DNA from: a bacterium
Lineage (GTDB): Bacteria > Bacillota > Clostridia > Lachnospirales > Lachnospiraceae
Length of the DNA: 44,471 nucleotides
Assembly: GCA_023663725.1 (NCBI GenBank)
Contig: JAMPGX010000002.1
Coordinates: 1 to 44,471 of the forward strand
Direction of reading: 5' to 3'
Shown here: in pieces, positions 1 to 44,471 of the stretch
Layout of the letters: the number at the start of each line of letters is the position of its first letter
Position numbering within the stretch: position 1 is the first letter of the stretch
Notes under the pieces: model-generated
Databases searched by the model: none
What the model saw: the letters and a program-made list of their open reading frames with translations, nothing else
What the model was told of the DNA's origin: nothing
Made by a program: the position numbers and the translations under genes

Positions 1-53
1 GGTTTATTCCTGAAAGTGTTCTTTTTTTGGTTGGGGACTTTTTTCACAGCCCC

Positions 54-344
54 TTATTTCATTATGTCAATTAAATTCTGCAATACGGTAAGTTGCTGTG
101 TGTTCAAGCCAGACGTGTCAAGGATTGGTTTATCTCTGGGATAGTCAACACCAAGGAGGTAGTCCGTTGACACATGGAAAAGATTAGCCAGTTTAACAAG
201 GGTTTCCAATGACGGCGAAATTTCCTCTGATTCATATGCGGAGACAGCAGAGGAAGAAACACCAATTTTTCTTGCCACCTCTGACTGTGACATTTTATTT
301 TGTTGACGCAATAAGGTTAATTTTTTTGACAAGCCGTAAATCAT
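54..344 (-). CDS. XRE-family HTH transcriptional repressor
   Basis: The product is a 96-residue DNA-binding protein of the Cro/CI (XRE) type. Residues about 9-60 form the five-helix HTH domain, with the recognisable stretches MSQSEVARKIGVSSSAVSAYE and LFHVSTDYLLG. The C-terminal 30 residues look like a short dimerisation tail. The ATG at 344 is preferred over the upstream in-frame ATG at 380 because AAGGAG lies about 9 bases before it. The gene diverges from the gene at 483 across a 138-bp gap that holds that gene's promoter and an 8-bp palindrome GTTGCAAC (396-403). It is therefore likely to control its own expression and the divergent operon of the mobile element. The family call is firm; the target genes are inferred. 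Confidence 0.9.
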   Translation of the reverse strand: MIYGLSKKLTLLRQQNKMSQSEVARKIGVSSSAVSAYESEEISPSLETLVKLANLFHVSTDYLLGVDYPRDKPILDTSGLNTQQLTVLQNLIDIMK

Positions 345-415
345 GTGTGCTATCTCCTTTTTGTTAATAGCATACAGCAAAGGTTTAAAGCATGGGTTGC
401 AACTTCAATTAATAA

Positions 416-444
416 TTGCAGAAACAGTCAGAAGGTGGTATAAT
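416..444 (+). promoter_or_regulatory. Sigma-A promoter of the 483-1686 gene pair
   Basis: TTGCAG (416-421) and TATAAT (439-444) are separated by 17 bp. Transcription would start near 451, about 30 bases before the gene at 483. The palindrome GTTGCAAC (396-403) lies just upstream, where the divergent XRE regulator could bind. Confidence 0.7.
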
Positions 445-482
445 CATTAAAAAATCAACATATATACGAAAGGGAAAAGCAT

Positions 483-950
483 ATGGATATACAAAATATC
501 ACAAAAGAGCAGTTTGAAACATTGATATTGATTAGGAGTTTAGAGGAATTTGTAACAGACAAGTATGATAACCTTTCCACTTTAAGCGGAGCAGTTGAAA
601 CACTTGGGGATAATTTAGAAAAGGATGAACGTATACAATATATAAAAGATATTTATAATCTGACAAAGGCAGGATATATTTTGTCTGATGCAACAGCAGA
701 AGATATTGAGAATATCAAAATACCTGTAATAAAGAGGATTACTTTAAAAGGTAAGTCTGCCCTTAAGGAATTGGAAAAAAGATTGAATGAAAGCCCCAAT
801 AAAAAAGAGATAGCGGAAGAACATATTGGTAATCGTTTTGGCATTAGGGATAAGATAATATCAGATGTATTAGCTAATACGGCTAGTGTAATCAGCATCA
901 TAAGTTCTGTGCTTACGATTGTTGCAACACTAATGGGTATGGGAGGTTGA
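483..950 (+). CDS. Hypothetical protein with C-terminal membrane anchor
   Basis: I do not recognise this 155-residue protein. Residues 1-110 are charged and predicted helical. The stretch from LTKAGYILSD to LKGKSALKELE resembles the wing and end of a winged-helix fold, but this is only a visual resemblance. The last 25 residues (about 131-155) are hydrophobic and end in a glycine-rich MGMGG, which suggests a tail-anchored membrane protein. It has its own promoter, and its stop codon lies one base before the start of the SH3 lipoprotein gene, so the two are cotranscribed and probably translationally coupled. With the divergent XRE gene it forms a compact cargo unit. The coding call is good; function is unknown. 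Confidence 0.75.
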   Translation: MDIQNITKEQFETLILIRSLEEFVTDKYDNLSTLSGAVETLGDNLEKDERIQYIKDIYNLTKAGYILSDATAEDIENIKIPVIKRITLKGKSALKELEKRLNESPNKKEIAEEHIGNRFGIRDKIISDVLANTASVISIISSVLTIVATLMGMGG

Positions 951-951
951 A

Positions 952-1686
952 ATGATAAACAAAAAAATGTTTAAATCAGCATTTCTAATAACAGCAGTCA
1001 TGTTGTCAGTAACTGGCTGTTCAGGTGGCTGTGGAAAGCAGGCAGAGCCAGCCATAGCTGATTCACCAGTGGCAACAGCAGAGCCAGAGGAAAGTTTGGA
1101 GAGCATTGAGCCTACACCCTCTCCCACTGCCACGCCTACAGCAAAACCAGTTGAGGAAAGCATGGAAAGTGAGGAAGTTGTACCGAGCGAGGAAGTAAAA
1201 CCCAGCGAGGAAGTTGTACCAAGTGAAGAAATTATATCCAGTGAGGAAGTTGAGCCAGACTTAGGATATGAAATTATTTCAACGGACGACACAACCTATT
1301 ATGCCCTTCAAACATGTAATTTAAGAAGTGGTCCGGGAACAGACTATGACAAAATCGGTTCCCTCACTTATACACAAGAGATAGTTTGTAATGGGCGAGT
1401 AGAATCAGGCACCAAAATCTGGTTAGTCTTGAAAACAGATAACGATGAAGTCCAGATGGTCAGTGCAAGTTTAGTTTCCCGTGACAAACCCCAGCAACAA
1501 CAACCCAGCGGAAACAATGGTTCATCAGGTCAGCAAGATAATTCAGGCAACCAAGGAAGTCAGCAACAGCAACAACAGCCTCCAGCAGATGACGGTCAAG
1601 GAGTAGGAGGAGGTGCTCTAGCAGGCTTACCAGTGATCACTCAAGATGAAGGAACAGGTAACTATGGCAACTTCGACATAGAGTGA
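952..1686 (+). CDS. Lipoprotein with bacterial SH3 domain
   Basis: This 244-residue protein begins with a type II signal peptide: a KK-rich start, a hydrophobic core and a VTGC lipobox at about residues 20-23, so it should be lipid-anchored outside the membrane. A low-complexity linker follows, rich in Glu, Pro and Ser, that includes five tandem six-residue units of the EEVVPS kind. Residues about 116-177 form an SH3b domain, marked by CNLRSGPGTDYDKIG. The tail is Gln/Gly/Ser-rich. SH3b domains bind cell-wall peptides, so a surface role in the mobile element (wall binding or conjugation) is plausible. The stop of the upstream gene is one base away, and the GGGAGG in its last codons serves as the ribosome binding site. 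Confidence 0.85.
   Translation: MINKKMFKSAFLITAVMLSVTGCSGGCGKQAEPAIADSPVATAEPEESLESIEPTPSPTATPTAKPVEESMESEEVVPSEEVKPSEEVVPSEEIISSEEVEPDLGYEIISTDDTTYYALQTCNLRSGPGTDYDKIGSLTYTQEIVCNGRVESGTKIWLVLKTDNDEVQMVSASLVSRDKPQQQQPSGNNGSSGQQDNSGNQGSQQQQQQPPADDGQGVGGGALAGLPVITQDEGTGNYGNFDIE
1171..1260 (+). repeat. Five tandem 18-bp units in the lipoprotein linker
   Basis: Five consecutive 18-bp units, each beginning GAGGAAGT or a close variant, encode (E-E-V/I-x-x-S)-type hexapeptides. Such in-frame repeats often vary in number between strains and set the length of the spacer between the lipid anchor and the SH3 domain. Confidence 0.8.
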
Positions 1687-2365
1687 TAGCAAGCGGGAGG
1701 AAAGAAAACCAACCAGTATAAGACTATCGAAGAACAGGTTGGTTAGTTTACATCTCCGACATAAACGGAAACCTATGTAGCCCTGTAGCCCTTGCAATAA
1801 AACAACAAAGAGGTCAGCCAATCAAGGCTGACCTCACTTAATTTAAAAGGAGAATCACTCATAGACAATTATGTATTTAACAATGAGTACAAAATATAGC
1901 AGACCTATTAAAGTTGATAAGTAATACATAAATCTGTACAGTATGTAAAAATCAATATACTGTTATGAGTTTGTTGTACTTATCAAAATTTCCTCTTTAG
2001 GAATTTTAGCACCAATGTACATATCGAAACAAATGTTACATTATAGAAAAATCAAACTGTACAAGTTAATAGAAATTGCTGGCTTTTCAGTATGCAGTGT
2101 GTTGTCTCCCACATTATCCGATAAAGCTTGTCTGTGGTGGGTATTTCATTGTTGTAAAAGTTAAAATTCATACATTAGATAAATCAGGTCTGAAAATTCA
2201 AAAAAGCTGTATAAATCAAAACATATGCGACAATCTCCCTAAACATTAGTGTTTCATGGTAGCTGATTTCCTTGCAATATCACGTCTGTTCACATGGATA
2301 TATCAGCGTTAAGATATATATGAAGTTAAGGAAATAAACCAAAAACCATAAGGAGGAAAACGAAA
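1687..2365. other. Long AT-rich gap without a clear gene
   Basis: No convincing gene is visible in these 679 bases. The stretch holds a terminator hairpin at 1810-1844 and an inverted repeat ACAGTAT/ATACTGT (1938-1944 and 1957-1963) with a 12-base spacer. A 17-codon ORF starts at 1871, but its AAAGGAG lies about 20 bases upstream, which is too far. The ribosome binding site AGGAGG for the next gene lies at the end. The region could hold a noncoding RNA or a transfer-related site, but nothing proves it. Confidence 0.5.
1810..1844 (+). terminator. Terminator after the lipoprotein operon
   Basis: A perfect 10-bp stem (GAGGTCAGCC at 1810-1819 with GGCTGACCTC at 1826-1835) and a six-base loop are followed by a weak T-rich tail. 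It lies 120 bases after the lipoprotein stop. Confidence 0.6.
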
Positions 2366-2872
2366 ATGTGTAAAATGAGAGTGGCAGTAAGAAGGGAAAT
2401 GCTTGGAGCGAGGGAGCAGGCTTTTTCAGTCTGGAACGGTAAAGAGGTTGTGGAGTTCACGGGGAATCAAATTCGGGGCATGATTAAGTCAGGTCAGAAA
2501 GTTTGTGGTCTGGCAGTGAAAGACAATGAACTTGTGCCTGATGCGGAGGGATTTTTCACCACAAATATCATGGAACACAGGTATTGTGGGAATTACACCC
2601 CTATGATTGAAAATGAGGGTATCATGGCTAACGTGTTCTATATTGTAATCGGTAGCCATGAGGAAAAGGGTGTTGTTTACTATGACTGCATCAGCACGAA
2701 ATTTGAGCAGACTTCATTCAATGAATCGGATACTCGGGCTTATATTCGGCTGGGGATAATTTCGGGAGGTGTACGACTGGGGGCAGATGACAAGATTGAA
2801 CTTGCATCTCTTGAATATGAGAAAACCGAGGAAACAAAGCCCACAGAAAAGAAAGGGGAGAAAAAGAAATAA
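2366..2872 (+). CDS. Conserved hypothetical protein of the mobile element
   Basis: The 168-residue product is soluble, without signal peptide or membrane segment. I recognise the overall type as one found among accessory proteins of Firmicutes integrative elements, but no functional domain can be named. Residues about 1-150 look globular, and the last 15-20 residues are a highly charged Lys/Glu/Thr tail ending in KKGEKKK. The start is well supported by AAGGAGG about 8 bases upstream. The gene stands alone, followed by a hairpin (2881-2906), after a 679-base gap. Confidence 0.7.
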   Translation: MCKMRVAVRREMLGAREQAFSVWNGKEVVEFTGNQIRGMIKSGQKVCGLAVKDNELVPDAEGFFTTNIMEHRYCGNYTPMIENEGIMANVFYIVIGSHEEKGVVYYDCISTKFEQTSFNESDTRAYIRLGIISGGVRLGADDKIELASLEYEKTEETKPTEKKGEKKK

Positions 2873-2880
2873 GGTTCAGG

Positions 2881-2906
2881 GGCGCCCACTGGGAACGGCG
2901 GGCGCC
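2881..2906 (+). terminator. GC-rich hairpin after the 2366 gene
   Basis: GGCGCCC (2881-2887) pairs perfectly with GGGCGCC (2900-2906) around a 12-base loop. There is no T run, so termination is only possible, not certain. Confidence 0.4.
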
Positions 2907-3160
2907 TGATTGGTTATAGGGTTTAAAGAGATTCCAGAGGGTTCCAGAGAGGTTTAAGGGGTAATGTGTGGGGCTGTGGGACTGAACATAAAAGAATAAG
3001 AACAGCATTATCAAAAAATGGTTTATCTTGTAAAAGGGGTAAACTATTTTTTGTGTATAGCTTTCAATCAATAGAAAATCTCATTGCTATCATAAGCAAG
3101 TACATTGGATAGATTAGGGGGATGTAATTAAAAAATAGCATAGATTAAGGAGATGCTGTA

Positions 3161-3358
3161 ATGGCTACAAAGAGTTTTCGTGTAGTACCAAAGATAAATA
3201 ACAACTTAATTGCAATCTTTGTCTGTGTGCCTGCTACTGGGGAGAGCAGACAAGTTGCATTGATTGAGTGTCCCAATGATAACCAGTTGAGCGACAATGT
3301 AGAACTTGCAGAAGAACTATGTAAAATATACAGAAAGCGGTTAAACAAAAGTATTTGA
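3161..3358 (+). CDS. Small hypothetical protein
   Basis: A 65-residue protein with AAGGAG at the right distance before the ATG and a clear intrinsic terminator ten bases after its stop, so it looks like a real monocistronic gene. It contains alternating hydrophobic and polar residues, a short Cys-bearing strand (IFVCVPATG) and a basic C-terminal helix (YRKRLNKS). No family is recognised. It sits among mobile-element cargo and could be a small regulator, which is a guess. Confidence 0.6.
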   Translation: MATKSFRVVPKINNNLIAIFVCVPATGESRQVALIECPNDNQLSDNVELAEELCKIYRKRLNKSI

Positions 3359-3367
3359 GATAACAAG

Positions 3368-3397
3368 GCAGTCGCTTGTGTGGTGGCTGCTTTTTTT
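3368..3397 (+). terminator. Intrinsic terminator after the 3161 gene
   Basis: GCAGTC (3368-3373) pairs with GGCTGC (3385-3390), one pair being G-T, and seven T residues follow directly. Confidence 0.75.
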
Positions 3398-4026
3398 GTG
3401 TTTATTTTGACACAGCTACAGCCACACCATACAATTTTGATTTTCAAGTTTAGGTCTGACAATGATATTAAAAAATCTAAATTTCTGGAAGATGATATTT
3501 TGATTCTGATAAAAATGTCTTAAATTGCAAGTTTTCAATAGGGAGTGGTAAGAAGAAATGTTTTGAAAAAGCTAGATTTTATAAGTGATTGCAAGGAATC
3601 TGAAAAAATGAAATGTAAGGGGGTTAAGGAAAGGGGGAATTGGTAATTTTTTCTTAAAATGCAGATTGAGAAGTCTGGTAAAAATTTCTGAACAGAAAAG
3701 GGATTTTGACAAAAGTGTATCTTGTTGAGGAAATGATATAGCATGGAGATATTTACAATATCAATAATATTTGCCTTTTATATACATCAGCATTTTCAAT
3801 TTTTTTATAATGTTGGGAAGATTTTGGAATCAGGTGGCATACATTCATTGCTGTTGTTAGACATTAGAAAGCTGTCAGACGTGACAGCTATTTTAGTTGT
3901 ACATTGTATTGAGGTCATGCACGTTCCATAAAGGGAGATATACTGTCTTTTTTGGTAGCGCATACTGTGACAATGCACCTACCGTTGAAGGGCAAGTGTA
4001 ATCAATAAATGAAAAGGAGGAAACAT
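3398..4026. other. AT-rich gap without a supported gene
   Basis: These 629 bases hold no gene I can support. A 62-codon frame (3743-3931) exists but has no ribosome binding site. A perfect 8-bp inverted repeat AGCTGTCA/TGACAGCT (3870-3877 and 3882-3889, four-base spacer) lies inside it and fits an operator or RNA hairpin better than coding sequence. The end of the gap carries AAAGGAGG, the ribosome binding site of the methylase. Confidence 0.5.
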
Positions 4027-5619
4027 ATGTTCGATTACACTTGTATTAATAATTATACCATAGATGAAAATAAAAAACAAGACACAAACGAAAAAAATTT
4101 ACACCTGTTGAAAGAAACTGCAACGGGCTACAAACTGCTCTGTGGGGTAGGCAGTCTGCAAAAAAATCAGCGTCAGTTTGCGGTTGTTTATTTGCAGACA
4201 CCACAAAGGGAATTGTATCCACAGGAAAGCGTACAAATGAGCAGACTGAAAAACAGGAAAGGAACACTGGATTTCATTTATGATTTGCCTGATGAATTTA
4301 GCAGGATGGAAGATGAAGAACTGAAGGAGATACAAGAGAAAATAATACAGCAATTACAAAATACAAAAGATAATAAAGCTGTCTGCATGGGTACGGATGA
4401 ATCACCGCAAGGGGTTTATGATACGGTGGTTCATGGAATCAGTATCTATTCGGAAAGAATAGAGAATAATCCGCAAGCATCAGTTTTTACAAAAGATAAC
4501 GTGGGATATATCAGAACCACATTCTTTGATGAATTTTCAAAGAAACTGAAAACAGGATATACCCGCAAAGAGATACTGGGGCTTTTGAAATTGTCAGGGA
4601 AATTGATAACTGATAAGAATAGACCGTATGATAAAAGGTTGCACTTTGGTGCGGTCAACGGAAAATATTATGCCGTCAGACTGCCAGAGAACACAGGGGA
4701 AGAAACAGAAGAAAAAATAGTGCTACCGCCTTTAGATGAAAAGATATTGGAAAAGGTACAGACAAAGGAAAAAGAGAGTGGCTCAAAGGTTACGCTCTCT
4801 GGATATTACGGGGGAAAAAACAGAATATGTGACATGTTGAACAATCTCATGCCACAATCAAAAATTTTCATAGAGCCATTTGTTGGCTCTGGTTCAACGA
4901 TTTTAAACCGTGACCGTAGTGAGATGGAGATTATCAATGATTTTGATCCGGCAATAGCTAATCTATATAAAGTATTAGCTGATAAGAAAAGCGGGAAAGA
5001 ACTTTTAGAGAAAATGTTCCAACTTCCATATGATGAAAAGCTGTTCAACATGGCTTGTGAACACCAGCGAGAAAATTTCAAAAAAATTAACGATTTGGAT
5101 AAAGCGTTGTTGACATTTGTATTGATTTCGCAAAGTTATAACAATACACGCAGACAGTTTAGCAGAGGAACTTATAATACAGAATCTTACCAAAGAAAAA
5201 TAAGAAATAATTTACCAAAGATACATGAACGTCTGCAAGGTGTCCAAGTATTTAACAAGAATGCATTGGACATTATAAAGGAGGTGGCAGACAATCCAGA
5301 CGTTCAAATGTATCTTGACCCCCCATATTTACATTCATTAAGGGGTAAGGGTGCAGACAAGGTATATTTCAAAGAAATGGAGTATATCGAGCATATACGA
5401 ATATTGGAGGAAATTCAAAATGCCAAGTGCCGCATTTTGTTGTCAGGATACCACGCAGATAAAGATGATTTATATGATACATATTTACTATCTCATGGCT
5501 GGAAAAGTCAGGAGTTAGTAAAAATGATAAAGAGCAGTCAGCGAAAAGAGGAAAGAGATATAGCCTCCGAATGGGTCTGGTTCAATTATGACATTTCAGG
5601 TGAGAGGGGGATGGCATAA
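4027..5619 (+). CDS. Dam-type (D12 class) DNA N6-adenine methylase with N-terminal extension
   Basis: The C-terminal half (about residues 258-530) is a D12-class adenine methyltransferase. It has YYGGKNRI near the start of the domain, the AdoMet motif FVGSGST and the catalytic motif DPPY, so it should transfer methyl groups to adenine N6 in DNA. Dam enzymes usually have about 270 residues; here 250 extra residues precede the domain. The stretch around residues 160-225 (VGYIRTTFFDEF to YYAVRLP) resembles the C-terminal winged-helix part of DUF927 helicase-like proteins of mobile elements, so the gene may be a fusion. The ATG at 4027 is chosen over 4009 because AAAGGAGG lies between them. The stop overlaps the xis start (TAATG). 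It may protect or mark the element's DNA. Confidence 0.88.
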   Translation: MFDYTCINNYTIDENKKQDTNEKNLHLLKETATGYKLLCGVGSLQKNQRQFAVVYLQTPQRELYPQESVQMSRLKNRKGTLDFIYDLPDEFSRMEDEELKEIQEKIIQQLQNTKDNKAVCMGTDESPQGVYDTVVHGISIYSERIENNPQASVFTKDNVGYIRTTFFDEFSKKLKTGYTRKEILGLLKLSGKLITDKNRPYDKRLHFGAVNGKYYAVRLPENTGEETEEKIVLPPLDEKILEKVQTKEKESGSKVTLSGYYGGKNRICDMLNNLMPQSKIFIEPFVGSGSTILNRDRSEMEIINDFDPAIANLYKVLADKKSGKELLEKMFQLPYDEKLFNMACEHQRENFKKINDLDKALLTFVLISQSYNNTRRQFSRGTYNTESYQRKIRNNLPKIHERLQGVQVFNKNALDIIKEVADNPDVQMYLDPPYLHSLRGKGADKVYFKEMEYIEHIRILEEIQNAKCRILLSGYHADKDDLYDTYLLSHGWKSQELVKMIKSSQRKEERDIASEWVWFNYDISGERGMA

Positions 5620-5828
5620 TGAATAAAGTACCAGTTAAAGTGCCAGTGTGGGAGAAGTACACTCTCACGATTACAGAGGCTGCCGAGTATTTTCATATTG
5701 GAGATGATAAACTACGAAGGATTATTAAGGACAACATGGATGCGAATTACATACTTACAAATGGAAACAGGGTACAGATAAAGAGGAAATTATTTGAAGA
5801 ATTTATAGATAAAACTTCTTCAATTTAA
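5619..5828 (+). CDS. xis: Tn916-type excisionase
   Basis: The 69-residue product matches Tn916 Xis in size and layout: a PVWEKYTLTITEAAEYF start, then a winged-helix DNA-binding fold (GDDKLRRIIKDN) and the closing NGNRVQIKRKLFEEFID. Xis binds near the element ends and steers the integrase toward excision. Its ATG overlaps the methylase stop by one base, so it is translationally coupled to the methylase and to the same transcript. The integrase follows 114 bases later after two hairpins, the usual xis-int order at the right end of Tn916-like elements. Confidence 0.92.
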   Translation: MNKVPVKVPVWEKYTLTITEAAEYFHIGDDKLRRIIKDNMDANYILTNGNRVQIKRKLFEEFIDKTSSI

Positions 5829-5845
5829 AATACATATCAGATAAA

Positions 5846-5904
5846 GAAAGTGCTTGCACTTTCTATAATTCGGCGTTACCATAAGCCCCCTTGAAAGAGG
5901 GGGC
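5846..5904 (+). repeat. Two adjacent perfect hairpins between xis and int
   Basis: GAAAGTGC/GCACTTTC (5846-5853, 5856-5863) and GCCCCC/GGGGGC (5885-5890, 5899-5904) form two stems 21 bases apart. The second is followed by AGTAAAAAA rather than T residues. They may stop or slow transcription from xis into int, or protect RNA ends. The inverted repeats are certain; the role is inferred. Confidence 0.6.
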
Positions 5905-5942
5905 AGTAAAAAATTTGATTTTATAGATGGAGGTAAATTGAT

Positions 5943-7208
5943 ATGAGTAGAGATAAGAAAAGACGTGACAGCAAGGGTAGGTTATTAAGGACTGGCGAGC
6001 AGCAAAAGCCAGATGGAAGGTTTATGTATGCGTATAGAGACAGGAGCAAAAAAATGCACTATGTCTACAGCTGGAAGTTGGAGCCGACTGATAAACTCCC
6101 AGCTGGGAAAAGACCGTGTAAGGCATTGAGGGAGTTGGAGAAAGAAATTCAAAAATCTCTCAATGAAGACGTGGCATACCACGGTGGGGATGTCACGGTG
6201 TTGGAACTTGTTGAGAAACATGTCTCATTAAGAGGCGGCGTGAGACATAATACAAAGGCTGGATATAAAACAGTCTTAAATATACTAAAGAAAGAAGCGT
6301 TTGGAGCGAGAAGAATTGATCTGGTGAAAACATCTGACGCAAAAGCATGGATGAAAAAATTACAGAAAAAGGACGGAAGAAGTTATAGTTCAATCCATTC
6401 AATTAGGGGAGTCCTGCGTCCTGCTTTTCAGATGGCAGTTGAGGATGATTTACTAAAGAAGAACCCCTTTGACTGGGAACTTGGTAAGGTCATTGATAAT
6501 GACAGCAAAAAGAGGGAAGCGATTACCTTGGAACAAGAAAAAGCATTTCTTGAGTTTATCAAACAAGATAAACATTATTCAAATTATTATGAATCAATGT
6601 TTATTCTGTTTAATACAGGAATGAGGATATCCGAATTCTGCGGCTTGACATTGGCGGATTTGGATATGGAAAACAAAAGAATATATATCAACCATCAGCT
6701 ACAAAGGACAAGGGATGGCATATATTACATAGAGAGAACAAAAACGGGCTGTGGAAACCGAAGAATAAAAATGAGTAATGAAGTATTCGAGTGTTTCCAG
6801 AAACTGATTGAGAAACGAAAGAAACCAAAGACAGAACGTGTAGTGGATGGCATGAGTGGGTTTTTGGTGCTGGATAAGGACGATAACCCGTGTCTGGCAC
6901 TGCATTGGGAGCATTATTTTAAGTATGCTCTGGGTAAATATAACAGAACCCATGGAGAGAAACTGCCAAAGATCACTCCGCATGTGTGCCGCCATACATT
7001 TTGTACACTAATGGCAAAAACAGGAATGAAGCCCAATTCCTTACAGTATATCATGGGGCACGCTGATATTAAGGTGACGTTGGGTTATTACACCCATTTC
7101 AAGGCGGAAGATGCAGAGGAAGAAATGGAAAAGATTGAGGCAGACAGGGCTGATGATGCAGAGAAAGAAATGGGAGAACTGGAGAGAAAGCTCTCTGGTG
7201 ATAGGTAG
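5943..7208 (+). CDS. int: Tn916-family tyrosine integrase
   Basis: This 421-residue site-specific recombinase cuts and rejoins DNA at the element ends and target site. Residues about 1-75 form the arm-binding integrase domain typical of Tn916 Int (RDSKGRLLRTGEQQ onward). Residues 80-180 are the SAM-like core-binding domain. The catalytic domain shows the Arg in TGMRISE, the HVCRH box, the later His in GHADIKVT and the nucleophilic Tyr in LGYYTH. A Glu-rich tail follows. Length is close to Tn916 Int (405). The GGAGG before the ATG supports the start. It is the last gene before the junction with chromosomal DNA, so it marks the right end of the element. Confidence 0.96.
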   Translation: MSRDKKRRDSKGRLLRTGEQQKPDGRFMYAYRDRSKKMHYVYSWKLEPTDKLPAGKRPCKALRELEKEIQKSLNEDVAYHGGDVTVLELVEKHVSLRGGVRHNTKAGYKTVLNILKKEAFGARRIDLVKTSDAKAWMKKLQKKDGRSYSSIHSIRGVLRPAFQMAVEDDLLKKNPFDWELGKVIDNDSKKREAITLEQEKAFLEFIKQDKHYSNYYESMFILFNTGMRISEFCGLTLADLDMENKRIYINHQLQRTRDGIYYIERTKTGCGNRRIKMSNEVFECFQKLIEKRKKPKTERVVDGMSGFLVLDKDDNPCLALHWEHYFKYALGKYNRTHGEKLPKITPHVCRHTFCTLMAKTGMKPNSLQYIMGHADIKVTLGYYTHFKAEDAEEEMEKIEADRADDAEKEMGELERKLSGDR

Positions 7209-7387
7209 GATATAAAATAACTTACCTCTGGGATAGGTAAAAAGAGGGCATTTTACCTTTTTTTTACCTATTTTGGGGGACAAGATATAGGAAGATATGC
7301 TATGATATATGACGTAGGGAGTTTTCGGGGGCATGGAGAAAGCCTTGAAAACATGGGAAATATGAAGATATAAGGAGTTATAGGAAG
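7209..7387. other. Right junction of the mobile element
   Basis: Base composition changes across this gap, from AT-rich element genes to the GC-richer phosphatase gene. It contains the int terminator, an 11-bp direct repeat TATAGGAAGAT (7286-7296 and 7379-7389), and AAGGAG before the phosphatase start. The attachment site must be in or near this gap, but without the left end it cannot be placed exactly. Confidence 0.55.
7235..7265 (+). terminator. Intrinsic terminator after int
   Basis: AGGTAAAA (7235-7242) pairs perfectly with TTTTACCT (7251-7258) around an eight-base loop, followed by seven T residues. Confidence 0.85.
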
Positions 7388-7858
7388 ATGATAAAAATAC
7401 TTTTCGTGTGCCACGGCAATATCTGTCGCAGCCCGATGGCCGAGTTCGTCATGAAAGATCTGCTCGCTCAGGAAAATCTAACTCATCAATTCATCATCGC
7501 CTCGGCCGCTACCAGCACGGAGGAGATATGGAACGGTGTGGGCAATCCGGTCTATCCTCCGGCACGCAAAAAGCTGGCGGAGCACGGTATCAGCTGCGAG
7601 GGCAAGAGGGCGGTGCAATTGACGCGTGCGGATTACAACCAGTACGACTATCTGATCGGGATGGACAGGGCCAACATTCGTAACATGACTCGTATGTGCG
7701 GCGGTGACCCTGAGCATAAGATATCCCTGTTGCTCTCCTGGGCGGGAGTGGATAGAGATATCGCAGATCCCTGGTATTCTGGAAATTTTGACGCCACCTA
7801 CAGGGATGTACTGGAGGGCTGCCAGGCCTTGCTGGAGAACTTGCGTTCCCGTCTGTGA
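7388..7858 (+). CDS. Low-molecular-weight protein tyrosine phosphatase
   Basis: The 156-residue enzyme hydrolyses phosphotyrosine (and related) phosphoesters in the cytoplasm. The active-site P-loop CHGNICRS lies at residues 8-15, with Cys8 as nucleophile and Arg14 binding phosphate. The acid-loop motif DPWYSG near residue 126 supplies the general acid Asp. The length is normal for the family. AAGGAG ten bases upstream supports the start. It is the first clearly chromosomal gene after the integrated element, so its 5' region is the probable insertion side, but the reading frame is intact. No tyrosine kinase partner is visible nearby. Confidence 0.95.
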   Translation: MIKILFVCHGNICRSPMAEFVMKDLLAQENLTHQFIIASAATSTEEIWNGVGNPVYPPARKKLAEHGISCEGKRAVQLTRADYNQYDYLIGMDRANIRNMTRMCGGDPEHKISLLLSWAGVDRDIADPWYSGNFDATYRDVLEGCQALLENLRSRL

Positions 7859-7904
7859 CTGCCCGCGTTGATAAGCGCAGAAAAACCGGAAAACAAATGA
7901 ATAA

Positions 7905-7933
7905 TTGCCATTTGTAGCCGCTTCTGTTATAAT
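7905..7933 (+). promoter_or_regulatory. Promoter of the chemoreceptor gene
   Basis: TTGCCA (7905-7910) and TATAAT (7928-7933) are 17 bp apart. The start codon at 8004 lies about 65 bases downstream of the expected transcription start. Confidence 0.75.
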
Positions 7934-8003
7934 GAAATAAAGATGTCGCCAAGCATGAAACAAGCTGGCGGCAGACGGGATCATGAAGAAGGGGGTAGCT
8001 TGC

Positions 8004-9512
8004 ATGCACAAGAGAAAAACGTTGGATCAGTGGATGAATCTATTGTCAGGCGCGATGAACACGCAGGCCCAGAGATCATTCCAGGTAGGACTGTTTGAGC
8101 AGATTGCAGATCCTGCTCTGACCGAGGGAGGGCCGGAGGTCATCAAGGCGCTGAATAATCTGCTGAATTGCGCCAACTTACTGTTGAATCATGCCAGGGA
8201 AAATATGACGATGATCAACCGGATCAATCACTCTGGCATGTGGTCCATGTATTTTGGGGAGGGCCTGCAGATCAGCCGTGTCATGTACAGTGATGAGTTT
8301 CGGGAGATCGTAGGATACACGGATCGCAATAAGCTGGAGGATACCTTCGAATCATGGTCCTCCAAGATATATGCTTCCGACCGTGAGCGGGTGATGAACG
8401 AATTTCAGGATACCGTTAAAGACACTACAGGGAAAAAGGCGTTTGACGTTGAGTACCGCTTTCAGACTGGCAAAAATGGGATACGTTGGATGCGTATGGC
8501 GGGAGAGATCGTGCGGCGTGGAGGGAAGCCCTTTGAATTCATAGGGATTATCACGGATATCACGACGACTCACAACAACGCGAGGGAGTTGGACATCTCT
8601 ACCAAAAGGCATGACGCCATCGACTCGATACTGGATGAGGGCTCATGGAGTATGAACGTGATAGATGGGGATATTGCGAATCCGGAGAATCCGTTCTGGT
8701 ATTCTGAACAATTTCGTAAGCTGTTGGGTTATCATGGCGAGCATGATTTTCCTAATGTATCGAATTCCTATTCTGACCGGATACATGATGAGGACAGGAG
8801 CAGTGTCATGCAGCAGATATTGCATTATGTGCAGTCTGGTGCGCAGCAGCAACCTCTTCGGATGGAGTTTCGCATTCGCCATGCCAACGGCAGCTACCGT
8901 TGGTTTCGTATGACGGTCACGGCAGTTTTGAACTCATCGCAGAAACCTGTTGTGGTGGCGGCGACAGCGTTGGATGTGACAGACCAGAAGCGCAGCAGAG
9001 AGATCTTTGAGGCGGATATGGAGAAGAGTATCCACAGCCTGGCTGCAGGGCTTGATGAGATCAGCGCTGTTGTAGCTTCCACAACGGCGGACGTGGAAGG
9101 CTTAAACGAAAAACAGAGCAGCATTACGAAAGCCGCAGCCGCAGTCAATGAGAAGGTGGTGGAATCCCTGGAGATCATTTCGTTGATTCAGGGCATCGCT
9201 TCCCAGACCAATCTGCTGTCACTAAACGCTTCCATCGAGGCGGCCAGGGCAGGGGAGGCGGGAAAAGGTTTTGCTGTGGTGGCGGATGAAGTAGGGAAGC
9301 TGGCAGTCTCGTGCAATGAGACCTCGGCGCATATCTCCCAGAGCCTGAATCAGATGCAGCAGGCGATCAATCTGATTCTCTCTCGGATAGAAAGCATGGA
9401 CGAGGCTGTAGTCTCCCAAGCTGAGAATATGAAAAAGATTAGCGCCATGACGCAGGAGTTGAACGTCCTGTGTGATAAGGAAAAAGAGATCGCGCAGACA
9501 GTATTTGCATAG
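8004..9512 (+). CDS. Soluble methyl-accepting chemotaxis-type protein with two PAS domains
   Basis: The 502-residue protein has no membrane segment or HAMP domain. Two PAS/PAC (PAS_3 type) modules follow a short N-terminal helix region, at about residues 75-195 and 210-330; both end in a typical PAC strand ([19 protein letters not shown]). The C-terminus carries the receptor signalling hairpin with the highly conserved [16 protein letters not shown] and [15 protein letters not shown]. It should sense a cytoplasmic or diffusible signal, perhaps redox or a small ligand, and act on CheA/CheW; none is in this window. The hairpin is short for a full chemoreceptor. The ATG at 8004 is preferred to 7983 because AAGGGGG lies about 8 bases before it. 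Confidence 0.9.
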
Positions 9513-9529
9513 CACGTAGTTTGTCTTTA

Positions 9530-10105
9530 TCACTGTACTGCGGGGAGGCCGCCATGTAACAGGGCGCTACAGTAGCCTGCGATCTCCTCAGGGGAGGCAG
9601 GTGTCTTCTGGTTCAACCAGCACTCGATGACACCTGTGCAGCCAGAGACCATAAAAGAGTATAAATAGTCAAAATGCTCGACAGAACACTCCGCATTGTC
9701 CATCATCATGCGGAGTTTTTCTTTGACCAGATCCTTCAGTCGGTTGAGAAAAGCCAGATCCCCGTGCGGACCGATCAGCACTCTGGAGAGGTCGCGGTTG
9801 CGACCCAAAAACACAAAGAGGTCCAACAGTACTGGCTGGGGAATCACAGAGCTGGTGTTCGCTCCTGTCAGATCGCGCTCCAGGATGTCGTTAAATTCTC
9901 GGAATAATTCTTCCTCGATCTTGTTCAACATATCATACACATCATTGTAATGAAGATAGAAGGTCCCGCGATTGATATCCGCTAGATCGGACAGCTCTTT
10001 CACAGAGATATCCTTGATGTCTTTTTCCTCCATCAACTGAATCAGTCCCTGGAGCAGCAAAGTCTTGGTGCGGCGGACTCGCCGATCTACTTTTTCCTGT
10101 GTCAT
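9530..10105 (-). CDS. TetR-family transcriptional regulator
   Basis: The 191-residue protein has an N-terminal TetR HTH at about residues 8-55, including ISVKELSDLADINRGTFYLHY. The remaining helices form the ligand-binding and dimer part, and the C-terminal region resembles the TetR_C variants often beside MMPL exporters. The ATG at 10105 is supported by AAAGGA about 10 bases upstream; the frame is open further but that part covers its own leader and promoter. It diverges from the MMPL gene across 221 bases with well-formed promoters in both directions and a perfect palindrome in its own leader, so it most likely represses itself and the exporter until a ligand binds. Confidence 0.93.
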   Translation of the reverse strand: MTQEKVDRRVRRTKTLLLQGLIQLMEEKDIKDISVKELSDLADINRGTFYLHYNDVYDMLNKIEEELFREFNDILERDLTGANTSSVIPQPVLLDLFVFLGRNRDLSRVLIGPHGDLAFLNRLKDLVKEKLRMMMDNAECSVEHFDYLYSFMVSGCTGVIECWLNQKTPASPEEIAGYCSALLHGGLPAVQ

Positions 10106-10153
10106 ACGGTCACATTCCTTTCTAAACAAATTATTAAATCTTTGGCGTAAATG

Positions 10154-10186
10154 AACATTTTCCACAAAAATGTTTGTAAATGTACA
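10154..10186. promoter_or_regulatory. Probable TetR operator
   Basis: A perfect inverted repeat AACATTTT/AAAATGTT (10154-10161 and 10167-10174, five-base spacer) directly adjoins a second palindrome TGTAAATGTACA (10175-10186). Both are in the leader of the tetR gene, about 40 bases after its predicted transcription start. Assignment to this TetR protein is inferred from position. Confidence 0.55.
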
Positions 10187-10225
10187 CATCAAGTCAATTT
10201 GAATATTGCCTTTCCACATATTTTC

Positions 10226-10254
10226 ATTATAATTACTTTTGCAAAGAAAATCAA
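10226..10254 (-). promoter_or_regulatory. Promoter of the tetR gene
   Basis: On the minus strand TTGATT (10254-10249) and TATAAT (10231-10226) are 17 bp apart. The predicted start lies near 10219. Confidence 0.75.
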
Positions 10255-10260
10255 CTGGTG

Positions 10261-10289
10261 TTGAGAAAAGAACTTGGTTTGATTAAAAT
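10261..10289 (+). promoter_or_regulatory. Promoter of the MMPL-GLUG operon
   Basis: TTGAGA (10261-10266) and TAAAAT (10284-10289) are 17 bp apart, back to back with the tetR promoter, their -35 boxes six bases apart. Confidence 0.7.
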
Positions 10290-10326
10290 ACTTTTGTCAT
10301 GAAAAGGGAGGGGGAGGAATATCCTT

Positions 10327-12807
10327 ATGGAAAAAGAGCGGAAGGACAATTCCTTTATGATGAAGCTGGCTACGCTGATCGTAGATAAGCGAAAGGGTTT
10401 TTATCTGGTCTTTATTCTGCTGATTATTTTCAGCCTGATCTCAATGAACAAGGTCAGGGTCAACAATGATTTGACCACTTATCTGTCTGACGATACGGAG
10501 ACCCGTCAGGGCATGGATCTGATGGATGCGCAGTTTGTCACCTACGGAACAGCCCGCATCATGGTCTGCAATGTGACTTACGACGAGGCGGAGATGCTGG
10601 CGGGACAGATCGAGGGGATGGAGGGAGTCAGCATGCTTGATTTTGACGATTCTCCGGAATATTATCGCGATATGGAAGCACTGTTCGCCGTGACCTTCGA
10701 CGGGGAGGCCAAGGAAGAGAACACCAGATTGTACTTTGAGTCAGTGTTGGACGCTCTGGCGGACTATGACATCTACTACACCTCAGACATCGGCCAGGAG
10801 GAGCGGGATGCGGCAGATCTGGATAAGGACATGGTAGCCATCCTGGTGTTGGCGGGCGTGGTGATCGTGGCGGTGCTGCTGTTTACCTCCACCACTTATG
10901 CGGAGATTCCGGTATATCTGATGACGTTCGTCACGGCGGCCATTCTGAACAAGGGGACCAATTTCCTGTTTGGCACCATCAGCTTTGTGACCAATTCCAT
11001 TGCCGTGGTACTGCAGCTGGCGCTGGCGGTGGATTACGCGATCATTCTGGCGCATCGCTTTATGGAGGAGCACGAGGACAAGGATGCCAGGGAAGCGGTG
11101 ATCGTGGCGCTGAGCAAGGCCATTCCGGAGATTTCCTCCAGCTCCCTGACCACAGTGTCCGGTATGATCGCCATGATGTTTATGCAGTTTCGCATCGGCT
11201 ACGATATGGGTATCATCCTGGCAAAAGCCATTGTGCTGAGTCTGGTGACCGTGTTTTTGCTGATGCCGGGCCTGTTGCTGAATTTCTCTAAGGCCATTGA
11301 TCGGACGCATCACAAAAGCTTCGTACCTAATATCACAGTGGTGGGCCGTTTCTGTGTGACTACCCGATTCATCGTGCCGCCGCTGCTGATTGCAGGGTTG
11401 GTGGCCGCTTTTTATTTTTCCAGCAGGGCTGCCTATGTCTATGACGTGAACAGCCTGGAGGCTAAGACCATGAGTGCGAACAAATTTTCCGCCTCCATGG
11501 TGAATCAGGAGTTTGGCAGCATCAATCAGCTGGCGGTGCTGGTGCCGGGCGGTGACTATGAGCGGGAAGCGAGGGCGCTGCGGGCGTTGGAAAAGCTTGA
11601 CAGTGTGGACTCCTGTATGGGCCTTGCGAATATCGAGGCCATGGACGGCTATATGCTGACACAGCTCTTGACGCCCAGAGCTTTTTCTGAGTTGATCGAT
11701 ATGGACGTGGAGGTCGCGGAATTGCTGTATACCGCTTATGCAATGAACGACAGTAATCTCGGCGCTGTGGTGAGCGGCATCGGCGAGTATGAGGTGCCGT
11801 TGATCGATATTTTCCTGTACATATATGACCAGAAGGAGAGCGGCAATATTACTCTGGATGAGGACCTGGAGGAGACATTGGAGGATGCGCACCGGCAGAT
11901 CTGCATTGCGCGGGACCAGCTGCAGGGGGAGGAATACAGCCGTTTTGTGCTGGAGCTTGGGGTCCCCTCAGAGGGGGAGGAGACCTACGAGGTTCTGGAA
12001 GAGATCCGGCAGACGGTAGCCCGCTATTATGATCTGGAGGATATCTATCTGGTGGGCACTTCTACCAGTAATAAGGATCTGAGCGATTCCTTTGGCACCG
12101 ACAATGTGATTATTACAATATTGACGGCGGTGTTCGTCATGGTCATCCTGCTGTTTACCTTCCAGTCGGCGGGATTACCGGTGTTGTTGGTGCTGACGAT
12201 ACAGGGCAGTATCTGGGTCAATTTTTCGCTTCCCTATCTGCAGCAGGAGCCAGTGTACTTTCTGGGATATCTGGTGGTGTCCGCCATCCAGATGGGCGCG
12301 ACGATTGACTATGCCATCGTCATCACCAGTCGGTATATGGAGCTGAAGAGTTATATGTCCATCAAGGAGGCTATCGTGCTGACGCTGAACCAGGCGTTTC
12401 CCACCATCGTGACCAGCGGCTCCATGTTGGTGGCGGCTGGCTTTATCATCAACAACATCTCCACCAATGCGGTGGTGGCGGCCATCGGCCTGGCGCTGGG
12501 GAGAGGGACGCTGACCTCTATTGCCATGGTGCTGTTGATGTTGCCCCAAACTCTGTTGCTTGGGGATATCATCATCGAAAAAACGGCGTTTACGCTGAAG
12601 CATGAGGTGGCGAAGCCTCTGCCTGCCAGCGGGCGCATCCGTATGACAGGGCATATCAAGGGCTATATCAACGGCGTGATCGAAGGAGACTTTACCGGTG
12701 TGATCGACGGAGAGATGGGCGCGGTGATCCGGGCAAAAGACGTGTATGAGAGTGATCGGGAGTTGCTGGAGTACAGAGAGGAGGAAGACCATGGACAGGA
12801 AGAGTGA
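10327..12807 (+). CDS. MMPL/RND-family membrane transporter
   Basis: The 826-residue protein has the repeated layout of MMPL transporters: a first membrane helix near residues 24-43, an extracytoplasmic domain, a bundle of five helices (about 172-340) with the conserved AVDYAIILAHRFMEE stretch, then a second copy with helix, domain and bundle (about 590-760), including the matching GATIDYAIVITSRYMEL. The paired Asp-Tyr motifs belong to the proton-relay region known in MmpL3-type proteins. It probably moves lipids or hydrophobic compounds across the membrane. The charged C-terminal 65 residues are cytoplasmic. AGGGAGGGGGAGG precedes the start. The end overlaps the next gene by 17 bases, so the two are coupled. 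Confidence 0.94.
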   Translation: MEKERKDNSFMMKLATLIVDKRKGFYLVFILLIIFSLISMNKVRVNNDLTTYLSDDTETRQGMDLMDAQFVTYGTARIMVCNVTYDEAEMLAGQIEGMEGVSMLDFDDSPEYYRDMEALFAVTFDGEAKEENTRLYFESVLDALADYDIYYTSDIGQEERDAADLDKDMVAILVLAGVVIVAVLLFTSTTYAEIPVYLMTFVTAAILNKGTNFLFGTISFVTNSIAVVLQLALAVDYAIILAHRFMEEHEDKDAREAVIVALSKAIPEISSSSLTTVSGMIAMMFMQFRIGYDMGIILAKAIVLSLVTVFLLMPGLLLNFSKAIDRTHHKSFVPNITVVGRFCVTTRFIVPPLLIAGLVAAFYFSSRAAYVYDVNSLEAKTMSANKFSASMVNQEFGSINQLAVLVPGGDYEREARALRALEKLDSVDSCMGLANIEAMDGYMLTQLLTPRAFSELIDMDVEVAELLYTAYAMNDSNLGAVVSGIGEYEVPLIDIFLYIYDQKESGNITLDEDLEETLEDAHRQICIARDQLQGEEYSRFVLELGVPSEGEETYEVLEEIRQTVARYYDLEDIYLVGTSTSNKDLSDSFGTDNVIITILTAVFVMVILLFTFQSAGLPVLLVLTIQGSIWVNFSLPYLQQEPVYFLGYLVVSAIQMGATIDYAIVITSRYMELKSYMSIKEAIVLTLNQAFPTIVTSGSMLVAAGFIINNISTNAVVAAIGLALGRGTLTSIAMVLLMLPQTLLLGDIIIEKTAFTLKHEVAKPLPASGRIRMTGHIKGYINGVIEGDFTGVIDGEMGAVIRAKDVYESDRELLEYREEEDHGQEE

Positions 12808-15800
12808 AAAGGTCGCGAGGAAAGATGTGTATGTGGACTATCGTACGACTGGCAGGGATAGCGCGGGGCGGAAGGACGGTCTGTGGCATGCTGTCTGCCG
12901 AGGTCGCTCAAGGGTATTTCTGTCCGTTCTGCTCTCCGCAGCAATGGCATTTTCAGGATGCCTGCCAGTGCGGGCAGAGGAGGAGTCAACCACTTACGGA
13001 CAGTATCTCAGCGGCGAGTGTCAGGAGACGGAGGATACTCAGTATGAGGTGATACGCATCTCCAGCGCGGCGCAGCTCGAGGAGCTGGCGCAGGCCTGTG
13101 CTTATGACGTCTGGTCCTGGGATAAACAGGTATTGCTGGAGGCGGATATCGATCTGACGGGCATGGAGCTGATGATCCCTGTCTTCGGCGGGATATTTGA
13201 CGGACAGGGCCATACGGTCAGCGGCCTGGAGATCACGCAGGAGGGCTCAGCGATGGGGCTGTTTCGCTATCTGCAGCAGGGGGCGGTCGTGCGCGACCTG
13301 GTGGTCAGCGAGGCCAGAGTGCTGCCGCAGGGAAGCGCCTGTCAGGTGGGTATCCTGGTGGGACGCAACTATGGCAGCGTTGTAAACTGTCGGGTGTCCG
13401 GCGTGCTGGAGGGAGAGGAGGAGGTCGGCGGCATTGCGGGAGTCAATGAGAAGAGCGGCGTGATTCGCAGCTGTACAGCGGATGTGACCGTGGTGGGCAA
13501 TCGGCGAAGCGGCGGTGTCACAGGGAGCAACCATGGGACCCTGAACAACTGTCTCAACAGGGGAAATATTAACATTTATACCAATGATATGGTCTATGAG
13601 CTGGAGGATTTTACCGTGGAAAATCTGGAGGAGGCATCCTCCGGCAGCAGGCTGGACGCTCATATGGATACGGGTGGTATCGCCGGTATCAGCGACGGTA
13701 AGATCTACTACTGCACCAATGAGGGCACAGTCGGCTATGTCCATGTGGGATACAACAGCGGCGGTATCGTGGGACGGCTGCATCAGGGTTATATCCAGAA
13801 CTGTACCAACACGGGACATGTGTTGGGCAGAAAGGATGTGGGCGGCATTGCCGGACAGATGGAGCCCTTCATGGAGGTTGAATATATAGATGGTAAGTTG
13901 GACGAACTGGATCGGGAGCTGGATATCTTTTTGGATATGGTGGCGAATAGCCACGATCATCTGAGTGGCTATGGAGATCAGGCTGTGGCCATCACCAGGC
14001 AGCTCAATGCCAATCTGCGCAATGTGTCTGACAGCGCTGCCAATCTGTTGAATATCACAAGCGACCTGTGGCAAGTGTACAATCAGGAGCTGTCAGGGAT
14101 ATCCAGCGATTTTGACCGGCTGGCGGATGACTTTAAGAGAATCGGCGGCGAGGAGTCTGATTCCGTCAGCGGAGGGAATCATATCAGCTGGGAGAAACCG
14201 GATATCAGCGTACCTGACTACTCTCAGGAGTATCGGGACGCACTGTCCAATTTCTCGGACAGTGCCGGAGATCATCTGCACAGGATCACGGACGCTACCT
14301 CTGGGCAGAACAGCTCCGTATCTCACAACCTGGAGGTCTTCAATCTGGAGCTGAAGGCGGCGATGGATCGTCTGTCTGAGTTGACGGATACGCTGGATGC
14401 GGCTCAGAGGGCGGCGGATGCGGATGTGGATGCCCTGGTTGCCCAGGCTCGCAAGCTGCGACGCCTGATCAGCGAGATCAGGGACGATCTCTTTTCCTAT
14501 GAGGGAATCACGGTCAACGACACATCTGATGAGGCAGCCAGCGAGGGCGTTGAGAACGCCGGAGCCAGGCTACCTGAGCAGGAATTGGGAGAAGCCTCGG
14601 AGAGCGGGATGCAGCAGGAGGGTACTCTGGCGCAGACGGGGGGAACAGTCACAGAGAAATGGTATGACACGGACAGCTTCCAGCAGGGTAAGATCACACT
14701 GTGCTTGAACCGCGGGCTTATCGAGGCGGACACCAACGTGGGAGGTATCGTGGGAATGATTGCCACGGAGCATGACCTGGACCCGGAGGATGATATCACC
14801 TTAACCGGTCCAAAGAGTCTGAGCGTCCAGGAGAGCATTAAGGCTGTGGTGCGGGAGAGCCGCAATGAGGGGCGGATTGTCGCCAAGCGGAGCTATGTTG
14901 GCGGTATAGCGGGCAAGGCGGATTTCGGCGCTATTATCTCCTGCGAGTCCTACGCGGACGTGGAGAGCACCGGAGGCAGCTATGTGGGCGGTATTGCCGG
15001 CAGCTCTGACTACTGCATACGCAGCTGCTTCAGCACGGGATTCTTGAAGGGAAAAAGCTATGTTGGCGGAATCGCGGGGATGGGCAGTGAGATCTATTAC
15101 TGCGATGCCATGAACAGCCTGGAGGCGAAGGGCGAAAGGCGGGGAGCCATCGCCGGAGACCTGTGGGAAGAGGGAAGTCTATATGATAATTGTTATGTGC
15201 AGGACAATGTGGCCGGCATTGACGGCATCGGTTACGGAGGCGGCGCAATACCCATGTCCTATGAGGAGTTTTCTGCCAGAGAGGGTCTGCCGGAGGAATT
15301 CCGCCTGTTGACTCTGCGCTTCGTGGTTCTGGATGAGGACGGAGAGGTGCAGGAGGAGGTGGAGAGCGTGCAGGTGCCCTATGGCGGCAGTCTGACAGCG
15401 GAGGCGCTGCCCTCCCTGCCGGAGCGAGAGGGCTGTTACGGGCAGTGGCCGGAGATGGATTACAGTCATATTACGGAGAGCCGTGTGCTGGCGGCGCAGT
15501 ATACCAAATGGATCACGGCGATGTCTCTACATGAGCCGTCACTGCCGGAGAATCAGGCGGCCATGATGGTGGAGGGCCTATTTTATCCCGAGAATGAATT
15601 GCAGGTGACCGGAGGCGAAGATGACGGCTGGCAGATTCAGATATGTACAGCGGAGGGCTACTATGACCAGCCCGTCAGTGTGCGTCTGCTCCAGAGTCTT
15701 CTCCCGGAGCATATGGAGGTTCATCTGCTTCAGGAGGGAAAAGAAGATATCGTTCCCTATAGAATGATGGGCAGCTATGTGGTGTTTGACATGGAGCGCC

Positions 15801-16009
15801 CTGGGAGCTTTAGAATCGTCGAGACCACTCCCGAACTTCCACTGCGCTATTATGTGATCGGCGGCGCAGTGATCCTGCTGGTCCTGACGCTGGCAGGGCG
15901 AAAGCTCCTGCAGCGCCGGAAAAGAAAGCGTGAAGAAAGGGCGCAGCAGGAGGAGAATCCCCAGCAGGAGCAGAGCCAGCAAGATCAGAGCCAGCAAGAT
16001 CAGAGGTAG
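12791..16009 (+). CDS. Large surface protein with GLUG repeats, coiled coil and membrane anchor
   Basis: This 1,072-residue protein starts with a basic tail and a signal peptide at about residues 38-62, with an FSGC near-lipobox and a VRAEE signal-peptidase I alternative. GLUG-type repeats (GGIAG with nearby C-x-N or C-x-T turns), which build a right-handed beta-helix, fill residues about 110-360 and 630-800. Between them about 200 residues form heptad-rich coiled coil, as in YhgE/Pip extracellular regions. A globular part, a membrane helix at about 1018-1037 and a Lys/Arg then Gln-rich tail follow. GAGAGGAGG before the ATG at 12791 supports the start. Coupled to the MMPL exporter, it may be its outer-face partner; that is inference. 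Confidence 0.8.
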   Translation: MDRKSEKVARKDVYVDYRTTGRDSAGRKDGLWHAVCRGRSRVFLSVLLSAAMAFSGCLPVRAEEESTTYGQYLSGECQETEDTQYEVIRISSAAQLEELAQACAYDVWSWDKQVLLEADIDLTGMELMIPVFGGIFDGQGHTVSGLEITQEGSAMGLFRYLQQGAVVRDLVVSEARVLPQGSACQVGILVGRNYGSVVNCRVSGVLEGEEEVGGIAGVNEKSGVIRSCTADVTVVGNRRSGGVTGSNHGTLNNCLNRGNINIYTNDMVYELEDFTVENLEEASSGSRLDAHMDTGGIAGISDGKIYYCTNEGTVGYVHVGYNSGGIVGRLHQGYIQNCTNTGHVLGRKDVGGIAGQMEPFMEVEYIDGKLDELDRELDIFLDMVANSHDHLSGYGDQAVAITRQLNANLRNVSDSAANLLNITSDLWQVYNQELSGISSDFDRLADDFKRIGGEESDSVSGGNHISWEKPDISVPDYSQEYRDALSNFSDSAGDHLHRITDATSGQNSSVSHNLEVFNLELKAAMDRLSELTDTLDAAQRAADADVDALVAQARKLRRLISEIRDDLFSYEGITVNDTSDEAASEGVENAGARLPEQELGEASESGMQQEGTLAQTGGTVTEKWYDTDSFQQGKITLCLNRGLIEADTNVGGIVGMIATEHDLDPEDDITLTGPKSLSVQESIKAVVRESRNEGRIVAKRSYVGGIAGKADFGAIISCESYADVESTGGSYVGGIAGSSDYCIRSCFSTGFLKGKSYVGGIAGMGSEIYYCDAMNSLEAKGERRGAIAGDLWEEGSLYDNCYVQDNVAGIDGIGYGGGAIPMSYEEFSAREGLPEEFRLLTLRFVVLDEDGEVQEEVESVQVPYGGSLTAEALPSLPEREGCYGQWPEMDYSHITESRVLAAQYTKWITAMSLHEPSLPENQAAMMVEGLFYPENELQVTGGEDDGWQIQICTAEGYYDQPVSVRLLQSLLPEHMEVHLLQEGKEDIVPYRMMGSYVVFDMERPGSFRIVETTPELPLRYYVIGGAVILLVLTLAGRKLLQRRKRKREERAQQEENPQQEQSQQDQSQQDQR

Positions 16010-16033
16010 AGCGTCTTCCTACTGCTGGTCGTC

Positions 16034-17776
16034 TTAAGGCTTTCTGAGCCTGAACGCGGCCAGCAGCAGGTCCAGGCAGCGCACCTCTTCCAGCTGCAGC
16101 TCATATTGATGCGTTCGGGATGTCAGTACCACATCGCGGGAATCCTCGAACAGATTTTGAACCAGCCTTTCACAGCAGGACTTCAGGTCCTCGTCCTGCT
16201 GCCAGTCCTGTGTAAGCAGCATCTCCAACAGCCAGGCCAGGGTGTAGAGCTGTCCCGGAGCCTCCAGAGCCGTCAATCGGGTGAGATCGGCTGTAATTTC
16301 CCCCAGCGAGATGCGGCGCTCATGATCGAACTGTACGGTATAACCTGTATTTTGTTCTAATCGAAATGTGCTGGGAAGAGATTTCCACTCTGTCCACCTG
16401 TGCGTCCGCTCGTCAGAATCCTTGTTATCAGAGGAGTTCCCGCAGGCCAGCAGCTCGCGAAGCTCCAAGGTCTTGTCATATACTTGATAATCCTCCAGCA
16501 GCAGAACACAGTCCGCATATTGAAGATATTCCCCGGAGCCCCCAATGACCAGGATCGTGGAGATATCCCGCTCGCTCAGCTCCCGTATCCTGTCGGTGTA
16601 CGGGACAATTGGCTCCCTGCGCACCAGCTGGCGCATGAGCCGGTCCCGAATCATAAAATTGGTGGCGCTGGTGTCCTCGTCGATCAGCAGGAGGCGGCTG
16701 CCACTGTATACGGCCTCCACGATATTGACGGCCTGGGAGACGCTGCCGCTGGCGTGGACCGTGGAAAAAGCATGTATGCCGCCCTCACCGGGCAGGTAGG
16801 AAAAGAAGGGGGAGAGATCTGTGGGCTGAACACATCTGCCGTCCTCGGCGTAGATTTTACAGGCTGTCTCCTCCGTGATCACATATTCTCGGCCATCTCC
16901 CTTCACATGAAAATAAATCCCCTGCTCCAGCGCGTCCAGCAGCGTGCTCTTACCGCCGTACCCACCTCCTGTTATCACGGTAATTCCCCGTTTTATTCCC
17001 ATTCCGGTCAGTTCGGTGCCGTCCCCCAGGGGGATGCTTACCCGCAGACTCTCCGGCGAATGAAAGGGTACCGCCCCGTATAGCGGCATCTGGGTATCTC
17101 CCTGCCTGGGCAGGATGCTGCCGTCCGCCACAAATACAAGCAGACCTGTTTCTTTCAGAAACCTGCGGATATCTGTCTGCCTTCGGTATAGCTGTAGCTG
17201 TTCCCGAAGACTCTCCCTGTCCGCGCGTTCCAGACAGTCACAGATGGCATCCAGCAGCATTTTCATTCCCCTGTATCCGCTCTTCCCATTGACGCTGTGG
17301 CCGCCGATCAATGGGAATTGGAAAGCGATCCGCAGGCGGAACTCCCTGCGCTCTCGCATATACAGGCAGCCGGAACGTCTGCGGATCACAGAGTCCGTCT
17401 CCTGCAGGGAGAAATTCGGTTTTTCCCGTGCATCCTTGTGGTCGTTCTGCAGATCTTTTGCCAGGGCGTTCACCGGTCCCGCCAGGCTTCTCAGCAGCCA
17501 GTCCTCGCAGGGGACGTATTCTTCTGCAAGCTCTCCGGTGCTGCCCAGAAGCTCTTCCGGCACCCATACATACAGAATCATCCGCTGAGGCTCGCGGAAG
17601 CCCGTTCCTTCAAGGGTGAAGGAGATTCCCCGGTACTCATAGATCTTCGCATCCTCTATCGGCTGCTCGCTGCTGCTCAGGCTGCTGATATAGACCTGTT
17701 TGTCGGTGTAGAGATAGTGCAGGCAATCCTTGTTTTGCGTGTGGCTCTGGGCCATGATTTTTTTGAACTCTTTCAC
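16034..17776 (-). CDS. ABC-class ATPase (PF09818-like)
   Basis: The 580-residue protein resembles the predicted ABC-class ATPase family that has one ABC-type ATP-binding core without transmembrane parts. It has a P-loop GGGYGGKST at about residues 295-303, the signature-like ASGSVSQAVN and a Walker B LLLIDEDTSATNFMIRD, with the Asp-Glu pair for ATP hydrolysis. The N-terminal 280 residues look family-specific. The start is GTG at 17776, because AAAGGAG lies about 8 bases before it; the longer frame has no such site. The gene ends 25 bases from the convergent GLUG gene. It is preceded by a 343-nt leader with an intrinsic terminator, so expression is probably attenuated. Its substrate is unknown. 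Confidence 0.85.
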   Translation of the reverse strand: MKEFKKIMAQSHTQNKDCLHYLYTDKQVYISSLSSSEQPIEDAKIYEYRGISFTLEGTGFREPQRMILYVWVPEELLGSTGELAEEYVPCEDWLLRSLAGPVNALAKDLQNDHKDAREKPNFSLQETDSVIRRRSGCLYMRERREFRLRIAFQFPLIGGHSVNGKSGYRGMKMLLDAICDCLERADRESLREQLQLYRRQTDIRRFLKETGLLVFVADGSILPRQGDTQMPLYGAVPFHSPESLRVSIPLGDGTELTGMGIKRGITVITGGGYGGKSTLLDALEQGIYFHVKGDGREYVITEETACKIYAEDGRCVQPTDLSPFFSYLPGEGGIHAFSTVHASGSVSQAVNIVEAVYSGSRLLLIDEDTSATNFMIRDRLMRQLVRREPIVPYTDRIRELSERDISTILVIGGSGEYLQYADCVLLLEDYQVYDKTLELRELLACGNSSDNKDSDERTHRWTEWKSLPSTFRLEQNTGYTVQFDHERRISLGEITADLTRLTALEAPGQLYTLAWLLEMLLTQDWQQDEDLKSCCERLVQNLFEDSRDVVLTSRTHQYELQLEEVRCLDLLLAAFRLRKP

Positions 17777-17905
17777 GTTTTGCTCTCCTTTTTTGTTTGC
17801 TTGGTTTTTCCGCCTCCAGGCGGATGTATTCCTGCGGGGTCGTCCGGGCAGGGACCGGCTGCTTGGGAGAACAAGAGGATATGGTTTATGGCGTTTCTGC
17901 ACAAC

Positions 17906-17935
17906 AGAAAAAGACATACCTGAATCGTATGTCTT
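17906..17935 (-). terminator. Intrinsic terminator inside the ATPase leader
   Basis: On the minus strand AAGACATAC (17935-17927), a seven-base loop and GTATGTCTT (17919-17911) form a perfect 9-bp stem. The T run overlaps its end (CTTTTTC). Confidence 0.8.
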
Positions 17936-18015
17936 AGCCTTTCCGGTTCCATTCTGATTTCATGCGGGCTCTCTGGGGAATCCCCTCACCGACGCAATAC
18001 ATGAAAAAATTATAT

Positions 18016-18075
18016 TTATAGATAGAAAGGAATGGCTAATATGACATCTACCGCATATACACTTGTTCTCATCAT
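18016..18075 (-). CDS. Short leader ORF of the ABC-class ATPase gene
   Basis: A 19-codon frame (ATG at 18075, TAA at 18018-18016) begins about 43 bases after the predicted transcription start. AGAAGGGCGGTGG before the ATG gives a usable ribosome binding site. Its peptide starts MMRTSVYAV and ends IPFYL. Codons about 10-14 (GAT GTC ATA TTA GCC) are the very bases that would pair with the terminator arm, so ribosome position could decide termination. A role as a leader peptide is inferred; translation is unproven. Confidence 0.45.
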   Translation of the reverse strand: MMRTSVYAVDVILAIPFYL

Positions 18076-18136
18076 ATTAACCACCGCCCTTCTCTGTATG
18101 ATTGATTTTTTAATCTGTAGAATCATCATAGCATGA
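18041..18136 (+). CDS. Small hydrophobic peptide opposite the ATPase leader
   Basis: A 31-codon frame preceded by GAAAGGA at a good distance. The peptide is one hydrophobic helix: it starts MTSTAYTLVLIIL, continues with LLCMIDFLIC and ends RIIIA, like small membrane peptides and type I toxins. I see no convincing plus-strand promoter just upstream. A leader segment GTATGTCTTAGCC (17927-17939) can pair with GGCTAATATGACAT (18034-18047), which covers the start codon, so translation could be masked. The strong minus-strand promoter would produce an RNA antisense to the whole frame. It may instead be chance coding content of a regulatory leader. Confidence 0.4.
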   Translation: MTSTAYTLVLIILTTALLCMIDFLICRIIIA

Positions 18137-18211
18137 TTGTAAGGGAAAGTCAATTCCCATTTATCGGCTGGATTGCGCAGGTCAGTGAGTCACAGACATC
18201 CCTTTTCCGCG

Positions 18212-19726
18212 CTAAAATTCATGGGTGCGGAAAGGCGCCACCGGCAGGCCGTTTGTGCCAAAGAGTGTCACCTCCCCGTAGTTAGTCCACAGATATCTGG
18301 CCATGACAGCGTTTTCTATCTCCCCACAGGCCAAAAAGATCTTGTTTCCCTCCAGGATCACGATGTCCGCTTCCCTAAATACGCCGTCCGCGCCGGCCAG
18401 CTCAAAGCCGGATACCTTCTTTCCCTTGCAGATAAAACAGGTTCCCACATGGTCGAAGGTCAGCTCCATGCCACCCTTATGGTAGCGAAAATCCCGATAT
18501 ATGGGGCCAAATGCATCCTCCTCGGGAATCAGATGGTACACGCCGCACAGCGCCTGCAGCGCCAGTCTTTCCCCCACAGGCCTTTTGTTCTTGGGATGGA
18601 TCTCGTGGAACTGTCCGCAGTCGATAGCCACCGCGATGCCGGTATTGCGGATCATATCAAAGGCCCGCATCTGGCTCTCGCGAATGATGCACCAGCTCCT
18701 GGTATCAGGGTCGTGCTGGTATCTGTGCATGGGGAGCTGCACCATCAGAAACGGCAGCCTGTCGTCGTTCCAGTCCCGCCTCCACTGCTCGATCAATCCT
18801 GTGAACAGATCATAGTAATCCTGGGGCCTGTGGTCGTCGCTCTCCCCCTGATAATAGAGGAAGCCTCTGAGCGTGTAGGGGGCTACCCTTTTTAACATGG
18901 TTTCATACAGACCTGCTGGACGGGTGAAGTTGGCACAGTTCATGGGGCCGGGATAGCGGCAGGGGCCGATCAGCTCCTGTACTTTGTCAAAGGCCATCAT
19001 GGGCTCCCTTTCATAGATGGCGGCCGCCCGCCTGTCCCAGTCCTCCTGGTAGGCCTGATACTCCTGATAGTCTCTGATCTGCTCCGCCTCCGATTTGCGC
19101 ACGGCCTCCGAGTTCTCATAGTCCTCCACATAACTGCGTGTGGCCTGGCGGGACAGTATGGCCTCTCGGCTCATCCAGCAGCTTGCGGAGGTGCCGCCCC
19201 AATTGCAGCCGATGATGCCCACAGGGACCTGTAGCCGCTCTGCCAGCTCTCTGGCAAAATAAAAGCCCACGGCGGACCATTTCGCCGCCTCCTGTTCGCC
19301 GAACCGCTCCCAGCAGGAGGCTCTCTCTATCTCTTTGAAATCCGCTCCCTTATAAGCCTGCTTGGGCGTGTAATAATAGCGTATCAGAGGAAAGCTTCCG
19401 TTCTGCAGGATTTCTTTTCCCCCATCCGCGTCCTTCAACTCCAGCTCCATGTTGGACTGTCCTCCGGCCAGCCACACCTCGCCCACAGCAATGTCCGTAA
19501 ATCGGATATGTTCTTCACCGTCGTCGATGTCCATGTAGAGGCCCTCCGCGGCCTCACGCTCCGGCAGATAGGCCGTCCATCTCCCGCCGTGGCATAATGC
19601 GCGGGCATGGGAGTCTTCCAGAGATACCGTGATCTCTCGACCGTCCTCCCCCTCGCCAAACACGCATATTTTCTTGTGCCTCTGTAACACCATGTGGTTG
19701 CTGAATACTGCCGCCGCTCTTAACAT
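18212..19726 (-). CDS. Sialate O-acetylesterase-like carbohydrate esterase
   Basis: The 504-residue protein belongs to the SASA/CE6-like SGNH esterases. The catalytic Ser sits in GGQSNME (about residues 88-94), a Gly-Asn block in GIIGCNWGGTSASCW, and the C-terminal catalytic His is probably in FHEIHPKNK. Such enzymes remove O-acetyl groups from sialic acids or plant glycans so that other enzymes can degrade them. No signal peptide is seen, so it acts in the cytoplasm. The ATG at 19726 has AAAGGAG just upstream; the longer frame would cover the promoter. It has its own consensus promoter and no glycan-transport neighbours, so the exact substrate is unknown. Confidence 0.88.
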   Translation of the reverse strand: MLRAAAVFSNHMVLQRHKKICVFGEGEDGREITVSLEDSHARALCHGGRWTAYLPEREAAEGLYMDIDDGEEHIRFTDIAVGEVWLAGGQSNMELELKDADGGKEILQNGSFPLIRYYYTPKQAYKGADFKEIERASCWERFGEQEAAKWSAVGFYFARELAERLQVPVGIIGCNWGGTSASCWMSREAILSRQATRSYVEDYENSEAVRKSEAEQIRDYQEYQAYQEDWDRRAAAIYEREPMMAFDKVQELIGPCRYPGPMNCANFTRPAGLYETMLKRVAPYTLRGFLYYQGESDDHRPQDYYDLFTGLIEQWRRDWNDDRLPFLMVQLPMHRYQHDPDTRSWCIIRESQMRAFDMIRNTGIAVAIDCGQFHEIHPKNKRPVGERLALQALCGVYHLIPEEDAFGPIYRDFRYHKGGMELTFDHVGTCFICKGKKVSGFELAGADGVFREADIVILEGNKIFLACGEIENAVMARYLWTNYGEVTLFGTNGLPVAPFRTHEF

Positions 19727-19766
19727 TTTATCTCTCCTTTGCCGGGATATCGTCTCTTCTTTTCTC

Positions 19767-19795
19767 ATTATATTTTTCAGGGAATTATCTGTCAA
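19767..19795 (-). promoter_or_regulatory. Consensus promoter of the esterase gene
   Basis: On the minus strand TTGACA (19795-19790) and TATAAT (19772-19767) are 17 bp apart, a perfect sigma-A consensus. Confidence 0.85.
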
Positions 19796-19825
19796 GCGTC
19801 GCCGGACGGCAGGACAAACTTTTCC

Positions 19826-19854
19826 TTGACTTTTCGGTTCCTCTATGCTACTGT
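19826..19854 (+). promoter_or_regulatory. Candidate promoter of the Rpn-like gene
   Basis: TTGACT (19826-19831) and TACTGT (19849-19854) are 17 bp apart, diverging from the esterase promoter. The leader to 20046 would be about 185 bases with no other structure that I can name. Confidence 0.5.
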
Positions 19855-20045
19855 TAGTGCAAAGCAAATGATTTCCAGGGGAGTACCCCTTTAAGCGGCT
19901 TTGCCGCATCTGATGAACATCTTTGTTCTCTTAGTCAGGAATCCTGCTTTTACTATCCCAAGAAACAAGTATCAATACGGCAGGAGAAGAGAGCAGGGCG
20001 GACATCCTTTCCTTTTTTCTGCACTGTGCACGAGGAGGAATATGG

Positions 20046-20993
20046 ATGAACGATGGAGCACGAACCCCGTTGGAAGAGTTAAATCTGACAGATCGGTTTC
20101 TGTTTGCGGAGACGATGGATGAGCCGGAAGCTTATGAGGCCATGGTGGGAATTCTGCTGGGGGATGAGATCAGGCTGGCAGGGTATCCTCAGACGGAGAA
20201 GGAATTGCGGGTGTCGCCTGGATTGCGGGCCGTGAGGTTGGATGTGGTGAGCATGGACTCGGGTGGTCGGATCTATTTCACGGAGATGCAGAAGACGGAC
20301 ACGGGGAACTTGCTGAAGAGGAGCCGCTATTATCAGGCTCAGCTGGATGTGTCTCTGCTGGAGCCGGGGTGCAGTGATTTCAATCGGCTGAATGATAGTT
20401 GTCTGGTTCTGGTGGCGCCCTTTGATTTGTTTGGATACGGACTGTACCGGTATACCTTTCGGGGGCAGTGTCAGGAGGTGCCGGAGCTTGTGCTGCCGGA
20501 CGGTGCAGATAGAGTATTTATCAACACATATGGGACCAACAGGGAAGCTTTTTCACAGGAGTTTCTGGACCTCATGGAGTACATCAACGATACCAGAGAC
20601 GAGGTGGGAGCCCGAAGCGAAAGCGCCCGTCTGCAAGCGATCTGTAATCGCGTGGAGAGGGTGCGGCGCTCGGAGAAATGTGGGGTGAAGTATATGCAGA
20701 GATGGGAAGAGATCGAATACGCCAGGCAGGACGCATATGCGGAGGGACGGAGCGAAGGACGCAGCGCAGGATGGAGTGAAGGCCGCAGCGCAGGGCGGAG
20801 TGAAGGCCGTATGTCGGAGGTGATCCGCGCAGTCTGTAAGAAGCTGGTCAAGGGAAAGGACATGGCACAGATCGCGGATGAGTTGGAGAAAGAGCCGGAG
20901 GACATCGCCCAGATTTGTCGGGTGGCGGAGCGCTATGCTCCGGCATATGACGCGGATGCGATCTGTCGGGAACTGCTTGGAGATGCGGTGTAA
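20046..20993 (+). CDS. Rpn/PD-(D/E)XK nuclease-family protein
   Basis: The 315-residue protein matches the Rpn/PF12784 group of PD-(D/E)XK nuclease-like proteins. The core at residues about 12-150 shows the usual start (LEELNLTDRFLFAETM) and the nuclease signature RLDVVSMDSGGRIYFTEMQ, with the acidic residues and the Glu-x-Gln triad position. Homologous Rpn proteins promote RecA-independent recombination; many copies may be defence or transposase-derived. A linker of eight-residue Ser-Glu-Gly-Arg repeats (236-255) leads to a helical C-terminal domain. GAGGAGG seven bases before the ATG supports the start at 20046. It is a single gene, possibly with the HAD gene 97 bases downstream. Confidence 0.85.
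   Translation: MNDGARTPLEELNLTDRFLFAETMDEPEAYEAMVGILLGDEIRLAGYPQTEKELRVSPGLRAVRLDVVSMDSGGRIYFTEMQKTDTGNLLKRSRYYQAQLDVSLLEPGCSDFNRLNDSCLVLVAPFDLFGYGLYRYTFRGQCQEVPELVLPDGADRVFINTYGTNREAFSQEFLDLMEYINDTRDEVGARSESARLQAICNRVERVRRSEKCGVKYMQRWEEIEYARQDAYAEGRSEGRSAGWSEGRSAGRSEGRMSEVIRAVCKKLVKGKDMAQIADELEKEPEDIAQICRVAERYAPAYDADAICRELLGDAV
20751..20810 (+). repeat. In-frame 24-bp repeats in the Rpn-like gene
   Basis: Two and a half copies of a 24-bp unit encode SEGRSAG(W/R) octapeptides (20751-20774, 20775-20798, then SEGR to 20810). Such repeats can change in number by slippage or recombination and vary the spacing between the nuclease core and the C-terminal helices. Confidence 0.8.
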
Positions 20994-21090
20994 GGCACCA
21001 GAGGATGCGGTCGGAGTACAGACCTATAGTAAGTGCCGGAGCCAGAAGCAGGAGGTTTGCGGACCGTTCAGAGAGAAGGAGAACCGACGA

Positions 21091-21741
21091 ATGTGGACAG
21101 ATACAGTGATTTTTGATATGGATGGCACATTGATAGACACCGAGAAATATTACCGGATATTCTGGCCGATGGCGCTTCGGGAGTTCGGCTATGAGATGAC
21201 GGACGAACAGGCGCTGTCCATGCGCAGTCTGGGGCGTCCCTTTGCCCCTGCACGGCTCAGGGAGATGTTTGGCCCAGAGTTGGACTATCAGGCGGTGCGG
21301 GAGCGGCGCAAGGCGCTGATGGAGGAGCGTCTGGAGCGGGAGGAGATTGAGCTTAGGCCCGGCGCTCTGGAATTGTTGTCATGGCTAAGGCAGCAGGGGA
21401 TAAGAAGCGCCATTGCTACCGCCACAGATATGCAGCGGACGGAGAAATATCTGGGAGGTCTGGGGATTCGGGATTATTTTGATCGGGTGATCTCCGCCAC
21501 TATGGTCAAGGAGGGCAAGCCGTCGCCGGATATCTATCTCTATGCCTGCGAACAGCTCGGCCGCAGGCCGAAGGAGTGCATGGCGGTGGAGGATTCCCCC
21601 AATGGAGTGCTCAGCGCGGCTCGGGCGGGCTGCAGAGTGGTGATGGTGCCAGACCAGACACAGCCGGAGGCGGAGCTGGAGAGGCTCTTGTATGCCAGAG
21701 TAAATCGGCTGGATGAGATTATTGGGCTGTTCACAAGGTAA
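21091..21741 (+). CDS. HAD-superfamily hydrolase (beta-PGM-like)
   Basis: The 216-residue protein is a subfamily I HAD phosphatase or mutase. Motif I is DMDGTLIDTE at residues about 9-18, with the first Asp as nucleophile. Motif II is the Thr-containing AIATATD region, motif III the Lys in KEGKPSPDIY, and motif IV the VEDSPNG near residue 166. A helical cap lies between motifs I and II, as in beta-phosphoglucomutase. Its substrate is probably a sugar phosphate, which cannot be fixed from sequence. The ATG at 21091 has AGAAGGAGA upstream; the much longer open frame begins inside the previous gene and is not used. Confidence 0.92.
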   Translation: MWTDTVIFDMDGTLIDTEKYYRIFWPMALREFGYEMTDEQALSMRSLGRPFAPARLREMFGPELDYQAVRERRKALMEERLEREEIELRPGALELLSWLRQQGIRSAIATATDMQRTEKYLGGLGIRDYFDRVISATMVKEGKPSPDIYLYACEQLGRRPKECMAVEDSPNGVLSAARAGCRVVMVPDQTQPEAELERLLYARVNRLDEIIGLFTR

Positions 21742-21785
21742 TGTGACAGCCCCTGTTTTTCTGCCGTTTTCATCTGAAACCACTA

Positions 21786-21814
21786 TTGCAATTCCGCCTC
21801 CGCTGTGATATTAT
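21786..21814 (+). promoter_or_regulatory. Promoter of the ptb-buk operon
   Basis: TTGCAA (21786-21791) and TATTAT (21809-21814) are 17 bp apart, with about 90 bases of leader before ptb. Confidence 0.65.
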
Positions 21815-21910
21815 TTTAGCGATAGCGTTGCGGGACGCAGCGCAGAAAACAGAACCGAAAGAGGGATTGCGGCTGCTCTCGGATAAGAGGCCGCAGGAAA
21901 GGAAGAGCAT

Positions 21911-22825
21911 ATGAGATTCGATGATATTATCGACAAGGTGAATCAATGCAGCAAAAAGAAAATGTCCGTGGCGGCAGCTCAGGATGAGGCAGTGCTGCAT
22001 GCTGTGTGGGAGGCCAAGAAGCGGGGCATTGCGGATGCCGTTCTGGTGGGTGATGAGGCCAGGATTCGTGAGATTGCGGCAGAGATGGGTATGGATCTGA
22101 CGGAGTATGAGATCATTGACGAGCCGGATATGACCCAGGCGGCATTAAAGGCCGTGAAGCTGGCCCATGAGGGCGTGGTGGATATGTATATGAAAGGACT
22201 GGTGGATACCAAGAATTTCCTGAAGAGCGTACTGGATAAGGAAGTGGGCCTGCGCACAGGTAATCCTCTGTCCCACGTGGCGGTGTTTGAGGTGCCTGGT
22301 ATTCCGCAGCTTCTATTTCTGACAGATGTGGCCTTTATTACCTATCCTACGCTGGAGGATAAGGTACATATCATCAACAATACCGTGCCCGTGGCCAGAG
22401 CCTGCGGCGTGGAGTGTCCCAAGGTGGCTCCGCTGGCGGCAGTGGAGGTGGTCAATCCCAAGATGCAGGTGACGCTGGATGCGGCGGAACTGACTCGTAT
22501 GAACGAGGCGGGAGAGATCACCGGTTGCATCGTGGACGGTCCTCTGTCTCTGGATCTGGCAATTGATCCCGAGGCGGCCAAGCATAAGGGCGCAACTGAC
22601 CGCAGGATACAGGGAGATGCGGATATCCTGCTCTTCTCGGATATCCATGCGGGCAACAATGTGTATAAGACCATTGTACATATGACCAAGGCGGAAAATG
22701 GCTGTATTCTGACGGGAACCAAGGTGCCGGTGATCCTGACCAGCCGCTCTGATACCTTTGAGACCAAGGTGAATTCTATCGCTCTGGCGGCAGTGGTAGC
22801 TGAGGAGATGGCCAAGGGGGTATAA
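21911..22825 (+). CDS. ptb: Phosphate butyryltransferase
   Basis: The 304-residue enzyme converts butyryl-CoA and phosphate to butyryl phosphate and CoA, the first step of the butyrate kinase route. The family's Ptb/Pta core is seen throughout, with the conserved MYMKGLVDTKNFLKSVL stretch, the FLTDVAFITYPTLEDK block, and the C-terminal NVYKTIVHMTKAENG. Length is typical of clostridial Ptb (about 300). AGGAAAGGAAG precedes the ATG. It shares a transcript with buk and a 48-codon frame between them, and has its own promoter. It shows that butyrate can be made with ATP gain rather than only by CoA transfer. Confidence 0.95.
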   Translation: MRFDDIIDKVNQCSKKKMSVAAAQDEAVLHAVWEAKKRGIADAVLVGDEARIREIAAEMGMDLTEYEIIDEPDMTQAALKAVKLAHEGVVDMYMKGLVDTKNFLKSVLDKEVGLRTGNPLSHVAVFEVPGIPQLLFLTDVAFITYPTLEDKVHIINNTVPVARACGVECPKVAPLAAVEVVNPKMQVTLDAAELTRMNEAGEITGCIVDGPLSLDLAIDPEAAKHKGATDRRIQGDADILLFSDIHAGNNVYKTIVHMTKAENGCILTGTKVPVILTSRSDTFETKVNSIALAAVVAEEMAKGV

Positions 22826-22829
22826 GGCT

Positions 22830-22976
22830 GTGGAGTTTATTGTGGAGGCTGTCCTGGAGGCGGCCGGAGAGATAGTCTCCGGAGCCATCGACGCCGCTGT
22901 GGTATCTCATAAAGAGAAGAAACGACAAAAAGAGCAGGAGGAAGAAAGAAATGGCAGTGAAGAGCTTGATCATTAA
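22830..22976 (+). CDS. Small ORF between ptb and buk
   Basis: A GTG-started frame of 48 codons opens four bases after the ptb stop, with AAGGGGG nine bases upstream, and ends 26 bases inside buk. The peptide starts [18 protein letters not shown], an amphipathic helix, and continues with a very basic then acidic tail ([13 protein letters not shown]). This head resembles small anonymous Firmicutes proteins with FIVEL-type repeats. Its position gives coupling of ptb and buk translation. It may be a real small protein or only the coupling device; codon use and placement favour real coding. Confidence 0.55.
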
Positions 22977-24018
22977 CCCTGGTTCCACTTCCACCAAGAT
23001 CGGTGTGTTTGAGGATGAGAACCTGTTGTTTGAAGAGACACTCAGACATTCCACAGAGGAGATCAGTCAGTATGCCTCTATCGTGGATCAGAAGGATTTC
23101 CGTAAGAAGATTATTACGGACCTGCTGGAGGAAAAGAATTTTGATATCAGATCCCTCAATGTAGTGGTGGGACGGGGCGGTATGTTAAAACCCATTCCCG
23201 GCGGCACCTATGCTGTTACGGATGAATTGCTTGCGGATCTGAAGCTTGGCGTACAGGGACAGCACGCCTCCAATCTGGGCGGCATTCTGGCCAGGGAGAT
23301 CGGTGATTCCATCGGCGTTCCCTCCTATATTGTGGATCCGGTGGTGGTGGATGAACTGATGCCTATCGCCAGATATTCCGGTGTGCCGGAGCTGCCTCGC
23401 ACCAGCGTGTTCCACGCGCTGAATCAGAAGGCGGTGGCCAAGAGATACGCCAGGGAGATTGGTAAGCCCTATGAATCTCTGCATCTGATTGTAGTGCATA
23501 TGGGCGGCGGCGTATCTGTGGGTGCGCATGAGTACGGTAAGGTCATAGATGTGTTCAACGCGTTGGACGGTGACGGTGCATTCTCACCTGAGCGTGCGGG
23601 CGCTGTGCCCAGCGGTGCGCTGATTAAGATGTGTTACAGCGGACAGTACAGTGAGAAAGAGGTATATGGCAAGGTCGTGGGTAAGGGCGGCTTCAATGCT
23701 TACCTGGGCACCAATGATATGCGCGAGGTGACGAAGCGCGCCAATGAGGGGGATGCAAAAGCAGCGGAGGCTAAGCAGGCATTCCTGCTGCAGGTAGCCA
23801 AGGATATCGGTTCCATGGCTTGTGTGTTAAACGGCAAGGTAGATCAGATCATTCTTACCGGCGGTATCGCCTATGGCGCTGACGTATGTGACGCTCTGAA
23901 GGAGAGAGCTGGCTGGATCGCCCCCGTCACCGTGTATCCCGGCGAGGATGAGCTGCTGGCGCTGGCCCAGGGAGCGCTCAGGGTATTGAGCGGCGAGGAG
24001 CAGGTTATGAATTATTGA
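22951..24018 (+). CDS. buk: Butyrate kinase
   Basis: The 355-residue enzyme transfers phosphate from butyryl phosphate to ADP, giving butyrate and ATP, and completes the pathway started by Ptb. It is an acetate/propionate-type kinase of the ASKHA fold. It shows the phosphate-1 loop [12 protein letters not shown], the [11 protein letters not shown] stretch, and the ILTGGIAYG adenosine motif. AGGAGGAAGAAAGA precedes the ATG, within the end of the small ORF. Length equals that of clostridial Buk1/2. A strong terminator follows at 24049, so the operon ends here. Confidence 0.96.
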
Positions 24019-24048
24019 TTTTCACGGCAAACTGTGTTTTGATCAGGT

Positions 24049-24083
24049 GTCCGCTTCTGCAGTTAGGCAGAGGCGGACTTTTT
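24049..24083 (+). terminator. Terminator of the ptb-buk operon
   Basis: GTCCGCTTCTGC (24049-24060) pairs with GCAGAGGCGGAC (24067-24078), with one G-T pair and a six-base loop, followed by five T residues. It abuts the araC stop codon. Confidence 0.9.
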
Positions 24084-24906
24084 ATAATACTTCAGGGTGT
24101 TTGCGATACTCTTTGGGGGAAAGTCCATATACATTCCGGAACAGATCTCTGAAATAATTGTTATCCTGGAAACCGCATTCACGGGAAATATCCGCGACGG
24201 AATGGCTGGTGGTCAGCAGGGCGGTCTGCGCATGCTTCAGGCGCACATAATTCAGATATTCCTTAAAGCCTGCTCCGGTGACCAGCTTGAATTTCTTGCT
24301 GAAATAGGTGGGGCTTAAGGCGGCTATCTCAGCAAGCTCCTCCAGAGTCAACTGTTTGTCATAATTCTGGTAGATATAGCGCGTAGCCCTCTGAATGTCC
24401 GCATCCTGAACATTGATCAGCTCAGATTCCGCCTGGTACATGACAGAATGTCTGGCCAGAAAAAGTAAGAATTGCTGCAGATAGCAGGAGGTAAAGCCGT
24501 CGGAATATTCGTCCAGGCCAACGGATTCCGAGAGCATACGCAGGAGCAGATCTGAGTAATCGCCCAAGTAAAGGCTGGGGATGCTGCCGACATAGGAGGA
24601 TGTCTCGCCGATCACATCATGCAGGAGAAAGGACTTTTTAAATAAGATATGAATGATTTCGTAGTTCGCATCGGGATAATGCCGAGAGTGGTGCATTACG
24701 CCGGGAGTGATGAATGCCAGGTCGCCCTTGCCCAGTTCATGGATCTGGTCCTGAAGCAGAAAACGACATTTGCCCGATAACGGACAGAAGATCTCATAGA
24801 AGTTGTGATAATGGCTTGGGCGCAGGGGAGTGTTATCAGAACGCTTTCTTCGGTATATTGTGATCTTGTTGATGTTATGATATCCTGCTGGCTTAGATGG
24901 GGTCAT
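24082..24906 (-). CDS. AraC-family transcriptional regulator
   Basis: The 274-residue protein has an N-terminal cupin-like sensing domain (residues about 20-105, with HYHNFYEIF and GDLAFITPGVMHHS) and a C-terminal double HTH of AraC type (175-272), with LTLEELAEIAALSPTYFSKKFK and the closing FQDNNYFRDLFRNVYGLSPKEYRK. It should bind a sugar or related ligand and activate nearby genes. It is downstream of and codirectional with uxaC, separated by a terminator, so uxaC or other uronate genes are reasonable targets. That is an inference from location. Confidence 0.9.
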   Translation of the reverse strand: MTPSKPAGYHNINKITIYRRKRSDNTPLRPSHYHNFYEIFCPLSGKCRFLLQDQIHELGKGDLAFITPGVMHHSRHYPDANYEIIHILFKKSFLLHDVIGETSSYVGSIPSLYLGDYSDLLLRMLSESVGLDEYSDGFTSCYLQQFLLFLARHSVMYQAESELINVQDADIQRATRYIYQNYDKQLTLEELAEIAALSPTYFSKKFKLVTGAGFKEYLNYVRLKHAQTALLTTSHSVADISRECGFQDNNYFRDLFRNVYGLSPKEYRKHPEVL

Positions 24907-24966
24907 GTTTTCCTCTTTTCCTCATATCACCGGTTAAACCTGCGATATTTCCGCAACGGATTCTCT

Positions 24967-25003
24967 AAAAAGGGATCAGGCTCCATCAGGAGACCTGACC
25001 CCT
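24967..25003 (-). terminator. Terminator after uxaC
   Basis: On the minus strand GGGGTCAGG (25002-24994) pairs with CCTGATCCC (24980-24972), one pair being G-T, followed by five T residues. It separates uxaC from the araC gene. Confidence 0.8.
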
Positions 25004-25031
25004 AGAATTGATTACATAAAAGCAACGCAGT

Positions 25032-26441
25032 TTATAAGGGAAACTTAAAATATTTTCTGGCGTTATTGTAGGAGATGTCTGTGACAAGCTCAGAAAGAAT
25101 CTCCATATCCGCCGGAAACTCGCCATTTTCCACCCAACCGCCAATTAGATTGCACAGGATACGACGAAAATATTCGTGTCTCGTGTAGGACAGAAAGCTT
25201 CGGGAGTCCGTCAGCATTCCCACAAAGCCAGACAGGTTGCCCAGATTGGCCAGGGAGATTATCTGCTCCTGCATGCCGGTCTTGTGATCGTTGAACCACC
25301 ATGCGCTGCCATGTTGGATTTTGGCCACGGCCGAGCTGTCCTGAAAGCATCCCAGAATCGTGTCGATGGCCTGATTGTCGTTGGGATTAAGACTGTACAG
25401 GATAGTTCGGGGCAGATTGCCGTCTCTGCGCAGCGCGTCCAGGAAATCCGCCATCTGGGTGGAAGGCGCAACGGTGTTGATGCAGTCGTAACCGGTATCC
25501 GGCCCCAGTTTTTCATACATTACCGTATTGTTGTCTCTCTTACATCCGAAGTGTAGCTGCATGGCCCAGTCCAGCTTTGCGTATTCTTTGCCGGCAAACA
25601 GCATGAAGGCGGTCTTGAACTTCACAATCTCCTCCCTGGTGGGTTCCATGTGGTTTAAGCGTTTGAGGAAGATCGCCTCGATCTCATCCTCAGAGGCAGG
25701 GCAGTACATCAAATATTCCAGGCCGTGGTCGGACACATTGCAGCCCATGGAGGCGAAGAAACCCATGCGCTCCCGCAGGGCGTCCTTGAGCTCGGCAAAG
25801 GTAGTGATCTCGCTGCGGCCCGTGACGGCTGCCAGCTTATCCAGATAATCCAGATAGTCAGGCTTTTCGATATTCATGGCCTTATCTGGTCTCCAGGCGG
25901 GGAGGACTTTCACCTCGAAGCTCTCATCCTCGGCAATCTTTTTGTGCCACTCCAGAGAGTCGATGGGATCGTCAGTGGTGCAGATCAGGGTTACGTTGCT
26001 CTGTCGAATCAGATTGCGCACGCTCATGGAAGGCTCCTGCAGCTTGGCATTGCACAGCTCCCATACTTCGTCGGCAGTCTTTTTGCTCAGCACTCCTGTA
26101 TATCCAAAATATCTCTGCAGTTCCAGATGGCTCCAGTGGAACAGGGGATTGCCGATGGCCTTGCCCAGACACTCGGCCCATTTGCAGAACTTCTCATAGT
26201 CGGTGGCATCTCCGGTAATATATTGTTCTTCCACGCCGCAGGAGCGCATATAGCGCCATTTGTAGTGATCGCCGCCCAGCCACACCTGAGTAATATTGTT
26301 GAATTGCCTGTCCTCCGCAATCTCCCTGGGATTGATATGGCAGTGATAATCCAGCACAGGAGCAGTCTCAGCATAGTTGTGGAACAGCGTTTTGGCAGTT
26401 TCCGTTTCCAACAGAAAATCCTTGTCCATAAAAGGTTTCAT
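25032..26441 (-). CDS. uxaC: Glucuronate isomerase
   Basis: The 469-residue enzyme isomerises D-glucuronate to D-fructuronate and D-galacturonate to tagaturonate, the first step of hexuronate use. It is an amidohydrolase-fold isomerase with the metal-binding YHCHINP at about residues 31-37, and further conserved blocks TQVWLGGDHYKWR and DPIDSLEWHK. The size equals E. coli UxaC (470). The ATG at 26441 is chosen because GGAGG lies eight bases upstream; the 28 extra upstream codons are in its leader. It has its own promoter. Other uronate genes (uxuA, uxaB, kdg) are absent here, so the pathway is split in this genome. Confidence 0.96.
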   Translation of the reverse strand: MKPFMDKDFLLETETAKTLFHNYAETAPVLDYHCHINPREIAEDRQFNNITQVWLGGDHYKWRYMRSCGVEEQYITGDATDYEKFCKWAECLGKAIGNPLFHWSHLELQRYFGYTGVLSKKTADEVWELCNAKLQEPSMSVRNLIRQSNVTLICTTDDPIDSLEWHKKIAEDESFEVKVLPAWRPDKAMNIEKPDYLDYLDKLAAVTGRSEITTFAELKDALRERMGFFASMGCNVSDHGLEYLMYCPASEDEIEAIFLKRLNHMEPTREEIVKFKTAFMLFAGKEYAKLDWAMQLHFGCKRDNNTVMYEKLGPDTGYDCINTVAPSTQMADFLDALRRDGNLPRTILYSLNPNDNQAIDTILGCFQDSSAVAKIQHGSAWWFNDHKTGMQEQIISLANLGNLSGFVGMLTDSRSFLSYTRHEYFRRILCNLIGGWVENGEFPADMEILSELVTDISYNNARKYFKFPL

Positions 26442-26557
26442 GTTCTTATCCTCCACATTGATATTGTATGTCTCTCCCGCAAATATGGTCCCTTGAGGAA
26501 CCGTACCAATAATCGGGGCATTCATCCTATTCGCCGGCAGTGCTTTCCTCTTTCTGC

Positions 26558-26586
26558 ATTATAGCGAATGCACAAGGATTTTTCAA
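26558..26586 (-). promoter_or_regulatory. Promoter of uxaC
   Basis: On the minus strand TTGAAA (26586-26581) and TATAAT (26563-26558) are 17 bp apart, giving a leader of about 110 bases. Confidence 0.8.
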
Positions 26587-26610
26587 GGGAGAAATAGCAC
26601 GAATATTTTG

Positions 26611-27690
26611 TCACAGCAGGCATTCGATATTCAGGTCAGTTTCCCTGGCCAGATCAACATAGTCGCTGCCACACTGTACAACAGGCCGGCAAAGTTTCTG
26701 CTTATTGATGAAGATAATATTTCCCTCTCTTCCGTCACTGAGACGACAGCGGTTTTGGATATAGGTATTGACGATATTCTCCAGAAAACATAGGACAAAA
26801 CCCACATCATACCGTTGCAGCCCCTCCTGCTCAAAGATTTCGACAACCTTAAACGGGCAGATAGGGGCGCGGTATACTCGCGCGGCAGTCATGGCATCGT
26901 AGACGTCAACGATTGCCACCATTTTGGCATAGGGTTCAAGCTGATTCGCTTTTAAGCCCAGCGGGTAGCCGGAACCGTCGCAGCGCTCATGGTGCATCAG
27001 GGCCGCGTTGCAGATATGCTTGTCTATATGATGGGCCTGAAGCAGTCGAAAGCCCTCGACAGGATGTTTTTTGATCTGATGGTATTCCGGCTCCGTGAGC
27101 TTGCCGGGTTTGATAATGATATCGTGGGGAACCAACAGCTTGCCCACATCATGCAGGAGGCCGCAGGCTGTGGCCATCTCTGTCTCCTCCTCTGAAAGCT
27201 GCAGCCAGCGGGCGAATACATGGCAGATTAGTCCCACATTCAGACAGTGCGCAAAAGTCGAATCGTCATATTCCCGCATATTGTGAAGCATGTCGAGAAT
27301 GCTGATATGACCTCTGTCATCAGCCACCATCAGCAGGGCACGGTCAAGAAGCTCCCTCACATCCAATTGGGTATTCTTCAACACGACATGGTTGATCGCC
27401 GATCTGAAGGAATCCACCTCTTCCTCATACATTTTTCTGAAATCATGAAACTCCTGGCTGTTTTTTATACGCTCGAAATAGGAGGAGTCAGTTTTAGCCT
27501 GACTGGAAATGGGCTGTTCCACATACTCATCCTTAACATATATGGTTAGAACACCGTAGAGCTCCAGCTTAATGATATGCGCATCAGTCAGTATGGTATC
27601 CTTGGGCAGAATCAGCTGATGCTTGGAAGTCTTTATGTCCTCGGCAATAATCATACCGGGAATCAGTTGCAAGGTAGATAGTCTTTTCAT
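26611..27690 (-). CDS. HD-GYP domain phosphodiesterase-type protein
   Basis: The 359-residue protein has an N-terminal DUF3391-like region (about 1-70; STLQLIPGMIIAEDIKTS) and a C-terminal HD-GYP domain (about 130-305). It shows the HD pair in GLLHDVGK, the HHERCDGSGYP motif and the VAIVDVYDAMTA block. Such enzymes hydrolyse cyclic di-GMP or related nucleotides. The HD ligands and the GYP element are both present, so it is probably active. No membrane segment or GGDEF partner is seen. The ATG at 27690 fits best; an ATG 30 bases upstream is also possible. The gene has its own strong promoter and diverges from secA. Confidence 0.9.
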   Translation of the reverse strand: MKRLSTLQLIPGMIIAEDIKTSKHQLILPKDTILTDAHIIKLELYGVLTIYVKDEYVEQPISSQAKTDSSYFERIKNSQEFHDFRKMYEEEVDSFRSAINHVVLKNTQLDVRELLDRALLMVADDRGHISILDMLHNMREYDDSTFAHCLNVGLICHVFARWLQLSEEETEMATACGLLHDVGKLLVPHDIIIKPGKLTEPEYHQIKKHPVEGFRLLQAHHIDKHICNAALMHHERCDGSGYPLGLKANQLEPYAKMVAIVDVYDAMTAARVYRAPICPFKVVEIFEQEGLQRYDVGFVLCFLENIVNTYIQNRCRLSDGREGNIIFINKQKLCRPVVQCGSDYVDLARETDLNIECLL

Positions 27691-27756
27691 GATAACATTG
27701 ACAGCCTTTCTTCTCAGCATGACGGATATGGGCATCCATGAATTTGTTATAGCTAT

Positions 27757-27785
27757 ATTGTATCAGAACAGTATAAAAAAGTCAA
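27757..27785 (-). promoter_or_regulatory. Promoter of the HD-GYP gene
   Basis: On the minus strand TTGACT (27785-27780) and TACAAT (27762-27757) are 17 bp apart. Confidence 0.8.
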
Positions 27786-27925
27786 TTAAAATGCCATCTT
27801 AAATGAAAGAGATGGAAGAAAATAGTTATTTAGGTAAAGACGTCAGATGGATTCTCTAAATCAAACAAAATATAAAAATTTCACATAAAATTTACAAATT
27901 ATTAAAGGATTAGGATTATAATAGG

Positions 27926-27954
27926 TTGAATCCTGAACGTAAATCTGCTACAAT
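27926..27954 (+). promoter_or_regulatory. Promoter of secA-prfB
   Basis: TTGAAT (27926-27931) and TACAAT (27949-27954) are 17 bp apart. The transcript should start near 27961, leaving a 175-base leader before secA. Confidence 0.75.
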
Positions 27955-28004
27955 ATTTCTATTCGGGCTTTATTAACAGTGGTGTGGCAGACGGTTTGCC
28001 GGAC

Positions 28005-28139
28005 ATGGGAATAAGGTTCATTACAGACAGTTTCAATATTTTGGGCACAGAGGGAAGAAGGCGCGGTCTCAGCAGGGAACGCTGGAGGCGAGTGAGGCAG
28101 AGCTTGGGACTCCTGTGTGCAGGAAAGAGGCAAGGATGA
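28005..28139 (+). other. Possible upstream ORF in the secA leader
   Basis: An ATG-started frame of 44 codons ends with TGA overlapping the secA start (ATGA at 28136-28139). The peptide starts [10 protein letters not shown] and is very rich in Arg later on. No good ribosome binding site precedes it and the codon use is poor, so it may be chance. Because E. coli controls secA by an upstream arrest peptide (SecM), the overlap deserves noting; no similarity to SecM is seen. Confidence 0.25.
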
Positions 28140-30706
28140 AATTATTCGATAAGATATTTGGAACACACAGCCAGAGGGAGCTGAAACGCATTTACCCCAT
28201 TGTGGATTCCATCGAGGCGCTCCGTCCACAGATGATGGAGCTGACGGATGAGCAGATGAAGGAGAGGACCGAGGAATTCAAGAGCCGCTTGGAGAACGGG
28301 GAGACGCTGGACGATATCCTGGTGGAAGCCTACGCGCTGGTGCGTGAGGCGGCCAGGAGGGTGCTGAAGACAGAGCACTACAGAGTACAGCTCATCGGTG
28401 GCGTGATTATGCATCAGGGCCGTATTGCTGAGATGAAGACCGGTGAGGGCAAGACGCAGACATTCCTGTTGCCTGCATATCTGAATGCTCTGGAGGGCAA
28501 GGGTGTGCATGTGGTGACAGTCAATGACTATCTAGCCAAGCGTGATGCGGAATGGATGGGACAGGTACATGAATTCCTGGGTTTGACTGTGGGCGTGGTC
28601 CTTAACAGTATGCCTCCGGAGGAGCGGCAGAAAGCCTATAACTGTGATATCACTTATGTGACCAACAATGAGTTGGGTTTTGATTATCTGCGGGACAATA
28701 TGGTGCTCTACAAGGAACAGCTGGTGCTGAGGGGGTTGCATTTTGCCATTATCGACGAGGTGGACTCCGTGCTGATAGACGAGGCCCGTACCCCGCTGAT
28801 TATCTCAGGTCAGAGCGGTAAGTCCACAGCTCTGTATGAAATGTGCGATATGCTGGCCCGACAGATGAAGCGAGGCGACGATATGCAGGAGATGTCCAAG
28901 ATGGACGCCCTGATGGGAATCGTTCAGGAGGAGACGGGGGACTTTATCGTCAATGAGAAGGACAAAGTCATCAATCTGACGGCTGCGGGCGTGGAGAAGG
29001 TGGAGAAATTCTTTCACATCGAGAACTATGCCGATCCGGAGAATCTGGAGATCCAGCACAATATCATCCTGGCGCTGCGAGCGCATAATCTGATGTTCAG
29101 AGACCAGGATTATGTGGTGAAGGACGATCAGGTGTTGATCGTGGATGAGTTTACCGGACGTATCATGCCAGGGCGACGCTACTCTGATGGTCTGCATCAG
29201 GCAATAGAGGCCAAGGAGCGTGTGAAAGTCAAGCGAGAGAGTAAGACGGTGGCCTCCATCACTTTTCAGAATTTCTTCAACCTGTTTGATAAGAAATGCG
29301 GCGGTACAGGTACGGCGCTGACTGAGGAGAATGAATTCAGGGAAATATATGGTATGGATGTGGTGGAGGTGCCAACCAATCTACCAATAGCCCGTATTGA
29401 TTTGCAGGACGCCGTGTACAAGACCCGGGCCGAGAAGCTGAAGGCCATCCTGACGGCGGTGGAGGAGGCTCATGCCAAGGGACAGCCGGTGCTGGTGGGT
29501 ACGATCACCATCGAGGCCAGTGAGGAGCTGAGCAAGCTGCTGAGCAAGAGAGGGATTCCGCACAAGGTGTTGAACGCCAAGTTCCATGAACTGGAAGCGG
29601 AGATTGTGGCGGATGCCGGTATCCACGGGGCGGTGACTATAGCTACCAACATGGCGGGCCGTGGTACGGATATCAAGTTGGACGAGGAGGCCAGGGCCGC
29701 GGGCGGATTGAAGATCATCGGCACGGAGCGGCATGAATCCCGCCGGATTGACAACCAGTTGCGGGGACGTTCTGGACGTCAGGGAGATCCAGGCGAATCC
29801 AAGTTCTATATCTCTCTGGAGGATGAATTGATGAGGCTGTTCGGCTCAGAGCGGTTGATCAGCATGTTCAATGCCCTGGGCATTCCTGAAGGACAGGAGA
29901 TTGAACACAAAGCTCTCACCAACGCGATTGAATCTGCCCAGAAGAAGATCGAGAACAATAACTTTGGCATCCGTAAGAATCTGCGGGAATATGACCGCGT
30001 GATGAGTGAGCAGAGAGAAATCATCTATGATGAGAGAAATCGAGTGTTAAACGGCGAGAGCATGAGGGATGTAATCTTTAAGATGATCACGGATATCACC
30101 GAAAACGCAGTGGATATCTGTATCGGGGACGAGGGCGACGCAGATGAGTGGAATTACAATGAATTGAATACTCTGCTGCTTCCCACAGTGCCCCTTGAGC
30201 CCGTTACCAGAGAGAGAGTCACCAAACCCAAGAAGAATGGCTTGAAGCAGCAGCTCAAGGAGGAAGCTGTGAAGCTCTATGAATCCAAGGAGGCGGAGTT
30301 CCCAGATGCGGAGGCGGTGCGAGAGATTGAGCGGGTGATTCTGCTGAAGGTCATTGACCGGAAGTGGATGGATCACATCGACGACATGGACCAGCTGCGT
30401 CAGGGAATTGGCCTGCAGGCTTATGGCCAGAGAGATCCGCTGGTGGAGTACAAGATGAACGGCTACGAGATGTTTGATGAGATGACGCAGAATATCAAGG
30501 AGGAGACGGTGCGGCTGCTGTTCCACGTCAAGATTGAACAGAAGGTGGAGAGGGAGCAGGTGACCAGAGTGACCGGTACGAACAAGGATGAAGCTTCCGC
30601 CAAAGGGCCTGCAAAGCGGACAGCGGCCAAGATTTATCCCAATGATCCCTGTCCCTGCGGCAGCGGCAAGAAGTATAAGCAGTGCTGCGGGAGGGCAGGA
30701 AAGTAA
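28136..30706 (+). CDS. secA: Protein translocase ATPase SecA
   Basis: The 856-residue motor drives unfolded preproteins through SecYEG at the membrane. The Walker A (MKTGEGKTQ) near residue 103, DEAD-like [17 protein letters not shown] near 207, and the second RecA fold with [13 protein letters not shown] and the [13 protein letters not shown] motif are all clear. The helical scaffold follows, and the C-terminus ends in the zinc SEC-C motif [14 protein letters not shown], which binds SecB or ribosomes. Length is normal for Firmicutes. The ATG at 28136 is chosen (MKLFDKIFG) after CAAGG; the longer frame lacks support. The prfB start is 50 bases downstream, the usual secA-prfB order. Hpf, often upstream, is absent here. 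Confidence 0.98.
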
Positions 30707-30755
30707 CACAGTTACAGGATGACAGTATGTAAAATAGGAAAGGCGGTGACGCAAA

Positions 30756-31869
30756 GTGGTAGAATTAGATTCTATGAAGTCAGAGCTTCTGACTTACGAA
30801 ACTCCATTAGCGGAAGTGAGGGATTCACTTTGACCTCGCTAACAAGGAAAAGCGAATCGAGGAGTTAGAGATGGAGATGGAGGCTCCCGGTTTTTGGGAT
30901 GATCCGGAGCGTTCCAACAAACGAATGAAGGAACTGAAGAACATGAAGGATACGGTGGAGGGCTTTCGCAAGCTGGAGACACAGTACGACGATATCCTGA
31001 CACTGATTGAGATGGGCTATGAGGAGGAGGATGCCTCTCTGATTCCCGATATCCGCCGCGAGCTGGAGGAGTTTACCGGAGAGCTGGAGAGCCTGCGAAT
31101 CGGCATACTGCTGTCGGGAGAGTATGATAAAAACAATGCGATCCTGAAGCTGAATGCAGGTGCGGGCGGCACGGAGAGCTGTGACTGGTGCAGTATGCTG
31201 TACCGCATGTATACCCGCTGGGCTGAGCGCAAGGGTTTTACAGTGGAGGTGCTGGATTATCTGGACGGAGATGAAGCGGGTATCAAGTCAGTGACTTTTC
31301 AGGTGAATGGAATCAATGCCTACGGTTATTTGAAGTCGGAGAAGGGGGTGCATCGTCTGGTGAGAATCTCTCCCTTTAATGCGCAGGGCAAGCGCCAGAC
31401 CTCTTTTGTATCTCTGGATGTAATGCCGGATATCGAAGAAGATCTGGATGTGGAGATTGATGAGAAGGATCTGCGCATCGACACCTATCGAAGCAGTGGA
31501 GCTGGCGGCCAGCATATCAATAAGACCTCGTCCGCCATCCGTATTACGCATATCCCCACCGGAACGGTGGTGCAGTGTCAGAACGAGCGCAGCCAGTTCC
31601 AGAACAAGGATAAGGCCATGCAGATGCTGAAGGCGAAGCTGTACCTGCTCAAGCAGGAGGCCAATGTGGAGAAGCTGTCCGATATTCGGGGCGAGATCAA
31701 GGATATCGCGTGGGGCAATCAGATTCGCTCCTATTTCCTGCAGCCCTACAAGCTGGTCAAGGACCTGCGCACGGATGTGGAGAGCAGCAATGCCGACGCT
31801 GTGCTCGACGGAGCGCTGGACCCTTTTATCAACGGTTATCTGAAATGGATTAGTGTGCAGGGGCATTGA
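30756..31869 (+). CDS. prfB: Peptide chain release factor 2, with programmed +1 frameshift
   Basis: RF2 ends translation at UGA and UAA. It is coded in two frames: GTG at 30756 to CTT at 30830, then a skip of T at 30831 and continuation from GAC at 30832 to 31869, giving about 370 residues. The site CTT-TGA-C with AGGGA shortly before it is the classic RF2 autoregulation signal: when RF2 is scarce, ribosomes shift and make more. The RF2 tripeptide SPF (in RISPFNAQGK) and the GGQ motif (GAGGQHINKTSSA) are intact. AGGAAAGGCGG precedes the GTG start, and the peptide begins (M)VELDSMKSEL as usual. A simple ORF finder would start it too late, at 30871. Confidence 0.96.
30819..30834 (+). promoter_or_regulatory. 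PrfB recoding site
   Basis: AGGGA (30819-30823) acts as an internal Shine-Dalgarno, and CTT-TGA-C (30828-30834) is the slippery codon plus in-frame stop. The reading frame continues only after a +1 shift. Confidence 0.9.
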
Positions 31870-31912
31870 CAGAATGGTCTGCGGACATAAAACGAATAAT
31901 AGGAAAAATAGG

Positions 31913-31940
31913 AAAGGCCGCCCGGTGCAGGGCGGCCTTT
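31913..31940. terminator. Terminator between prfB and the DUF975 gene
   Basis: AAAGGCCGCCC (31913-31923) pairs perfectly with GGGCGGCCTTT (31930-31940) around a six-base loop. Symmetric A/T ends suit termination from both sides for these convergent genes. Confidence 0.85.
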
Positions 31941-31958
31941 GGACTTATGCCGATAGCT

Positions 31959-32717
31959 TCAGGATTGAGGCTCAGGCTCTCTGCGCGGATTCATCAGATC
32001 CAGATAAAAGCAAGCGTAAGTAGTGTTCATATAGGGCGCCAGCCACAGCATGCCGATACCGCAGGTCAGCACGGCGAGCAGAGCTAAGGGAATAAAGCTG
32101 ATCTGTATATAGAACAGGCGGCCCTTGTGACCGTTCATGATCTGTATGCTGCCGCGGATAAGCTGCTGTACCGTGTGATCTGGGAAATCCAGCATCAGGT
32201 AGTAGCACTGAGAAAAGAGCAGAGTAAAAATGGTGCCGACGATCAAGGCGGCGGAGATAGTCAGCATAGTGGCCATGAGCCAGCCGGTATTCTTTGTCTC
32301 CAGAAACAGCCGGTAGCAGATCTGATAGGGGGCCGTATAGATCAGAGTGGCCACCGCATAGAAGGCGGACAGGGTCAGGCATTTGTTGAACTGCCATCTG
32401 TATCCATAATAGAGATTGCTGACATCGCATCTTCTCCGGCAGGCAATATTGAGGAAAAACAGAGCATATCCCACGGAAAATACGTTGGTAAACAGCGAGA
32501 TCACTGTGTTGAGCAACAGTATCGCCACTATAGTGGCCATGTAACCCAGATGAAGCGAGACCTGCAGCATGTTGATGACAGAGCTGCCCGCTGTGGATAA
32601 CAGAATTCCTATCATATAGCCTACAAACAGGATCAGGATGGCGGAACCGTAGCGGCCGTCCAGCAGGTCCTTGGCCTGTGATTTCAATTCGGAAGAGGTC
32701 TTATATTGTACATTCAT
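31959..32717 (-). CDS. DUF975-family membrane protein
   Basis: The 252-residue protein has the DUF975 start (a TSSELKSQAKDLL-type helix before the first membrane segment) and about five to six hydrophobic helices, at about residues 28-48, 55-85, 112-130, 145-170 and 205-230. Its function is unknown; it is common in Clostridia and lies in the membrane. The start at 32717 is supported by AAAGGA about 12 bases upstream. It lies 48 bases behind the DUF4190-like gene and is probably cotranscribed with it. Confidence 0.85.
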   Translation of the reverse strand: MNVQYKTSSELKSQAKDLLDGRYGSAILILFVGYMIGILLSTAGSSVINMLQVSLHLGYMATIVAILLLNTVISLFTNVFSVGYALFFLNIACRRRCDVSNLYYGYRWQFNKCLTLSAFYAVATLIYTAPYQICYRLFLETKNTGWLMATMLTISAALIVGTIFTLLFSQCYYLMLDFPDHTVQQLIRGSIQIMNGHKGRLFYIQISFIPLALLAVLTCGIGMLWLAPYMNTTYACFYLDLMNPRREPEPQS

Positions 32718-32765
32718 GATAACGCATAGTCCTTTCTATATTTAGGGAGTTTATACTGACTTGCT

Positions 32766-33158
32766 TCATTCAACAGGAAACAATTCATCCAGATCAATTC
32801 CATAGGCGTTCTCGAACAATTCATCATAGCTCTGGCCATAGATGCTCTCAGAATAGCGGTTCAGCATGTCCCGATACTCTGGATTGCGCAGCATGGCGGG
32901 CATCATGGCAAACATCGCTCCGAAGAGGAACAGGGAAAAGAGCAGTCCCGCGCAGGAGGTTGCAATTCCGGTTATGGCCATGGTGTCCATGTGCCTTCCC
33001 TTACGGTAAGAGAGGACGGCGAAAAGGATGCCCAGAGCCCCTAAGGGCAACGGAAAGATAGCTGTACATATGGTTAACAGGGAACAGATTCCCAAAACCA
33101 TTGAGGCAACAGTAAATGGGTTCCTGCGCGGGGCAGGAGAATTCTGGCGATAATCCAT
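32766..33158 (-). CDS. Small membrane protein, DUF4190-like
   Basis: A 130-residue protein with a proline-rich start (DYRQNSPAPRRNPFT) and two or three membrane helices (about 13-45 and 58-85), followed by a short acidic tail. The pattern VASMVLGICSLL and GILFAVLSYRKGR fits the DUF4190 family of unknown function. The ATG at 33158 has AAGGAG about nine bases upstream; the ATGs further up overlap that site. It is first in a two-gene unit with the DUF975 gene and has its own -10 element. Confidence 0.8.
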   Translation of the reverse strand: MDYRQNSPAPRRNPFTVASMVLGICSLLTICTAIFPLPLGALGILFAVLSYRKGRHMDTMAITGIATSCAGLLFSLFLFGAMFAMMPAMLRNPEYRDMLNRYSESIYGQSYDELFENAYGIDLDELFPVE

Positions 33159-33180
33159 GGCAAAGCACTCCTTCATACTC

Positions 33181-33209
33181 ATTATACAAATATCTTACCA
33201 TTATTTCAG
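33181..33209 (-). promoter_or_regulatory. Promoter of the DUF4190-DUF975 unit
   Basis: On the minus strand a weak CTGAAA (33209-33204) and a TATAAT (33186-33181) are 17 bp apart; the start lies just before the gene. Confidence 0.6.
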
Positions 33210-33248
33210 GAGTATGGCAAATGAAAAAACGCAGGCAGATTATTTTTC

Positions 33249-33278
33249 TTGAAAAGCATTGGGGTAATCTGGTATAGT
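33249..33278 (+). promoter_or_regulatory. Promoter of tex
   Basis: TTGAAA (33249-33254) and TATAGT (33273-33278) are 18 bp apart, diverging from the DUF4190 promoter. Confidence 0.7.
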
Positions 33279-33345
33279 AGGGGTATGGCGTAAGCCGATT
33301 TATACGGTATAAGATATTTGCTGAGAAAGGCAAGGGATATTACGG

Positions 33346-35718
33346 ATGGACATATTACAGACAATCAAAGAGGAATTACAGGTGGAGAAATGGCAGGTGG
33401 AGGCTGCTGTCAAGCTGATTGACGAGGGCAACACCATACCCTTTATCTCCCGCTATCGGAAGGAGGCGACAGGGTCCCTGAATGATGAGCAGCTCCGCGA
33501 CCTCCATGAACGGCTGCAATATCTGCGCAATCTGGAGGAGAAAAAGCAGCAGGCGCTTGGCAGCATAGAGGAGCAGGGCAAGCTGACAGAGGAATTGAAG
33601 GCCAGGATACTTGCGGCGCAGACGCTGGTGGCGGTGGAGGACCTGTACCGGCCCTATCGCCCCAAGAGAAAGACCAGAGCCAGCGTAGCCAGAGAGAAGG
33701 GCCTGGAGCCCCTTGCGCAGACGATTCTGGCGCAGGAGATTCGTACGCCGTTGGAGGAAGAGGCGGCGCGGTATGTATCGGAGGAACAGGGCGTAACCAC
33801 GGCGCAGGAGGCCCTGCAGGGGGCGATGGACATCCTGGCGGAGCAGATTTCCGACGAGGCGGACTACCGGACCTATATCCGTCAGGCCACTGTGGAGGAG
33901 GGCATTGTCAGCAGCGAGGCCAAGGATGAGAAGGCACAGACCGTATATGAGATGTATTATCATTTTGAGGAGTCGGTGAAAAAGATTGCCGGACACAGAG
34001 TGCTCGCCCTGAACCGCGGGGAGGCGGAGAAGGCGCTCACAGTCAAGCTCACCGCTCCGGTGGAGCGCATCCTCCGCTATCTGGAAAAGCAGACGCTCAA
34101 GGCGGACAATCCGGTGACTATGCCTGTATTACAGGAGGTGTGTCGAGACGCGTATGAGCGGCTGATCGCCCCTGCAATCGAGAGAGAGATCCGCAGTGAT
34201 CTGACGGAGAAGGCGGAGGATGGGGCCATCTCTGTGTTTGGCAAGAATCTGGAACAGCTCCTGCTGCAGCCCCCGATAGCGGGCAAGGTGGTGCTGGGCT
34301 GGGATCCGGCCTTCCGCACGGGCTGTAAACTGGCGGTGGTGGATGCCACCGGCAAAGTGCTTGACACCAAGGTGATTTATCCCACGGCTCCCCAGAATAA
34401 AGTGACCGAGGCCAAGGCGGAGTTAAAGCGCCTGATCTCCAAATATCATGTGGACTTGATCTCCGTGGGCAATGGCACGGCCTCAAGAGAGTCCGAGCAG
34501 GTAATTGTGGAGCTGCTTAAGGAGTTGGATCGTCCCGTGCAGTATGTGATCGTCAACGAGGCGGGGGCCTCCGTCTATTCCGCCAGCAAGCTGGCCACGG
34601 AGGAATTCCCGAACTTTGACGTGGGGCAGAGAAGCGCCGCCTCCATAGCCCGCAGACTGCAGGACCCTCTCGCGGAGCTGGTGAAGATCGACCCTCAGTC
34701 CATCGGCGTTGGACAGTATCAGCATGATATGAATCAGAAAAAGCTCGGCGAGGCCCTGGGCGGCGTGGTGGAGGATAGCGTGAACAAGGTGGGAGTGGAC
34801 CTGAACACTGCATCTGTATCTCTGCTGGAATATATCTCCGGCATCAACAAGACCATCGCCAGAAATATCGTGGATTACCGGGAGGCAAACGGCCGTTTTA
34901 CCAACAGAAAGCAATTGCTGAAGGTGCCTAAGCTGGGTCCCAAGGCCTATGAGCAGTGCGCCGGTTTCATGCGTATTCTGGACGGGGACAATCCTCTGGA
35001 TGCCACCAGCGTACATCCGGAGTCCTATGAGGCAGCTTTAAAGCTGCTGGACAAGCTGGGACTGACGATGGAGGATGTGAGGGAGGCCCAGAAGAAAGCG
35101 GCGGCAGAGAAAGCGACAGGCAAAAAGGCTCCGTCAGATTCACAGCGCCCGTCGCAGAGGAAGCAGGACAGAACGATCCAGGTCAGGAATACCAACACCG
35201 CCATGGGCAAGGCTCTGGCGGCTGCCATGGGCGGTGTGACAGTGGTGGACGCAGGGAAGGACGGCCAGGCGCAGGGCGGCGTGAACAGGCGTGCTGAGAC
35301 AGGGGCGCAGGACCGCGTCAGCAGCCTGGAGAAACGAGTGAAGAATAAGGCGCAGCTTGCCCAGGAGCTGGGGATCGGCGAGATCACGCTGACGGATATC
35401 CTGCGGGAGCTGGAGAAGCCCGCCCGCGATCCCAGAGACGATATGCCCAGGCCCATTCTGCGCAGCGACGTGCTGGACATGAAGGACTTAAAGCAGGGGA
35501 TGATTTTGAAGGGAACAGTCCGCAATGTCATTGACTTTGGCGTGTTTGTGGATATCGGTGTGCATCAGGACGGCCTGGTCCACATTTCCCAGATTACGGA
35601 CAAATATATAGGGCACCCTCTTGAGGCGGTCAGAGTGGGAGATATCGTGGACGTGCAGGTGTTGGATGTGGATATGCAGAAGAAAAGGATATCTCTCACG
35701 ATGAAGATTAAGAAATAG
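33346..35718 (+). CDS. tex: Tex-family RNA-binding transcription accessory protein
   Basis: Tex is a conserved nucleic-acid-binding protein related to eukaryotic Spt6. The 790 residues show the N-terminal helical domain (PFISRYRKEATGSLNDEQL), a YqgF-like RNase H fold near 320-450 (LGWDPAFRTGCKLAVVD), tandem helix-hairpin-helix motifs near 490-560 (GINKTIARNIVDYREANG) and a C-terminal S1 RNA-binding domain (715-790). Usual length is about 720; here an extra Lys/Gln/Ser-rich segment of about 75 residues is inserted between the HhH part and the helix before S1. The DPRDDMPRPILRSDVLDM block is intact. AAGG lies upstream of the ATG. The YdeI-like gene follows 27 bases later. Confidence 0.95.
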   Translation: MDILQTIKEELQVEKWQVEAAVKLIDEGNTIPFISRYRKEATGSLNDEQLRDLHERLQYLRNLEEKKQQALGSIEEQGKLTEELKARILAAQTLVAVEDLYRPYRPKRKTRASVAREKGLEPLAQTILAQEIRTPLEEEAARYVSEEQGVTTAQEALQGAMDILAEQISDEADYRTYIRQATVEEGIVSSEAKDEKAQTVYEMYYHFEESVKKIAGHRVLALNRGEAEKALTVKLTAPVERILRYLEKQTLKADNPVTMPVLQEVCRDAYERLIAPAIEREIRSDLTEKAEDGAISVFGKNLEQLLLQPPIAGKVVLGWDPAFRTGCKLAVVDATGKVLDTKVIYPTAPQNKVTEAKAELKRLISKYHVDLISVGNGTASRESEQVIVELLKELDRPVQYVIVNEAGASVYSASKLATEEFPNFDVGQRSAASIARRLQDPLAELVKIDPQSIGVGQYQHDMNQKKLGEALGGVVEDSVNKVGVDLNTASVSLLEYISGINKTIARNIVDYREANGRFTNRKQLLKVPKLGPKAYEQCAGFMRILDGDNPLDATSVHPESYEAALKLLDKLGLTMEDVREAQKKAAAEKATGKKAPSDSQRPSQRKQDRTIQVRNTNTAMGKALAAAMGGVTVVDAGKDGQAQGGVNRRAETGAQDRVSSLEKRVKNKAQLAQELGIGEITLTDILRELEKPARDPRDDMPRPILRSDVLDMKDLKQGMILKGTVRNVIDFGVFVDIGVHQDGLVHISQITDKYIGHPLEAVRVGDIVDVQVLDVDMQKKRISLTMKIKK

Positions 35719-35745
35719 TGGACTGGGTGAACAGGAGAGGGGACT

Positions 35746-36306
35746 ATGAGTGATATACTGCAATTTGCCGGCAGAGAAGAGTTCAGGTCATGGCTGAGTG
35801 AGCATTGCCTGTCAGATATCGGCGTCTGGCTGCTGTTTGGCAAAGCCGGAGGGCCGGAGACAATCAAGGCGGGGGAGGCTCTTGAGGAGGCTCTCTGCTT
35901 CGGATGGATTGACGGACAGATGCGAAGCATCGACGATACCACATATCAGAAATATTTCTCCCAGCGCAGGGAGAAGAGCAAGTGGTCAGAGAAAAACAAG
36001 GCATTGGTCCAAAGCCTGGAAGAGCGGGGCATGATGACCGATTATGGCAGAGAGAAAATCGAGGAGGCCAAAAGAAACGGTCAGTGGAATGCCCCAGCTC
36101 CCACGGCGATTACAGAGGAAGAGATTGCCGGCCTGTCCGCGCTGCTGGAAGGACATGAGCCCGCTTATACGAATTTTCAGGCCATGTCCTTATCCGTCAA
36201 GAAGACCTACACGCGGGCGTATCTTGATACCAAGACAGAGGCCGGACGGGAGAAGCGAATCGCTTGGATCGTGGATAGATGTAACCAAAATTTAAAACCG
36301 ATGTAG
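35746..36306 (+). CDS. YdeI/OmdA-like protein
   Basis: The 186-residue protein has the YdeI fold: an N-terminal part with EALCFGWIDGQMRSID and KYFSQRREKSKWSEKN, and a C-terminal OmdA-type helical region (about 120-186) ending in TKTEAGREKRIAWIVDRC. Relatives protect against some bacteriocins or peptides, or work in stress tolerance; the true biochemical role is unknown. GGAGAGGGGAC precedes the ATG. It follows tex closely and shares its transcript, ending in a terminator used from both sides. Confidence 0.88.
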   Translation: MSDILQFAGREEFRSWLSEHCLSDIGVWLLFGKAGGPETIKAGEALEEALCFGWIDGQMRSIDDTTYQKYFSQRREKSKWSEKNKALVQSLEERGMMTDYGREKIEEAKRNGQWNAPAPTAITEEEIAGLSALLEGHEPAYTNFQAMSLSVKKTYTRAYLDTKTEAGREKRIAWIVDRCNQNLKPM

Positions 36307-36308
36307 CG

Positions 36309-36339
36309 GTAAAAGGGGATGCGTTGACACCCCTTTTAC
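36309..36339. terminator. Bidirectional terminator between the YdeI-like and ribU genes
   Basis: GTAAAAGGGG (36309-36318) pairs with CCCCTTTTAC (36330-36339). Its right arm overlaps the ribU stop codon on the minus strand. Confidence 0.8.
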
Positions 36340-37073
36340 GTTGTCCGGCTGGCTTTGATGATGGGACTTAACGGCTTGTAGATCAACATCGTGACCAGAG
36401 ATACGCTTCCGCCCTTGATCAGATTCATGGGAGCAACGCAGCAGATCACGAAGCTGAAGATGCTGCCGTCGGTCATCAGCGGGTTGACCTCAGCGCCCAT
36501 GGCCAGGATGCTCTCCAGAGGCATGCCGTAGAGCCTGGAGAAAGCCGGCAGCAGATAGACAGCGTTGAAGGCGGTGCCGAACAGGGTCAGGATCAGGGTG
36601 CCGATGATGCAGCCCATGAGGGCGCTTTTTTTGCTTTTGCGAAAATAGTAGATCACGGACGCGGGCAGAATGAAACTGCAGCCGATCACAAAATTGGCCA
36701 GATCCCCCACGAAGGCGGTGCTGGTGCCCTTGATACAGAGCTTCAGCAGGATTTTCACGGCCTCGATGACCACGCCGGTCACAGGGCCGAAGGCAAAGGC
36801 CCCGATCAGCACGGGCAGCTCGCTGAAATCCAGCTTGTAGAAGAAAGGGGCGAAGGGCAGGGGGAAGTCCAGCAGGTGAAGGATCATGGCAATAGCGGAG
36901 AACATGCCGGTGACCGCCATCTTGCGGGTGGTAAAGGTGCGCTTCTTTTCCCCGTTCTTTCTGTCAGCCAGTTTTTCCAGGGCGAGCGCCACCAGAAATA
37001 TTGCCACGATGATCAGCAGGAATTCCACTGCGAACAATGTGTTTTCGGCCAGGTTTTCGATAAAGTTACTCAT
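36336..37073 (-). CDS. ribU: ECF transporter substrate-binding subunit, riboflavin type
   Basis: The 245-residue membrane protein is the S component that captures riboflavin for an ECF transporter; the shared ATPase and T subunits are elsewhere. After an N-terminal helix (about 7-35) comes the core with TTRKMAVTGMFSAIAMIL and five more helices, including LPFAPFFYKLDFSELPVLIGAFAFGP, the block typical of RibU-like and related S components. An FMN riboswitch and terminator lie upstream on the same strand, which gives the specificity. The ATG at 37073 is chosen with GAGGA nine bases before; the upstream in-frame codons overlap the terminator. An extra N-terminal helix makes it longer than most RibU (about 190). 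Confidence 0.88.
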   Translation of the reverse strand: MSNFIENLAENTLFAVEFLLIIVAIFLVALALEKLADRKNGEKKRTFTTRKMAVTGMFSAIAMILHLLDFPLPFAPFFYKLDFSELPVLIGAFAFGPVTGVVIEAVKILLKLCIKGTSTAFVGDLANFVIGCSFILPASVIYYFRKSKKSALMGCIIGTLILTLFGTAFNAVYLLPAFSRLYGMPLESILAMGAEVNPLMTDGSIFSFVICCVAPMNLIKGGSVSLVTMLIYKPLSPIIKASRTT

Positions 37074-37141
37074 GTTTTTCCTCGCTTTCTGCCGCTTTCT
37101 GCGGCGCGGTGTATGTATTGCGTAAGGAAAGCGCTTCGCAT

Positions 37142-37182
37142 AAAAAGCCCCGTCTTTGCGGGTATTGCCGCAAAAACGGGGC
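37142..37182 (-). terminator. FMN-riboswitch terminator
   Basis: On the minus strand GCCCCGTTTTTGCGG pairs with the CCCGCAAAGACGGGGC arm, with a short loop and five T residues after it. It is the expression platform that stops ribU transcription when FMN is bound. Confidence 0.9.
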
Positions 37183-37261
37183 CGAGTCGCATGACACACC
37201 GGAACATTACCCGATATTCCATCACGGAATCATATCGGACAATATACCTGCCTATTTCATG

Positions 37262-37400
37262 TTCTTCTTTCATCCAGACTGTACTGTTGGTATCGGAATT
37301 GCACCGATTCAACCGCAATGTCACCATCGCGGGTCGCGGACTGGTGTGTCGCCACACATCACCGCCAGTAGGGAATTGCACCCAACCCCGAAGACGCACC
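37262..37400 (-). ncRNA. FMN riboswitch (RFN element)
   Basis: The minus strand shows the conserved RFN blocks in order: CTTCGGGGTTGGGTGCAATT, CCCTACTGGCGGT, AGTCCGCGACCC, the GGTTGAATCGGTGCAATTC arm and ACAGTACAGTCTGGATG. FMN binding lets the downstream terminator (37142-37182) form, shutting off riboflavin uptake. The gene it precedes, ribU, fits exactly. Confidence 0.95.
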
Positions 37401-37411
37401 TTATGACTCAT

Positions 37412-37440
37412 AGTATAACGCTGCCAGGAGCGTTTGGCAA
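37412..37440 (-). promoter_or_regulatory. Promoter of the ribU riboswitch transcript
   Basis: On the minus strand TTGCCA (37440-37435) and TATACT (37417-37412) are 17 bp apart, and transcription would begin just before the riboswitch. Confidence 0.8.
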
Positions 37441-37462
37441 GTTCTTTTTGCGAGAATACCAC

Positions 37463-37491
37463 TTGCATTTTGGACGGCACCTGTTTATAAT
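37463..37491 (+). promoter_or_regulatory. Promoter of mscL
   Basis: TTGCAT (37463-37468) and TATAAT (37486-37491) are 17 bp apart, diverging from the ribU promoter. Confidence 0.75.
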
Positions 37492-37546
37492 CTAGGATAG
37501 TACATGGCAAGGGAAACCGTTTTTTGGAAGAAAGGATGATACACTT

Positions 37547-37993
37547 ATGAAGAAATTTTTTAAGGAATTCAAGGAATTTGCCGTCAAGGGCAACATGATG
37601 GACCTGGCGGTAGGTATGATTATCGGCAGCGCGTTCACCAGTATTGTAGGATCGTTGGTCAACGATATCTTTATGCCGGTGATCAGTATTTTTACTGGCA
37701 AACTGGATTTCTCCAATCTGTTTATCTCGCTGGATGGAAACCATTATGCTACTCTGGCGGCCGCTCAGGAGGCGGGTGCGGCGACCTTGAGCTACGGTAA
37801 TTTCATCTCAGGGCTGATCAATTTCCTCATCATGGCTTTTGTGGTCTTCCTGATCGTAAAAGCTCTGAACAAGCTGAAAAAGGAGGAGCCCAAGGCGGCG
37901 CCCACCACGAAAAAGTGTCCCTTCTGCAAGAGCGAGATCGCTTTGGAGGCTACCAGATGTCCTCATTGCACCTCCCAGCTTGAGGAGCAATAG
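37547..37993 (+). CDS. mscL: Large-conductance mechanosensitive channel with zinc-ribbon tail
   Basis: MscL opens under membrane tension to release solutes in osmotic downshock. The 148 residues contain the amphipathic start ([16 protein letters not shown]), the first pore helix ([22 protein letters not shown]), a periplasmic loop and the second helix ([21 protein letters not shown]). After a linker ([15 protein letters not shown]) the C-terminus carries CPFC-x13-CPHC, a zinc ribbon. Standard MscL has about 130 residues and no Cys pairs here. The metal-binding tail is cytoplasmic and could change gating or bind partners; this is inference. GAAAGGATG lies upstream of the ATG. Confidence 0.95.
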
Positions 37994-38086
37994 GAACGTG
38001 AGGGCTGTCGTTTGGAGGTCGGCGCAGATGACTTTCACCCGGCAGCTCTACTTATGTGATTTTGTATCGTGTGAGGATATGGGACG

Positions 38087-38566
38087 ATGATTGAATTCGA
38101 CGTGAAGATAGAAGAGGGGGATCTGTACAATTATATGATGGCGCACGCCTACGGCAGTGCATCCGGTCTGCTCGGCAGCTGTGTGGGCGCTCTGATGATT
38201 GTGATATTCGCGATGGACCCCAGGCAGTGGATATTCCTGGTATGCGGTGTCATCCTGCTGCTGTACTTGCCGGTACACCTCAAACTGAAGAGCAAGCAGG
38301 CGGCGCTGACCAATCCGGCTTTTCAGCAGCCCTTGCACTATGTGCTGGACGATGAGGGAATCTCCGTCTCCCAGGGGGAGACTACAGAGCGTCAGGCATG
38401 GGGGGACCTGTATCGGGCCACCGCCACAGGGAAGAGTGTGATCGTCTACACTACAAAGGTCAGCGCGGCTATTTTCCCGAACCGCGATATGGGCGGGCAG
38501 CGCGCCAGAGTGGTGGAGATGATCAGCACTCATATGGCACCCTCCAAGGTGAAAATACGCGCATAG
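38087..38566 (+). CDS. YcxB-like membrane protein
   Basis: The 159-residue protein has two close membrane helices (about 21-43 and 45-63) after a short N-terminal strand (IEFDVKIEEGDLYNYM), followed by a cytoplasmic beta-rich domain with the family turn DDEGISVSQGE and WGDLYRATATGKSVIVYT. This is the YcxB-like (PF14317) pattern, with unknown function. GGATATGGGACG precedes the start, which is weak. It lies 93 bases after mscL and 84 before tsaE, so it may share their transcript. Confidence 0.75.
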   Translation: MIEFDVKIEEGDLYNYMMAHAYGSASGLLGSCVGALMIVIFAMDPRQWIFLVCGVILLLYLPVHLKLKSKQAALTNPAFQQPLHYVLDDEGISVSQGETTERQAWGDLYRATATGKSVIVYTTKVSAAIFPNRDMGGQRARVVEMISTHMAPSKVKIRA

Positions 38567-38650
38567 CGCGTGGCAAAGGCCCGTCGCCGGCGAAGCGGCA
38601 TGGACACAGCAATAGATCGCTTGTCGGTTATGCATAGGAAAGAGGAGAAT

Positions 38651-39106
38651 ATGACAGATGCAGAGAACGTCCGGACATGGGAGACATACAGTCCGGAGGA
38701 GACTTTTTCGATAGGGCAGCAGTTGGGACAGGCGGCCGCGCCCGGTCAGGTCTACACCCTGATCGGGGATCTGGGCGTGGGTAAGACTGTGCTCACTCAG
38801 GGAGTGGCGGCAGGACTGGGAGTGGTCGGACCGGTGAACAGCCCCACATTTACGATCATGCAGGTGTATGAGGAGGGGCGGCTTCCCTTTTATCATTTTG
38901 ATGTCTACCGCATTGGCGATGTGGAGGAGATGGAGGAGATCGGATACGAGGACTGCTTCTATGGAGATGGAGTCTGTCTGATCGAGTGGGCGGATCTGAT
39001 CGAGGAGATATTGCCGCCGCGTTATTATAGAATTACCATCAAAAAGGACTTGGAAAAAGGCTTTGATTATCGTAAAATAGAAATGAAAGAAGTGAGGTGT
39101 CTATGA
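38651..39106 (+). CDS. tsaE: tRNA t6A synthesis ATPase TsaE
   Basis: TsaE is the ATPase of the bacterial TsaBDE complex that makes N6-threonylcarbamoyl-adenosine at position 37 of tRNAs reading ANN codons. The 151 residues show the Walker A GDLGVGKT (39-46), the SPTFTIMQVYE block and the LIEWADLIEEILP segment. Length is normal. The ATG at 38651 has AAAGAGGAG upstream; the longer frame is not used. Its TGA overlaps the tsaB start (ATGA), so it is coupled to tsaB, and then rimI. tsaD lies 3 kb further along; tsaC is not in the window. Confidence 0.96.
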   Translation: MTDAENVRTWETYSPEETFSIGQQLGQAAAPGQVYTLIGDLGVGKTVLTQGVAAGLGVVGPVNSPTFTIMQVYEEGRLPFYHFDVYRIGDVEEMEEIGYEDCFYGDGVCLIEWADLIEEILPPRYYRITIKKDLEKGFDYRKIEMKEVRCL

Positions 39107-39828
39107 AAATTCTGGCGATAGACAGCTCCGGCCTGGTGGCCAGCGTCGCCTTGGTGGAGGGCGATGTGCTGCGGGCGGAATATGTTATTAATGACAAAAA
39201 GACCCATTCCCAAACCCTGCTGCCCATGTTGGAGGATCTAAGGGAGCGGATTGATCTGGAGCTGGACACGGTGGATGCCATCGCCATCGCCGCGGGGCCG
39301 GGGTCCTTTACCGGACTGCGCATTGGCTCCGCCACCGCCAAGGGACTGGGGCTGGCCCTGCAAAAGCCTCTGGTGGAGGTGCCTACCCTGGAGGCGCTGG
39401 CCTACAATCTCTACGGCACGGACAAGCTGGTATGTCCGATGATGGATGCCCGCAGGAGCCAGGTCTACACAGGATTGTACGAATACAGGCGGCAGGGGGA
39501 GAGCTGTGAGCTGTGCGCCCTGCAGGAGCAATGCGTGGTAGAGGTGGCTCAGATCGTGGAGCTCTGCAATCAACTGGGCCGGGAGGTGATCTTCCTGGGG
39601 GACGGCGTGCCGGTGTACGGTACGCAGCTGCGGGAGAGAATTCGCGTGCCCTACTGTCTGGCTCCGGCTCATTTAAACCGTCAGCGCGCTGGCAGCGTGG
39701 CGGCGCTGGGAGCGGTGTATGCGTCCAGGGGGCAGACCGTCTCCGCAGCGGAGCATCAGCCCATATATCTGCGCAAGAGCCAGGCGGAGAGGGAGAGGGA
39801 AGAGGCCAATGATCATCAGGGAGCTTAG
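39103..39828 (+). CDS. tsaB: tRNA t6A synthesis protein TsaB
   Basis: TsaB is the inactive ASKHA-fold partner that joins TsaD and TsaE in the t6A complex. The 241 residues begin with the family start MKILAIDSSGLVASVALVEG, followed by KTHSQTLLPML, IAAGPGSFTGLRIG and the central blocks ALAYNLYG and MMDARRSQVYTGLY. Length is typical. The ATG at 39103 overlaps the tsaE stop; a GTG two codons earlier is an alternative but GAGG fits 39103. The end overlaps rimI by 20 bases. Confidence 0.95.
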   Translation: MKILAIDSSGLVASVALVEGDVLRAEYVINDKKTHSQTLLPMLEDLRERIDLELDTVDAIAIAAGPGSFTGLRIGSATAKGLGLALQKPLVEVPTLEALAYNLYGTDKLVCPMMDARRSQVYTGLYEYRRQGESCELCALQEQCVVEVAQIVELCNQLGREVIFLGDGVPVYGTQLRERIRVPYCLAPAHLNRQRAGSVAALGAVYASRGQTVSAAEHQPIYLRKSQAEREREEANDHQGA

Positions 39829-40255
39829 GGCGGAGGATGTGGAGCCGCTCAGCGTCATAGAGGCCAGGTCCTTCTCCATGCCCTGGACGGCGGCGGATTT
39901 TGCCAGACTGATTGAGGATCGCAACAGCCTCTATCTGGTGGCGGAGGTGGACGGCCGTGTGGTAGGCTGCTGCGGCGTCACCAATGTATCCGGGGACGGG
40001 GAGATTGACAATGTAGTGGTGGATGAGGCTTACCGGAACCGAGGCATCGCCACGGCGCTGCTGCGGGAGACACTGCGAACGGGCTATGCCATGGGCGTGG
40101 AGGCCTTCACGCTGGAGGTGCGCGTCAGCAACGCGCCGGCTCTTCATATCTATGAGAAGGCAGGTTTTGTGTCCGAGGGGATACGCCCCCGCTTTTACGA
40201 AAGGCCCACGGAGGACGCCATGATCCTGTGGAAACGAGATAAGACGGTCAAGTAA
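39809..40255 (+). CDS. rimI: Ribosomal protein S18 alanine N-acetyltransferase-type GNAT
   Basis: RimI acetylates the N-terminus of ribosomal protein S18. The 148 residues form a GNAT domain: the IRELRAEDVEPLSVIEARSF start, the FSMPWT stretch typical of RimI, the acetyl-CoA loop NRGIATAL (77-84) and the closing YEKAGFVSEGIRPRFY. The tsaE-tsaB-rimI order is conserved in Firmicutes, which supports RimI over other GNAT enzymes. The start is inside the end of tsaB, after GAGAGGGAAGAGG. Confidence 0.92.
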   Translation: MIIRELRAEDVEPLSVIEARSFSMPWTAADFARLIEDRNSLYLVAEVDGRVVGCCGVTNVSGDGEIDNVVVDEAYRNRGIATALLRETLRTGYAMGVEAFTLEVRVSNAPALHIYEKAGFVSEGIRPRFYERPTEDAMILWKRDKTVK

Positions 40256-40316
40256 GGACAATGTCTGACAATGTCCAACAATTTCCTCACCAATTCGGCA
40301 TAAGTTGTGTTATAAT
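40256..40316 (+). promoter_or_regulatory. Promoter region with 10-bp repeats before the zinc-ribbon-rnz operon
   Basis: A TATAAT at 40311-40316 has no good -35 box. Upstream, ACAATGTC occurs at 40258 and 40268 and ACAATTTC at 40278, one helical turn apart, and the first two make a near-perfect 21-bp palindrome (40256-40276, one mismatch). Such a weak -35 with repeated sites is typical of an activator-dependent promoter. The repeats are certain, the activator is inferred. Confidence 0.5.
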
Positions 40317-40368
40317 GGACCTGGATATGAGAATAACAAGTTATGCAAATATTGGTGGAGGGTGAAGG

Positions 40369-40593
40369 ATGAAGCGGGATAATAAAATTTTTTGCAATCA
40401 ATGTGGAAAAGAATTACAGCGGCAGGAGGACGTGGTCCGCGAGGGATATTTCTCGGCGGATGTGGTCTTCGGCTATTTCAGCAATAAGGATGGTCTGCGC
40501 CATCGCTGGGATCTGTGCGAGCAATGTTATGACGCGCTGACAGGCGGCTTTCAGATTCCAGTGGAGGAAAGCGAGGAGACTGAGCTGGTGTGA
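40369..40593 (+). CDS. Small zinc-ribbon protein
   Basis: The 74-residue protein has two Cys pairs, CNQC (9-12) and CEQC (50-53), spaced as a zinc ribbon, with a hydrophobic and aromatic part (GYFSADVVFGYFSNKDGLRH) between. The tail is acidic. No functional family is recognised; small one-ribbon proteins of this kind are common in Lachnospiraceae. GGAGGGTGAAGG lies before the ATG. It leads the operon with rnz, the DUF6715-like gene, tsaD and ispD, so it may take part in RNA-related work. Confidence 0.75.
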   Translation: MKRDNKIFCNQCGKELQRQEDVVREGYFSADVVFGYFSNKDGLRHRWDLCEQCYDALTGGFQIPVEESEETELV

Positions 40594-40640
40594 CACAGGG
40601 CTTGGCGTCGCCATCCGATCAGTGCGGACAGGAGGCGGCA

Positions 40641-41549
40641 ATGCTGGATGTGTGTTTGTTGGGAACGGGAGGGATGATGCCTCTGCCTTATCGGTGGCTA
40701 ACCTCCCTGATGATGCGGTACAATGGAAAGAGTATTCTGATTGACTGTGGTGAGGGGACTCAGATTGCCCTTAAGGAAAAGGGCTGGAGTCCCAAACCCA
40801 TTGACATTATTTGCTTCACTCATTATCATGCGGACCATATCAGCGGTCTGCCTGGTATGCTTCTTACCATGGGCAATGCGGAGAGGACGCAGCCGCTGTT
40901 GCTCATCGGTCCCAGGGGATTACAGAAAATCGTAAGTGCGCTGCGCTGCATTGCCCCTGAGCTTCCCTTTGAGATTCAGTATGCGGAGCTCTCCGAGCCG
41001 GAACAGAGCTTTTCTTTTGACGGATTTAAAATTCAGGCTTTCAAGGTGAACCATAATGTGTTATGCTATGGATATAGCCTGGAAATTGAACGGATCGGCA
41101 AATTCCAGCTGGAGAAGGCCAGAGAGCTGGGAATTCCCCAGAGATGCTGGAGCCATCTGCAGAAGGGTGAAGCCCTGGAGGTTGACGGACGTATCTATAC
41201 GCCCGATATGGTGCTGGGAGAACCCCGTCGGGGGCTGAAGGTCACTTACTGTACGGACACCAGGCCTACGGAGAGTATTGTGAGTCATGCCAGAGGCGCG
41301 GACTTGTTTATCTGTGAGGGCATGTATGGAGAGCCCGACAAGCTGGTCAAGGCCAAGGAAAACAAGCATATGACCATGTATGAGGCGGCTCGCATGGCGA
41401 GGGAGGCCCAGGTACCGGAGCTGTGGCTGACGCATTACAGCCCATCGTTGAACCGGCCGGAGGAGTATATGAATGAGGTGAGGAAGATTTTTCCCGCCTC
41501 AATTGCTGCCAGAGACGGGAGAAGCGTAGAACTGAATTTTGTGGATTAG
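40641..41549 (+). CDS. rnz: Ribonuclease Z-like metallo-beta-lactamase protein
   Basis: The 302-residue protein resembles RNase Z, which trims tRNA 3' ends. It has the early block LGTGGMMPLPYRWLTSLM and the metal motif THYHADHISGLPG (His61, His63, Asp65, His66), with further likely ligands in FKVNHN, CTDTRP and the C-terminal THYSPS. The length is typical of the short form. The region RTQPLLLIGPRG is the usual exosite side. The ATG at 40641 has AGGAGG five bases upstream, and an upstream frame is not used. The tRNA genes here lack encoded CCA, so an RNase Z would be needed for their ends. Other metallo-beta-lactamase hydrolase roles are possible. Confidence 0.88.
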   Translation: MLDVCLLGTGGMMPLPYRWLTSLMMRYNGKSILIDCGEGTQIALKEKGWSPKPIDIICFTHYHADHISGLPGMLLTMGNAERTQPLLLIGPRGLQKIVSALRCIAPELPFEIQYAELSEPEQSFSFDGFKIQAFKVNHNVLCYGYSLEIERIGKFQLEKARELGIPQRCWSHLQKGEALEVDGRIYTPDMVLGEPRRGLKVTYCTDTRPTESIVSHARGADLFICEGMYGEPDKLVKAKENKHMTMYEAARMAREAQVPELWLTHYSPSLNRPEEYMNEVRKIFPASIAARDGRSVELNFVD

Positions 41550-41558
41550 GAGCGGCGC

Positions 41559-42161
41559 ATGAAGACAAAAAAGGGAAAGATGACAACGCAGGTGACCATT
41601 GTGGTCATGATTCTTATTATCCTGGTGGTCGGATATTACTGCTATCTGGTGAATCGTTCACGCCAGGCGGATGCTGAGAAAGCGCTGACAGCGGTGGAGA
41701 ATGTATTGCTGCGGGACTTGGAGCACAACTATCCCCCTACGCCCAAGGAAGTGATCCGTTACTACAACGATATTCTCAAGTGTTTTTATAACAATGAATG
41801 CAGCGCTGAGGAGATTGAGGCTCTGGCACGCAAGGCCAGAGGCTTGTACGATCAGGAATTGCTGAATCATAATGAGTGGAGTACGTATATTTTTAATCTT
41901 GAAGCGGAGATTCAGAATTTTCAGAATCTAAAGCGGAGGATTACCAGTATCTCATTGGCGTCCAGCACGGATGTGGAAGAATTCTCACAGGACGGTTATA
42001 AGTTTGCCAGAATCCGCTGCGGATACAACATCATGCAGGGCAAGGAGAGCTCTCCCTCTGTACATATTTATCTGCTGCGCAAGGATAAGGACGGACATTG
42101 GAAGATATATGGCTGGGAGCTGGCGGAGAATCTGGAGGAAAGCTCCGAGGACGCTAATTGA
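41559..42161 (+). CDS. Membrane-anchored protein, DUF6715-like
   Basis: The 200-residue protein has a short basic start and one membrane helix (about 10-31, TTQVTIVVMILIILVVGYYCYL), so it is anchored with the rest outside. A helical domain (40-130) is followed by a beta-rich part (135-200; DGHWKIYGWEL). The layout fits the DUF6715 family, as I remember it, with unknown function. It follows rnz by 9 bases with GGAGCGG before the ATG. tsaD follows 27 bases later. Confidence 0.75.
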   Translation: MKTKKGKMTTQVTIVVMILIILVVGYYCYLVNRSRQADAEKALTAVENVLLRDLEHNYPPTPKEVIRYYNDILKCFYNNECSAEEIEALARKARGLYDQELLNHNEWSTYIFNLEAEIQNFQNLKRRITSISLASSTDVEEFSQDGYKFARIRCGYNIMQGKESSPSVHIYLLRKDKDGHWKIYGWELAENLEESSEDAN

Positions 42162-42188
42162 ACCCAGGCGGGAAAGGACTGTGCAGCG

Positions 42189-43223
42189 ATGGAAGCGGAA
42201 AGAGATATATACATACTGGCTATCGAGAGCTCCTGTGACGAGACGGCGGCCTCGGTGGTCAAGAATGGCAGAGAAGTGTTATCCAACGTGATTTTCACGC
42301 AGATAGCACTTCATACTTTGTATGGGGGCGTGGTGCCGGAGATTGCCTCCCGCAAGCATATTGAGAAGATCAATCAGGTGATAGAGGCGGCTCTGCAGAA
42401 GGCGGGGCTGGAGCTGCGCCAGATGGACGCCATCGCGGTGACCTATGGGCCGGGGCTCGTGGGAGCCCTTCTGGTCGGCGTGTCGGCGGCCAAGGCGATC
42501 AGCTTTGCCACGGGTATTCCATTGATTGGCGTCCACCATATTGAGGGACATATCAGCGCCAATTATATAGAACACAGGGAGTTGGAGCCGCCCTATGTGT
42601 GTCTGGTGGTTTCAGGCGGACATACTCATCTGGTGGTGGTGAAGGATTACGGAGAGTATGAGGTCATCGGGCAGACCAGGGATGACGCGGCGGGAGAGGC
42701 TTTCGACAAGGTGGCGCGGGCTATCGGCCTGGGATATCCCGGCGGCCCCAAGATTGACAAGCTTTCCAGGGAGGGGAATCCGGATGCCATCGCTTTTCCC
42801 AGAGCAAAGCTGGCGGATAATGCCTACGACTTCAGCTTCAGCGGGTTGAAGTCGGCGGTGCTGAACTATCTCAATGGTTGCCGGATGAAGGGGGAGGAGA
42901 TATGTCAGGCGGATGTGGCGGCGTCTTTTCAGAAGGCAGTCATCGAGGTGTTGGTGGAACACTCCATCCATGCGGTGAAGGAGTATGGCTATGACCGATT
43001 TGCCATCGCCGGCGGCGTGGCATCCAACTCCTCTCTGCGGGAAGCTATGGCGAAGGCCTGTGAGACAGCGCACATCCAGTTCTATTATCCCAGCCCTGTG
43101 TACTGCACGGACAATGCGGCAATGATCGGGGTGGCCGGATATTATGAGTATATCAAGGGCGTGCGAAGCGGTTTAGACTTGAATGCGGTGCCAAACCTGA
43201 GACTCGGGGCAAAGGGCTTTTAG
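42189..43223 (+). CDS. tsaD: tRNA t6A transferase TsaD
   Basis: TsaD moves threonylcarbamoyl to A37 of tRNAs. The 344 residues show the start [16 protein letters not shown], the Fe-binding HHIEGH near 116-121, the SGGHTHLV block, the late [15 protein letters not shown], and the metal Asp in [10 protein letters not shown]. Length is standard. Its partners TsaE and TsaB lie 3 kb upstream in a separate unit. The ispD gene follows 46 bases later. Confidence 0.97.
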
Positions 43224-43269
43224 GGGCTTAAGGAGGCTGCGCGAGATTGAGGAACGGAGGGAACGGCGG

Positions 43270-44016
43270 ATGGAGAGGAAGAGATGTACCGCAGTGGTGC
43301 TGGCCGCGGGCAGCGGCAGCAGGATGCACAGCAAGGTTCCCAAGCAGTATATGAAGTTGAAGGGAAAGCCGTTGATCTGGTATGCGCTGGAGGCTGTGGA
43401 ACGGTCCGCCATCATCGACGACTGTATCCTAGTGACAGGGGCGGAGGATATCGACTACGCGCGGCGGGAGATCGTGGAAAAATACGGTTTTTCCAAGGTG
43501 GATATCATAACCGCCGGAGGGAGTGAGCGCTATGAGTCGGTAGCCAGAGCTATGACCGTGCTCGAGAGCGGAGAGATGAGGGTGGCGAATCGGGACGGCT
43601 ATGTGTTTATCCACGATGGGGCGAGACCCTTTCTGACAGAGAAGATTCTGGAGGACACCTATGCGGCGGCCTATGCTTATGGAGCTTGTGTGGCGGCCAT
43701 GCCCGCAAAAGACACAGTCAAGCTTGCGGATGAGGAGGGGTATGCGGTGCGGACGCCCAACCGCAATAGTGTCTGGGTGGTGCAGACACCCCAGGTGTTC
43801 GAGACGCAGATGATCTGTGAAGCCTATCGTAGACTGATGAGTCAGCTGCCCATGCTGAGACGGCAGGGAATCCAGATTACGGATGACGCCATGGTGGTGG
43901 AGACCATGATGAACCGCCATGTGAAGCTGGTGGAGGCATCCTACGAGAATATCAAAGTTACAACCAGCGAAGATATGCAGATTGCACAGACCCTTTTGAA
44001 GCGGAATCAGCATTAG
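43270..44016 (+). CDS. ispD: 2-C-methyl-D-erythritol 4-phosphate cytidylyltransferase
   Basis: IspD couples CTP and 2-C-methyl-erythritol 4-phosphate in the MEP route to isoprenoids. The 248 residues show the nucleotide-binding LAAGSGSRMHSKVPKQY (11-27), the IITAGGSERYESV block, HDGARPFLTE, and the closing KVTTSEDMQIAQ. Length is normal. GAGGAACGGAGGGAACGG precedes the ATG. It is the last gene of the operon; the first tRNA-Ser follows 90 bases later with its own promoter. IspF, often the next gene, is not seen in this window. Confidence 0.96.
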   Translation: MERKRCTAVVLAAGSGSRMHSKVPKQYMKLKGKPLIWYALEAVERSAIIDDCILVTGAEDIDYARREIVEKYGFSKVDIITAGGSERYESVARAMTVLESGEMRVANRDGYVFIHDGARPFLTEKILEDTYAAAYAYGACVAAMPAKDTVKLADEEGYAVRTPNRNSVWVVQTPQVFETQMICEAYRRLMSQLPMLRRQGIQITDDAMVVETMMNRHVKLVEASYENIKVTTSEDMQIAQTLLKRNQH

Positions 44017-44047
44017 GTAAAAGGTGTAAATTTCTTTGAAAAAGTTG

Positions 44048-44076
44048 TTGACAGTGCTCACCTTTTTTGTTATTAT
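44048..44076 (+). promoter_or_regulatory. Promoter of the tRNA-Ser pair
   Basis: TTGACA (44048-44053) and TATTAT (44071-44076) are 17 bp apart. TATAAT also overlaps at 44074-44079. It starts just before the first tRNA. Confidence 0.8.
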
Positions 44077-44106
44077 AATTCTTGCCGTTGAGAAAGAGAA
44101 ACACTT

Positions 44107-44192
44107 GGAGAGATATCGAAGTGGTCATAACGAGGCGGTCTTGAAAACCGTTTGTCCGCAAGGGCGCGTGGGTTCGAATCCCACTCTCTCCG
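44107..44192 (+). tRNA. tRNA-Ser (anticodon TGA)
   Basis: The acceptor arm GGAGAGA/TCTCTCC, the anticodon loop CTTGAAA with TGA, a long variable arm and the GGTTCGAATCC T-loop make a class II tRNA-Ser. CCA is not encoded, so it must be added after transcription. Confidence 0.95.
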
Positions 44193-44277
44193 CTGGGAGA
44201 TAAGGGATTGTCTCCACAATGTATGAACTGTTTTTTTGGTAGAAGAATGTGATAGAAGAAAGAGATTCAACTTGTCT

Positions 44278-44366
44278 GGAGAAGTACCCAAGAGGTTGAA
44301 GGGACACCCCTGGAAAGGGTGCAGGTCGTTAATAGCGGCGCGAGGGTTCAAATCCCTCCTTCTCCG
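44278..44366 (+). tRNA. tRNA-Ser (anticodon GGA)
   Basis: Acceptor GGAGAAG/CTTCTCC, anticodon loop CTGGAAA with GGA, a long variable arm (TCGTTAATAGCGGCG region) and GGTTCAAATCC T-loop give tRNA-Ser reading UCC/UCU. It lies 85 bases after the first tRNA-Ser and probably shares its transcript. CCA is not encoded. Confidence 0.95.
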
Positions 44367-44471
44367 CTTCGAGTAAATGGTGAAGCTAATTTTTACCAAG
44401 TTGTTGGCAAAGCCAATTACTCCCAGTTCGTAACGAAGTCACGAACTGGAAAGTTCCTTGACAACTAAACA
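44366..44471 (+). repeat. Hairpins after the tRNA pair
   Basis: GCTTC/GAAGC (44366-44370, 44382-44386) with TAATTTTT after it may be the tRNA operon terminator. Further on are TTGGC/GCCAA (44404-44416) and a perfect 9-bp stem CCAGTTCGT/ACGAACTGG (44423-44431, 44441-44449). The window then ends, so their purpose is not visible. Confidence 0.45.

Follow-up and report, generated by a model that had tools for sequence, protein, structure and literature searches.

A conserved, probably uORF-controlled attenuator leader upstream of a PF09818 ABC ATPase gene in Lachnospiraceae

What controls an ABC-class ATPase gene that lies behind a short leader ORF and an intrinsic terminator, and what might such a leader sense? 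The gene is carried on the minus strand of a 44,471-nt stretch of Lachnospiraceae DNA (contig JAMPGX010000002.1; hereafter the window), and comparison of its leader with those of relatives points to transcription attenuation under ribosome control, to which a second layer acting on translation is probably added. We have good though not full confidence in this reading.

Layout of the leader and its competing helices

All parts of the leader lie on the minus strand. A near-consensus promoter (TTGACT-17-TATGAT; 18,125–18,153; located by sequence scan, with equivalents in relatives; predicted transcription start near 18,118), a leader ORF (uORF; 19 codons plus stop, MMRTSVYAVDVILAIPFYL; 18,016–18,075) preceded by the ribosome-binding site GAAGGGCGGTGG, and a 9-bp intrinsic terminator hairpin (17,911–17,935) with a T-rich tail to 17,903 are present as reported in the first-pass annotation of this DNA. 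The spacer between uORF and terminator measures 80 nt (17,936–18,015). The controlled gene encodes a PF09818 (ABC_ATPase) protein of 580 aa (16,034–17,776); its start was taken as the GTG at 17,776, consistent with homologs, and a longer frame from the ATG at 17,917 is also open.

Short ORFs were scanned for in the upstream regions of a window-like subset and of 80 loci of the genome collection, and 46 leaders were compiled (the window plus 45 of the 80 loci; three are doubtful). uORFs of relatives were chosen by start codon, ribosome-binding site and stop, so that their presence in all 46 is partly due to selection. A terminator-like hairpin is found between uORF and gene in 45 of the 46 (none for L102); some of these hairpin picks were afterwards revised, either manually or with a stricter rule. 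Pairing statistics cover 36 leaders, or the 35 in which the element downstream of the terminator is long enough; ten were left out as near-copies (L036, L043, L057, L062, L066, L077, L104) or as doubtful (L100, L102, L106). Of the two alignments, A2 (36 rows) includes L036 and omits L049, and A3 (20 rows) holds GCATCC-type leaders only. At least 10 of 12 promoter positions are matched in 32/36 selected leaders vs 6% of shuffles, and the promoter lies 39–51 nt upstream of the leader start in 27/36.

The operation of the switch rests on a competing partner absent from the first-pass annotation, a 5′ anti-antiterminator hairpin (H1) of 22 bp with one bulged base, in which the ribosome-binding site and start codon of the uORF (left arm, 18,071–18,093) pair with its own 3′ half (GTCATATTAGCCATTCCTTTCT; right arm, 18,024–18,045). 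The isolated H1 stretch folds at −26.5 kcal/mol vs a shuffled mean of −13.8 (z −4.60; 0/200 shuffles as low), and the same folding in five relatives gave z −2.10 to −5.42. In A2, H1 forms a 14-pair helix with 84.5% of cells paired (27–57% when the arms are slid) and double changes at 11 of the 14 pairs; 0/500 shuffles reach its paired fraction, its number of double-changed pairs or its covariation score. By mean duplex energy over 36 leaders, H1 arms with their own partners gave z −10.1 in 20,000 partner permutations (0/20,000 as low), although related leaders are not independent, so that this and the permutation figures below are not probabilities. The own partner was better than the cross-pairing mean in 36/36 leaders, and likewise in 36/36 under earlier region limits.

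The 11-bp antiterminator pairing of the first-pass annotation is exact as described: TTAGCC:GGCTAA (6 bp) and ATGTC:GACAT (5 bp), with ATA bulged. Its 5′ strand, ATGTC-ATA-TTAGCC (18,034–18,047), lies in the uORF and overlaps the H1 right arm, and its 3′ strand, GGCTAAGACAT (17,929–17,939), overlaps the left arm of the terminator. As in vmlR/cplR-type attenuators, the 5′ hairpin that contains the uORF and the antiterminator are competing structures. H1 and antiterminator overlap in the window, while in GCATCC-type leaders the covarying antiterminator strand adjoins the H1 arm. Relative to permuted partners the antiterminator gave z −5.8 (36 leaders; 0/20,000 as low), and 3/20,000 permutations were as low for nine window-like leaders. 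The own partner was better than the cross-pairing mean in 27/36 leaders and no better in 9/36 with a region widened into the terminator loop after the sequences had been read, the first, narrower terminator region giving 23/36 and 13/36. In A3 the antiterminator takes the form TATCnGATG with CATCCGATA, with 77.5% of cells paired vs 20–34% when slid; its covariation score is reached by 3/500 shuffles, and only 2/8 pairs change on both sides, which 419/500 shuffles also reach. The window and the two leaders closest to it have diverged in the spacer, with the antiterminator strands and H1 nearly unchanged. The antiterminator pairing is exclusive with the terminator and weaker in GCATCC-type leaders, and the leader arrangement is more than chance, judged by the promoter counts and by an antiterminator that surpasses permuted pairing.

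Folding with a masking ribosome was examined in 18 of the 36 leaders. Left-arm occupancy with the ribosome in place exceeded the shuffled-ORF mean in 14/18, and lay above all ten shuffles in only 4/18, the window included; in the window it was 0.14 free and 0.83 with the ribosome (shuffled mean 0.51, maximum 0.72). The covariation check proposed in the first-pass annotation revealed compensatory changes in H1 and a few in the antiterminator, and homologous leaders largely keep both pairings (own partner better in 36/36 for H1 and 27/36 for the antiterminator), which supports that annotation's central proposal of a transcription attenuator driven by ribosome position.

A further element, CTTGTTCTCC (17,866–17,875), likewise absent from the first-pass annotation, follows the terminator. 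It is complementary over 9 bp to GAGAACAAG in leader codons 2–5 (18,062–18,070), a stretch that resembles the ribosome-binding site of the gene, and, via an overlapping stretch, to that site itself (GGAGAGCAA; 17,780–17,788; 9 bp, one G-U). Among 35 leaders, pairing of the element with the leader codons (z −8.7) and with the gene's site (z −4.1) was in each case unmatched by permuted partners (0/20,000), the own partner exceeding the cross-pairing mean in 32/35 and 25/35 leaders, respectively (32/35 and 26/35 under earlier region limits); the best stretches for the two partners overlap by at least 4 nt in 18/35. Clear compensatory changes in these pairings include those of L060 (GACGGTT:GACCGTC vs the usual ACGATT:AATCGT) and L054 (GGATGA:TCATCC vs GAATGA:TCATTC). 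In read-through RNA the element would either hide the ribosome-binding site of the gene or pair with the early leader codons, and since it is made before the gene's own site, the latter pairing may set in first. By equilibrium folding without pseudoknots (28 leaders), the gene's site is mostly closed (mean open 0.22 free) and is not opened by a ribosome on the leader (0.22–0.24). The partner stretch starts at nt 15–18, largely beyond a start-codon ribosome, in 13 of 19 TILF- and MKF-type leaders. It spans nt 4–16, under such a ribosome, in the window and the four leaders nearest to it; here a ribosome on codons 1–5 covers GAGAACAAG, and the translational layer may thus be different.

Distribution of the leader

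Protein relatives are present in 75/101 genomes of the genus, and the same leader design is found again upstream of PF09818 genes in Lachnospiraceae and in other Bacillota. A model (R1) built from A2 and run on the 101 genomes gave 19 matches at E < 0.01, of which 12 are loci that went into the model. The seven additional matches comprise six located upstream of a PF09818 gene in the same orientation (for G021 only the C-terminal part of the gene was matched) and one (G064) at a contig end, so that 18/19 precede PF09818 genes. There were 28 genus matches above E 0.01; the 12 inspected are all ordinary gene starts, and one outside those 12 (G018:C46, E 0.156) lies just before a PF09818 match. 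No second copy of the leader was found in the same genome by DNA at E 0.001 or by R1 at E 0.5. For R1 on 41 of the 80 loci, 13 outside the compilation match at E < 0.01, and in several of these the leader precedes a tandem PF09818 paralog.

R1 was also run on 299 genomes of the family and 391 of the class, and 36 further loci (E up to 0.01) were inspected. Leaders precede PF09818 genes in six (L142, L144, L146, L147, L157, L163; genes judged by sequence and, for four, also by P-loop pattern), L146 and L157 being the same genes as L049 and L061. One leader lies before a major facilitator superfamily (MFS) transporter (L143, 117–1,563, minus strand; Mef(A) model 57.6 bits vs a cut-off of 675) and one, of the same type, before a GNAT-family protein (L165, 1–1,566, minus strand). 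By sequence and folds both have H1 and a leader stretch complementary to the left arm of the terminator, and neither protein reaches a resistance-family cut-off. The remainder comprise L145 (below) and 27 ordinary gene starts or chance matches, so that R1 alone is not specific outside the genus.

Some loci depart from the common layout. In L145 (1,501–1,610) a leader-like ORF of 36 codons overlaps the start of the next gene, which we take to encode an MgtE magnesium transporter, with no terminator seen between. L127 (1,501–2,383) has an intact leader before a PF09818 gene matched only in its C-terminal part. L095 and L101, related PF09818 genes without an R1 match, have in common another short ORF (MKKKKIRRVPVAEC / MKKKKIRRVPVTES), which lies 169 and 236 nt upstream of the match start and has a strong ribosome-binding site; it is perhaps a second leader type.

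A tree was built from 84 of 125 P-loop ORFs; leader loci L059, L060, L063, L065, L079 and L083 have no P-loop-pattern ORF and are absent from it. The window protein falls in a 34-row clade (support 100; some rows are near-copies or doubles) with a leader detected in 33/34. In a 10-row paralog clade of the same genus R1 detected none, and leaders reappear in 13 of the other 40 rows, where 'none' means not detected: L100 was counted as none, yet has a leader peptide like that of L099.

Ribosome position, the proposed switch and its product

The compiled uORFs vary in length (14–31 codons) and their peptides differ widely (MMRTSVYAVDVILAIPFYL, MTTLYLFCSDVRLTALIYR, MKKLYTTILFPIVSDDILITDIFAR, MNRYNRMKFFEMSGKTLITKTVF and others), with a constant layout. 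L033 has lost 2 nt, so that its uORF is read in another frame and encodes a wholly different peptide (MKNKCICPNC...), with the RNA elements kept. Of 12 groups, 7 were usable for peptide pN/pS, which ranged from 0.47 to 1.48 with few changes in each group (the L063 group, read from a wrong base, was left out). Given the frame shift in L033 and this weak protection of the peptide, what matters appears to be where the ribosome stands, not the sequence of the peptide, and the naturally frame-shifted leader argues cleanly that sensors of this kind can respond to the former rather than the latter.

Stall geometry was assessed with the +16 leading edge of the vmlR start-codon toeprint (PMC9226507; this and the other papers cited by PMC number are taken in excerpt). 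With the P-site on codon 1, the predicted antiterminator strand is free in 37/39 leaders (exceptions L103 and L035, in which the strand was mis-picked). The last stall codon that leaves it free is codon 4 in the window and codon 6 in the median, and L094, L070, L072 and L080 allow only codon 1; the stage common to nearly all leaders is the start codon. Since a stalled ribosome can occupy only early codons if the antiterminator strand is to stay free, the predicted geometry points to stalling at or just after the start codon. Excerpts of the published work describe lincomycin and retapamulin acting at the start codon of the vmlR leader (PMC9226507), a cplR uORF thought to stall at its start codon (PMC10201436) and tetracycline stalling at the toiL start codon (PMC12121999).

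In the normal state H1, which masks the ribosome-binding site of the uORF with the uORF's 3′ half, would form, or ribosomes would clear the ORF; in both cases the terminator would form and transcription would stop near 17,906. If a translation inhibitor held a ribosome on the uORF start codon or immediately downstream of it, H1 could not form, leaving the 3′ half of the uORF to take up its alternative pairing and capture the left side of the terminator, and RNA polymerase would read into the ATPase gene. If read-through follows a stalled ribosome in this way, the product is predicted to be necessary when translation is blocked. Both the inducer (translation inhibitors) and the function of the product are inferred. 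Drug sensing is the most likely purpose, and if that holds, the ATPase would help cells to survive when translation is blocked.

The product matches PF09818 at 335.6 bits (Pfam cut-off 23.2) and no NCBIfam family; the target is thus not an ABCF antibiotic-resistance protein. The C-terminal domain of MRB1590, a PF09818 relative from Trypanosoma brucei, does not reach the Pfam cut-off in the product, and one close bacterial structure is available, a Vibrio vulnificus ATPase (5d6a). To our knowledge there is no uORF control of MRB1590 or of the Vibrio ATPase, and their likeness to the present system lies in the product, not the leader, RNA binding by the bacterial product being putative. MRB1590 itself is reported to bind RNA (excerpt of PMC4538832). 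No paper on the bacterial function of the family was found. A link to phage defense was considered and rejected, as PADLOC holds no family for the window protein; two relatives gave weak mad8 matches only.

Tandem PF09818 paralogs lie in one run behind the leader in L070 (2,428–6,635), L072 (2,995–6,611) and L059 (3,285–6,725) and around the leader in L080 (1,234–5,122), which suggests a two-subunit ATPase. In L070 a GNAT acetyltransferase gene lies between the paralogs and a T-box leader (RF00230; 7,845–8,097, plus strand) ~1.2 kb downstream of the tandem unit; in L059 the paralogs are followed by two ABC-transporter proteins. Elsewhere in the window, a perfect consensus promoter (TTGACA-17-TATAAT; 19,767–19,795, minus strand) lies inside the longest frame of a sialate-esterase-like ORF, which therefore probably starts later. 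An Rpn-family nuclease/putative transposase-like protein (TIGR01784) with repeated EGRS/AGRS units is encoded at 20,046–20,993 (plus strand), and an FMN riboswitch (RF00050, 107 bits) lies at 37,258–37,399 (minus strand).

The same sensor could instead be a general translation-stress switch, answering any failure to start or continue translation, with an ATPase that serves not drug resistance but survival under stress, the handling of RNA or a toxin-like function. We regard this reading, which overlaps the one preferred here, as quite possible, if on balance doubtful. It would fit a product with no NCBIfam family whose fold matches that of an RNA-binding PF09818 relative (MRB1590; excerpt of PMC4538832), and in E. 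coli the uORF of topAI, a toxin-antitoxin gene, responds to at least five drug classes (excerpt of PMC12121999); however, the two other full R1 leaders lie before genes for an MFS transporter and a GNAT protein, both of types frequently linked to drugs, even if neither reaches a resistance-family cut-off.

An amino acid starvation attenuator of the trp or his type, stalling at cognate leader codons, is highly unlikely. The uORF, terminator and antiterminator that it needs are all there, and three alanines in a row occur in L050, L061 and L094, but across the 46 compiled peptides no run is longer than three and no residue repeat is shared, the peptide drifts and in L033 changes frame, and by Pfam the product is no biosynthetic enzyme; the amino acid operon version of the first-pass proposal is thus not sustained. 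We give similarly little credence to a small-molecule riboswitch or T-box with an incidental short ORF, which a structured leader with a terminator and a spacer (17,936–18,015) that looked T-box-like at first reading might suggest: the window leader and the leaders of 14 relatives' loci match no Rfam family at gathering score, a loose threshold yields only snoRNA-type matches far below gathering scores, and the ORF start and its ribosome-binding site persist while the spacer shows no conservation. Chance arrangement near an ordinary terminator, conceivable for single-locus pairings of 5–11 bp and with 8 terminator-like sites in 5 kb vs 3.8 expected, is refuted by conservation, as seen in the covariation and permutation tests and in the genus matches before PF09818 genes (18/19, of which 12 of the 19 are model-building loci).

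For the ribosome-controlled attenuator, a more far-reaching and distinctly tentative proposal, less likely to hold than to fail in its full form, is that PF09818 proteins of the window clade make up a new class of inducible ABC ATPase, distinct from ABCF, that acts on drug-stalled ribosomes or their RNA. Their expression would be turned on by a dedicated sensor of start-codon stalling, in which leader codons imitate the ribosome-binding site of the gene, coupling transcriptional and translational release. The PF09818 family gains a functional clue from its position behind a conserved, probable sensor of blocked translation; the conserved switch suggests that the ATPase helps cells cope with blocked protein synthesis, and intrinsic drug tolerance in gut Lachnospiraceae may gain an unrelated ABC ATPase family.

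Comparison with known uORF-controlled leaders

The vmlR leader of Bacillus subtilis, as described in excerpts of PMC9226507, resembles the window leader in having a uORF in a 5′ anti-antiterminator hairpin, an alternative antiterminator and an intrinsic terminator, in a pairing formed later that acts on the hairpin by which the ribosome-binding site of the gene is hidden, and in stalling at the very start of the uORF, which is predicted here. It differs in that the vmlR uORF has 3 codons (MIN) and an ABCF target, whereas uORFs here have 14–31 codons and a PF09818 target, and their own codons carry the H1, antiterminator and ribosome-binding-site-like strands. In the cplR leader of Clostridioides difficile (excerpts of PMC10201436) a 5′ hairpin likewise sequesters the uORF, terminator and antiterminator are alternatives, and translation is controlled besides transcription, a layer that is putative here. 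The cplR uORF is MRI and its target an ABCF protein; its terminator hairpin hides the gene's ribosome-binding site, a task that in the window a separate element could perform. toiL-topAI of E. coli (excerpts of PMC12121999) is similar in placing a uORF before a non-resistance gene, with drug sensing reported for toiL and putative here, but acts by translational repression followed by Rho-dependent termination inside the gene. We take the window leader to be a real, conserved, uORF-controlled attenuator that would work like the vmlR and cplR leaders, without being a member of their group by target.
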